In this document: piece after piece, positions 1 to 39,547 of the stretch | Numbering within the stretch: position 1 is the first letter of the stretch | Layout of the letters: each line of letters begins with the position of its first letter | From: Flavobacterium sp. | GTDB taxonomy: Bacteria > Bacteroidota > Bacteroidia > Flavobacteriales > Flavobacteriaceae | Length of the DNA stretch: 39,547 nt | Direction of reading: 5' to 3' | NCBI RefSeq assembly: GCF_017985075.1 | Contig: NZ_JAGNYF010000017.1 | Coordinates: forward strand, 1 to 39,547 | Notes under the pieces: generated by a model | Told to the model about the DNA's origin: nothing | Databases searched by the model: none | Seen by the model: the letters and a program-made list of their open reading frames with translations, nothing else | Program-made: the position numbers and the translations under genes

Positions 1-1
1 A

Positions 2-106
2 GATAATAATTTATATTTACAATGTAAAGAAAACGCGTTATTTAGTGTGAAACATTTTAGCATAGAAAATATTGGTAACGAATGGTTAAATGTTTTTAAA
101 AAATAA
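2..106 (+). CDS. C-terminal end of a probable glycosyltransferase (5' partial)
   Basis: An open frame enters from the left edge and stops with TAA at 104-106. It encodes about 34 residues ending in IENIGNEWLNVFKK. A terminal acidic/amphipathic helix of the form 'I...W..LF' is common at the end of GT-B (family 4) glycosyltransferases, and the next gene is a nucleotide-sugar enzyme, so a glycosyltransferase of a surface polysaccharide locus is likely. This is inference from a very short tail. The stop lies 7 nt before the start of the FdtA-like gene, so the two are probably cotranscribed. Confidence 0.5.
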   Translation, partial: DNNLYLQCKENALFSVKHFSIENIGNEWLNVFKK

Positions 107-113
107 ATATACA

Positions 114-509
114 ATGAACTACAAAATCATAGATATTCCAAAAATAAACAATGCAAAAGGTAATATTGGTGTTGTTGAAAAAGATACGATTCCTTTTGAT
201 GTAAAACGCGTGTATTATTTGTTTGATGTGCCAAGTGGCGCTAAACGAGGAGGTCACGCGCATAAAAAACTAAAACAAGTTATACTTGCTATTTCGGGAA
301 GTTTTGATGTGGTTTTGAAGGATGGAAAATCAAAAGAAATTATTACCTTAAACAGGCCTGATAAAGGATTGCTAATCGAAAACAACATTTGGCGTGAATT
401 AGAAAACTTTTCTTCAGGTTCGGTGTGTTTGGTGTTGGCTTCAGAAGAATTTTCGGAAGCGGATTACATTAGAAATTACAAGGATTATTTGAGCTTTGTA
501 AAAGAGTAA
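114..509 (+). CDS. FdtA/QdtA-type dTDP-4-oxo-6-deoxyglucose 3,4-ketoisomerase (WxcM-like cupin)
   Basis: A 131-residue single-domain cupin. It shows the sugar 3,4-ketoisomerase signature VYYLFDVP..AKRGGHAHK at residues 33-51, with H48 and H50 in the place of the FdtA active-site histidines, and the C-terminal signature EEFSEADYIRNY. Known family members convert dTDP-4-oxo-6-deoxyglucose to the 3-oxo isomer on the way to 3-amino-3,6-dideoxyhexoses (Fuc3NAc, Qui3NAc) of O-antigen or S-layer glycans. Which isomer is made cannot be told from sequence alone. The ATG at 114 is chosen because family proteins begin just before this 'IIDIPKI' strand and because it avoids overlap with the upstream gene; an in-frame ATG at 90 would overlap it. 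The gene faces two minus-strand glycosyltransferase genes. Confidence 0.85.
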   Translation: MNYKIIDIPKINNAKGNIGVVEKDTIPFDVKRVYYLFDVPSGAKRGGHAHKKLKQVILAISGSFDVVLKDGKSKEIITLNRPDKGLLIENNIWRELENFSSGSVCLVLASEEFSEADYIRNYKDYLSFVKE

Positions 510-536
510 TTATTTACTTCAGTATAACAAGAAAAA

Positions 537-1469
537 TCAATACGTACTTGTTTTTATACCTAATTTTAACAAAAACGACTTCAATTTTTCAAGCATATTT
601 AAAATAAAACGGGGCATTTTTAAAAGAACATTTTGTTTCCAATTTAAGTTTCTTGAATCAATAGTTGCAATTATTTTTTTCCAACGCAAATCGTTATTTT
701 TCTTTAAGCGTTTTCCTAAAACATATCGTTCGAAGTCGAGATATTTTTTTAAATCTGAATTGTTTTTTGCCCAATTTTCATAACTATCAAAGTCTGGAAT
801 AGTTTTGTTAAGTAATGAACTCTGAGTAAGTTGGTTTTCTGTTTGCATAAAATAACTCATCTGTACCGAGTTATCATACGCTAATTTAAAATTGTAATTA
901 GCTCTGATGTTAAAATCTAAATCTTCAGAAAAACCAATATCTTCGTTATAATCCCCAATTTTTTCAAACACTTCTTTATGAAAACATACAGAACCGTGCG
1001 TGTAAATTCCTTGCTTTACATTTATTTTGAAAAAATTAATATAACCTGTAAAATCTATCGGTAAAATTTCAGAACCATTGAGAGGATTTTTAATTACAGT
1101 ACCCCAAATTTCTTCATAATTTGTGCCAAAAATCCTTGCTTCTGGAAAATTTTGAATTAATTGAAAGATACTTTCTAAAAAAGTAGGTTTCCATAAATCG
1201 TCAGCATCTAAATAGGTAATATAATTGCTATTGGAGTTTTTAATTCCAGAATTTCTTGCGGCAGCCAACCCAGCATTTTTTTTATGATGAATAATTTCAA
1301 CCGTATCTGAAATATATTTAGAGGCAATTTCTACACTTTTATCGGTAGAACAATCGTTTACAATTACTAAATTAAAATCCGTAAACGTTTGATTAAGAAC
1401 GCTTTTTATTGCGTTTTCAATATACTTTTCTTTATTATAAAGCGGAATTATTACGGTAAAAAATGCCAT
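537..1469 (-). CDS. Family 2 (GT-A) glycosyltransferase
   Basis: A 310-residue GT-A protein. It opens with the family 2 strand FFTVIIPLYNKEKYIENAIKSV, has VNDCSTD at residues 38-43, NAGLAAARNSGI at 65-76 and the metal-binding DADD at 88-91. No transmembrane segments are evident, although the C-terminal 40 residues are basic and hydrophobic and may bind membrane. It probably adds one sugar to a lipid-linked glycan on the cytoplasmic face; donor and acceptor are unknown. The start codon is 1 nt after the stop of the upstream family 4 glycosyltransferase, so the two are one transcription and translation unit. The 3' end converges on the FdtA-like gene with 27 nt between the stops. Confidence 0.9.
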   Translation of the reverse strand: MAFFTVIIPLYNKEKYIENAIKSVLNQTFTDFNLVIVNDCSTDKSVEIASKYISDTVEIIHHKKNAGLAAARNSGIKNSNSNYITYLDADDLWKPTFLESIFQLIQNFPEARIFGTNYEEIWGTVIKNPLNGSEILPIDFTGYINFFKINVKQGIYTHGSVCFHKEVFEKIGDYNEDIGFSEDLDFNIRANYNFKLAYDNSVQMSYFMQTENQLTQSSLLNKTIPDFDSYENWAKNNSDLKKYLDFERYVLGKRLKKNNDLRWKKIIATIDSRNLNWKQNVLLKMPRFILNMLEKLKSFLLKLGIKTSTY

Positions 1470-1470
1470 A

Positions 1471-2571
1471 TTAATCAGTTAAAATATATTGGAATACTTC
1501 TTTCCAATTGTGTAAGTCATTACTGGTATCAAAAGGTGAAGTATTTCCTTGAAACATATGTTTTTCTTCTACAAATTCAGTAATTAGTTTTGCCAACTCA
1601 GCAGCATTATTTTCATCAAAAAACGATACCTTTTCATAATTTCCACAAGCTTCCTTTGCATAAGGTAAATTAGCTAAAAACATCGGTTTATTATATGCTT
1701 TTGATTCAGAAATTGGCAAGCCCCAAGTTTCTATTTTTGATGGAAAAAGTAAACAATCCATAGCATTATACATAGAAAGTAACTGGTTTCTATTTACTTT
1801 TCCATAAAAATGAACATTTTCTAAAAAACCATATTCTTTCACTAAAAATTTGGCATATTTTTCTTTAGAATCTTTAATCGTTGTAAAATGAAATTGCGTC
1901 TTTTCTGAAATGTTTTTAGGCAATACTTTTATGGCTTCTAAAATAACTTCATGATTTTTATAGCTTCTTGGAAAACTTGGATAAAAAAAGTGAATTTTAT
2001 TTGGCTCAAATGGAAAAAAATCAGTCGAAATTTCTTCTATATATTCTGGAATGGCAACTTTTATATTTGTGATGTTAAATCGCTTTTCGAAAATTTCTTT
2101 TATCCAATGTTGTTGAACAAAAACCGTATGATTTTTAGAAATATTTATTTTAAATAGAAAATCATATAAAACGGAAAAAACGCCAATTTTATAATCAAAT
2201 TTCCAATCTTTCCAAGTGGGTTTAAAAAGTGTTGTAGGGTGATGACAATACACGAATTGTTTTTTAGCCACTACATTTGGAGTGGTATCATGAAGCGAAA
2301 ACCAAATATCAGGTTGTACTTGTTTAGATAGTTTTTTAAAATAAAAATATTCGTAATATAAGCGAAACCACCAAGATTTTTTTGAAAGTGGAATCTCAAT
2401 AATTGAAATATTTGAAAATTGAAATTTCGAGGCGTCATGTACCAAAGCGATAACTTCAACTTCTTCATTCTTTATAAAATTTGAAAGTTCATGTAACGCA
2501 TTGTGAAGGATAGTGAAAATACCACCTTCAACCATGTTAATACCTGAAATTACAATTTTTTTTCTTTTCAA
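1471..2571 (-). CDS. Family 4 (GT-B) glycosyltransferase
   Basis: A 366-residue GT-B protein. The C-terminal half carries the phosphate/donor-binding features of GT4 enzymes: FYPSFPRSYKNHEVILEAI at 196-214, YGKVNRNQLLSMYNAMDCLLFPS, and the EX7E motif ETWGLPISE (E281, E289). The N-terminal domain contains VYCHHPTTLF. The only plausible start is a TTG at 2571, just before KRKKIVISG, the first beta strand; the next in-frame ATG would delete that strand. The gene begins 10 nt after the stop of the TauE-like gene and ends 1 nt before the GT2 start, so it belongs to the same minus-strand operon. The role is probably surface glycan or exopolysaccharide assembly; substrate unknown. Confidence 0.88.
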   Translation of the reverse strand: MKRKKIVISGINMVEGGIFTILHNALHELSNFIKNEEVEVIALVHDASKFQFSNISIIEIPLSKKSWWFRLYYEYFYFKKLSKQVQPDIWFSLHDTTPNVVAKKQFVYCHHPTTLFKPTWKDWKFDYKIGVFSVLYDFLFKINISKNHTVFVQQHWIKEIFEKRFNITNIKVAIPEYIEEISTDFFPFEPNKIHFFYPSFPRSYKNHEVILEAIKVLPKNISEKTQFHFTTIKDSKEKYAKFLVKEYGFLENVHFYGKVNRNQLLSMYNAMDCLLFPSKIETWGLPISESKAYNKPMFLANLPYAKEACGNYEKVSFFDENNAAELAKLITEFVEEKHMFQGNTSPFDTSNDLHNWKEVFQYILTD

Positions 2572-2581
2572 GGCAAATAAA

Positions 2582-2962
2582 TTATTTATCCAAAAGCATT
2601 TTCCCTGCGATAACTAATAACACTACGGCAAAAATTTTCTTCAACATTTTTTGATCTAATGTTAAGGCAAGTTTGCTTCCAAATATACTTCCAATAACAA
2701 AAAAAGCAGCAATTATAGCAGCGTATTTTATATTAATCTGACCTTCTTTATAATACGTAAAAACAGCTACTGCGGTTACTGGTACTGCTAATACGGCCAA
2801 ACTTGTGCCTTGTGCTTGGTGCTGATTAAATCCGAAAAACAGCACTAATAAAGGCACCATAATTATGCCGCCGCCAACGCCAACTAATCCGCTTAGGACA
2901 CCTGCTAAAATCCCGATTAGAATTAAAGACAATATTATTTGTAAGGTCATTTTACTTTTCAT
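2582..2962 (-). CDS. Half-size TauE/SafE (DUF81) family permease
   Basis: A 126-residue, very hydrophobic protein with about four membrane segments. It carries the family signature GVLSGLVGVGGGIIMVPLL at residues 21-39, followed by NQHQAQGTSLA. TauE/SafE transporters usually have about 250-270 residues built from two repeats of this unit; this is a single repeat and so would have to act as a dimer. Half-length members occur in Bacteroidota, so truncation is not required. Family roles include sulfite, sulfoacetate and other organic anion export; the substrate here is unknown. The first ATG (2962) lies 1 nt after the stop of the lytic transglycosylase gene; a second in-frame ATG at residue 5 is possible. 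Confidence 0.85.
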   Translation of the reverse strand: MKSKMTLQIILSLILIGILAGVLSGLVGVGGGIIMVPLLVLFFGFNQHQAQGTSLAVLAVPVTAVAVFTYYKEGQINIKYAAIIAAFFVIGSIFGSKLALTLDQKMLKKIFAVVLLVIAGKMLLDK

Positions 2963-2963
2963 T

Positions 2964-3851
2964 TTATTTATTATATCCTTCTAATGGAATTTCAATTTCG
3001 TAAACTTTTTTTGTCGGATTGTCTAATTTTTTATCACGCAACCATTGGTTATGTGTTTTTAAAATTTTATAGTTAATCCCTTGACGTATAGCAAATGTAG
3101 ACAAATTTGTGATAGTAGAGTCAACCATTATTTTTTTTGTGCTAATTTTCGGATATAAAGCTTCTTTTGGAATTAGATAGCCATATTTTTCTGGATTTTT
3201 CATAATTTCTTTCAAAGCTAAAATTCTAAATACATAACGTGAAGTTTCTTCGGTTAGCCATAAATTATAATAATCTGAAGTTTGTTGAAAATTAATATGA
3301 TTTTGTAACCCCGTCATACCACCATTGTATGATGCAGCAGCTATTGTCCAATTTCCGAATTTGTTTTTGGCTTTAATTAAGTATTCACAAGCAGCTTGCG
3401 TAGATTTTTCAATATGATATCGTTCGTCTACTTGTTCTGTTACTTCTAATTTACTTTCCTTAGCAGTTCCGGGCATAAATTGCCAAACACCTTTTGCACC
3501 AGAAGGCGAAATGGCATTTATTAAGCCACTCTCAATAACAGCTAAATATTTAAAATCATCGGGCACATTATATTTTGCAAGTATAGGTTCAATTATTGGA
3601 AACACTTTATTTGCTCTTTTTATAAGAATTGCTGTTGAAGCATTTAAATTGATATTCACTAACATTTCTCTGTCCAAACGTTCTTTTACATCTGCTTGAT
3701 CAGTAGGTACTTTCTCGCCACAAAAATCCATATCAGTAGGATATTCTACATAGTTTTTTTTGGGTACGTTTTTGTATGAAGTAGCATAAATTAAAAATCC
3801 GCAAATAATAAACAAAGGGATTAAAATTAGTGTTTTATGTAAGTTTTTCAT
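2964..3851 (-). CDS. Membrane-anchored lytic transglycosylase, MltD-like SLT domain
   Basis: A 295-residue protein with an N-terminal hydrophobic segment (residues 7-25, uncleaved anchor or signal peptide) and a family 1 SLT domain. Motif I is AVIESGLINAISPSGAKGVW with catalytic E107, then WQFMPGTA, and motif III AAASYNGG at 171-178. The stretch ETSRYVFRILALKEIMKNPEKYGY is typical of the MltD branch. It would cleave the MurNAc-GlcNAc bond of peptidoglycan from the periplasmic side. Unlike MltD it has no C-terminal LysM repeats; about 60 residues without a clear domain follow. It is the second gene of the 4554-537 minus-strand run, 43 nt after the hydrolase gene. Confidence 0.92.
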   Translation of the reverse strand: MKNLHKTLILIPLFIICGFLIYATSYKNVPKKNYVEYPTDMDFCGEKVPTDQADVKERLDREMLVNINLNASTAILIKRANKVFPIIEPILAKYNVPDDFKYLAVIESGLINAISPSGAKGVWQFMPGTAKESKLEVTEQVDERYHIEKSTQAACEYLIKAKNKFGNWTIAAASYNGGMTGLQNHINFQQTSDYYNLWLTEETSRYVFRILALKEIMKNPEKYGYLIPKEALYPKISTKKIMVDSTITNLSTFAIRQGINYKILKTHNQWLRDKKLDNPTKKVYEIEIPLEGYNK

Positions 3852-3894
3852 TTGTATACAGGTTATTTGACAGTTTTAATTACAACAAAGATAT

Positions 3895-4554
3895 TTATTT
3901 TAAGATGAGTTTGGGCAAATTTTCATTTAACCATTTATACTTATTTACAATCATAATATGTGTACCACCTTTTACAACAATACAATTTTTAATATTAGAA
4001 ATTGGAAATACCATATCTTCATCACCGTGGATGTGAATTACTTTTTCATCAGGTATGCTTCTTTGCCAAAGTAAAACATTTTCAATTGCCCAATCCAAAT
4101 ATTTAGTTTGTTTCATAAATAAATAGCGGTTATATAATTTTACGCGTTTTGCTAATAATCCTCTGCCTTTTATATATCTTGACAAATAATTTACTTGACT
4201 TAAAAGACTGGTAGGTAGCGCTTTATATAGTTTTGTAGCTTTTGCTAATTTCATATGAATTGGCAATTCCTGATTGCTTTTTACACTAGAAATAATAATA
4301 ACTTTTTGAGTTTTAATGATTTCAGACATTTCTTGTACCATTATTCCACCAAATGAAACACCTACTAATACACAATTTTCGTGTGTAATGCCTTCGCACA
4401 TTCTTTTAGCATAATTCTTTATGGTTTCGTGATGCAGAGGTAAAATCCACTCTAAATAATGCATTTCAAACTGTTCTTTGGGTAATTTTATATTTTCAAA
4501 TATTTCTATACTTGCTGCCAAACCCGGAACAAAGTAAACGTGTGTTTTCGACAT
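3895..4554 (-). CDS. Alpha/beta hydrolase
   Basis: A 219-residue alpha/beta hydrolase fold protein. The nucleophile elbow is GVSFGG (S67), the acid is in HIHGDEDMVF (D178 or D180) and the histidine is in GGTHIMIV (H199). The oxyanion-hole strand VYFVPGL is near the N terminus. The frame stays open upstream to 4725, but the extra 57 residues are low complexity and unlike the fold, so ATG 4554 directly before KTHVYFVPG is taken. No signal peptide, so cytoplasmic. The substrate is unknown; the short chain and small lid region fit an esterase or thioesterase. It is divergent from the GNAT gene and probably leads the minus-strand run down to the glycosyltransferases. Confidence 0.82.
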   Translation of the reverse strand: MSKTHVYFVPGLAASIEIFENIKLPKEQFEMHYLEWILPLHHETIKNYAKRMCEGITHENCVLVGVSFGGIMVQEMSEIIKTQKVIIISSVKSNQELPIHMKLAKATKLYKALPTSLLSQVNYLSRYIKGRGLLAKRVKLYNRYLFMKQTKYLDWAIENVLLWQRSIPDEKVIHIHGDEDMVFPISNIKNCIVVKGGTHIMIVNKYKWLNENLPKLILK

Positions 4555-4676
4555 TAGTTTGATGATTTTGTGCCTTAAAATTATAATTTTAATTTTAAAT
4601 GGGTTTGTTTTTTTGATAGAAAAATAAAAATTTAACAAATAATTTTCTATTGTTATGATTTTCATTTGTTTACTAC

Positions 4677-4706
4677 TTGATTTGTCTTTATTTTTTTGTA
4701 AATTTG
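4677..4706 (+). promoter_or_regulatory. Bacteroidota-type promoter for the GNAT gene
   Basis: TTG at 4677-4679, 19 bp spacer, then TAAATTTG at 4699-4706, a full match to the -33/-7 consensus of Bacteroidota sigma-70 (TTTG...TAnnTTTG). The predicted start at about 4713 leaves a leader of about 45 nt to the ATG at 4758. Confidence 0.7.
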
Positions 4707-4757
4707 CAGACATTTTAACAAACAATTAAGATTTGTTAGTATTTAAAACCCAGATTT

Positions 4758-5048
4758 ATGTTAGTTGAGGAAATTAAAGACAATGAATTATTAAGACAAT
4801 TTGAAACAAAAACCGCTTGCGGACTTTTAACGATTGAATATGCCATTCAGGAGCGAAAAATATTTTTAACAAAGCTTTGCGCGAATGAAAATGAACAAGA
4901 AGAAAAAGTAAATCAATTTATAACTTCTGTGTTAGATATCGCTGAAGAACGAAAGTTTAAAGTAGTACCAACCAACACAAAAATTGTTTCTTTTTTTAGA
5001 AAAAATAAAAAATTTCAACAATTATTACCTCCAGGGATTAAAATATAA
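4758..5048 (+). CDS. Small GNAT-family N-acetyltransferase (YidJ/Acetyltransf_CG type)
   Basis: A 96-residue protein resembling the minimal GNAT domain of about 90 residues (Acetyltransf_CG, pfam14542 type). Family features are an N-terminal strand pair 'FETKTACGLLTIEYAIQ', a middle helix, and the C-terminal pattern VVPTNTKIVSFFRKNKKFQQLLP, equivalent to 'CPfVaafirrhPeY..Lv'. Such proteins bind acetyl-CoA, but their physiological acceptors are largely unknown. The 'tH(T)eV' strand usual in the family is degenerate here ('RKIFLTKLCANE'), so activity is uncertain. It stands alone between its own promoter and a strong hairpin terminator, so it is monocistronic. Confidence 0.72.
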   Translation: MLVEEIKDNELLRQFETKTACGLLTIEYAIQERKIFLTKLCANENEQEEKVNQFITSVLDIAEERKFKVVPTNTKIVSFFRKNKKFQQLLPPGIKI

Positions 5049-5070
5049 TTTCAGAATTAAAACTATACTT

Positions 5071-5109
5071 ACAGCATTAAAACTCGTTTTGATGCTGTTT
5101 TTGTTTTAG
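5071..5109 (+). terminator. Rho-independent terminator of the GNAT gene
   Basis: Arms ACAGCAT (5071-5077) and ATGCTGT (5092-5098), extended inward by AAAAC/GTTTT through a T-G wobble, with a very short loop and a following T-rich run from 5099. It lies 22 nt after the GNAT stop. Confidence 0.85.
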
Positions 5110-5181
5110 AATTTTCTTCAAAAAACTGAAAATTACGGATTGAATAAAAGTTATATTTTCATCAAATTTTGTTAAATATCA

Positions 5182-5211
5182 TTGAAAACTATACCTTTAT
5201 ACCTAAATTTG
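5182..5211 (+). promoter_or_regulatory. Promoter of the ppk-ppx operon
   Basis: TTG at 5182-5184, 19 bp spacer, TAAATTTG at 5204-5211: a full consensus Bacteroidota promoter. The predicted start at about 5218 gives an 80-nt AT-rich leader before the ppk ATG at 5298. I see no PHO-box-like direct repeat in the leader. Confidence 0.7.
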
Positions 5212-5297
5212 GAAGTACATATTTTTAGTTTAAATTGAATTGTAAAACCAATATTTTAGACACTATTACGTCTAATTAAATAGAATAAACAAAAAGA

Positions 5298-7397
5298 ATG
5301 AACCCATACATAGATAGAGAAAAAAGCTGGTTAGCATTTAACGCAAGAGTGTTGCAAGAAGCCGCAGACGAAAATGTACCGTTATTAGATAGATTACGAT
5401 TTTTAGGTATTTTTTCGAATAATTTAGATGAGTTTTTCCGTGTTCGTTATGCTGCAATTCGCAGAATGACATTAGAAAAAATTGATACTAAACCAATGTT
5501 AGGTGATATTTCTGCAGAACAATTGTTGAAGGATATTACAGAAATTGTAATTGAACATCAATCTGAAAGTTTACGAATATTAAACGATATTGAAAAAAAA
5601 CTTGAAAAACAGGGTATTTATATCATTAATGAAAAGCAAATAAATAAAGATCAAGAAACGTTTATTAAGGAATTTTTCATTCAAAAAGTAAGTCCTGAAT
5701 TAGTTACCATTATGTTAAATGATTTAGTTGAATTTCCTTTAATTAAAGACACTTCTGGATATTTAGCCGTAAAATTGGTAATGAATAAAAACAAATCTGG
5801 ACTAATTTCTCAATTATTAAACGATAAAGAAATTAGATACGCCATTGTTGAAATTCCAAAAACTATTAACAGATTTGTAGTTTTACCTTCAAATTCAGAC
5901 AAACAATATATTATTTTATTAGACGATGTAATTCGATATAGTTTAGACCATATTTTCAATATTTTCGACTATGAAAGTATTGATGCACATATGATAAAAA
6001 TAACTCGAGATGCGCAATTGGAATTCGATTCAGACTTGAGTAAAAGTTTAATTGAGAAAATATCATACAGTGTTAAAGAACGTAGAGTAGGTGAGCCTGT
6101 TCGTTTCGTATATGACCAAGCAATTGACAAAGACACGTTAGAATTTTTTCTAAACAGAATGAAAATTGATAGTTCCGATTCCATTATTCCTGGTGGAAGA
6201 TATCATAACCGAAGAGATTACATGGATTTTCCAAATCTTGGACGATACGATTTGTTGTACAAACAAAATGTGCCATTACCCATTCAAGGTTTAAGCTTAG
6301 ACGGAAGTATGCTTCAAAGCATTAAAGAAAAAGATTATTTATTGCACGCGCCATATCAATCTTTCTCTTATGTCATTCGATTTTTAAGAGAAGCGGCTTT
6401 AGATCCTAAAGTGCAATCTATAAAAATTACATTGTACAGATTATCTAAAAATTCTCAAATAGTAAGTTCACTTATTAATGCTGCAAAAAACGGAAAGAAA
6501 GTTACAGTTCAAATTGAATTACAAGCCCGTTTTGACGAGGCAAGTAATATTTCTTATGCCGAACAAATGCAAGAAGAAGGCATTAACTTAATTTTTGGTG
6601 TAAAAGGACTAAAAGTACATAGCAAAATTTGTTTAGTAGAACGTTTGGAAGACGATGAAATTAGGAGATACGGATTTGTTTCTACAGGAAATTTCAGTGA
6701 ATCTTCTGCTAAAATTTATACTGATGTAACCTTGTTTACAAGTGATTCAAAAATTTTGAAGGATATGTCAAAAGTATTTGAATTTTTTGAAGTAAATTAT
6801 AGAGTACATCGTTATAAACATTTAATTGTTTCGCCACATTATACCCGTTCTCGTTTTGTCAAATTGATTGATAGAGAGATAAAAAACGCATCTGAAGGTA
6901 AGCCAGCATACATCAATCTAAAAATGAATAGTTTATCTGATTATAAAATGATAGATAAATTATACGAAGCAAGTAACGCTGGAGTTAAAATAAAATTGAT
7001 AATTAGAGGTATTTGTTGTTTGGTTCCAGGATTAAAAAATTACAGCGAAAACATTGAAGCTATTAGTATTGTCGATAATTATTTAGAACATTCACGCGTG
7101 TTTATTTTTGGGAATAATGACAATCCTGAAGTATTTATTTCTTCTGCCGATTTTATGACCAGAAATATTGACGCTCGAGTTGAAGTAACTTGTCCAATTT
7201 ACGATGAAGAAATTAAACAAGATTTAATAGATACTTTTGGAATAGGATGGAAAGCAAACGTAAAAGCACGTTTACATTCAGATAAATTTGAAAATTTATA
7301 TCGAAAACGTGGCGAAGAAAAAATGTTTAGAGCCCAACAAGAAATGTACAAACATTATCAAAATAAATTAGAAGTAGTAGTTTCAGAAATTTTATAA
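5298..7397 (+). CDS. ppk1: Polyphosphate kinase 1
   Basis: A 699-residue full-length PPK1. It transfers the gamma phosphate of ATP to polyphosphate, reversibly, at the cytoplasmic membrane. The N-terminal signature YIDREKSWLAFNARVLQEA leads into FSNNLDEFFRVRYA. The autophosphorylated histidine is H441 in GLKVHSKICLVER and the second catalytic histidine is H598 in YLEHSRVFIF. The head domain (about 106-315) and two PLD-like C-terminal domains (about 320-510 and 511-690) are all present, including VSTGNFSE and SSADFMTRN. It is followed after 8 nt by ppx, so synthesis and breakdown of polyphosphate are in one operon. Confidence 0.97.
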   Translation: MNPYIDREKSWLAFNARVLQEAADENVPLLDRLRFLGIFSNNLDEFFRVRYAAIRRMTLEKIDTKPMLGDISAEQLLKDITEIVIEHQSESLRILNDIEKKLEKQGIYIINEKQINKDQETFIKEFFIQKVSPELVTIMLNDLVEFPLIKDTSGYLAVKLVMNKNKSGLISQLLNDKEIRYAIVEIPKTINRFVVLPSNSDKQYIILLDDVIRYSLDHIFNIFDYESIDAHMIKITRDAQLEFDSDLSKSLIEKISYSVKERRVGEPVRFVYDQAIDKDTLEFFLNRMKIDSSDSIIPGGRYHNRRDYMDFPNLGRYDLLYKQNVPLPIQGLSLDGSMLQSIKEKDYLLHAPYQSFSYVIRFLREAALDPKVQSIKITLYRLSKNSQIVSSLINAAKNGKKVTVQIELQARFDEASNISYAEQMQEEGINLIFGVKGLKVHSKICLVERLEDDEIRRYGFVSTGNFSESSAKIYTDVTLFTSDSKILKDMSKVFEFFEVNYRVHRYKHLIVSPHYTRSRFVKLIDREIKNASEGKPAYINLKMNSLSDYKMIDKLYEASNAGVKIKLIIRGICCLVPGLKNYSENIEAISIVDNYLEHSRVFIFGNNDNPEVFISSADFMTRNIDARVEVTCPIYDEEIKQDLIDTFGIGWKANVKARLHSDKFENLYRKRGEEKMFRAQQEMYKHYQNKLEVVVSEIL

Positions 7398-7405
7398 ACA
7401 CATTA

Positions 7406-8296
7406 ATGATTCAAATAAAAAAATATGCTGCAATAGATATTGGTTCCAATGCCATGAGATTATTAATTACTAATATTATTGAGCAAAAAGGTAAAGAAGT
7501 ACAATTTAACAAAAGTGCCTTAATTCGTGTACCAATTCGTTTAGGACAAGATGCTTTTACAGTAGGGGAAATTTCAGAAGAAAATATCGACAGAATGATT
7601 GATGCTATGAAGGCATTTAAATTATTAATGAAAGTGTATAAAGTCGAAAAATTTATGGCTTGTGCCACTTCTGCGATGCGCGAAGCATACAATGGTAAAG
7701 AAGTTACAGATATAATAAAGAAAAAAACAGATATAAAAATTGAAATTATTGATGGTAAAAAAGAAGCAGCCATTATTGCATCATCAGATTTACATCATTT
7801 TATAAAAACAAATGAAAATTATCTTTATGTAGATGTTGGTGGAGGAAGTACCGAATTTTCTTTGTTTTCTAATGGAAAAATGTTGGTTTCAAAATCATTC
7901 AAAAACGGAACGGTTCGAATGTTGAATAATATGGTAAACGAAGTAGTTTGGCAAGAAATTGAAAAATGGATTAAAACCAATACCGAAGGCTTAGAAAACA
8001 TCACTATGATTGGTTCTGGCGGTAATATCAATAAGGCATTTAAATTATCAGGTAAAACACAAGATAAACCATTGACTTATAAATATTTAAAATCGCAATT
8101 TGATCATATAAACGCCTTAACTTATGAACAAAGAATTTCCGAATTAGGTTTAAATACCGACCGTGCCGACGTAATTATTCCTGCACTTTCTATATATTTA
8201 AGTGCGATGAGATGGAGTGGTGCGAACCATATTTATGTGCCAAAGATTGGATTATCTGATGGTGTTGTAAAAGCAATGTATTTTGATAGAATTTAA
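7406..8296 (+). CDS. ppx: Exopolyphosphatase, Ppx/GppA phosphatase family
   Basis: A 296-residue protein of the actin-like ASKHA fold. Phosphate-loop signatures are AAIDIGSNAMRLL (residues 8-20), CATSAMREA (86-94) and YVDVGGGSTEFSLF (141-154), plus GSGGNINKA. E120 in DGKKEAA sits where the catalytic glutamate of Ppx/GppA lies. It has only the core phosphatase pair of domains, without the C-terminal HD-like domain of the E. coli enzyme (513 aa), like many Bacteroidota versions. It could hydrolyse polyphosphate ends, pppGpp, or both; its place 8 nt after ppk1 favours polyphosphate. A bidirectional terminator follows. Confidence 0.93.
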   Translation: MIQIKKYAAIDIGSNAMRLLITNIIEQKGKEVQFNKSALIRVPIRLGQDAFTVGEISEENIDRMIDAMKAFKLLMKVYKVEKFMACATSAMREAYNGKEVTDIIKKKTDIKIEIIDGKKEAAIIASSDLHHFIKTNENYLYVDVGGGSTEFSLFSNGKMLVSKSFKNGTVRMLNNMVNEVVWQEIEKWIKTNTEGLENITMIGSGGNINKAFKLSGKTQDKPLTYKYLKSQFDHINALTYEQRISELGLNTDRADVIIPALSIYLSAMRWSGANHIYVPKIGLSDGVVKAMYFDRI

Positions 8297-8314
8297 ATAA
8301 ATTCATTTTCATAA

Positions 8315-8349
8315 ATAAAAAAAAACGCTCAATTGAGCGTTTTTTTTAT
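8315..8349. terminator. Bidirectional terminator between ppx and the DUF6952-like gene
   Basis: A perfect 16-nt palindrome ACGCTCAATTGAGCGT (8325-8340) flanked by a run of A on the left and T on the right, so it has a U-tract in both transcription directions. It separates two convergent genes: it begins 18 nt after the ppx stop and its T-run overlaps the stop of the minus-strand gene. Confidence 0.93.
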
Positions 8350-8603
8350 TTGTCAATAGCGCCTAAAACGCGTTTCATAAAATCATTAAGGGCTGTTTTT
8401 TTATCTTTCCCACCTTTAATCATTTTATTAACTTCAATGGCTCCATACATATTTGAAATTAACTCACCAATAACATCTAATTCTTCATCTTTTAAGGATT
8501 CTAATTCTGTTAAGTGTTCTAAAACAGCTATGGTTTCAATTATATAATCGGCATCGTTTTCTTCCACAAATTGTGTCAAGTGTTTTATTACAGGTAATTT
8601 CAT
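8346..8603 (-). CDS. Small acidic DUF6952-like protein
   Basis: An 85-residue, mostly helical, acidic protein with no signal peptide or membrane segment. I recognise it as resembling the DUF6952 family of Bacteroidota, which has no assigned function; the name is from memory and would need a profile search. It begins with KLPVIKHLTQFVEE and ends RVLGAIDK. It is downstream of and codirectional with thioredoxin and peroxiredoxin genes, which suggests a role in thiol or peroxide handling, but this is inference from neighbourhood only. The 78-nt gap before it is a word-repeat tract. Confidence 0.75.
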   Translation of the reverse strand: MKLPVIKHLTQFVEENDADYIIETIAVLEHLTELESLKDEELDVIGELISNMYGAIEVNKMIKGGKDKKTALNDFMKRVLGAIDK

Positions 8604-8681
8604 ATTTTTTTAATTGTTAGATTTTAGACATTTTAGATTTGTAGACTTTCTAATATTATAAGAAGTCTAACTCGTCTCAAT
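8604..8681. repeat. Intergenic word-repeat tract with hairpin (thioredoxin / DUF6952 gap)
   Basis: The gap is built from variants of TTAGATTTTAGAC, TTAGATTTGTAGAC and their complement AAGTCTAAC. Arms TAGACTT (8642-8648) and AAGTCTA (8663-8669) form a hairpin. It may terminate or attenuate transcription between the two minus-strand genes. Confidence 0.55.
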
Positions 8682-8990
8682 TTATAGTACTTGAGCTACT
8701 AATTCAGCTAAAACTTCCGCTTTATTTGTTTGTGTTTGATTTACTAAAACACCATTTTTAAAAGCAGCAAATGTTGGTAAATTATCTACATTGGCAAGTT
8801 TTCTTGATTCAGTAAATTGTTCTGCATCTACAACCAAAAAAGGAATGCTTTCATTTTCTGAAGCCATTTTTTTAAATTTTGGTTTCATAATGCGACAGTT
8901 TCCACACCAAGTTGCAGAAAATTGTACCAATACTACTTCATTATTAGCTACTATTTCAGCTAAATTATCTTTTTCGATTTCTTGAAACAT
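8682..8990 (-). CDS. Thioredoxin-family protein with CGNC active site
   Basis: A 102-residue single thioredoxin fold. The redox motif is WCGNCR at residues 28-33 in place of the usual WCGPC; the cis-proline loop is NLPTFAAF. The two cysteines are intact, so it should be redox active, with the altered Pro to Asn expected to shift its redox potential. No signal peptide, so cytoplasmic. It lies directly downstream of a 2-Cys peroxiredoxin gene in the same direction, which makes it a candidate reductant of that peroxiredoxin (inference). Confidence 0.9.
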   Translation of the reverse strand: MFQEIEKDNLAEIVANNEVVLVQFSATWCGNCRIMKPKFKKMASENESIPFLVVDAEQFTESRKLANVDNLPTFAAFKNGVLVNQTQTNKAEVLAELVAQVL

Positions 8991-9070
8991 AATTTCTTAA
9001 TTTTTAATTAGACAATATGTCAATGTGCCAATTATTCTCTAATTGACACATTGATAATTGACATGTTATT
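8991..9070. repeat. Intergenic word-repeat tract with long hairpin (peroxiredoxin / thioredoxin gap)
   Basis: Arms CAATGTGCCAATTA (9021-9034) and TAATTGACACATTG (9040-9053) are complementary over 14 nt except one position, with a 5-nt loop. Flanking copies of TGTCAAT and ATTGACA extend the pattern. The same words recur at 12240-12306. Confidence 0.7.
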
Positions 9071-9706
9071 TTAGTGTGAAGCTAAATAACTTGCTGTACT
9101 ATTTCTGTCAGCACTCATAGCATCTTTTCCTTCTTCCCAGTTTGCAGGACAAACTTCACCTTTAGTTTGTACGTGTGTGTACGCATCAACTAAACGTAAA
9201 TATTCGTTTACATTTCTACCTAATGGCATATCATTTACACTTTCGTGGAAAATTTTACCTGTTTCGTCAATTAAGTATGTGGCACGGAAAGTAACATTAG
9301 ATCCAGTTAATAAATAATCACCAGTTTCTTCGTTAAATTCATCTGCTACATCTAAAATATCTAAAGCGTTTGCTAAATTACGAGTTGTATCAGCTAATAA
9401 AGGATACGTAACACCTTCAATACCACCATTATTTTTTGCTGTGTTTAACCAAGCAAAGTGCACTTCGTTAGTATCGCAAGAAGCACCAATTACAATTGTG
9501 TTTCTTTTTTCAAATTCACCTAAAGCAGCTTGAAAAGCGTGTAATTCAGTTGGACAAACAAATGTAAAATCTTTTGGGTACCAAAATAAAATTACTTTTT
9601 TGTTGTTTTTTGTTGCTTCTTCTAATACGTTAATTCTTAAGTTGTCGCCCATATCTGAGATTGCGTCAACGGTAATGTTTGGGAATTGTTTTCCTACTAA
9701 TGCCAT
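9071..9706 (-). CDS. 2-Cys peroxiredoxin (AhpC/TSA family)
   Basis: A 211-residue AhpC/Prx1-type peroxiredoxin. The peroxidatic cysteine is in DFTFVCPTELHAF and the resolving cysteine in GEVCPANW near the C terminus, so it is a typical 2-Cys enzyme that reduces H2O2 and organic hydroperoxides in the cytoplasm. The length and the C-terminal tail with ADRNSTASYLASH fit the family. It has a strong consensus promoter and heads the minus-strand set peroxiredoxin, thioredoxin, DUF6952-like. AhpF is absent from the window, which fits the thioredoxin serving as reductant. Confidence 0.95.
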   Translation of the reverse strand: MALVGKQFPNITVDAISDMGDNLRINVLEEATKNNKKVILFWYPKDFTFVCPTELHAFQAALGEFEKRNTIVIGASCDTNEVHFAWLNTAKNNGGIEGVTYPLLADTTRNLANALDILDVADEFNEETGDYLLTGSNVTFRATYLIDETGKIFHESVNDMPLGRNVNEYLRLVDAYTHVQTKGEVCPANWEEGKDAMSADRNSTASYLASH

Positions 9707-9736
9707 AATTATTTATTTTATATTAATTTTCTACTG

Positions 9737-9766
9737 CAAATTTACGCCTATTTTAGAACAAAACAA
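9737..9766 (-). promoter_or_regulatory. Promoter of the peroxiredoxin gene
   Basis: On the minus strand TTG (complement of CAA 9764-9766), 19 bp spacer, TAAATTTG (complement of 9737-9744): a full consensus match. The start at about 9730 gives a leader of about 25 nt. It lies in a 183-bp divergent region with the permease promoter. Confidence 0.72.
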
Positions 9767-9855
9767 TATGTTTTGATTATATAAATTTATTTAATAATAG
9801 ATTTTGATTATTATTTTTTCATATTAATAACTGAAAACAATTACAATTTTAATTC

Positions 9856-9863
9856 TATATTTG
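9856..9863 (+). promoter_or_regulatory. -7 element of the amino acid permease promoter
   Basis: TATATTTG matches TAnnTTTG. No perfect -33 TTG is present at 19 bp; the nearest is CTG at 9831-9833 with 22 bp spacing. The implied start near 9870 supports ATG 9890 as the permease start. Confidence 0.5.
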
Positions 9864-9889
9864 CTTTGCTAACCAAAATATATAATAAA

Positions 9890-11557
9890 ATGAAAATTTT
9901 CAGAAAGAAATCAATTACAACGATATTAAAACAAGGCGGAGATGGAGAACATTCTGGTTTAAATAAAGTATTAACAGTAAGAGATTTAACTTTTTTTGGA
10001 ATAGCTGCTATTATAGGTGGCGGAACATTTAGCGCCATCGGAAATGCTTGTTTTTCAGGTGGACCTGCCGTAGTACTTTTATATATTATGTGTGCCATTG
10101 CTTGTGGTTTTACAGCAATGTGTTATGCTGAATTTGCTTCTCGTGTGCCTGTTTCCGGTAGTGCGTATACGTATGCTTACGTTTCTTTTGGTGAACTTTT
10201 CGCTTGGATTATTGGTTGGGCATTAATTATGGAGTATTCTATAGGTAATATTTATATTGCTTTTTCTTGGAGTGGTTATTTTACCAATTTATTAGAAAGT
10301 TTTGGAATTCATTTACCAGAATGGTTAACAATAAATTATAAATCAGCACACGCCGCGTTTATAGCAAGTAAAGGCGACGAAGGATTAGCTGCGTGGAAAA
10401 ACGCTCCAATGTTAGGAAATTTGAAAGTAATTTTCGATTTACCAGCAGTGGTTATTAATATCTTAATTACCTATTTGGTGTACAGAGGTACAAAAGAATC
10501 TAAAAACTTTAGCAATGCTATGGTATATATAAAGTTAGCAATAATTGTTTTGGTAATAATTGTGGGTGCTTTTTATGTAGATATCGATAATTGGACGCCT
10601 TTTATGCCAAATGGTTTTAGCGGAGTAATGGGCGGCGTTTCTGCTGTTTTCTTTGCTTATATTGGATTTGATGCGGTTTCCACTTTAGCAGAAGAAAGTA
10701 AAAATCCACAACGCGATTTACCAAAAGGTATGATTTATTCATTAGTAATTTGCACGATTGTTTTTATAGTTTTAGCGCTTGTTATCACCGGTATGGTGTC
10801 TTATGAATTATTAGGAGTTAGCGATCCATTAGCAGAAATATTTGCTTTAAAAGGCGTAAAATGGATGTTGTTTGTGGTTTCAATTGCAGCAGTTGTAGCT
10901 ATGACAAGTGTGTTATTGGTTTTTCAAATGGGACAACCAAGAATTTGGATGACGATGAGTCGTGATGGTTTAATGCCAAAACGTTTTTCAACAATTCATC
11001 CAAAATACAAAACACCGAGTTTTGCTACACTTGTAACAGGTTTAGTGGTAGGAATTCCAATCTTTTTTACTGATGAAAATTTTGTATTAGATTTTACAAG
11101 TATTGGAACTTTATTTGCGTTCGTATTAGTTTGTGGTGGCGTTTTAATGCTTTCTCCACAAAGCGAAGCCGATATCGCAGAACGCGAAACCAAAGGAAAA
11201 TTCAGAATTCCGTATGTGAATTCTAAGTTTATTTTTCCAGTATTAGTTGCTATTGCTACTATTTTAATCGTAAAATATGTGCCAAATTTTTTTACAAATC
11301 TTTTCGATTTTTCAATTGATAAATTAGCGACAAATATTCCAATGTTGGTTTTTATACTTGTTTGTATAGTAATGACAGTTTTATCTTTTACTAAAAACCT
11401 ATCCTTAATTCCATTATTAGGTTTAATTTCTTGTTGTTATTTATTAACAGGAATGGCTGTTTCTAATTGGATGTGGTTTGGCGTTTGGTTGGTTATCGGA
11501 TTGGTAATTTATTTTGCTTTCAGTTACAAAAACAGTAAACTAAATGATTCAATTTAA
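9890..11557 (+). CDS. APC-superfamily amino acid permease (cationic amino acid transporter type)
   Basis: A 555-residue inner-membrane protein with 12-14 predicted helices. It has the APC/CAT family opening LTVRDLTFFGIAAIIGGGTFSAIGN (unwound TM1 Gly motif), CYAEFASRVPVSGSAYTYAYVSFGE in TM2-3, and FFAYIGFDAVSTLAEESKNPQRDLPKGM in TM6-7, all hallmarks of the CAT/YfnA group. It probably imports an amino acid by proton symport; which one is not evident. A large hydrophilic insert of about 45 residues follows TM4 (ESFGIHLPEWL to KNAPMLGN). Start ATG 9890 is preferred because the in-frame TTG at 9866 overlaps the promoter -7 element. DUF2461 follows after 16 nt. Confidence 0.9.
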   Translation: MKIFRKKSITTILKQGGDGEHSGLNKVLTVRDLTFFGIAAIIGGGTFSAIGNACFSGGPAVVLLYIMCAIACGFTAMCYAEFASRVPVSGSAYTYAYVSFGELFAWIIGWALIMEYSIGNIYIAFSWSGYFTNLLESFGIHLPEWLTINYKSAHAAFIASKGDEGLAAWKNAPMLGNLKVIFDLPAVVINILITYLVYRGTKESKNFSNAMVYIKLAIIVLVIIVGAFYVDIDNWTPFMPNGFSGVMGGVSAVFFAYIGFDAVSTLAEESKNPQRDLPKGMIYSLVICTIVFIVLALVITGMVSYELLGVSDPLAEIFALKGVKWMLFVVSIAAVVAMTSVLLVFQMGQPRIWMTMSRDGLMPKRFSTIHPKYKTPSFATLVTGLVVGIPIFFTDENFVLDFTSIGTLFAFVLVCGGVLMLSPQSEADIAERETKGKFRIPYVNSKFIFPVLVAIATILIVKYVPNFFTNLFDFSIDKLATNIPMLVFILVCIVMTVLSFTKNLSLIPLLGLISCCYLLTGMAVSNWMWFGVWLVIGLVIYFAFSYKNSKLNDSI

Positions 11558-11573
11558 TTTATAACGCCAACTT

Positions 11574-12239
11574 ATGCTAACAAAATCAACTTTTGAATTT
11601 TTAGAGTTACTAAGCAAAAACAACAATCGCGATTGGTTTACCGAAAATAAAAAACGCTTTGAAACCGAAAATAATTTGGCAAAAGTTTTTTTTACAGAAG
11701 TCTTTACCGATTTAGAAAAGATAGATAGTTTAGAAAAAATGCAAGTGTTTAGAATTTATAGAGATGTGCGTTTTTCAAAAAACAAACTACCATATAAAAA
11801 TCATTTTTCTGTCGGATTTTCCAGAACTAAACCAATGCTTCGAGGCGGAATGTATCTCCATATTGAAAATGGCGCAAGCTTTGTTGGTGGCGGTTTTTGG
11901 GAGCCAAATAACCAAGATTTATTGCGATTTAGAAAAGAATTAGAATTGGATGCTTCTGATTTAAGAGAAATTATCGCTGATGCAACATTCAAAAAAATGT
12001 TTGGAACTTTAGAAGGTGAAGAATTAAAAACCGCTCCAAAAAATTTTGATAAAACACATCCAGATATCGATTTAATTAGAAAAAAGCAATATTTATTAAC
12101 CAGAAAATTTTCAAACAAAGAAGTGATGTCATCAAATTTTAAAGAAGAAGTAATCGCCACTTTTGCAGCGATGCGACCTTTTTTCAATTATATGAGCGAT
12201 GTGTTAACTACTGATTTAAATGGTGAGAGTCTTTATTAA
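11574..12239 (+). CDS. DUF2461 family protein
   Basis: A 221-residue protein with the DUF2461 (TIGR02453) signature: TFEFLELLSKNNNRDWFTENKKRFE at the N terminus, then VFRIYRDVRFSKNKLPYKNHFSVGFSR and GMYLHIENGASFVGGGFWEP. The molecular function of this widespread family is unknown. No signal peptide or membrane helix. It is cotranscribed with the permease (16-nt gap) and converges on mutS2 across a word-repeat tract. Confidence 0.92.
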   Translation: MLTKSTFEFLELLSKNNNRDWFTENKKRFETENNLAKVFFTEVFTDLEKIDSLEKMQVFRIYRDVRFSKNKLPYKNHFSVGFSRTKPMLRGGMYLHIENGASFVGGGFWEPNNQDLLRFRKELELDASDLREIIADATFKKMFGTLEGEELKTAPKNFDKTHPDIDLIRKKQYLLTRKFSNKEVMSSNFKEEVIATFAAMRPFFNYMSDVLTTDLNGESLY

Positions 12240-12306
12240 TGTGTCAATTTTCAATTTTTCGATGTGCCGATGAATTGACATATTGACGAAATATCAAATT
12301 GCCTCA
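12240..12306. repeat. Word-repeat tract between the convergent DUF2461 and mutS2 genes
   Basis: Contains TGTCAAT (12242-12248), complementary to ATTGACA (12274-12280), and a second ATTGAC at 12282-12287, plus GATGTGCCGATG. It uses the same words as 8991-9070. It may act as a terminator for either gene, although it has no clear T-run. Confidence 0.5.
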
Positions 12307-14472
12307 TTAACTTGGTTGTACGTATTCTAAGTCGTCTAAATTGGCTTTCGACATAAAAACACCATAGTTTACTGAAACTTTATTTTTCTCTATTTTTTCT
12401 ATGGTTCCGATGGCTTTTCCGTCTTTCATTCGGACTCTATCGCCAACTTTTAAAATAACAACAGGCTTTTCAGGTACCAATTTGGCCTTAATTTTCTTTT
12501 CTTTTTTCTCGGTACGAATTTCTTCAACCTTAACATTAACTTCAGCAATCACTTGTTTTACAACAACTTCTTTGATTTTTTTCTCTTTGGCAGAAAGTTT
12601 TTTTCGTTTCGAATTTTCAATTTCAACGACTTTTAAAAATTCGCCAATTAATGTCTTTTTGTCTTTATTATTGAAGTATTTTTCTGCAATATCATCAATT
12701 TTTTGTCCCATATAAATCAAACGCTGATTGGCGTCATACAATTCCTGATAACGTTCTAATTTATCTTGAATTTTAACATTTATGGTTTCCATTTTCTTAC
12801 TTTCCTCACGTGCCTTGCTTTCTTCTTCTTTTAATGAAACCGAAGTTTTCTCCATTTTAGAGCGTTCTTTTTGAAGCGTAGCAATGGTTTTATCAAATCG
12901 TACTTTTGTATTTTCAATTTTCTTTTTCGCACGATTAATTAATCCGTACGGAATCCCATTTTTCTGCGCTACTTCAAATGTAAACGAACTTCCTGGCTGG
13001 CCTAAATGTAATTTATACATAGGTTCCAGTGATTTTTCATCAAATAACATATTGGCATTGCTTGCAAAAGGCAATTCGCTGGCTAATATTTTTAAATTGG
13101 TGTAATGCGTAGTAATAATACCGTACGCTTCTCTGTCGTAAAATTCTTCTAAGAAAATTTCTGCTAAAGCACCTCCCAATTCTGGATCAGAACCTGTACC
13201 AAATTCGTCTATTAAAAATAAGGTTTTATCGTTACATTTTTTTAAGAAATAATTCATATTCTTTAAACGATAACTGTATGTACTTAAGTGATTCTCAATA
13301 GATTGGTTGTCGCCAATATCCGTTAAAATTCTATCAAATAAAAACGTTTCACTTCGCTCGTGAACAGGAATTAGCATTCCGCATTGCAACATCAATTGTA
13401 ATAAGCCAATAGTTTTTAAGGAAATCGTTTTTCCGCCGGCATTAGGACCTGAAATTACAATAATTCTATTCGTACTTTCTAATTCAATGGTTTGAGGAAA
13501 GGTAGGTTTGTTCTCAGCTTTATTATTTAAAAGTAAAATAGGATGGAAGGCTTCTCTAAAAAACAAGCGTTTTTCTTCATTTATTTTGGGAAGTATTCCG
13601 TTAATTCTGTTGGCATATTTTGCTTTTGCAGCAATCACATCCATATCGGAAAGAAACTCCTGATACTGAGAAATTAAAGCTGCATACGGACGAATTGTAG
13701 CGGAAAGCATACGTAATATGCGCATAATTTCTTCACGCTCTTCAAACTCTAAAACATTCAATTCTCGAGAATATTTTAACGTAGTTTCTGGTTCAATATA
13801 TGCAATACTTCCAGTCTTTGAATTCCCTAAAATAGAACCTTTTACTTTTTTTCGATACATCGCTTGAACCGCTAAAACCCTACGGTTATCAACAACGGTT
13901 TCCTTTATGTCATCTAAATAGCCTAATGAATTGAAGTGCGACAAGGCCATTCCAAAACTTTGATTTATTTTTCCTCGAACTAAATTAATACTTCGTCGAA
14001 TATTTACTAAATCGGGCGACGCATCATCTTTAATTTCACCAAATTTATTTACAATTTCTTCAATAGATTTTGAAATATAAGGCGTAAACTCAATTTGGGT
14101 AGATTTTTTATATAATTCTGGATAATAATCTGAAAATTTCTTTAAAAATTTTAAATACTCGTTGGTAGATTTACTTAAATCTAATATTTTTTTAATGGCT
14201 ACTAACTCTAAGAAACTATCTTCAATAGCTAATAGTTTTAAATCTGATGTAACCGTTTCAAAACCGTGATTTGGCAAGGCATTGTTATTACTAAAAGAAG
14301 CAACATATTCATTCGTGTACGCTAATTCTGCAAACAAAATTTCTTTGCTTTTAAATGGCTGAATCTGAAGCGCTTTTTCCATTCCAATTTCTGTATTGCA
14401 ACGGTCAGAAATCGTTTGTAAAACGGTATGAAACTCTAAATCTTTTAGTGTTTTTTCGGTTATTGTAATCAT
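12307..14472 (-). CDS. mutS2: MutS2-family ATPase lacking the Smr nuclease domain
   Basis: A 721-residue MutS2. The lever/core region covers about 1-300. The ABC-type ATPase has Walker A SGPNAGGKT (341-349), IGDNQSIENHLSTYS signature, Walker B LFLIDEFGTGSDPELGGAL (418-436) and TTHYTNLK switch (454-461). Next comes a long coiled coil (about 515-640), a Lys-rich linker and a KOW-like C-terminal segment KVGDRVRMKDGKAIGTIEKIEKNKVSV. The LDLRG-containing Smr endonuclease domain of Bacillus MutS2 (785 aa) is absent; the protein ends 15 residues after the KOW-like part. Known MutS2 roles are suppression of recombination and rescue of collided ribosomes. Without Smr it cannot cut by that route. Confidence 0.93.
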   Translation of the reverse strand: MITITEKTLKDLEFHTVLQTISDRCNTEIGMEKALQIQPFKSKEILFAELAYTNEYVASFSNNNALPNHGFETVTSDLKLLAIEDSFLELVAIKKILDLSKSTNEYLKFLKKFSDYYPELYKKSTQIEFTPYISKSIEEIVNKFGEIKDDASPDLVNIRRSINLVRGKINQSFGMALSHFNSLGYLDDIKETVVDNRRVLAVQAMYRKKVKGSILGNSKTGSIAYIEPETTLKYSRELNVLEFEEREEIMRILRMLSATIRPYAALISQYQEFLSDMDVIAAKAKYANRINGILPKINEEKRLFFREAFHPILLLNNKAENKPTFPQTIELESTNRIIVISGPNAGGKTISLKTIGLLQLMLQCGMLIPVHERSETFLFDRILTDIGDNQSIENHLSTYSYRLKNMNYFLKKCNDKTLFLIDEFGTGSDPELGGALAEIFLEEFYDREAYGIITTHYTNLKILASELPFASNANMLFDEKSLEPMYKLHLGQPGSSFTFEVAQKNGIPYGLINRAKKKIENTKVRFDKTIATLQKERSKMEKTSVSLKEEESKAREESKKMETINVKIQDKLERYQELYDANQRLIYMGQKIDDIAEKYFNNKDKKTLIGEFLKVVEIENSKRKKLSAKEKKIKEVVVKQVIAEVNVKVEEIRTEKKEKKIKAKLVPEKPVVILKVGDRVRMKDGKAIGTIEKIEKNKVSVNYGVFMSKANLDDLEYVQPS

Positions 14473-14493
14473 TTTGAAATTCTATGATGATTG

Positions 14494-14524
14494 CAAAGTT
14501 ACAAAAGATAAAGTTTTATATTTG
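14494..14524. promoter_or_regulatory. Divergent promoter elements for mutS2 and ung
   Basis: Minus strand: TAACTTTG (complement of 14494-14501) fits the -7 consensus, about 22 nt from the mutS2 start. Plus strand: TATATTTG at 14517-14524 fits -7 for ung, with TTG at 14491-14493 at the long spacing of 23 bp. The two cores overlap within 31 bp, so the genes may compete for polymerase. Confidence 0.5.
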
Positions 14525-14538
14525 TAAAAACTATAAAT

Positions 14539-15210
14539 ATGCTCTATAACAATATTGATTTATCTTGGAAATCATTTTTCAATGATGAAATTCAAAAAGA
14601 ATATTTTATAAAACTAATACAAGAAGTTGAATTTGAATATGATAGTTCTATTTGTTTTCCTCCAAAAGAGTTAATTTTTAATGCATTTGATAAATGTAAT
14701 TTGAATGATTTAAAAGTTGTTATTATTGGGCAAGATCCATATCACGGAGAAGGCGAAGCAAATGGCTTATGTTTTTCGGTAAATGACGACATTAAAATTC
14801 CACCTTCTTTAAAGAATATTTTCGCAGAAATTAATTCCGATTTTGATTCTATATTTTTACCAACGAATGGTAATTTAGAACGTTGGGCGGAACAAGGAAT
14901 TCTACTTTTAAACGCCAGTTTAACTGTGAAAAAAGATGTTGCTAATAGTCATAAACACTTAAAGTGGAACATTTTTACAGACAATGTAATTAATTACATA
15001 TCAGATAATTGTGATAATATTGTTTTTTTACTTTGGGGAAGCTTTGCACAAAAAAAAGGAATTAAAATTAACAGAGTAAAACACCTTGTTTTGGAATGCG
15101 GGCACCCATCACCGTTAAGTGCAAATAGAGGGTTTTGGTTTGGAAATAAACATTTTAGTCAAACCAATACGTATTTAAATTCTATTGAAAAAATGCCGAT
15201 TGAATGGTAG
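14539..15210 (+). CDS. ung: Uracil-DNA glycosylase, family 1
   Basis: A 223-residue family 1 UDG that removes uracil from DNA in base excision repair. The water-activating loop is VVIIGQDPYHGEGEANGLCFSV with catalytic D66. The uracil-binding and minor-groove loop is GHPSPLSANRGFWFG (188-202), and LLLNASLTV supplies the binding strand. Length is normal. The start is 15 nt after the -7 element. The gene is divergent from mutS2, grouping two DNA-maintenance genes around one promoter region. Its last 29 nt overlap the 3' end of the transglutaminase-like gene on the other strand. Confidence 0.97.
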   Translation: MLYNNIDLSWKSFFNDEIQKEYFIKLIQEVEFEYDSSICFPPKELIFNAFDKCNLNDLKVVIIGQDPYHGEGEANGLCFSVNDDIKIPPSLKNIFAEINSDFDSIFLPTNGNLERWAEQGILLLNASLTVKKDVANSHKHLKWNIFTDNVINYISDNCDNIVFLLWGSFAQKKGIKINRVKHLVLECGHPSPLSANRGFWFGNKHFSQTNTYLNSIEKMPIEW

Positions 15211-16150
15211 CATTAGGTTGTTGTAAATCTAAAATACTTAACACTTCTTCACCTAAAAAGGGGCCTCCAGGATAATGTGCGGTATAATCTAAATTTAACC
15301 AAATTTTTCCTTTTTCATCACGATGAAAATAAATCGTTCTTCCTTTAGAAATGTCTTTAAATAATTCATTACTAATTAGATACATCGCAATTTCCAATTC
15401 TTTTTCGGTGCCTAATAAGATTTCAGGGTACATATGTCTTCCTGTATGAATTAATCGCATGCTGCCTCCAATAGATTTTATAGCGGCGCACATCAAAATA
15501 GCGTGGTCATCACAATCACCTGAAAAATATAATAAACTTTCGCTACCACTTGCAAAATATTCCTGTCCTTTTGGGTCATTTACATAATTCCAACGTGAAT
15601 TTATTTCTTTAAAAACTGCAAAATATTGTATTAACTTCCTGTTAACAGCATAGTTAGGGGTTTTGGTAAAATGCGTATTTATGGCATATAAAGCAAAATT
15701 TCTAACTTTAGAATTGGCAAAATCGACACTCTTAAAAACACTACTTTTATTTGGGAAAGGTTTTAAGGTTTTTTGTTCTAAAAAGGTTTCTTCTTTTTGC
15801 ATTTTATCGCTTAAAAATATAATTTTATAAGCAGTAATTACCTGAAAAAGAGAGTAGTTACCTTGTATGGAAGCAAATACGAATGTTATGATATAAATAG
15901 TTATAGAATATAAAACTTTTTTTCTTAACCATTTTAAAATCAATAAAAATGATAGCAAAAGCAGTATAAAAACTGAAATTTTATCGTAAGGTATTTCAGC
16001 ATCAAAATAATAAATATTTTTTCTGAAATAAATAAAAACTGGAGTACTTATTAAAAAAGATAAAATTAAAAATAGGACATTTTCTCTGAACTTATTTGCG
16101 ATAAGCCAAGCTGATATTTTATCGAAAAAAGAGGTTAAAAAAAATGTCAT
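15182..16150 (-). CDS. Membrane protein with transglutaminase-like domain
   Basis: A 322-residue protein. Residues 1-115 hold three to four hydrophobic segments (about 24-41, 58-73, 80-96 and a weaker one near 100-114). The soluble part contains a transglutaminase/protease-like core: SGDCDDHAILMCAAIKSIG with Cys213, RHMYPEI with His239, and WLNLDYTAHYPGGP with an Asp. The spacing and the SGDCDD context match the transglutaminase-like cysteine peptidase fold. The substrate is unknown; it could be a peptidase or cross-linker acting at the membrane. It is monocistronic, overlapping ung tail to tail by 29 nt, and lies 80 nt downstream of the Ca3427-like gene. Confidence 0.75.
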   Translation of the reverse strand: MTFFLTSFFDKISAWLIANKFRENVLFLILSFLISTPVFIYFRKNIYYFDAEIPYDKISVFILLLLSFLLILKWLRKKVLYSITIYIITFVFASIQGNYSLFQVITAYKIIFLSDKMQKEETFLEQKTLKPFPNKSSVFKSVDFANSKVRNFALYAINTHFTKTPNYAVNRKLIQYFAVFKEINSRWNYVNDPKGQEYFASGSESLLYFSGDCDDHAILMCAAIKSIGGSMRLIHTGRHMYPEILLGTEKELEIAMYLISNELFKDISKGRTIYFHRDEKGKIWLNLDYTAHYPGGPFLGEEVLSILDLQQPNATIQSAFFQ

Positions 16151-16230
16151 TTTTAGAAATAGAGAATTTCTTATTATTTAGAATTCAAAAGTAGTTAAAA
16201 TTGAAGCAACAATATAATTTGATTTGGTTT

Positions 16231-17082
16231 TTATATGTTTTTAACTATCTGGTTTAAATCAACTTTTTTAGAAATAATATTCAATTCAAAAAGTTGGTTT
16301 TGAACGATTTGAACTGTTTTTTCATCTAAATTTTTCTGACTCCATTGGGTTTGACTTAACCATTGTTGAATGTCTTCTACTTTTTGGTCATATCTTGAAG
16401 CAAGTGTTCTGTCAATGCTTGGGATGTGTTTAAATTCTTCTGTTGTAGCGTTGATTATATCTAAAATTAAAGCTATAACAGATTTGTTTTCGGATAAAAA
16501 CCGATTTCTAACAGCAATTACAAAACAAGGCCAAGGTGTAGGACATTCACCCACACGCTTGAACGTTCCATTATCTACTAATGGTTTTGTGGTGTATTTT
16601 TCCCACATAAAATAATCTGATTTTCCTTCAGAAAGACTTGCGATTGCTCCGCCTAAATTATTTACGATTTCAAATGGAATAGCACTTATGTTCCAGTTGT
16701 TTTTTTTTGCATTTACAAAACTCATTAAATGTGAACCTGAACCCAATCGGCTTATAGCTGAAATTTTATGTTCTAAATCTGAAACCGAATTATATTTGGC
16801 TTTTCCGTCCACGTGAATTCCCCAAATTAAAGGTGATTTCACGAAAACTTGCACAATTGAACTGTGCGGATTTTCAGTTAGTTCTTTAATAATTCCTTCC
16901 GTTAAAATAATGGCAATATCCGTTTCGTTATCACGAAGCATTTGACACATTTTTCCAGTCCCTTCAGGCACGTCTGTCCATTGCAAATCGATTCCAGCTT
17001 CATTAAATTCGCCATTTTCAATGCACATATGCCAAGGCAAGTTGAAATGTTCGGGTACGCCTGCTATTTTGACTTCTTTCAT
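16231..17082 (-). CDS. Ca3427-like substrate-binding-fold protein without signal peptide
   Basis: A 283-residue type 2 periplasmic-binding-protein fold. It begins directly with the first strand, KIAGVPEHFNLPWHMCIENG, a pattern of the Candida Ca3427/NMT1-like group, and contains GKMCQMLRDNETDIAIILTEG and SRLGSGSHLMSFV typical of these domains. There is no signal peptide or lipobox, so it should be cytoplasmic and not a classical ABC transporter component; no permease genes are nearby. Family members are structurally similar to thiamine-precursor (THI5/ThiY) proteins, but the ligand is unknown. It lies downstream of a nucleoside phosphorylase, after a 73-nt G-rich word-repeat tract that abuts its ATG. 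Confidence 0.78.
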   Translation of the reverse strand: MKEVKIAGVPEHFNLPWHMCIENGEFNEAGIDLQWTDVPEGTGKMCQMLRDNETDIAIILTEGIIKELTENPHSSIVQVFVKSPLIWGIHVDGKAKYNSVSDLEHKISAISRLGSGSHLMSFVNAKKNNWNISAIPFEIVNNLGGAIASLSEGKSDYFMWEKYTTKPLVDNGTFKRVGECPTPWPCFVIAVRNRFLSENKSVIALILDIINATTEEFKHIPSIDRTLASRYDQKVEDIQQWLSQTQWSQKNLDEKTVQIVQNQLFELNIISKKVDLNQIVKNI

Positions 17083-17155
17083 ATTTTGGGTATAAGGTTT
17101 TGGGTGATGGGTTTAAGGGTATTGGCTTTAAAGATTTATTTAAATCTGTGTTGAT
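17083..17155. repeat. G-rich word-repeat tract upstream of the Ca3427-like gene
   Basis: TTTTGGGT occurs at 17084-17091 and 17098-17105, followed by GATGGGTTTAAGGGTATTGGCTTT-type words. The words TTAAGGGT and TTGGCTTT recur in the tract at 37571-37652, which also directly precedes a minus-strand ATG. Confidence 0.55.
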
Positions 17156-18022
17156 TTACCCAACCAATTTATCCAATGTATAAGCAATCAACTCATTCAC
17201 CGTTTTTTCTGGATTCGAACTAAATCCGCCTACCGCTCTGTTTGCAATAATGGCATTTAACGACAAACAATTATGACCTAATAATTTACCTAAACCATAA
17301 ATAGCAGACGTTTCCATTTCTAAATTCGTCATGCGTGTTCCGTTATAATTAAAAGTATCCATTTTGTGATTTAATTCAGGATCCTGAATATTTAATCGAA
17401 CAACACGACCTTGAGGTCCGTAAAATCCGCCAGCAGTTCCTGTGAATCCTTTATAAAATTTTTCCGAATAGATTTTGTTTTCTAAGGATTTATCACACGA
17501 TACTACAGTTGGTCTACCTTTTTTAATATCCCAATTGGTGTGTGAAATAAACGCATCTTCTAATTCCGAATCAGAATGTTCTTCAATTAAATAGGAGCGA
17601 AGCATATTGTCCAGACCTATTGCGTATTTACTCATTACCCAACTATCCACAGGTATATCAGCTTGTAATGAGCCAGAAGTTCCAATTCGAACGATGTTTA
17701 AAGCTGTATGATTTGGTTTATGTTCTCTTGTGTTTAAATCGATATTGACTAACGCATCAAGTTCATTCATAACTATATCAATATTGTCAGGACCTATTCC
17801 AGTTGATTGCACCGTAATACGTTTGCCTTTATAAATTCCAGTTTCAGTTTTAAATTCTCTTTTCTGAGTTGAAAACTCTATAGTTTCAAAATGTTTTGTA
17901 ATTTTTGAGACACGTTCTGGATCGCCAACAAAAATAATATCAGAAGCAATATGTTCTGGTTTCAAATTTAAGTGATATACACTTCCGTCAGGATTTAATA
18001 TTAATTCTGATGATTTTATCAT
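17156..18022 (-). CDS. Nucleoside phosphorylase (uridine phosphorylase-like)
   Basis: A 288-residue member of the PNP/UDP family, which splits nucleosides with phosphate to base and ribose 1-phosphate. It shows the phosphate-binding GDPERVSKI near residues 33-41, STGIGPDNIDIVMNEL, VRIGTSGSL, and the nucleoside-binding NLEMETSAIYGLGKLLG. The GDPxR plus SAIYG arrangement is closest to bacterial uridine phosphorylase, but base specificity cannot be settled here. It is the second gene in a minus run SUI1 - phosphorylase - Ca3427-like, with 87- and 73-nt tracts between. Confidence 0.88.
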   Translation of the reverse strand: MIKSSELILNPDGSVYHLNLKPEHIASDIIFVGDPERVSKITKHFETIEFSTQKREFKTETGIYKGKRITVQSTGIGPDNIDIVMNELDALVNIDLNTREHKPNHTALNIVRIGTSGSLQADIPVDSWVMSKYAIGLDNMLRSYLIEEHSDSELEDAFISHTNWDIKKGRPTVVSCDKSLENKIYSEKFYKGFTGTAGGFYGPQGRVVRLNIQDPELNHKMDTFNYNGTRMTNLEMETSAIYGLGKLLGHNCLSLNAIIANRAVGGFSSNPEKTVNELIAYTLDKLVG

Positions 18023-18109
18023 TTTTCTAAATTGTAAATTCTATACTGTATAATGATTTTGAAAATGTAGTTACAATATACATTTTACAACTTTCACTAT
18101 ACAAAAAAA
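18023..18109. repeat. Word-repeat tract between the SUI1 and nucleoside phosphorylase genes
   Basis: Contains TTGTAAATT and TTTTACAAC words and an 8-bp inverted repeat AAAATGTA (18062-18069) / TACATTTT (18079-18086). CTATAC occurs twice. Fits the class of short internally repetitive gaps seen elsewhere in the window. Confidence 0.5.
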
Positions 18110-18442
18110 CTATCCACCAACACGTTTGGTTTTAAAACCTTTGTCTTGAAGCATTTTCATTATTTTATCTCTGTAATCGCCTTGAAGGATAATAGCGCCG
18201 TCTTTAAAACTTCCACCCACACTTAATTTTGTTTTGATTTCTTTGGCTAGAACTTTAAAATCTTCGTCTGTTCCTTCGTAACCTTCAATTATAGTGGTGG
18301 CTTTTCCTTTTCGTTTTTCATATTTACAAATCATAGGTTCTTTTTGAACATACAATTCATGCGGCATAACCTCTGTTTCTTCAGGTTCATTTGAAGGAAT
18401 ATGGTCTGGAAATAGGTTTTTTAGTTGGTCTTGTAAATCCAT
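18110..18442 (-). CDS. SUI1/eIF1-family translation factor (YciH-like)
   Basis: A 110-residue protein whose C-terminal 75 residues form an SUI1 domain: KYEKRKGKATTIIEGYEGTDEDFKVLAKEIKTKLSVGGSFKDGAIILQGDYRDKIMKML and the end GFKTKRVGG, which are diagnostic. Bacterial YciH resembles eIF1 and can influence start-site fidelity; its role in Bacteroidota is not established. The ATG at 18442 (MDLQDQL) is chosen; an upstream in-frame ATG at 18472 would add ten residues not seen in the family. Confidence 0.93.
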   Translation of the reverse strand: MDLQDQLKNLFPDHIPSNEPEETEVMPHELYVQKEPMICKYEKRKGKATTIIEGYEGTDEDFKVLAKEIKTKLSVGGSFKDGAIILQGDYRDKIMKMLQDKGFKTKRVGG

Positions 18443-18501
18443 TTTTTGTACGCAGATTAAACCGAATCGCATTAGCGAATCGTTAAGTAAAACTGATTTT
18501 T

Positions 18502-19455
18502 CTATTTTTTTATTAATCCTAATTCTACCAAACGTTCGTGCAAAAATTCGCCCGCAGTTATGTTTTCAAATAATTTTGGATTTTTTTCATCAACACATTC
18601 TGGTAAACAATCTAATTTCATATCACTTACCGGATGCATGAAAAAAGGAATAGAATATCGTGAAGTTCCCCATAATTCTCTTGGTGGATTTACTACTTGA
18701 TGAATGGTAGATTTTAATCGGTTATTGGTATGACGCGATAACATATCTCCAACATTTATCATTAATTCATCTGGTTGCGCCATAGCATCAATCCATTGCC
18801 CATCGTGGTTTTGAACCTGAAGTCCTTTTCCTTGAGCACCCATTAATAAAGTAATTAGGTTTATATCTCCATGCGCAGCCGCACGTACAGCACCGTCTTT
18901 AGGTTCATCAGTAATTGGGGGATAATGTATGGGTCTTAATATGCTATTTCCTTCAGAAATGTAAGCATCAAAATAAAATTCATCCAATCCAATAAATAAC
19001 GCCAAAGCACGAAGTACATAAATTCCTGTTTTTTCTAACATTTGATACGCTTCTTTTCCAGTGCTATTAAAATTAGGCAATTCAGAAACTGATACATTTT
19101 CAGGATATTCGTTAGCGTATTTTGAATTCGAATCTACATATTGACCAAAGTGCCAAAATTCTTTTAAATCTCCAGCAGAACGTCCTTTTGCATGTTCTTT
19201 TCCAAACGAAACATAACCTCTTTGTCCTCCAATACCAGGAATTTCATATTTTTCTTTTGTTTCAATAGGTAAACTGAAGAAATTTCTGACTTCGCTATAC
19301 AGATTTTCAACTAAATTGTCATCTAAAAAATGACCTTTTAAGGCTACGAAACCAATCTCTTCGTAGGCTTTTCCGATTTCATTTACAAATTTTTGTTTAC
19401 GTGCCGGATCTTCCGACAGGAAATCACGTAAGTCTACACTTGGAATTTTTTGCAT
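18502..19455 (-). CDS. 2-oxoglutarate/Fe(II)-dependent oxygenase, isopenicillin N synthase-like
   Basis: A 317-residue member of the IPNS-like 2OG-Fe(II) family. The N-terminal DIOX_N region carries SVDLRDFLSED and GFVALKGH; the double-stranded beta helix has the iron ligands H195 and D197 in AAHGDINLI and H252 in KSTIHQVV, and the 2OG-binding R266 with RYSIPFF. All catalytic residues are present, so it should be active. The substrate is unknown; bacterial relatives are simply annotated as isopenicillin N synthase family oxygenases. It is 59 nt upstream of the SUI1 gene and codirectional. Confidence 0.92.
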   Translation of the reverse strand: MQKIPSVDLRDFLSEDPARKQKFVNEIGKAYEEIGFVALKGHFLDDNLVENLYSEVRNFFSLPIETKEKYEIPGIGGQRGYVSFGKEHAKGRSAGDLKEFWHFGQYVDSNSKYANEYPENVSVSELPNFNSTGKEAYQMLEKTGIYVLRALALFIGLDEFYFDAYISEGNSILRPIHYPPITDEPKDGAVRAAAHGDINLITLLMGAQGKGLQVQNHDGQWIDAMAQPDELMINVGDMLSRHTNNRLKSTIHQVVNPPRELWGTSRYSIPFFMHPVSDMKLDCLPECVDEKNPKLFENITAGEFLHERLVELGLIKK

Positions 19456-19525
19456 GATAAAAAATTATTTGTTTTTCCAACACATTTAACGGCTGGAATT
19501 CTTACTCTAACAAAGATAAAAAAAA

Positions 19526-20167
19526 TTAGTTAGAAAAAACATAATTCAAGATATTTGCTCCCATTTTTAGGGCTTTTTCTCGAACGTTTATAGGGTCGTT
19601 ATGTACTTCTTGATTTTCCCATCCGTCGCCTAAATCGCACTCAAAAGTGTATAAAACCGCCAATCTGTTTTCAATAAAAACACCGTACGCTTGCGGTTGC
19701 TTGTTATCGTGTTCGTGAATTTTTGGCAATCCATTTGGAAAAGAATAAGGCGTTTGGAAAATAGTATGTGTTTTAGGAATTTCAACTAAAGCGGTATTTG
19801 GGAAGAGTTTTTTTATTTCTTTTCTTATATATTCGTCCATTCCATAGTTATCATCTATATGTAAAAAACCGCCTGAATTTAAATAATTTTGAAGATTTTG
19901 AATGTCGTTATTGCTAAATACTACGTTACCGTGACCTGTCATATGAACAAATGGATACAAGAACAATTCAGCACTTCCGACATCAACGGAATTGACTTTA
20001 GGGTTTAATTTAGTTTTAATATTTTGATTGCAAAATTTCACTAAATTAGGCAAAGAAGTGGGATTGGCATACCAATCGCCACCGCCAGAATACTTTAAAA
20101 CTGCAATTTCTTGAGAAAATCCCAAGTTCCAAACTAGTAAAATCCCTAAAGTTATAAATTTATTCAT
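19526..20167 (-). CDS. Exported DUF4159 domain protein
   Basis: A 213-residue protein with a cleavable-type signal peptide (MNKFITLGILLVWNLGFSQ, cut near residue 18). The rest matches DUF4159: LKYSGGGDWYANPTSLPNLVKFCNQN, FLYPFVHMTGHGNVVFSNNDIQNLQNYLNSGGFLHIDDNYGMD, and the C-terminal ECDLGDGWENQEVHND. The family has a glutamine-amidotransferase-like fold and no known reaction. Its ATG overlaps the end of rsmE by 8 nt, so translation is probably coupled, and the set tsaD, rsmE, DUF4159 forms one operon. Confidence 0.92.
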   Translation of the reverse strand: MNKFITLGILLVWNLGFSQEIAVLKYSGGGDWYANPTSLPNLVKFCNQNIKTKLNPKVNSVDVGSAELFLYPFVHMTGHGNVVFSNNDIQNLQNYLNSGGFLHIDDNYGMDEYIRKEIKKLFPNTALVEIPKTHTIFQTPYSFPNGLPKIHEHDNKQPQAYGVFIENRLAVLYTFECDLGDGWENQEVHNDPINVREKALKMGANILNYVFSN

Positions 20168-20864
20168 TTTGAATTACAATTGTATGACAAGCTACTAAAG
20201 CCGCAGTTTCCGTTCTTAATCTTGTGTTTCCCAAAGTTACAGGAATAAATTCGTTTTCAATAGCCATTTTGATTTCTTTTGTAGAAAAATCACCTTCGGG
20301 TCCAATTAAAATAATGATAGGATTATCTTTTTCAATTTCTTTAGCAAAAGATTTTTTATCAGTTTCTTCGCAATGTGCTATAAATTTTTGACCTGAATGA
20401 TTTTTTTTAATGAATTCTGAAAAAGAAATCGCTTCATTTATTTTTGGTAAATAATACTGATTAGATTGTTTTGTAGCCGCTTGAATTATTTTTTCTGCTC
20501 TGTCTGTTTTGAATATTTTTCGTTCTGAATGTTCGCAAATAATAGGTGTTATTTCGTGAATGCCAATCTCGGTAGCTTTTTCTAAAAACCATTCCATTCT
20601 GTCGTGCATTTTGGTTGGAGCTACAGCAATATGTGTATAAAAAGTGGTAGGTTTAAAAAAGGATTCTTCTACAATTTTTACTTCACATTTTTTTTCTAAA
20701 CCTAAAATTATTTCTGAAACAAATAAATAACCTAATCCGTTAGTAATATGAATTTTATGACCTTCTTGTTTGCGTAAAACTTTAATTATATGTTTGCTTT
20801 CTTCTTTGTCAAAAGTAAACGTTTTATCGCCGGATTTTATATCGGAATTATAGAATAATTGCAT
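20160..20864 (-). CDS. rsmE: 16S rRNA (uracil-1498-N3)-methyltransferase RsmE
   Basis: A 234-residue SPOUT methyltransferase that methylates U1498 of 16S rRNA. It has the PUA-like N-terminal domain (FYNSDI... HIIKVLRKQEGHKIHITNG) and the SPOUT knot with PTKMHDRMEWFLEKATEIGIHEITPI, ATKQSNQYYLPKI, LIGPEGDFSTKEI and LGNTRLRTETAALVA, the full set of RsmE signatures. ATG 20864 (MQLFYNS) is used; an in-frame TTG at 20879 would overlap tsaD and adds nothing conserved. The gene starts 4 nt after the tsaD stop and overlaps the DUF4159 start. Confidence 0.96.
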   Translation of the reverse strand: MQLFYNSDIKSGDKTFTFDKEESKHIIKVLRKQEGHKIHITNGLGYLFVSEIILGLEKKCEVKIVEESFFKPTTFYTHIAVAPTKMHDRMEWFLEKATEIGIHEITPIICEHSERKIFKTDRAEKIIQAATKQSNQYYLPKINEAISFSEFIKKNHSGQKFIAHCEETDKKSFAKEIEKDNPIIILIGPEGDFSTKEIKMAIENEFIPVTLGNTRLRTETAALVACHTIVIQNE

Positions 20865-20868
20865 AATT

Positions 20869-21903
20869 TTAAAATTCAATTCTTGCTTTAGAAACGACGT
20901 CAGCTGTGCTGAAATTTTCTTCTAAAAAGTTATAATAACCTACAATTCCAATCATTGCAGCGTTGTCTGTTGTGTATTCAAATTTTGGAATATACGTTTT
21001 CCAACCGTATTTTGATTCCGCTTCTTTTAACGTATTTCTTATACCTGAATTTGCCGAAACCCCACCACCAATAGTAATTTGTGTAATACCAGTTTCTGAT
21101 ACAGCTAATTTTAACTTATCCATCAAAATTTCGATGATAGTATGTTGTATAGAGGCACAAATATCATTTAAATTTTCAGTGATAAAATGTTCGTTTTCTG
21201 CTAATTTTTTCTGAATAAAATATAAAATTTGCGTTTTTAAACCACTAAAACTAAAATCCAAACCTGATACTTTTGGCTTGGTAAAAACAAATGCTTTCGG
21301 ATTGCCTAATTGTGCATACTTATCTATCAAAGGTCCGCCAGGATAGGGAAGTCCCAATATTTTAGCACTTTTATCAAATGCTTCACCAACAGCATCATCT
21401 GTAGTTTCGCCAATAATTTCCATTTCAAAAAAACTGGAAACTTTTACAATTTGTGTATGACCTCCAGAAATGGTTAAAGCAATAAAAGGAAAACTTGGTT
21501 TTTCATAGCCTTCTTCATCAATAAAGTGGGCTAAAATATGTGCTTTCATATGATTAATTGCCACTAAAGGAATTCCTAAACCAAGACTTAACGATTTAGC
21601 AAAACTTCCCCCAACTAAAAGCGAACCCATTAAACCAGGACCCTGAGTAAAAGCAATGCAATTTAAATTTTCTTTTGTAATTCCAGCTTTTTTAATTGCC
21701 ATTTCCACAACCGGAACAATATTTTGCTGATGCGCTCTTGATGCTAATTCGGGAACCACACCGCCATATTCTTCGTGAACTTTTTGTCCTGCCACAATAT
21801 TAGACAACACTTTGTCATTGCACAAAACAGCTGCAGAGGTATCGTCGCAAGAGCTTTCAATTGCTAAAGTGTATATATTTTTCGAATTTGTTAGGTTAGG
21901 CAT
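20869..21903 (-). CDS. tsaD: tRNA N6-adenosine threonylcarbamoyltransferase
   Basis: A 344-residue TsaD (Gcp/Kae1). It transfers the threonylcarbamoyl group from TC-AMP to A37 of ANN-decoding tRNAs, with TsaB and TsaE. The ASKHA opening is LAIESSCDDTSAAV; the metal-binding histidines are H118 and H122 in NHMKAHILAH; GGHTQIV and ITIGGGVSANSGIR follow. The length is normal. A partner, tsaE, lies about 15 kb away in this window. It heads the tsaD-rsmE-DUF4159 operon and is divergent from tamB, an arrangement I know from other Flavobacteriia. Confidence 0.97.
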   Translation of the reverse strand: MPNLTNSKNIYTLAIESSCDDTSAAVLCNDKVLSNIVAGQKVHEEYGGVVPELASRAHQQNIVPVVEMAIKKAGITKENLNCIAFTQGPGLMGSLLVGGSFAKSLSLGLGIPLVAINHMKAHILAHFIDEEGYEKPSFPFIALTISGGHTQIVKVSSFFEMEIIGETTDDAVGEAFDKSAKILGLPYPGGPLIDKYAQLGNPKAFVFTKPKVSGLDFSFSGLKTQILYFIQKKLAENEHFITENLNDICASIQHTIIEILMDKLKLAVSETGITQITIGGGVSANSGIRNTLKEAESKYGWKTYIPKFEYTTDNAAMIGIVGYYNFLEENFSTADVVSKARIEF

Positions 21904-21951
21904 GAATTTTGGTATAAAAGTATTGTATAAGTCTTACAAAATTGCTTATTT

Positions 21952-21982
21952 TTGTTGCTATTAGCAAATAAAAATAGATTTG
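21952..21982 (+). promoter_or_regulatory. Promoter of tamB
   Basis: TAGATTTG at 21975-21982 matches TAnnTTTG, with TTG at 21952-21954 (20 bp) or 21955-21957 (17 bp). The start near 21989 allows translation to begin at or upstream of 22008. Confidence 0.6.
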
Positions 21983-22049
21983 TTTTGCAAAATTAAATAA
22001 ATAAAACATTAAATCAGTAAAAAAAATAGCGGTTCGTTCCTTAATTGGA

Positions 22050-25000
22050 ATGGTACTTTTTGTGCTTTTAGTAGCTATACTATTGGCCTTACCTGTTGTG
22101 CAAACAAGGCTGGGAAAATATGCTACAGATCAGCTGAAAAAAGATTTTGGTGTTTCTATTACTATTGAAAAAGTGGCTATTAATCCGTTTGGAGGTGTTA
22201 AACTGAAAGGGGTTTTGGCTTTAGACCATCATAACGATACGCTTTTTCATTTTAACCGAATTCATACTTCCATTTTAAGCTATAAAAAATTATATGAAAA
22301 AGGGCATCCTTATTTGGGCGACTTGCAAGCCGATGAATTAAACCTGAAAATAATTCAATATAAAGGAGAAAAAGACACCAATTTAGATAAGTTTGTAGCT
22401 GCTTTTGATGACAATCCTCCGAAACCTTCTACTGGAAAATTCAGATTAAAAATAAATTCTATTTACCTACAAAATAGTCGATTTAGGTATATTGATGAAA
22501 ATTTAAAAACGCCTAAAGTTTTAGATTTTTCTAATTTAAATGGGCAATTAGATGATTTTTATGTAAAAGGTGCAAATGTTTTTGCCTATGTGTATAAAAT
22601 GTCATTTAAAGACCATAGGGGTTTGATAATGAAAAATTTAACTTCAGATTTTACCTATACCAAAAAGAATATTTTATTAAACGAATTAATTTTAGAAACC
22701 GAAAATTCTTCTTTTAAAGGAAAAACAGAATTACGTTACGATAGAAAAGATTTTAAAGATTTTAATAATAAAGTAATTTTCGAATTAGATATAAAAGAAG
22801 GTAAAATTTCAAGTAATGACTTAAATTTTTTCTATCCTGAATTTGGTAAAAATCAGAAATTTTATATCGATTCTCATATTTTAGGAACGTTAAACGACTT
22901 AAAATTTAATAACTTAAAGTTCAATGATTTAAATGATAATGAAGTAGTTGGAAATCTCCAGCTTAAAAATATTTTTGGTAAAGGCGACCAGAAATTTTAC
23001 TTGAAAGGAAGTTTCGACAGATTATCAGCCAGCCAAGCAAGTGTTAGTAAGCTTTTACCTAATCTGTTAGGGAAAAATTTACCCAAACAATTACAAAAAC
23101 TGGGTAAAATTGAATTGAAAGGAAAGGTAGAGCTTACCGAAAAATGGGTTATTGCTGATGTAGATTTGTTTTCGAAATTAGGTCGTGCCACGGGCGATTT
23201 TAAAATGGATAAAATCGATACCATTGACCAAGCGACTTATATAGGAAAATTTCAGCTAGATAATTTTAATATAGGTACATTCTTAGATGAAAAAGATTTG
23301 GGCAACACTTCTGTAGTATTAGATATTAATGGAACTGGGTTTTCTAAAAAATATTTAAATACAAAACTAAAAGGAAATATTGGACAATTTAGATATAATG
23401 GGTATTCGTATAAAAATATTGATGTAAATGGAACTATGAAAATGCCATATTTTAAAGGACATTTTCATAGTAAAGACCCTAATTTATTGCTTACATTTGA
23501 TGGTTTAGTTGATTTGAGCAAAAAGAAAAAAGTGTATGATTTTGATATTGAAATTGAATATGCCAATCTTAAAAAAATTAACTTATACACCAAAGATGCT
23601 ACATCTGTTTTAGCAGGCTCTATTGTTATGCAAGCTCAAGGGAATTCGTTAGATGACTTAGCCGGAACACTTAGTTTAAATGATATTTCTTACATCAATC
23701 CAAAAAATAAATATTATTTTGATGCTGCATCAGTAACGTCTTCATTCGATAATCAAAACATAAGATCAGTTTCTTTTCATTCGGATGATATTATTGAAGG
23801 GCAAGTAGTTGGTAAATATCAAACCAAACAAATTAAAAAAATACTTGAAAATGCTGTTGGTAGTTTGTATGCGAATTATTCGCCACATAAATTATCCAAA
23901 AATCAATTTTTAGATTTCGATTTTACAGTTTATAATAAAGTTTTGGAAGTATTGTATCCTGATGTTTCTATTGCAGAAAATACTCATTTTAAAGGAAAAA
24001 TTAATGCCGATGCAGGTTTGTTTCAGTTTGACTTTAATTCTCTATTTGTCAATGCTTTCGAAAATAAATTTAATGGTATTAAAATCGATATTGACAACAA
24101 AAACCCACTTTATAACACCTATATTGAATTAGATAGTTTAAATACTAAAAACTATAAAATATCCGAATTTAGTTTAATTAACTTAACCCTGAACGATACC
24201 TTATTTGCCAGAACTGAATTTAAAGGTGGTGATAAAGGTGAAGATAAATTCGATTTAAATTTATTTCATACCATTAATAAAGACAAGCAATCGATTGTAG
24301 GTTTTAAAAAATCAGATATTACATTCAAAAACTTCCAATGGTATATTAATGAAAAAGAAACAGCTGGAAATACGATAATTTTTGATAAACAGTTTAAAAA
24401 CTTTAATTTCAATCAATTGACCTTATCTCATAATAATCAGTTTATTGATTTTAATGGAATAATGAATGGAAATACATACAAAGATTTTAATTTCACGTTT
24501 AATGATGTAGATATTTCAAAAATCACACCTGATATCAAAAATTTAAGTCTCGGTGGGAAACTTAACGGAAATCTAAAATACAAACAAGATAATTTAGTAT
24601 ATGAACCATCTACTGATTTAACTATTGATGGTTTACAATTAAATAATGACGATTTAGGAAATCTGAAATTAAAAGTCTTTGGTGATGAAAATTTCAAAAC
24701 ATTTAATGTTGATGCATCGATTGTTCATCAAGATGAAGTAACATTTTCAACAACAGGAACGGTAGACATAGTTAATAATCAAACGGTTTTAAATTTAGAG
24801 GCTGTTTTTGAAAACTTTAATATTAAACCTATTGGTGGCTTTTTAACGGGTATTTTAGACAATGTACGAGGTATGGCTTCTGGTAAAACCAATATTGTTG
24901 GTTCAATTGATAATCCAGATGTAGATGGTGTTTTATATTTAAATAATGCAGGTTTACGTGTACCATATTTAAATGTAGATTACGATTTCGATAAAAATTC

Positions 25001-26519
25001 AAAAATCGATTTAACTCAAGAAAAATTTATTTTTAGAGATATTGATATTACCGATGTAAACGAGAAGACCAAAGGAATTTTAAGTGGAACCATTTCTCAC
25101 GAAAAGTTTGGAAATTGGGAAATGGATTTAAAAATAGCATCGGATAAGCTTTTGGTTTTAGATACAAAAGATGCAGATGACGCCTATTATTTTGGAAAAG
25201 CATATTTTGACGGTTTTGCAACAATTGAAGGTCCTGTAGAGGCATTAGTTATTAATGCAGAAGGGGAAAGTGCGAAAGGAACATCAATTAAAATTCCAGT
25301 AAACGATTCAGAAAGTGTTAGCGATAATGGTTTGGTTCATTTTACTACAAAAGAAGAGAAATTTGGCACAAAAACCACCATAAAACAACCAACCAAAACC
25401 TACAGAGGAATCGATTTGAATTTTAATTTCGCCATTACACCAAATGCAGAAATTGAAGTAATTTTAAATCGTGAGACTGGGCATTCTATGAAAGGAACGG
25501 GTAACGGATCGATGTTTATGAATATCAATACCTTAGGTAAATTTCAAATGACGGGTGACTTTATCGTCAACAAAGGAGAATATTTATTTAGATATGGGAG
25601 TTTTATTGACAAAAAATTTACAGTTAAAAATGGAGGAACAATTAGTTGGGAAGGCGATCCATTGGGCGCGAAGTTAAATTTAGAAGCAGTAACTACTAAT
25701 ATTACTGCAAATCCTAATGTATTATTGGAAAACACAACTTTTAATAAAAAAATCCCTACTGAGGTTAGTATTTTAATTACTGGTGAATTAAACGCGCCTC
25801 AATCTGATTTTAATATCAATTTCCCAAATGTAAGTTCTGTTTTAAAAAGTGATTTAGATTACAAATTACAAGATAAAGATTTCAGGCAACAACAAGCTTT
25901 TGCATTATTAGCAACTGGAGGATTTTTTGCACCAAATAACACCAATTACTTTGGTTCTTTATTTGAAAAAGCGAGTAGTATATTTGGAGATGTATTATCA
26001 GACGGAGAAAATAAATTACAATTGGGTGTAAATTATCAAATTGGAAACCGACAACAAGAAATTTCAGACAGAGCGCTTGTTACCTTAACGACTCAAATTA
26101 ATGATAGAATTAGCATTAATGGAAACGTTGGTGTTCCAGTGGGTGGTATCAATCAATCCTATGTTGTAGGAAACGTAGAAGTTGAAATGCGCTTAAATAC
26201 AGATGGTACGTTAACAGCTCACGTATTTAATAGAGAAAACGATTTAAATTCAAATACAATCGGACAAAATATTGGCTATACGCAAGGTTTAGGGTTGTCG
26301 TATCGTGTAGATTTTGACGATTTTAAAGAGTTGCTACACAAGTTATTTAAATCTCAAAACGTAAAAGATAACGTAAACAAACCTATTAACGAATCGGATG
26401 ATTCGGAAACCAATCCAGAGTTTATAAACTTTATTGAAGAAACTCGAAAACGACAAATTAAAGAAGAGAAAAAAGTCGATCCAAAAAACCGAGTTCCAGA
26501 TATTAATGATGTGCATTAA
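22050..26519 (+). CDS. Translocation and assembly module protein TamB-like (AsmA/DUF490 superfamily)
   Basis: A protein of at least 1489 residues with a single N-terminal membrane anchor (VLFVLLVAILLALPVVQ), then LGKYATDQLKKDFGVSITIEKVAINPFGGVKLKGV, and a very long beta-rich body of the repeating-groove type. The C terminus carries the DUF490/TamB domain (FRYGSFIDKKFTVKNGGTISWEGDPLGAKLNLEAV to LGLSYRVDFDD). TamB-like proteins bridge inner and outer membranes and take part in lipid transport or outer-membrane protein assembly. The first ATG is at 22050, but the frame is open back to 22005 and encodes KSVKKIAVRSLIG, the basic stretch expected before the anchor, so the true start is probably upstream at a non-ATG codon (ATT 22008). 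Confidence 0.9.
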   Translation: MVLFVLLVAILLALPVVQTRLGKYATDQLKKDFGVSITIEKVAINPFGGVKLKGVLALDHHNDTLFHFNRIHTSILSYKKLYEKGHPYLGDLQADELNLKIIQYKGEKDTNLDKFVAAFDDNPPKPSTGKFRLKINSIYLQNSRFRYIDENLKTPKVLDFSNLNGQLDDFYVKGANVFAYVYKMSFKDHRGLIMKNLTSDFTYTKKNILLNELILETENSSFKGKTELRYDRKDFKDFNNKVIFELDIKEGKISSNDLNFFYPEFGKNQKFYIDSHILGTLNDLKFNNLKFNDLNDNEVVGNLQLKNIFGKGDQKFYLKGSFDRLSASQASVSKLLPNLLGKNLPKQLQKLGKIELKGKVELTEKWVIADVDLFSKLGRATGDFKMDKIDTIDQATYIGKFQLDNFNIGTFLDEKDLGNTSVVLDINGTGFSKKYLNTKLKGNIGQFRYNGYSYKNIDVNGTMKMPYFKGHFHSKDPNLLLTFDGLVDLSKKKKVYDFDIEIEYANLKKINLYTKDATSVLAGSIVMQAQGNSLDDLAGTLSLNDISYINPKNKYYFDAASVTSSFDNQNIRSVSFHSDDIIEGQVVGKYQTKQIKKILENAVGSLYANYSPHKLSKNQFLDFDFTVYNKVLEVLYPDVSIAENTHFKGKINADAGLFQFDFNSLFVNAFENKFNGIKIDIDNKNPLYNTYIELDSLNTKNYKISEFSLINLTLNDTLFARTEFKGGDKGEDKFDLNLFHTINKDKQSIVGFKKSDITFKNFQWYINEKETAGNTIIFDKQFKNFNFNQLTLSHNNQFIDFNGIMNGNTYKDFNFTFNDVDISKITPDIKNLSLGGKLNGNLKYKQDNLVYEPSTDLTIDGLQLNNDDLGNLKLKVFGDENFKTFNVDASIVHQDEVTFSTTGTVDIVNNQTVLNLEAVFENFNIKPIGGFLTGILDNVRGMASGKTNIVGSIDNPDVDGVLYLNNAGLRVPYLNVDYDFDKNSKIDLTQEKFIFRDIDITDVNEKTKGILSGTISHEKFGNWEMDLKIASDKLLVLDTKDADDAYYFGKAYFDGFATIEGPVEALVINAEGESAKGTSIKIPVNDSESVSDNGLVHFTTKEEKFGTKTTIKQPTKTYRGIDLNFNFAITPNAEIEVILNRETGHSMKGTGNGSMFMNINTLGKFQMTGDFIVNKGEYLFRYGSFIDKKFTVKNGGTISWEGDPLGAKLNLEAVTTNITANPNVLLENTTFNKKIPTEVSILITGELNAPQSDFNINFPNVSSVLKSDLDYKLQDKDFRQQQAFALLATGGFFAPNNTNYFGSLFEKASSIFGDVLSDGENKLQLGVNYQIGNRQQEISDRALVTLTTQINDRISINGNVGVPVGGINQSYVVGNVEVEMRLNTDGTLTAHVFNRENDLNSNTIGQNIGYTQGLGLSYRVDFDDFKELLHKLFKSQNVKDNVNKPINESDDSETNPEFINFIEETRKRQIKEEKKVDPKNRVPDINDVH

Positions 26520-26654
26520 ATCAAGAATTTTTGTTAATTTTTAGAAATTTATTAACGAAAACGTTTGAAAATAACATTATGACAAAAAATATGTCTTTTT
26601 TTAGCATAATATGTAATTTCCTTTACTAATTTTACAAATAATATAGTATTAAAT
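26520..26654. promoter_or_regulatory. Leader region of pfkA
   Basis: A 135-bp AT-rich gap. It contains small inverted repeats (GTTAAT/ATTAAC, GACA...TGTC) and a near-consensus -7 TAATTTTA at 26627-26634, without a convincing -33. A promoter is expected here because pfkA follows a very long gene, but the exact site is not clear. Confidence 0.3.
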
Positions 26655-27641
26655 ATGTCAACAGCAATTAAAAAAATTGGAGTTTTAACTTCAGGTGGCG
26701 ATTCGCCAGGTATGAATGCAGCTATCAGAGCCGTAGTTCGTGCTTGTGCGTATTATAACATTGAGTGTGTTGGAATATACCGTGGTTATCAAGGTATGAT
26801 TGAAGGCGATTTTAAACCTATGGGACCTCGTGATGTAAAAAACATCATTAACAAAGGTGGTACTATATTAAAAACCGCACGTTCAAAAGATTTTATGACT
26901 CCGGAAGGACGAAAAATTGCTCACGATAATTTAAAGGCAAGTGGAATAGATTCATTAGTTGTTATTGGTGGTGATGGTTCGTTTACAGGTGCAGAAATTT
27001 TTAATGAAGAATTTGGTTTTTCTGTAATCGGAATTCCAGGCACTATAGATAATGATATTTTTGGAACCAGTCATACTTTAGGATATGATACAGCTTTGAA
27101 TACCGTTGTTGAAGCAATTGATAAAATTAGAGATACAGCCAATTCTCATAACCGTTTATTCTTCGTTGAAGTAATGGGAAGAGATGCGGGACATATTGCG
27201 TTAAACGCAGGGATTGGAGCAGGAGCAGAGGAAATTTTAATTCCAGAAGAAGCTTTTGGTTTAGACCGATTGGTAGATTCTTTAAAGAAAAGTAAAGAAT
27301 CAGGAAAAACATCAAGCATTGTAGTTGTTTCTGAAGGGGATAAAATAGGTAAAAACGTTTTTGAACTTAAAGATTACGTAGAGGAAAATATGCCAGAATA
27401 TGATGTACGTGTTTCGGTACTGGGTCATATGCAGCGAGGCGGTTCACCAACTTGTTTTGATAGGGTTTTAGCTTCTCGATTGGGAGTAAAAGCAGTAGAA
27501 AGTTTAATAGAAGGCAAATCTAACTATATGGTAGGATTACAGTATGATAAAATTTGCTTAACACCATTAGAACAAGCCATTAAAGGACAAAGTGAAATCG
27601 ATTTAGAACTTGTAAAAGTTTCAGATATCGTATCATCATAA
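26655..27641 (+). CDS. pfkA: ATP-dependent 6-phosphofructokinase
   Basis: A 328-residue group A PfkA phosphorylating fructose 6-phosphate to the 1,6-bisphosphate. Signatures: LTSGGDSPGMNAAIRAVVR (12-29), GGDGS at 105-109, where the Gly after Asp indicates ATP and not pyrophosphate as donor, catalytic IPGTIDNDIFG with D132, FVEVMGRDAGHIA, and the effector/substrate region LGHMQRGGSPTCFDR. Length and order are normal. It precedes gapA and a GlcNAc-kinase-like gene, forming a short glycolysis cluster. Confidence 0.97.
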   Translation: MSTAIKKIGVLTSGGDSPGMNAAIRAVVRACAYYNIECVGIYRGYQGMIEGDFKPMGPRDVKNIINKGGTILKTARSKDFMTPEGRKIAHDNLKASGIDSLVVIGGDGSFTGAEIFNEEFGFSVIGIPGTIDNDIFGTSHTLGYDTALNTVVEAIDKIRDTANSHNRLFFVEVMGRDAGHIALNAGIGAGAEEILIPEEAFGLDRLVDSLKKSKESGKTSSIVVVSEGDKIGKNVFELKDYVEENMPEYDVRVSVLGHMQRGGSPTCFDRVLASRLGVKAVESLIEGKSNYMVGLQYDKICLTPLEQAIKGQSEIDLELVKVSDIVSS

Positions 27642-28734
<1,093 letters not shown>

Positions 28735-28810
28735 ATACTTAAGTATAGAGAATAGAATCAAAAAATCTATTTTCTATACTTTATTTTCTATACTCTATAT
28801 TCTAAAAAAA
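28735..28810. repeat. Word-repeat hairpin tract between gapA and the kinase-like gene
   Basis: AGTATAGAGAATAGA (28742-28756) pairs with TCTATTTTCTATACT (28766-28780) over 15 bp with one G-T wobble; a further TTTTCTATACT copy and CTATATTCT follow up to the ATG. The hairpin plus T-rich run can work as a terminator for gapA or an attenuator for the next gene. Confidence 0.7.
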
Positions 28811-29662
28811 ATGAAATTACTTGTAGATAGTGGTTCCACTAAAGCAGATTGGATTTCCATAGACACTAACGGGAAGGTATTATTTACCACACAATCTTTA
28901 GGATTAAATCCTGAAGTGCTAACAAAAGAAGAAATAATTGCTCGTTTGGATGATAAATTTGATATTTCTCATAATAAAGATAAAGCAGCTCATTTGTTTT
29001 TTTACGGTGCAGGATGTGGAACAGATCGTATGAAAAACTTCTTAACTGACGTATTTAAAGATTATTTTAAAAATGCTTCTGTTAATGTATACGAAGATAC
29101 CTATGCGGCAGTTTTTGCTACAACTCCGAAAAATCAAGAAGCAATTGTTTGTATTTTAGGTACAGGTTCAAATTGTAGTTATTTCGACGGACATATTTTA
29201 CATCAAAAAGTGCAATCTTTAGGCTATATTGCTATGGATGATTGTAGTGGAAACCGTTTTGGTCGTCATTTATTACGCGGCTATTATTTTAATAAAATGC
29301 CTGCGAATTTGGCTGTAGAATTTGAAAAAGAATTCGATGTTGAACCAGATGCAGTTAAAGAAAACTTATATAAAAAACCCAATCCTAATGCCTATTTGGC
29401 TACGTATGCTAAATTTTTAATTAAGCATAAAAATACCGAATTTTGTCAGAAATATATTAGAGAAGAATTGGTTGCATTTGTAGAAAATTACATCATGCAG
29501 TTTGAAAATTGTAAAGAAGTTCCTGTTCATTTTGTAGGTTCTATTGCTTTTTATTTAAAAGAGGAATTAGAAGCTGTTTTAAATGAATACGGAATCAAAA
29601 TAGGGAATGTATTAAGACGTCCAATAGACGGATTAATAGAATTTCACGTGGCTAATAGTTAA
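28811..29662 (+). CDS. BadF/BadG-type ATPase fold kinase, N-acetylglucosamine kinase-like
   Basis: A 283-residue ASKHA-fold sugar-kinase-like protein. The phosphate-1 motif is LVDSGSTKADW (4-14), the adenosine/phosphate-2 motif CILGTGSNCSYFDG, and SLGYIAMDDCSGNRFGRHLLR is the segment conserved in the NAGK branch. It is probably a GlcNAc or amino-sugar kinase feeding peptidoglycan recycling, and the pfkA-gapA neighbours fit a role in sugar metabolism. The second-domain aspartate expected for catalysis is not clearly placed by eye, so the substrate remains inferred. A strong terminator follows. Confidence 0.82.
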   Translation: MKLLVDSGSTKADWISIDTNGKVLFTTQSLGLNPEVLTKEEIIARLDDKFDISHNKDKAAHLFFYGAGCGTDRMKNFLTDVFKDYFKNASVNVYEDTYAAVFATTPKNQEAIVCILGTGSNCSYFDGHILHQKVQSLGYIAMDDCSGNRFGRHLLRGYYFNKMPANLAVEFEKEFDVEPDAVKENLYKKPNPNAYLATYAKFLIKHKNTEFCQKYIREELVAFVENYIMQFENCKEVPVHFVGSIAFYLKEELEAVLNEYGIKIGNVLRRPIDGLIEFHVANS

Positions 29663-29689
29663 TAATATTAGCAAAAGTTAATTTGTTTT

Positions 29690-29731
29690 AAAAGCCCGAG
29701 TAGCGAAAGTTACTTGGGCTTTTTGTTTTTA
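29690..29731 (+). terminator. Rho-independent terminator of the pfkA-gapA-kinase cluster
   Basis: AAAAGCCC (29690-29697) pairs with GGGCTTTT (29716-29723), with inner AGTA/TACT pairs and a loop around GCGAAAG, followed by a T-rich run. Confidence 0.9.
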
Positions 29732-29779
29732 ATCATACGAATTTCCAATGTTTACAGCACAAAATAGCTTGAAATTCAG

Positions 29780-29787
29780 TATTTTTG
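29780..29787 (+). promoter_or_regulatory. -7 element of the nhaA promoter
   Basis: TATTTTTG matches TAnnTTTG and sits 47 nt before the nhaA ATG; no clear -33 TTG lies at the usual distance. Confidence 0.4.
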
Positions 29788-29833
29788 CAGTATAAATAGT
29801 ATGTTTTACCGCATTTAATTTAATTATACCTAT

Positions 29834-30982
29834 ATGAAACTAACGCAATTATTTAAAGATTTTTTTGAAAGCGAAAAATTAGGCGGTTTTGTTTTATTAC
29901 TTTGTACAATTACTTCTTTACTACTTGCTAATTCAGCATTTGGAGAAAGTTACCATCATTTTTGGTTAACCGAATTTTCAGGCAAACCTTTAGAATATTG
30001 GATTAACGATGGCTTAATGACCATTTTCTTCCTGTTAATTGGATTAGAATTAGAACGAGAAATTTATCAAGGCGAATTGTCAAACGTTAAAGATGCCTTA
30101 TTACCCATATTTGCTGCTATTGGTGGAATGGTTGTTCCTGCGGGAATTTATTTAGCATTTAATTTTGGTACGATTACGCAATCAGGTGCAGGAATACCTA
30201 TGGCAACTGATATAGCTTTTGCTATTGGAATTTTATCTTTGTTAGGAAATCGTGTGCCTTTGTCACTAAAAATATTTTTAACTGCTTTGGCCGTTATTGA
30301 CGATTTAGGTGCCATATTAATTATTGCCATTTTTTATACAAAAACCATATTATGGAGCAATTTAGCCATCGCTTTAGGCATATTTGTATTTCTTTATGTT
30401 TTGGGTAAATATTTTAAAGTTAAAAACCTACTTCCATATTTAATTGGTGGGGTTTTTATGTGGTATTTTATGTTACATTCAGGAGTTCACGCCACAATTA
30501 CAGGTGTGCTATTAGCTTTTGCTATTCCGTTTGGAAACGGGGGTAACAAATCTACATCCTACATTTTACAACACTTTTTACATAAGCCCGTTGCATTTTT
30601 AATTTTGCCAATTTTTGCCTTAGCGAATACCGCTATAATAATGAGTGGCGATTGGACAAAAATAGTAACTGAAAACTACAGTTTAGGCGTGGCGTTAGGT
30701 TTGGTTTTAGGAAAACCTATCGGCATATTTTTACTTACTTTTTTAACCGTTAAAATAGGTTGGTGTACGCTTCCAAACGATATGAATTGGAAATCTGTGT
30801 TAGGAGTGGGTTTCTTGGGTGGAATTGGCTTTACAATGTCTATTTTTATTACACTTTTAGCGTTTGATACCCCAGAAATAATTAATAACACGAAATTAAT
30901 TATTGTATTTTCTTCTTTAATAGCTGGAATCGTTGGTTTTTTGTTCTTAAAATCAACTTTAAATCAAAATCAAGAAGCTTAA
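29834..30982 (+). CDS. nhaA: Na+/H+ antiporter NhaA
   Basis: A 382-residue NhaA with about 12 membrane helices. The ion-binding pair D156-D157 is in LAVIDDLGAI, D126 in MATDIAFAIG matches the third conserved acid, and FFLLIGLELEREIYQGEL (65-82) and FLGGIGFTMSIFITLLAF are family signatures. It exports Na+ in exchange for protons for sodium and alkaline-pH homeostasis. The gene is monocistronic, bounded upstream by a terminator and promoter -7 element, and its stop is only 7 nt from the stop of the convergent minus-strand gene. Confidence 0.96.
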   Translation: MKLTQLFKDFFESEKLGGFVLLLCTITSLLLANSAFGESYHHFWLTEFSGKPLEYWINDGLMTIFFLLIGLELEREIYQGELSNVKDALLPIFAAIGGMVVPAGIYLAFNFGTITQSGAGIPMATDIAFAIGILSLLGNRVPLSLKIFLTALAVIDDLGAILIIAIFYTKTILWSNLAIALGIFVFLYVLGKYFKVKNLLPYLIGGVFMWYFMLHSGVHATITGVLLAFAIPFGNGGNKSTSYILQHFLHKPVAFLILPIFALANTAIIMSGDWTKIVTENYSLGVALGLVLGKPIGIFLLTFLTVKIGWCTLPNDMNWKSVLGVGFLGGIGFTMSIFITLLAFDTPEIINNTKLIIVFSSLIAGIVGFLFLKSTLNQNQEA

Positions 30983-30989
30983 CCGTTGA

Positions 30990-31568
30990 TTAAATTCCCA
31001 AACACTTCAAGTTATTTATAAAATAAGTATCAGGATTAGAAGTGTCTTTATAAATTTCCGATTTTAACTCTGGTTTAATTACAAAATTTACATCACCTGT
31101 TGCTGCTGCAATTTTTATTAAATACACTTTTGACGTTTTTAAATCTTCAAAATTTTCAGGAGTAAAATAAAAGAAACCAGACAAAATTCGCAGGTTGTTT
31201 TTATTTACATTGTCGTATTGCAAGTCGTTACACGTTTCAGTATCTAAAGAATTAATAAGTTTCACTTGTTTGCCATTCGCCATTTCTAAAAATATTTTTG
31301 TGTTTTTGTCAATACAAATAGGAGTTAAGAAGTCTTTACTTTTTTGTAAGTATTGAAAATTCAAACCAATAAAACCATCCACATCAAATAGTTTAAAAGT
31401 TAAAAATGAAGTAGTATTTCCAAATACACTTTCATCAATAATTTTATCTTTCAAAACGCGTGTGCTACTGGTATCTGTAGCGACATCAATTTCATATTCG
31501 CAAGGTTTGTCTTGTGAAAACGTAAATTGAGTTAAAAAAAGTAAAACAGTTATTTTTAAAGTTTTCAT
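30990..31568 (-). CDS. Exported protein of unknown function
   Basis: A 192-residue protein with a signal peptide (MKTLKITVLLFLTQFTFSQ, probable cut after residue 19). The mature part is beta-rich and contains four to five cysteines (CEYEI, PICIDK, TCNDLQ, LKCLGI), which could form disulfides in the periplasm. I do not recognise a domain. ATG 31568 is chosen because it starts the signal peptide; an in-frame TTG at 31586 overlaps the upstream gene. It starts 2 nt after the methyltransferase stop, so it ends a tight operon with the methyltransferase and AI-2E transporter. Confidence 0.75.
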   Translation of the reverse strand: MKTLKITVLLFLTQFTFSQDKPCEYEIDVATDTSSTRVLKDKIIDESVFGNTTSFLTFKLFDVDGFIGLNFQYLQKSKDFLTPICIDKNTKIFLEMANGKQVKLINSLDTETCNDLQYDNVNKNNLRILSGFFYFTPENFEDLKTSKVYLIKIAAATGDVNFVIKPELKSEIYKDTSNPDTYFINNLKCLGI

Positions 31569-31570
31569 AT

Positions 31571-32746
31571 CTAAATTTTTGTGCAAATTAATACAATTTT
31601 TTCGTTATTTATGTTGGTGGTAAAAAAAGCATAAATAGTGCCACCGTCTGCAATTTTATATTTTTTTCTAATTTCTTCAACGGTTAAAGGGAAATTACGA
31701 GTGGTAATATTCATCTTCTTACCTTCAAGCTGTTTCTTTAGGTTTTCTTTTTTAAACGGAATCACTTCATTAATACTAAATCTTCTTCCTGGAAAATCTA
31801 CTAATTCCGAATGGGTAAATAAATGTGAATGCGGATGTAATTTAGTAATATGCAGTGCATCGCACAAATAATCTACACCACCAGATTTAAGTAAAGGCGC
31901 ATTCGGTTCATATAAAAATTCTTGTGGTAAACTAAAGCGAGCAGGCGTATGTTCACCTAAAATAAAAGTAGTACAATCTGTTTTTTCCTTTTGAATGTTT
32001 ACGGCAAATAGTTCAATTTCATTATCATATCCTTTTTCTAAAAGCCAAAGAATCTCTTTTACTTCGTTTTCAATGGCTACGATATGAATGGCTTTTATGT
32101 TTTCCAATTCCATACAACCTGCCGTAATATCTAATATTGGTGCAGTTTTTATTAAAATTGACTGACTTTTAGAAAAATATAATTTTAAATTTTCAGGAAC
32201 ATTAGGCAAACAATCTTTAAGTAAAAACACTTTTCCTTTCACATCACTTCGTCTGCTTGGATCAATATAAATCCAATCGAAAGCATTTTCAGATTGTTCA
32301 ATTACTTCTGTACTATTCTGTGCCAAACAAGTAATGTTATTTACGTTCAACACACCATAATTATGTTGCACCATTTCTGAAAGAGCCACGTTTTTTTCGC
32401 AATGAATTACGTGTTCAAATTGTTTCGAAAAGTAATAATCATCTACGCCAAATCCACCAGTTAAGTCAATCAATGAAGTGCCAGAAATTAATTCCGATTT
32501 GTATTTGGCAGTTGTCTCAGAAGACGTTTGCTCTATGGAAATACTTGGCGGATAGTAAATGTTATCCGTATTAAACCAAGTTGGAAGTTTGTGTCGCGAT
32601 TTGTTTTTAGATACAATTTGATTGATAATTTCTTTCCAATCTACTTCAGGAAAAGGGTTTTTGGATAACGCTAATTTTGAAATATTGGCTTGTAAAGAAT
32701 TATGAATATATTCTTGAATTTCGGCGGAAAGAAGTGATAGCTGCAT
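31571..32746 (-). CDS. Class I SAM-dependent methyltransferase with THUMP-like C-terminal domain
   Basis: A 391-residue protein. The Rossmann methyltransferase core has motif I SLIDLTGGFGVDDYYFS (about 91-107) and the acidic motif II region VIHCEKNVALSEM; motif IV is IYIDPSRR. The C-terminal third (SGGVDYLCDALHITKLHPHSHLFTH... FPGRRFSINEVIPF) resembles the THUMP-like domain seen in this Bacteroidota/Firmicutes family. The 'DPSRR' motif suggests nucleic-acid base methylation, probably RNA, but no target is established. Its ATG overlaps the last base of the AI-2E gene stop (TAATG), so the two are translationally coupled. Confidence 0.85.
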   Translation of the reverse strand: MQLSLLSAEIQEYIHNSLQANISKLALSKNPFPEVDWKEIINQIVSKNKSRHKLPTWFNTDNIYYPPSISIEQTSSETTAKYKSELISGTSLIDLTGGFGVDDYYFSKQFEHVIHCEKNVALSEMVQHNYGVLNVNNITCLAQNSTEVIEQSENAFDWIYIDPSRRSDVKGKVFLLKDCLPNVPENLKLYFSKSQSILIKTAPILDITAGCMELENIKAIHIVAIENEVKEILWLLEKGYDNEIELFAVNIQKEKTDCTTFILGEHTPARFSLPQEFLYEPNAPLLKSGGVDYLCDALHITKLHPHSHLFTHSELVDFPGRRFSINEVIPFKKENLKKQLEGKKMNITTRNFPLTVEEIRKKYKIADGGTIYAFFTTNINNEKIVLICTKI

Positions 32747-33834
32747 TATAAACCTTTGGTTACTATTTGAATAAATGTACTTTTAGGGTAAAACTCTTTC
32801 AATACCACTTTTAAAGCCGTGTAAACTGGAATGGCAATAATCATTCCCAATATTCCTAATAGCGTTCCTGAAATTAGTGTTACCAAAAATATTTCTAAAG
32901 GATGCGAATTCGTGCTTTTAGAAAAAATAATAGGTTGGCTTACATTATTATCAATAAGTTGCACAATAAAATAGCCAATAATAACATATAATGTGGTGGG
33001 CATAACTACCAATTGAAAATCTTCGTGAATGTGCCCCAATATGGTTAAAAACGCCGTCATTACTAAAGCAATTATAGGCCCTACATATGGTATAATGTTT
33101 AAAATAGCGCCTAAAAACGCAATAATAAACGCATTTTCTACACCAAAAATTAACAAGACAATTAAGTACATAACAAATACCAATAAAAGCTGTGTTAATA
33201 AACCAATGGTGTATTTTGATAGCATATTTTTTATACGCAATAGCGAAGCTAAAATACGCCATCTGTGGTTTGCAGGTAATACAGCACGTAAATTTGTTGT
33301 AATTAGTTTTTGATCTTTCAATAAGAAGAAACAAATGAAAAATATCGAAAAAATAGCCATTCCAAAATTTCCTATAGAACCAATTATCGAGTTTAATATA
33401 TCAGTAATAAAATTAAAATTAAACGATTGTGTAATCTTCTGAATGTCTATTAATTTTTTATATTGAATGTCATAGGTTTGCAACCAAACATCGACTTGAT
33501 TGATGAATAACGTAGAATTTTTTTCTAACGCCACCATATCAAGCAACGCTAAATTTTTACTCTGACTAACTATTAAAGGCACAAACAATAACAAGATACC
33601 AAACGCTAAAACAATAAACAGCGTTAAAGACACGATAATAGCCAAAATAGGAGGAAAGCGTAACTTTTTTTGTAAAAAATCAGAAATAGGTTGCGCTACA
33701 AAACTTAATAAAATCGCTACAAAAACATAAATTAGTACAGACGAAATTACTCCAATAATATAGCCCAAAAACACAATGCCTGCAAGAATAAACAGCGTGC
33801 GAAGTAAAGCATTAGAAATGTTTTTAGATGTCAT
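32746..33834 (-). CDS. AI-2E family transporter (PerM/YdiK-like)
   Basis: A 362-residue membrane protein with seven to eight helices in the family arrangement: two N-terminal helix pairs, a soluble middle region (about 95-145), then FFICFFLLKDQKLI, FLGAILNIIPYVGPIIALVMTAFLTILGH and the terminal LGILGMIIAIPVYTALKVVLKEFY. The IIPYVGP motif is diagnostic. Despite the name, few members transport AI-2; others are ion antiporters or of unknown substrate. ATG 33834 (MTSKNIS) is preferred over an in-frame TTG at 33864 that would overlap ald. The gene starts 19 nt after the ald stop. Confidence 0.9.
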   Translation of the reverse strand: MTSKNISNALLRTLFILAGIVFLGYIIGVISSVLIYVFVAILLSFVAQPISDFLQKKLRFPPILAIIVSLTLFIVLAFGILLLFVPLIVSQSKNLALLDMVALEKNSTLFINQVDVWLQTYDIQYKKLIDIQKITQSFNFNFITDILNSIIGSIGNFGMAIFSIFFICFFLLKDQKLITTNLRAVLPANHRWRILASLLRIKNMLSKYTIGLLTQLLLVFVMYLIVLLIFGVENAFIIAFLGAILNIIPYVGPIIALVMTAFLTILGHIHEDFQLVVMPTTLYVIIGYFIVQLIDNNVSQPIIFSKSTNSHPLEIFLVTLISGTLLGILGMIIAIPVYTALKVVLKEFYPKSTFIQIVTKGL

Positions 33835-33853
33835 TTTGTAATGGGTAATGGAA

Positions 33854-35050
33854 TTAAAAAACAATTAAATTGATGTCTCTATGCTCTAAATTAAACCAAT
33901 CCGCAATAGATTTATTGGTTAAAATTCCGTGGTAAAAATAAATTCCGTTTTTCAATCCTTTATTGCAACGAATAGCCGTTTCAATACCACCATCTTCAGC
34001 AATGTTTATTAACGTTGGCGTGATAATATTACTAATAGAAATACTGGCTGTTTTAGAATAGCGTGAAGGAATATTCGGCACGCAATAATGAATGACATTG
34101 TTTTTTATAAAGGTTGGATGTTCGTGCGTAGTAACTTCTGAGGTTTCAAAACAACCACCGGTATCAATACTTACATCAACAATTACGGCTCCTTTTTTCA
34201 TATATTCTACCATTGTTTCTGTAACTACAATGGGTGTTCTGTTTTCCCCTTTTAAGGCACCAATAGCCACATCACATCTTCGTAAGGCTTTTAATAAGGC
34301 TTTATCGTGAATGGTAGAAGTAAATATTCTTTGATTTAATGTATTTTGTAATCGTCGTAATTTCGTAATAGAATTGTCAAATACTTTTACGTTGGCGCCT
34401 AAACTTAATGCCGTTCTTACAGCATATTCGGCAACGGTTCCTGCGCCTAAAATAACAACTTCGGTAGGAGGAACGCCTGTTATATTTCCAAACAACAACC
34501 CTTTTCCGTCGTTATTATTAATCATTAATTCGGCTGCAATTAAAACTGAAGCAGTTCCTGCAATTTCACTTAACGATTTTACTGCTGGATACGAACCGTC
34601 GCTATCTTTAATAAACTCGAATGCTAATGAGGTGATTTTCTTTTTGGTAAGGGCTTCAAAATACTCTTTTTTCTGTGTTTTTAATTGAATGGCTGAAATC
34701 AGAATGGCTTCTAAGTTCATCATTTCTATTTCCTCTAAAGTAGGCGGTTCTACTTTTAAAAGTATCGGACAAGAAAATACTTTTTTAGTATCTTGTGTTA
34801 CTTCAGCGCCTGCGTCTGAATATTCTTTATCTGTAAAACTGGCGTTTTTTCCTGCACCGCTTTCAATCATTACACGATGTCCGTGACTTACCAATGAGCT
34901 CACCGCATCGGGCGTTAAACAAATACGACGTTCCTGGTAAGACGTTTCTTTCGGAATACCGATAAACAACTCACTTTTGTGTTTGGCAATTTCCAATTTT
35001 TCTTCTTGAGGAAGCAATTGTTTGGCTGAAAACGGAGAATAAATGGACAT
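33854..35050 (-). CDS. ald: Alanine dehydrogenase
   Basis: A 398-residue AlaDH/PNT-family enzyme for reversible NAD-dependent deamination of L-alanine to pyruvate. Signatures: IGIPKETSYQERRICLTPDAV, GHRVMIESGAG, the NAD-binding VVILGAGTVAEYAVRTALSLGANVKVFD, and VDVSIDTGGCFETSEVTTHEHPTF with the His near the active site. The N terminus has about 25 residues (SIYSPFSAKQLLPQEEKLEIAKHKSE) beyond the usual start, which I have seen in other Flavobacteriia versions. It has its own promoter and is followed at 19 nt by the AI-2E gene. Confidence 0.93.
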   Translation of the reverse strand: MSIYSPFSAKQLLPQEEKLEIAKHKSELFIGIPKETSYQERRICLTPDAVSSLVSHGHRVMIESGAGKNASFTDKEYSDAGAEVTQDTKKVFSCPILLKVEPPTLEEIEMMNLEAILISAIQLKTQKKEYFEALTKKKITSLAFEFIKDSDGSYPAVKSLSEIAGTASVLIAAELMINNNDGKGLLFGNITGVPPTEVVILGAGTVAEYAVRTALSLGANVKVFDNSITKLRRLQNTLNQRIFTSTIHDKALLKALRRCDVAIGALKGENRTPIVVTETMVEYMKKGAVIVDVSIDTGGCFETSEVTTHEHPTFIKNNVIHYCVPNIPSRYSKTASISISNIITPTLINIAEDGGIETAIRCNKGLKNGIYFYHGILTNKSIADWFNLEHRDINLIVF

Positions 35051-35069
35051 ACTTGTTTTATTTTGTAGC

Positions 35070-35099
35070 CAAATTAAGTAATTTTCTATAAAGTTACAA
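35070..35099 (-). promoter_or_regulatory. Promoter of ald
   Basis: Minus strand TTG (complement of 35097-35099), 19 bp spacer, TTAATTTG (complement of 35070-35077), one mismatch from TAnnTTTG. Leader about 13 nt. It lies about 75 bp from the first box of the cassette-like array. Confidence 0.5.
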
Positions 35100-35175
35100 G
35101 TGAGCGGCTAAATAATACAGAAAACCAATGGTTTGAGATGCTGAAAGAAGTTTAGAATTACAGGTTTGTATAGTT

Positions 35176-35185
35176 GTTAGCGGTT
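35176..35185 (+). repeat. Left box of cassette 1 (GTTAGCGGTT)
   Basis: GTTAGCGGT is the inverted partner of ACCGCTAAC at 35492-35500, on the other side of the 56-aa ORF. As in elements A and B a T precedes it, but no GC-rich stem arm is found to its left, so the element here is either degenerate or the edge of the array. Confidence 0.65.
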
Positions 35186-35284
35186 GTACTGCATCAAACT
35201 TTTAAATTTTGCTTCCAATTTTTAACTACTTTTTGAACTTCAATTTCCAATTTAGTAATTCTTTTAAAAATACTTTAGTAATTA

Positions 35285-35455
35285 TTATTTATGCAAAATT
35301 GCTATTATTAAATAAATAAAACCAAAAAATGTCAAACATAATCCAAGAAAAAATCCAAAACCACCTAATACAACTCTAAATAAAGTCATAGAAATTAATA
35401 AAAGTATAATTCCTAATGTGATTGCTAAAATTGAATTTTTAATTTCTTTGTTCAT
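35285..35455 (-). CDS. Small two-helix membrane protein, cargo of cassette 1
   Basis: A 56-residue ORF starting at ATG 35455 and ending in TAA at 35285-35287. The product is MNKEIKNSILA... followed by two hydrophobic helices (about 9-24 and 37-54) separated by a short MTLFRVVLGGFG turn, ending ILHK. A basic N terminus, uninterrupted frame and clear membrane topology support a real gene, although no homologue is recognised. It sits between the box pair at 35176 and 35491, with a 35-nt leader from the right box. A -7-like TATCTTTG inside element A could be its promoter. Confidence 0.55.
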   Translation of the reverse strand: MNKEIKNSILAITLGIILLLISMTLFRVVLGGFGFFLGLCLTFFGFIYLIIAILHK

Positions 35456-35490
35456 ATAATTTTATGGTTGTTTGTCGTCCACTGAGGCAT

Positions 35491-35628
35491 TACCGCTAAC
35501 GTTCCGGCGCTTGGCGAGGTTGCGAACTTCGGAACCGATTATTTTCTATCAAAGATAAAATTTTTTACGAAATGTAAACGTGAATTTACTACAAAATTTG
35601 CAATCTTGCCAAATGCCTGTTAGCGGTA
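35491..35628. repeat. Stem element A with perfect 10-bp terminal inverted boxes
   Basis: 138 bp. TACCGCTAAC (35491-35500) and GTTAGCGGTA (35619-35628) are perfect inverted boxes. Inside, arm 35506-35526 (starting GGCGCTTGGCGAGG) pairs with arm 35597-35617 (ending CTTGCCAAATGCC) over 21 positions: 16 Watson-Crick pairs, four G-T and one C-A. Five unpaired bases (GTTCC) lie after the left box, one T before the right. The loop of about 70 nt holds TATCTTTG on the minus strand (complement of 35550-35557). Confidence 0.85.
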
Positions 35629-35651
35629 GTTATTATTGATTAACTTTAACA

Positions 35652-36080
35652 CTATTCGCCAGGATACGTCCCTTGATTTAATTTCAAAGGCATTATACTT
35701 TCCTGATTATCATAGTTCGCGATTATTTCTAATGGTAAAGATTTATTTGTATGAATTTTAAATTTTGATATCCAATTTTCTCCAGATTGCTTGAAGCGTT
35801 TCTTTTTTGTATTACCATTTTCGACAAATTGACAATATACAATAACATTATTTAGTTTTAAATTTCCTTTATAATTTCCAGTGCTATCAATTTGCGCAAT
35901 ATTAACTCTTATAGTATAATTATGAATACTATCATTTTTAGTATTTGTTCTTTCCACACTATATGCCCAATAACATTCAGTATTTGGAATTGTCTTTAGT
36001 TTTTCAGGCACAGAAATTTCTTGTGCAAATGCATAAAATGAACAAAACAATAGCATATAATATTTCAGCAAACTTTTCAT
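35652..36080 (-). CDS. Exported protein of unknown function, cargo of cassette 2
   Basis: A 142-residue protein with a signal peptide (MKSLLKYYMLLFCSFYAFAQ, cut near residue 20) and a small beta-rich mature part with two cysteines (TECYWAYS, VIVYCQFVENG). No domain is recognised; it may be periplasmic or surface exposed. The ATG at 36080 starts the signal peptide. Boxes GTTAGCGGTA (35619) and TACCGCTAAC (36164) enclose it, with 23 nt between the left box and the stop codon and an 83-nt leader on the other side. All features fit an accessory gene carried as a cassette. Confidence 0.7.
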   Translation of the reverse strand: MKSLLKYYMLLFCSFYAFAQEISVPEKLKTIPNTECYWAYSVERTNTKNDSIHNYTIRVNIAQIDSTGNYKGNLKLNNVIVYCQFVENGNTKKKRFKQSGENWISKFKIHTNKSLPLEIIANYDNQESIMPLKLNQGTYPGE

Positions 36081-36163
36081 TTCTTTTTCTTTAAACAGTT
36101 TTTATGATGGAAATTAACTTTTTTTGATTTTAAAATTTGATTACTTCTTGTGCGTAAGATAAT

Positions 36164-36304
36164 TACCGCTAACGTGTCGCCGCTTAACGAAGTTACGTAT
36201 TTTCAACACTTTCGATTACGAATATAGATAAAATTTAGTTTCAAAAATTACCAATTCTGATAAATCCCAAACCCCGCAATTTCGTGAAACGGCTGTTGTG
36301 CGTT
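36164..36304. repeat. Stem element B with two different terminal boxes
   Basis: 141 bp. The left box TACCGCTAAC (36164-36173) and the right box GTTGTGCGTT (36295-36304) are not complementary to each other; each matches the box on the far side of its neighbouring ORF. Arm GCCGCTTAACGAAGTTACG (36179-36197) pairs with CGCAATTTCGTGAAACGGC (36275-36293), 19 positions with four imperfect ones. Five bases (GTGTC) follow the left box and one T precedes the right box, as in element A. Confidence 0.82.
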
Positions 36305-36320
36305 CGTTTTTTCTTTTTTT

Positions 36321-36344
36321 TATGTTTTGATTTATGTTTTGATT
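36321..36344. repeat. Two tandem copies of TATGTTTTGATT across the ORF stop
   Basis: A perfect 12-bp tandem duplication (36321-36332, 36333-36344) that spans the stop codon of the 212-aa ORF at 36332-36334, so its last residues may have been altered by slippage. Confidence 0.8.
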
Positions 36345-36970
36345 TCTATTTTGTTGTATAAGTTTATGCTTATTAAGCAAATCCAAATTAGGAATGAAAG
36401 AAAACTCAATTTTTGGATTACTGGTAGATATATAATTAATTCTTTGTTGTAATAAACATAATTATTTATTCCGACTATAAAAAGGTTAAATATTCCAAAT
36501 CTAAAAAGTCTGTTCCATTTTATTTTGTACAGAATAATAAATGCTCCGATTAATGTAATTACTCCAAAAAGTGAAGCGAGATTTGTTATTATGTCGTGAT
36601 ATTTTGTAAATATAAACATTGCAATAATCATTGATAATATTCCCGAAAGTTGAATAATATTTTTTGTTGATTTTCTTATGTTTAAGTTTCTTGGAAATAA
36701 AAACCAAAATGTAGAAAGCGTAAAACATAGAATTATCATTCCTGTTAAAGCAATTGGTCTTGCTGAATTTATTTTTCCGTTTATAGCTGTATCATTTAGT
36801 AAATTACACCAATAATTATTAATCCAACTAAATCCAATTGAGTTTTGGTCAATTTGTGAACCGCCTGGATAAAATTGTGTTGCTAAAATATAAAGAAAAA
36901 TGAAAATTATAGTTCCAAATACTGGTGTTAAAAACCAAACATTTTTTCTATTTTCTATTTTTTTACTCAA
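36332..36970 (-). CDS. Polytopic membrane protein, cargo of cassette 3
   Basis: A 212-residue protein with about six hydrophobic helices (about 12-32, 74-92, 104-121, 129-147, 157-173, 186-204). After the first helix it has YPGGSQIDQNSIGFSWINNYWCNLLND, an extracytoplasmic loop that resembles DUF998-like small membrane proteins, and TGMIILCFTLSTFWF follows; this resemblance is tentative. No in-frame ATG occurs before residue 70; the frame begins with TTG at 36970 (TTGAGTAAAAAAATAG), the only sensible start. Boxes GTTGTGCGT (36295) and ACGCACAAC (37016) enclose it. Function unknown. Confidence 0.7.
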   Translation of the reverse strand: MSKKIENRKNVWFLTPVFGTIIFIFLYILATQFYPGGSQIDQNSIGFSWINNYWCNLLNDTAINGKINSARPIALTGMIILCFTLSTFWFLFPRNLNIRKSTKNIIQLSGILSMIIAMFIFTKYHDIITNLASLFGVITLIGAFIILYKIKWNRLFRFGIFNLFIVGINNYVYYNKELIIYLPVIQKLSFLSFLIWICLISINLYNKIEIKT

Positions 36971-37015
36971 TTTTATTTTCTTAGTTTCTCATTTTCGTTC
37001 TGTTCCGCCAAAATG

Positions 37016-37113
37016 ACGCACAACTTGTATATATGCGAAACTTTCAAACTACTTTTATTCCAAGTTGGAAAGATTGGCGAAAGTTTTGTTTCGCATTATT
37101 AAAATCAAATATA
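37016..37113. repeat. Stem element C, terminal cruciform of the array
   Basis: Box ACGCACAAC (37016-37024) is the exact partner of GTTGTGCGT at 36295-36303. After 8 nt, ATGCGAAAC (37033-37041) pairs with GTTTCGCAT (37088-37096); AACTTTC/GAAAGTT (37039-37045, 37079-37085) is an alternative inner pairing, and TTCCAAGTTGGAA (37058-37070) is an apical hairpin. No GTT box follows on the right, so the array ends here. Minus-strand TATATTTG (complement of 37106-37113) fits a -7 element. Confidence 0.7.
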
Positions 37114-37153
37114 AAGAATTATTTTTAAACTTTTTTATAAGGACAACCCTATT

Positions 37154-37570
37154 TTAATCATTTTTCAAAATCAATTCTCTTTTACCGTTGGGTAACTGTC
37201 TAATTACAATTGAGGCGTGGTCTAAAGGTAATAAATGCGGTACTTTTTCAGGCCATTCTATAAAACACCAATTATCAGAATAAAAATATTCGTCAATTCC
37301 CATATCATAGGCTTCCATTTCAGAGTTAATTCGGTATAAATCAAAGTGATAAATGGTTTCTCCACTATCGGATAAATATTCGTTAACTAACGAAAAAGTA
37401 GGACTACTTGAGTTTCCTGTAACGCCTAATTCTTTTACCAATTCCTTAATTAAAGTGGTTTTACCCACTCCCATAGTCGCGTGAAAAGTAATTACTTTTT
37501 TTAAACGCGGTGTAGCAAGAATTTCTTTAGCTACTTTATTTATGTCTTCTAATGTGAATGTTGTAGTCAT
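37154..37570 (-). CDS. tsaE: tRNA threonylcarbamoyladenosine biosynthesis ATPase TsaE
   Basis: A 138-residue TsaE. The P-loop is HATMGVGKTTLIKEL (30-44), a variant of the usual GDLGAGKTT with the lysine and threonines kept; SSPTFSLVNEY, HFDLYRI and FIEWPEKV are the other family signatures. It is the ATPase that recycles the TsaB-TsaD complex for t6A37 formation; tsaD lies about 15 kb away. The gene is 82 nt downstream of porX, separated by a heptamer-repeat tract that abuts its ATG. The cassette-like array begins just after its stop. Confidence 0.95.
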   Translation of the reverse strand: MTTTFTLEDINKVAKEILATPRLKKVITFHATMGVGKTTLIKELVKELGVTGNSSSPTFSLVNEYLSDSGETIYHFDLYRINSEMEAYDMGIDEYFYSDNWCFIEWPEKVPHLLPLDHASIVIRQLPNGKRELILKND

Positions 37571-37652
37571 TATTTTTGGTTAAGGGTTAAAGGTTAAGGG
37601 TTAAGGGTTTGGCTTTCACCTTTTACCTCATACCCAAAACCTTTTACCTATT
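37571..37652. repeat. Telomere-like heptamer tract between porX and tsaE
   Basis: Four tandem 7-mers (TTAAGGG, TTAAAGG, TTAAGGG, TTAAGGG) at 37580-37607, then two copies of ACCTTTTACC (37618-37627, 37639-37648) around CATACCCAAA. The second half is close to the reverse complement of the first (GGTTAAAGG versus GGTAAAAGG), so the tract can fold. Confidence 0.8.
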
Positions 37653-39206
37653 TTACTTCGGATTCAAAACTATACACGGAATAATCATTTCTTCTAATGA
37701 AACGCCTCCGTGCTGATACGTATTTCTGTAATAGCTAACATAGTGATTAAAATTGTTTACATAGGCCAAAAAGAAATCGCTTTTGGCAAAAATATAAGAA
37801 CTGGTCATATTTATGCTTGGTAAACCAATTTTTTTCGGATCTTTTACGGCATATACATCTTTGCTTTCGTACGTTAAGCTTCTACCCGTTTTGTATCGTA
37901 AGTTTAAACTGGTGTTTTTATCGCCAATAACTTTCGATGGATTTTTGCAATTAATCGTACCGTGGTCTGTAGTAATAATGAGTTTAAAACCCATTTGTTG
38001 GGCTTGCTGAATCATTTCTAACAAAGGCGAATTTTTAAACCAACTTAACGTTAAAGAACGATACGCTTTGTCGTTAGACGCTAATTCTTTTACCACATCC
38101 ATTTCGGTTTTAGCGTGCGATAACATATCTACAAAATTGTACACAATAGTAGTTAAATCGTTGTTTTTGCACGATTTAAAATTATCTACTAATTTCTTAC
38201 CATCACGTAAATTGGTAATTTTATAGTATTCGCTCTTGATGTTTAAACCCAAACGTTTTAGTTGTTCGTTTAAAAAATCAGCTTCGTGCATATTTTTACC
38301 ACCTTCATCAGTATCGTTTTTCCAATATTGCGGAAACTTCTTTTCCATTTCTAAAGGCAATAATCCAGAAAAAATAGCATTTCGGGCATATTGTGTAGCG
38401 GTTGGTAAAATAGAGTAGTAGTTCACTTCCTTTTCAGGCTTATAATGATTGAATACAATGTTTTCGAAAATTTTCCATTGATCCAAACGCAAGTTATCTA
38501 TCACTACAAACAGAATAGGTTTATCTTTCTTACGAATTTCAGGTGCTACCAATTCGCCAAATAATTTATGAGATAAAATCGGTTTGTCTGCTTTTTCGTC
38601 GAACCAATCTTCGTAATTGCGTTCAATAAATTTTCCAAACTGCAAATTGGCTTCTGCTTTTTGGCTTTCTAATATTTGAATTAAGTTTTGGTCTTCAATG
38701 GTTTCCAATTCGATTTCCCAATACACTAATTTCCTGTAGAATTCAGCCCATTCATCAAACGAGTTTACCATTGCCATTTCCATCGCAATTTTTCTAAATT
38801 CTTTCTGATAATCCAAAGTGGTTTTTTCAGAAATCAAACGCGAATGGTCTAAGTTTTTCTTTAAACTCAATAAAATCTGATTCGGATTTACGGGTTTTAT
38901 TAAGTAATCGGCAATTTTACTACCAATGGCTTCTTCCATAATGTATTCTTCCTCACTTTTTGTAATCATAATTACTGGTGTAGAAGATTTAAATTCTTTC
39001 ATTTCCGAAAGCGTTTCTAAACCCGAAAGTCCTGGCATATTTTCATCTAAAAAAACCACATCAAAAGCGGTTTCTTTGTATAAATCAATCGCGTCTTGTC
39101 CGTTGTTACAGGTAGTAACCGTGTAGTTTTTCTTTTCTAAAAATAAGATATGTGGCTTCAATAAGTCAATTTCGTCGTCTACCCAAAGTATTTTTATATT
39201 GTTCAT
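37653..39206 (-). CDS. porX: PorX: response regulator fused to a PglZ phosphodiesterase/phosphatase domain
   Basis: A 517-residue protein. The REC domain (1-120) has D10/D11, phospho-acceptor D54 in VVFLDENMPG, T82 and K104, all intact. A helical linker (about 125-215) leads to a PglZ domain of the alkaline phosphatase superfamily with metal/nucleophile motifs FVVIDNLRLDQW, PTATQYARNAIFSG, ITTDHGT and YQHGGVSLEEMIIP. This is the architecture and length of PorX, the PorY-paired regulator needed for type IX secretion and gliding in Porphyromonas and Flavobacterium. PorY is not in the window. Together with tsaE it forms a minus-strand unit. Confidence 0.95.
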   Translation of the reverse strand: MNNIKILWVDDEIDLLKPHILFLEKKNYTVTTCNNGQDAIDLYKETAFDVVFLDENMPGLSGLETLSEMKEFKSSTPVIMITKSEEEYIMEEAIGSKIADYLIKPVNPNQILLSLKKNLDHSRLISEKTTLDYQKEFRKIAMEMAMVNSFDEWAEFYRKLVYWEIELETIEDQNLIQILESQKAEANLQFGKFIERNYEDWFDEKADKPILSHKLFGELVAPEIRKKDKPILFVVIDNLRLDQWKIFENIVFNHYKPEKEVNYYSILPTATQYARNAIFSGLLPLEMEKKFPQYWKNDTDEGGKNMHEADFLNEQLKRLGLNIKSEYYKITNLRDGKKLVDNFKSCKNNDLTTIVYNFVDMLSHAKTEMDVVKELASNDKAYRSLTLSWFKNSPLLEMIQQAQQMGFKLIITTDHGTINCKNPSKVIGDKNTSLNLRYKTGRSLTYESKDVYAVKDPKKIGLPSINMTSSYIFAKSDFFLAYVNNFNHYVSYYRNTYQHGGVSLEEMIIPCIVLNPK

Positions 39207-39344
39207 CGTATGTCTGATTTAAAAGTGCAAGTTACTATATGTTAAACGTAAATTTTCTTAAAAATTGTGTAAAATTTTAAGAAATTAGAAAATAATTCAG
39301 TGTATGAAAACATCAAATTGGGTTTATGTTTGAATACAATAGAA
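39207..39344. other. Gap between the HU-family gene and porX
   Basis: 138 bp, AT-rich. It holds a 9-bp inverted repeat TTCTTAAAA / TTTTAAGAA around 39252-39280 that could be a weak terminator for the HU gene. A minus-strand TAACTTGC near the porX start resembles a -7 element lacking one T. Nothing else stands out. Confidence 0.35.
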
Positions 39345-39547
39345 TTAACGCATACGTTTATAAGTAATTTTTTTCATTCTGGTTTTTAAATCTTTTGAGG
39401 GTTTGTAATTGATTTTTGCCGCTTTAATATTCGATTTTCCTAAAGCCGCTTCTGTATCGGCTGGTGTACCAGTTAAATTTAGTTGAAAGGTACCTAAATT
39501 ATCAATTCTAACAATATTTCCATTTGCTAATGATTCGCCAATAGCAT
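39345..39547 (-). CDS. HU/HIG-family DNA-binding protein (5' end beyond the window)
   Basis: The last 66 codons of a minus-strand gene, stop TAA at 39345-39347. The product segment AIGESLANGNIVRIDNLGTF, then QLNLTGTPADTE, KAAKINYKPSKDLKTRMKKI and a basic tail (TYKRMR) matches the C-terminal half of Bacteroidota HU-related DNA-binding proteins: the 'G..VRI..LGTF.L' strand pair followed by 'FKPS..LK..L'. It is expected to bind DNA as a nucleoid protein or a special regulator. The start lies outside the window. Confidence 0.85.
   Translation of the reverse strand, partial: AIGESLANGNIVRIDNLGTFQLNLTGTPADTEAALGKSNIKAAKINYKPSKDLKTRMKKITYKRMR

Follow-up and report, generated by a model that had tools for sequence, protein, structure and literature searches.

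The closest described counterparts of the locus analysed here are IntI integrons and the remnants of such integrons known as CALINs. They place an attI site beside a tyrosine recombinase and line up one-gene cassettes mostly in a single sense; their recombination sites are imperfect palindromes built from two pairs of boxes, with an unpaired spacer that is asymmetric, the break falls at the GTT of R', and the boxes pair within the cassette. All of these traits recur in the system described below. Integron activity is described as depending on the IntI-specific domain (PMC9668308, citing Messier and Roy; PMC8138268), and IntegronFinder recognises IntI by PF00589 together with that domain (PMC9668308). 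For Bacteroidetes, the available part of the IntegronFinder 2.0 survey mentions only In0 elements in earlier work and then one complete Salinibacter integron (PMC9024848); a review lists Bacteroidota among the integron-bearing phyla (PMC8618304), and the portion of PMC8352920 at hand names eleven attC taxon models, none of them for Bacteroidota. Conservation of the IntI insertion is stated to be incomplete across the 'Integron-like' subgroup of simple tyrosine recombinases (PMC8138268); our comparison with this subgroup follows that description, in which, as far as the accessible text goes, Bacteroidota arrays do not figure. Cassettes integrated at attG sites (Loot 2024, as cited in PMC12444791) are similar in lying outside a main array, but here, as far as the cited account goes, the difference is that an attI-like palindrome belongs to the insertion. 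The NCBIfam entry NF040815 (recomb_XerA_Arch, 'site-specific tyrosine recombinase/integron integrase') is a protein-family name and silent on arrays. In the literature covered, which also included parts of PMC3414803 and PMC2727003 and left aside preprints and most subscription papers, we recognised no description of these arrays with this recombinase, which is no proof of absence.

The window, by which we mean the whole stretch of 39,547 nucleotides analysed, is contig C26 of a Flavobacterium genome assembled into 112 contigs (2.28 Mb, 91% complete). Housekeeping genes are present on this contig; the window contains no tRNAs and no Rfam matches at gathering score. Between tsaE and ald lies a minus-strand insert of about 2 kb (35165..37153, ends approximate), which is absent from the nearest sister examined, G062, where the gap measures 126 bases and Ald is 96% identical. 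Read on the minus strand from 37113 to 35176, this platform runs from a promoter-like box through attI, cassette 3, attC B, cassette 2 and attC A to cassette 1. The box TATATTTG (37106..37113) is followed by attI (37022..37105), an imperfect palindrome ending in TATATACAAG|TT, whose crossover would fall between 37024 and 37023. Cassette 3 (36173..37023) opens with TTGTGCG, carries a 212-aa ORF (36332..36970) that looks hydrophobic by eye and has no Pfam match at E 0.1, and closes with CGCACAA and attC B (36165..36303). Cassette 2 (35500..36172) extends from the start box TTAGCGGT to the end box ACCGCTAA and attC A (35492..35627), and its 142-aa ORF (35652..36080) has a signal-like N terminus by eye and no Pfam match above cut-off. 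Cassette 1 (35176..35499) starts with TTAGCGG, encodes 56 residues (35285..35455), again hydrophobic by eye, and ends in CCGCTAAC; an R''-like box at 35183-35176 closes it, and the remainder of its attC is missing. Homologues of the 212-aa protein occur in 12 of 200 genus genomes, including its own, and the next best identity is 35%, so no recent copy of cassette 3 was found among these genomes.

The first-pass annotation had described three small genes enclosed by inverted boxes and long-stem elements, and these are real: CCGCTAAC/GTTAGCGG occurs four times in the window, every copy inside 35176-36173, against 0.28 expected (four or more in 0 of 100 shuffles), and the covariance model introduced below matches both A and B. 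The box TTGTGCGT also has four copies, three at the platform (36148, 36296, 37016) and one elsewhere, with 1.07 expected, and is weak on its own because 2 of 100 shuffles reach four. Two details of that annotation have to be corrected. The cargo is not reversed relative to the sites: the array occupies the minus strand, and read there its genes have the usual orientation, in keeping with the 88 of 98 cassettes that read in sense. The third long-stem element, at about 37022-37105, is not a further attC but attI, matching sites beside the recombinase in relatives.

How mobile is this locus? In a regular-expression scan of the tsaE-ald gaps of 28 relatives (28 of 30 loci from 61 genomes; the window's own locus and a truncated one were excluded), the motifs were missing from 27 and L123 gave one short match that we judged to be chance; the insert, whose gain or loss among strains the earlier reading had made its touchstone, is not conserved. 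Eight of these gaps exceed 400 bases and by eye seem to hold another gene. At the single junction compared, that with G062, no target-site duplication such as a MITE might leave was evident by eye. A second locus, between thyA and folA, has an attI common to G000 and G062 at about 95% identity, and the content diverges just after it: in G062 a single cassette follows, whose attC scores 32.9 bits, and in G000 longer, different content with one match to the model. The bases before TT also differ between the two sites (AAG|TT and ATT|TT). In this comparison, sister species carry different content at one conserved attI.

In a circular cassette that is opened between G and TT, the start box would have to pair with the end box of the same cassette rather than with the box across the element. 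Over 99 consecutive pairs, start and end boxes of the same cassette match at 5.28 of 6 positions on average, 71 of them perfectly, compared with 2.74 of 6 for boxes inside one element (141 elements) and a mean of 2.60 for random pairing (maximum 3.06 in 2000 draws). In the window, the boxes of cassette 2 pair 6/6 and those across element B 2/6. The 28 imperfect pairs count against the integron-like reading. Gene sense was scored in 98 bacterial cassettes, of which 88 were sense, 8 antisense and 2 ambiguous. Whole units also recur. In G011, a 480-base cassette is present twice, identical and non-adjacent, with left flanks that are also alike, so that the left break cannot be placed; two arrays of G022 have one cassette in common (99.9% over 710 bases); G022 and G055, from different families, share another at 77% identity, and G009 and G010 a further one at 84%. 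In three of these four shared-cassette pairs, left-flank identity stops 2-5 bases before TT, which puts the break at the GTT box but not to one base because those 2-5 bases fall among letters that attC ends tend to share. Some shared cassettes have copies whose inner attC parts differ although the gene is common to them, a difference for which the simple cassette model does not account. The cassettes found are consistent with a unit opened at G|TT whose own end boxes pair with each other.

What kind of site separates these units? We followed a 10-base box to another contig of this genome, C42, possibly mis-binned, with a 30-kb run of about 38 plus-strand ORFs taken as genes, many of which have window-type elements between them. 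A first exact-pairing scan of C42 did not recover the elements, which is explained, looking back, by R boxes that do not have to pair with each other within an element. We built the covariance model R1 from 12 aligned elements, ten from C42 plus A and B; A scores 115 bits and B 96 bits, values that, like those on C42, are not independent because both contigs supplied the seed. Elements of independent relatives score as high (120.4 bits at L142, from Flavobacterium aciduliphilum). R1 has 19 matches in the window genome at E < 0.01 (on C42, C26, C35, C90, C30, C89 and C39); at E <= 1e-4, it matches 36 in a set of 60 genomes made up of the window genome and relatives. In the phylum of the window, Bacteroidota, at least 114 of 247 genomes are matched, our own included; since 13 candidates were scored per genome in this search (150, 55 or 13 across the many-genome searches), such counts are lower bounds. 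Nine genomes of other phyla gave no match at E <= 0.01, and the sister G062, searched alongside them, gave two.

The structure of the elements was assessed on the best 150 of 189 R1 matches, from 37 sources chosen by the analyst. Paired positions make up 91.0% of 2992 cells, against 66.7% in shuffles (0 of 500 as high), and double changes number 671 against 221, with covariation spanning 20 pairs; the alignment was fitted to the model, which favours structure, and double changes are nonetheless many. Sliding the partners by 1-3 columns cuts pairing to 29-40%. The elements follow the attC plan of R and L box pairs with an unpaired central spacer, which is asymmetric, with 2 nt on one side in 149 of 150 and 6 nt on the other in 136. 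An extra base is present in the L' arm in 35 of 150 elements in this model-fitted alignment, and the R''-L'' arm has no consistent one, a possible difference from IntI integrons. The core boxes differ as well: GTT stands in register in 145 elements, but GTTRRRY occurs in 10, RYYYAAC in 8 and both in 2, so that the elements depart from the IntI-type R box consensus RYYYAAC / GTTRRRY, as had been seen in the window, and keep GTT/AAC with the following purine. Folding energies were mixed, with z = -4.1 (plus strand) and -1.7 (minus strand) for A, 0.18 on both strands for B, no better than shuffles, and -2.2 and -1.8 for the third element, attI. Folding energy by itself is weak support; the covariation over 150 elements is the stronger. 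The integron-like plan proposed earlier is borne out by this covariation together with the pairing rule of the cassette boxes and the attI.

In relatives, a palindrome ending in TATATACAAG|TT or a close variant lies directly 3' of a recombinase gene, with the first cassette immediately next to it. The window has the same type of attI without a recombinase beside it, an arrangement also seen on C89 and C42 of its genome and in G013 and G010; IntI integrons differ in this respect from the present platforms, which lie without an adjacent recombinase at several genome sites. Across 16 aligned attI sites, chosen by the analyst (L080 and L095-L099 are among those left out), TATA and AGTT are invariant. 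The box TATATTTG stands upstream of attI, exactly, in 10 of the 16, and we take it to be a promoter-like -7 box, going by its consensus. As a putative Pc, it may drive the newest cassette.

Where, then, is the recombinase? The first-pass annotation had noted none nearby. This is correct for the window, but a tyrosine recombinase does belong to the system and heads arrays in relatives. The G055 array is headed by a 379-aa enzyme whose homologue heads the G025 array, and related recombinases were found in 23 of 60 genomes searched. Within the stretches scanned around these 23 genes, R1 has a match on the side of the array at 14 loci, a weak one in the case of L092 (E = 0.09). Eight of the nine loci without a match are within about 3.2 kb of a contig end, and L093 has none in 9 kb of scanned flank. 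At L233, too, a recombinase has no element nearby. Among named genomes, we took the best 80 of 589 recombinase relatives, 40 of which were sorted as Bacteroidota by title. R1 matches at E <= 0.01 were found at 16 of the 80 loci, all within those 40 (Flavobacterium, Algoriphagus, Cyclobacterium, Aquiflexum, Winogradskyella, Alkalitalea, Pontibacter and unnamed Bacteroidota); the other 24 Bacteroidota loci, some of them short, have none. All 28 plus-strand matches lie downstream of the recombinase in the same sense, and L164 is divergent. In the 247 genomes, recombinase (E <= 1e-50) and elements occur together in 67, elements only in 47, recombinase only in 13 and neither in 120 (Fisher p = 6e-17, kinship ignored), so the co-occurring recombinase that the earlier reading had called for does exist. 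The 47 of 114 element-bearing genomes without it at that threshold, and the 13 of 80 recombinase-bearing genomes without elements, count against the linkage. Where both share a contig, in 23 cases picked by hand among the matches listed, the array is on the expected side in 20, up to 15 kb away; the exceptions are G237, with an element on the other side, and G130 and G195, with the element far off. The window genome itself has four PF00589 matches, in three proteins, and, at 91% completeness, no recombinase of the array type at E <= 1e-60, nor at E <= 1e-50 with another query.

The array-linked enzymes differ from IntI in several ways. The spacing from K to H (strict motif) is 64-65 residues in 23 of 23 relatives' enzymes and 106 in 5 of 5 IntI references; in the 40 named Bacteroidota, it is 64-65 in 35, 63 in one, 69 in one and unreadable in three. 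Against TIGR02249, 13 array-type recombinases score 197-217 bits, under the cut-off of 265, and three IntI 471-488; by this measure the array-linked recombinases do not have the IntI-specific domain. On NF040815 (cut-off 220), the 13 recombinases scanned range from 193 to 232 bits, with scores on both sides of the cut-off. The alignment to IntI4 is interrupted between IntI4 residues 180 and 243, and the closest solved structures are XerC-like and XerA. In both frames scanned, Pfam finds Phage_integrase together with a SAM-like domain from residue 103-109, and nothing over cut-off N-terminal to the latter; IntI integrons differ in this respect from the array recombinase, whose N-terminal region ahead of the SAM-like domain can be given only roughly as 70-100 residues because true starts are unsure. 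A tree of 93 rows sets 27 array-linked enzymes and 5 IntI apart: counting labelled rows, each group makes up one side of a branch supported at 100/100, placing the former outside the IntI branch; the remaining 61 rows carry no label, include some of other phyla and may fall among either group. The array-adjacent position and its polarity recur in distant branches of this tree.

The system also extends to mobile replicons. A Chryseobacterium plasmid carries a recombinase 67% identical to that of G025 with four R1 matches, and a second one carries a recombinase and no R1 match. Flavobacterium phage filifjonk9-1 has eight plus-strand R1 matches among methyltransferase and other genes, with the elements opposite in sense to the genes; the opposite sense in phage L018 (0/3 sense) counts against the integron-like reading. 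Polaribacter phage P12002L has a single weak match of 26 bits.

Taken together, sequence comparison shows cassette units, an attI, a recombinase linked to the arrays, content that varies at a conserved attI, and breaks no more than a few bases from G|TT, and the system works like an integron. In our reading, held at a probability of about 0.88, the window carries a short cassette array that is headed by attI and belongs to an integron-like system of Bacteroidota with a dedicated XerA/IntI-like recombinase; the earlier suggestion of a distinct cassette system of Bacteroidota holds. We keep it apart from IntI integrons, since two of their defining features, the IntI-specific domain and the R boxes, were looked for and both turned out different. 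Could the window nevertheless be an ordinary IntI integron remnant, a CALIN with plain attCs moved by a true IntI elsewhere? The overall plan is alike, and a CALIN is predicted on P12002L (in the accessible part of PMC9892861), the phage with the weak R1 match. On the other side, the window genome has no IntI above the TIGR02249 cut-off, the array-adjacent enzymes are without the IntI domain, both canonical core boxes coincide in just 2 of 150 elements, and R1 is silent in the nine other-phylum genomes, three of which (the sources of L199, L216 and L205) hold a recombinase at 471-488 bits on TIGR02249. We consider a CALIN origin very improbable.

Alternatively, the recombinase heading the arrays might be a passenger, with Xer proteins, or homologous recombination between similar sites, moving the cassettes. 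The 47 genomes with elements in which no recombinase was detected, and an inner attC that can differ between shared cassettes, would fit such a view, but the array-adjacent position and polarity recurrent in distant tree branches, the attI directly after the recombinase gene and the breaks at the GTT box speak against it, and we regard it as improbable. That the elements are MITE- or REP-like repeats lying between small genes by chance is strongly disfavoured and barely credible: they are palindromic, intergenic and present in many copies per genome, as such repeats would be, but neither the cassette box-pairing rule nor the attI, the fixed gene sense in 88 of 98 units or the exact duplication of a unit would be expected of them. 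The target-site duplication of a MITE that had been named as a sign of this alternative was not seen by eye at the single junction that we compared.

In the integron-like system we favour, each cassette would comprise one gene and a folded recombination site, attC, and would be bounded by short complementary boxes, TTNNNNNN ... NNNNNNAAC, that pair in the free circular cassette. A dedicated tyrosine recombinase, XerA/IntI-like and without the IntI-specific domain, would cut at G|TT, presumably on a folded single-stranded substrate, and insert the circular intermediate at attI. We infer recombination of this kind, and its catalysis by the array-type enzyme, from comparison. The newest cassette would adjoin attI because the recombinase is proposed to insert cassettes there, and the promoter-like box upstream may then drive its expression. 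As the window genome yielded no array-type recombinase, its platform would either be frozen or rely on an enzyme supplied in trans that was overlooked in the incomplete genome.

Finally, we would like to place these arrays in a wider context. We think it somewhat probable that Bacteroidota run a second kind of integron, in which a XerA/IntI-like recombinase without the IntI-specific domain recognises a folded attC in another way, perhaps via its own N-terminal region, and which would have escaped integron finders, since these ask for that domain; the attI platforms of this integron may also spread through genomes as integrase-free satellites, with one of them in the window. If true, a cassette system without the IntI-specific domain would make the recognition of folded attC testable in a second enzyme, and R1 matches in at least 114 of 247 genomes of the phylum point to a large uncounted pool of mobile genes.

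The window genome has a second attI platform at thyA-folA (locus L106, 3949-7089), with no recombinase adjoining it, and the same attI is found in the sister genome, there with a different cassette. Another contig of the window genome, C42, which could be mis-binned, consists over positions 1-30350 (L010/L011) of a long array of ORFs, mostly small and all on one strand. This array includes two attI-like sites, each preceded by a similar stretch of ~200 bases, a third copy of which lies near 14.2 kb.

Two cassettes, at L044 13181-14046 and L047 4661-5465, are almost identical to each other but differ in the inner part of their attC sites, as if this part had been replaced separately. Within attC A of the window, the predicted recombination site of cassette 2, a promoter-like TATCTTTG lies at 35550-35557 on the minus strand and points along the array. 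At L055 5041-6729 and L042 16796-18553, a large gene sits close to the head of each array; in the relative G025 it encodes an AIPR family protein, to which its counterpart in G055 shows a resemblance judged by eye only.

Elements also occur on plasmids and in a phage. In Flavobacterium phage filifjonk9-1 (L018 583-5259), they sit among a DNA methyltransferase and other genes, in the sense opposite to that of the genes. A Chryseobacterium plasmid stretch (L232 13044-22215) carries the recombinase, with four matches to our attC covariance model downstream. A group II intron lies in this stretch too, as does an IS110 transposase. On a Flagellimonas plasmid (L234 7908-8753), two model matches, one of them weak, flank a dihydrofolate reductase family gene, near which lie erm(F) and a recombinase of the array-heading kind. 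The element on an Empedobacter plasmid (L019 5891-6020), found by blastn at 71.6% identity and giving no model match at E <= 1, is followed by a gene enclosed by TTGTACGC and GCGTACAA boxes.

By eye, relatives (L118, L123, L124, L126, L129, L130, L134 and L135) seem to hold another gene between tsaE and ald, suggesting that this gap has been used more than once.
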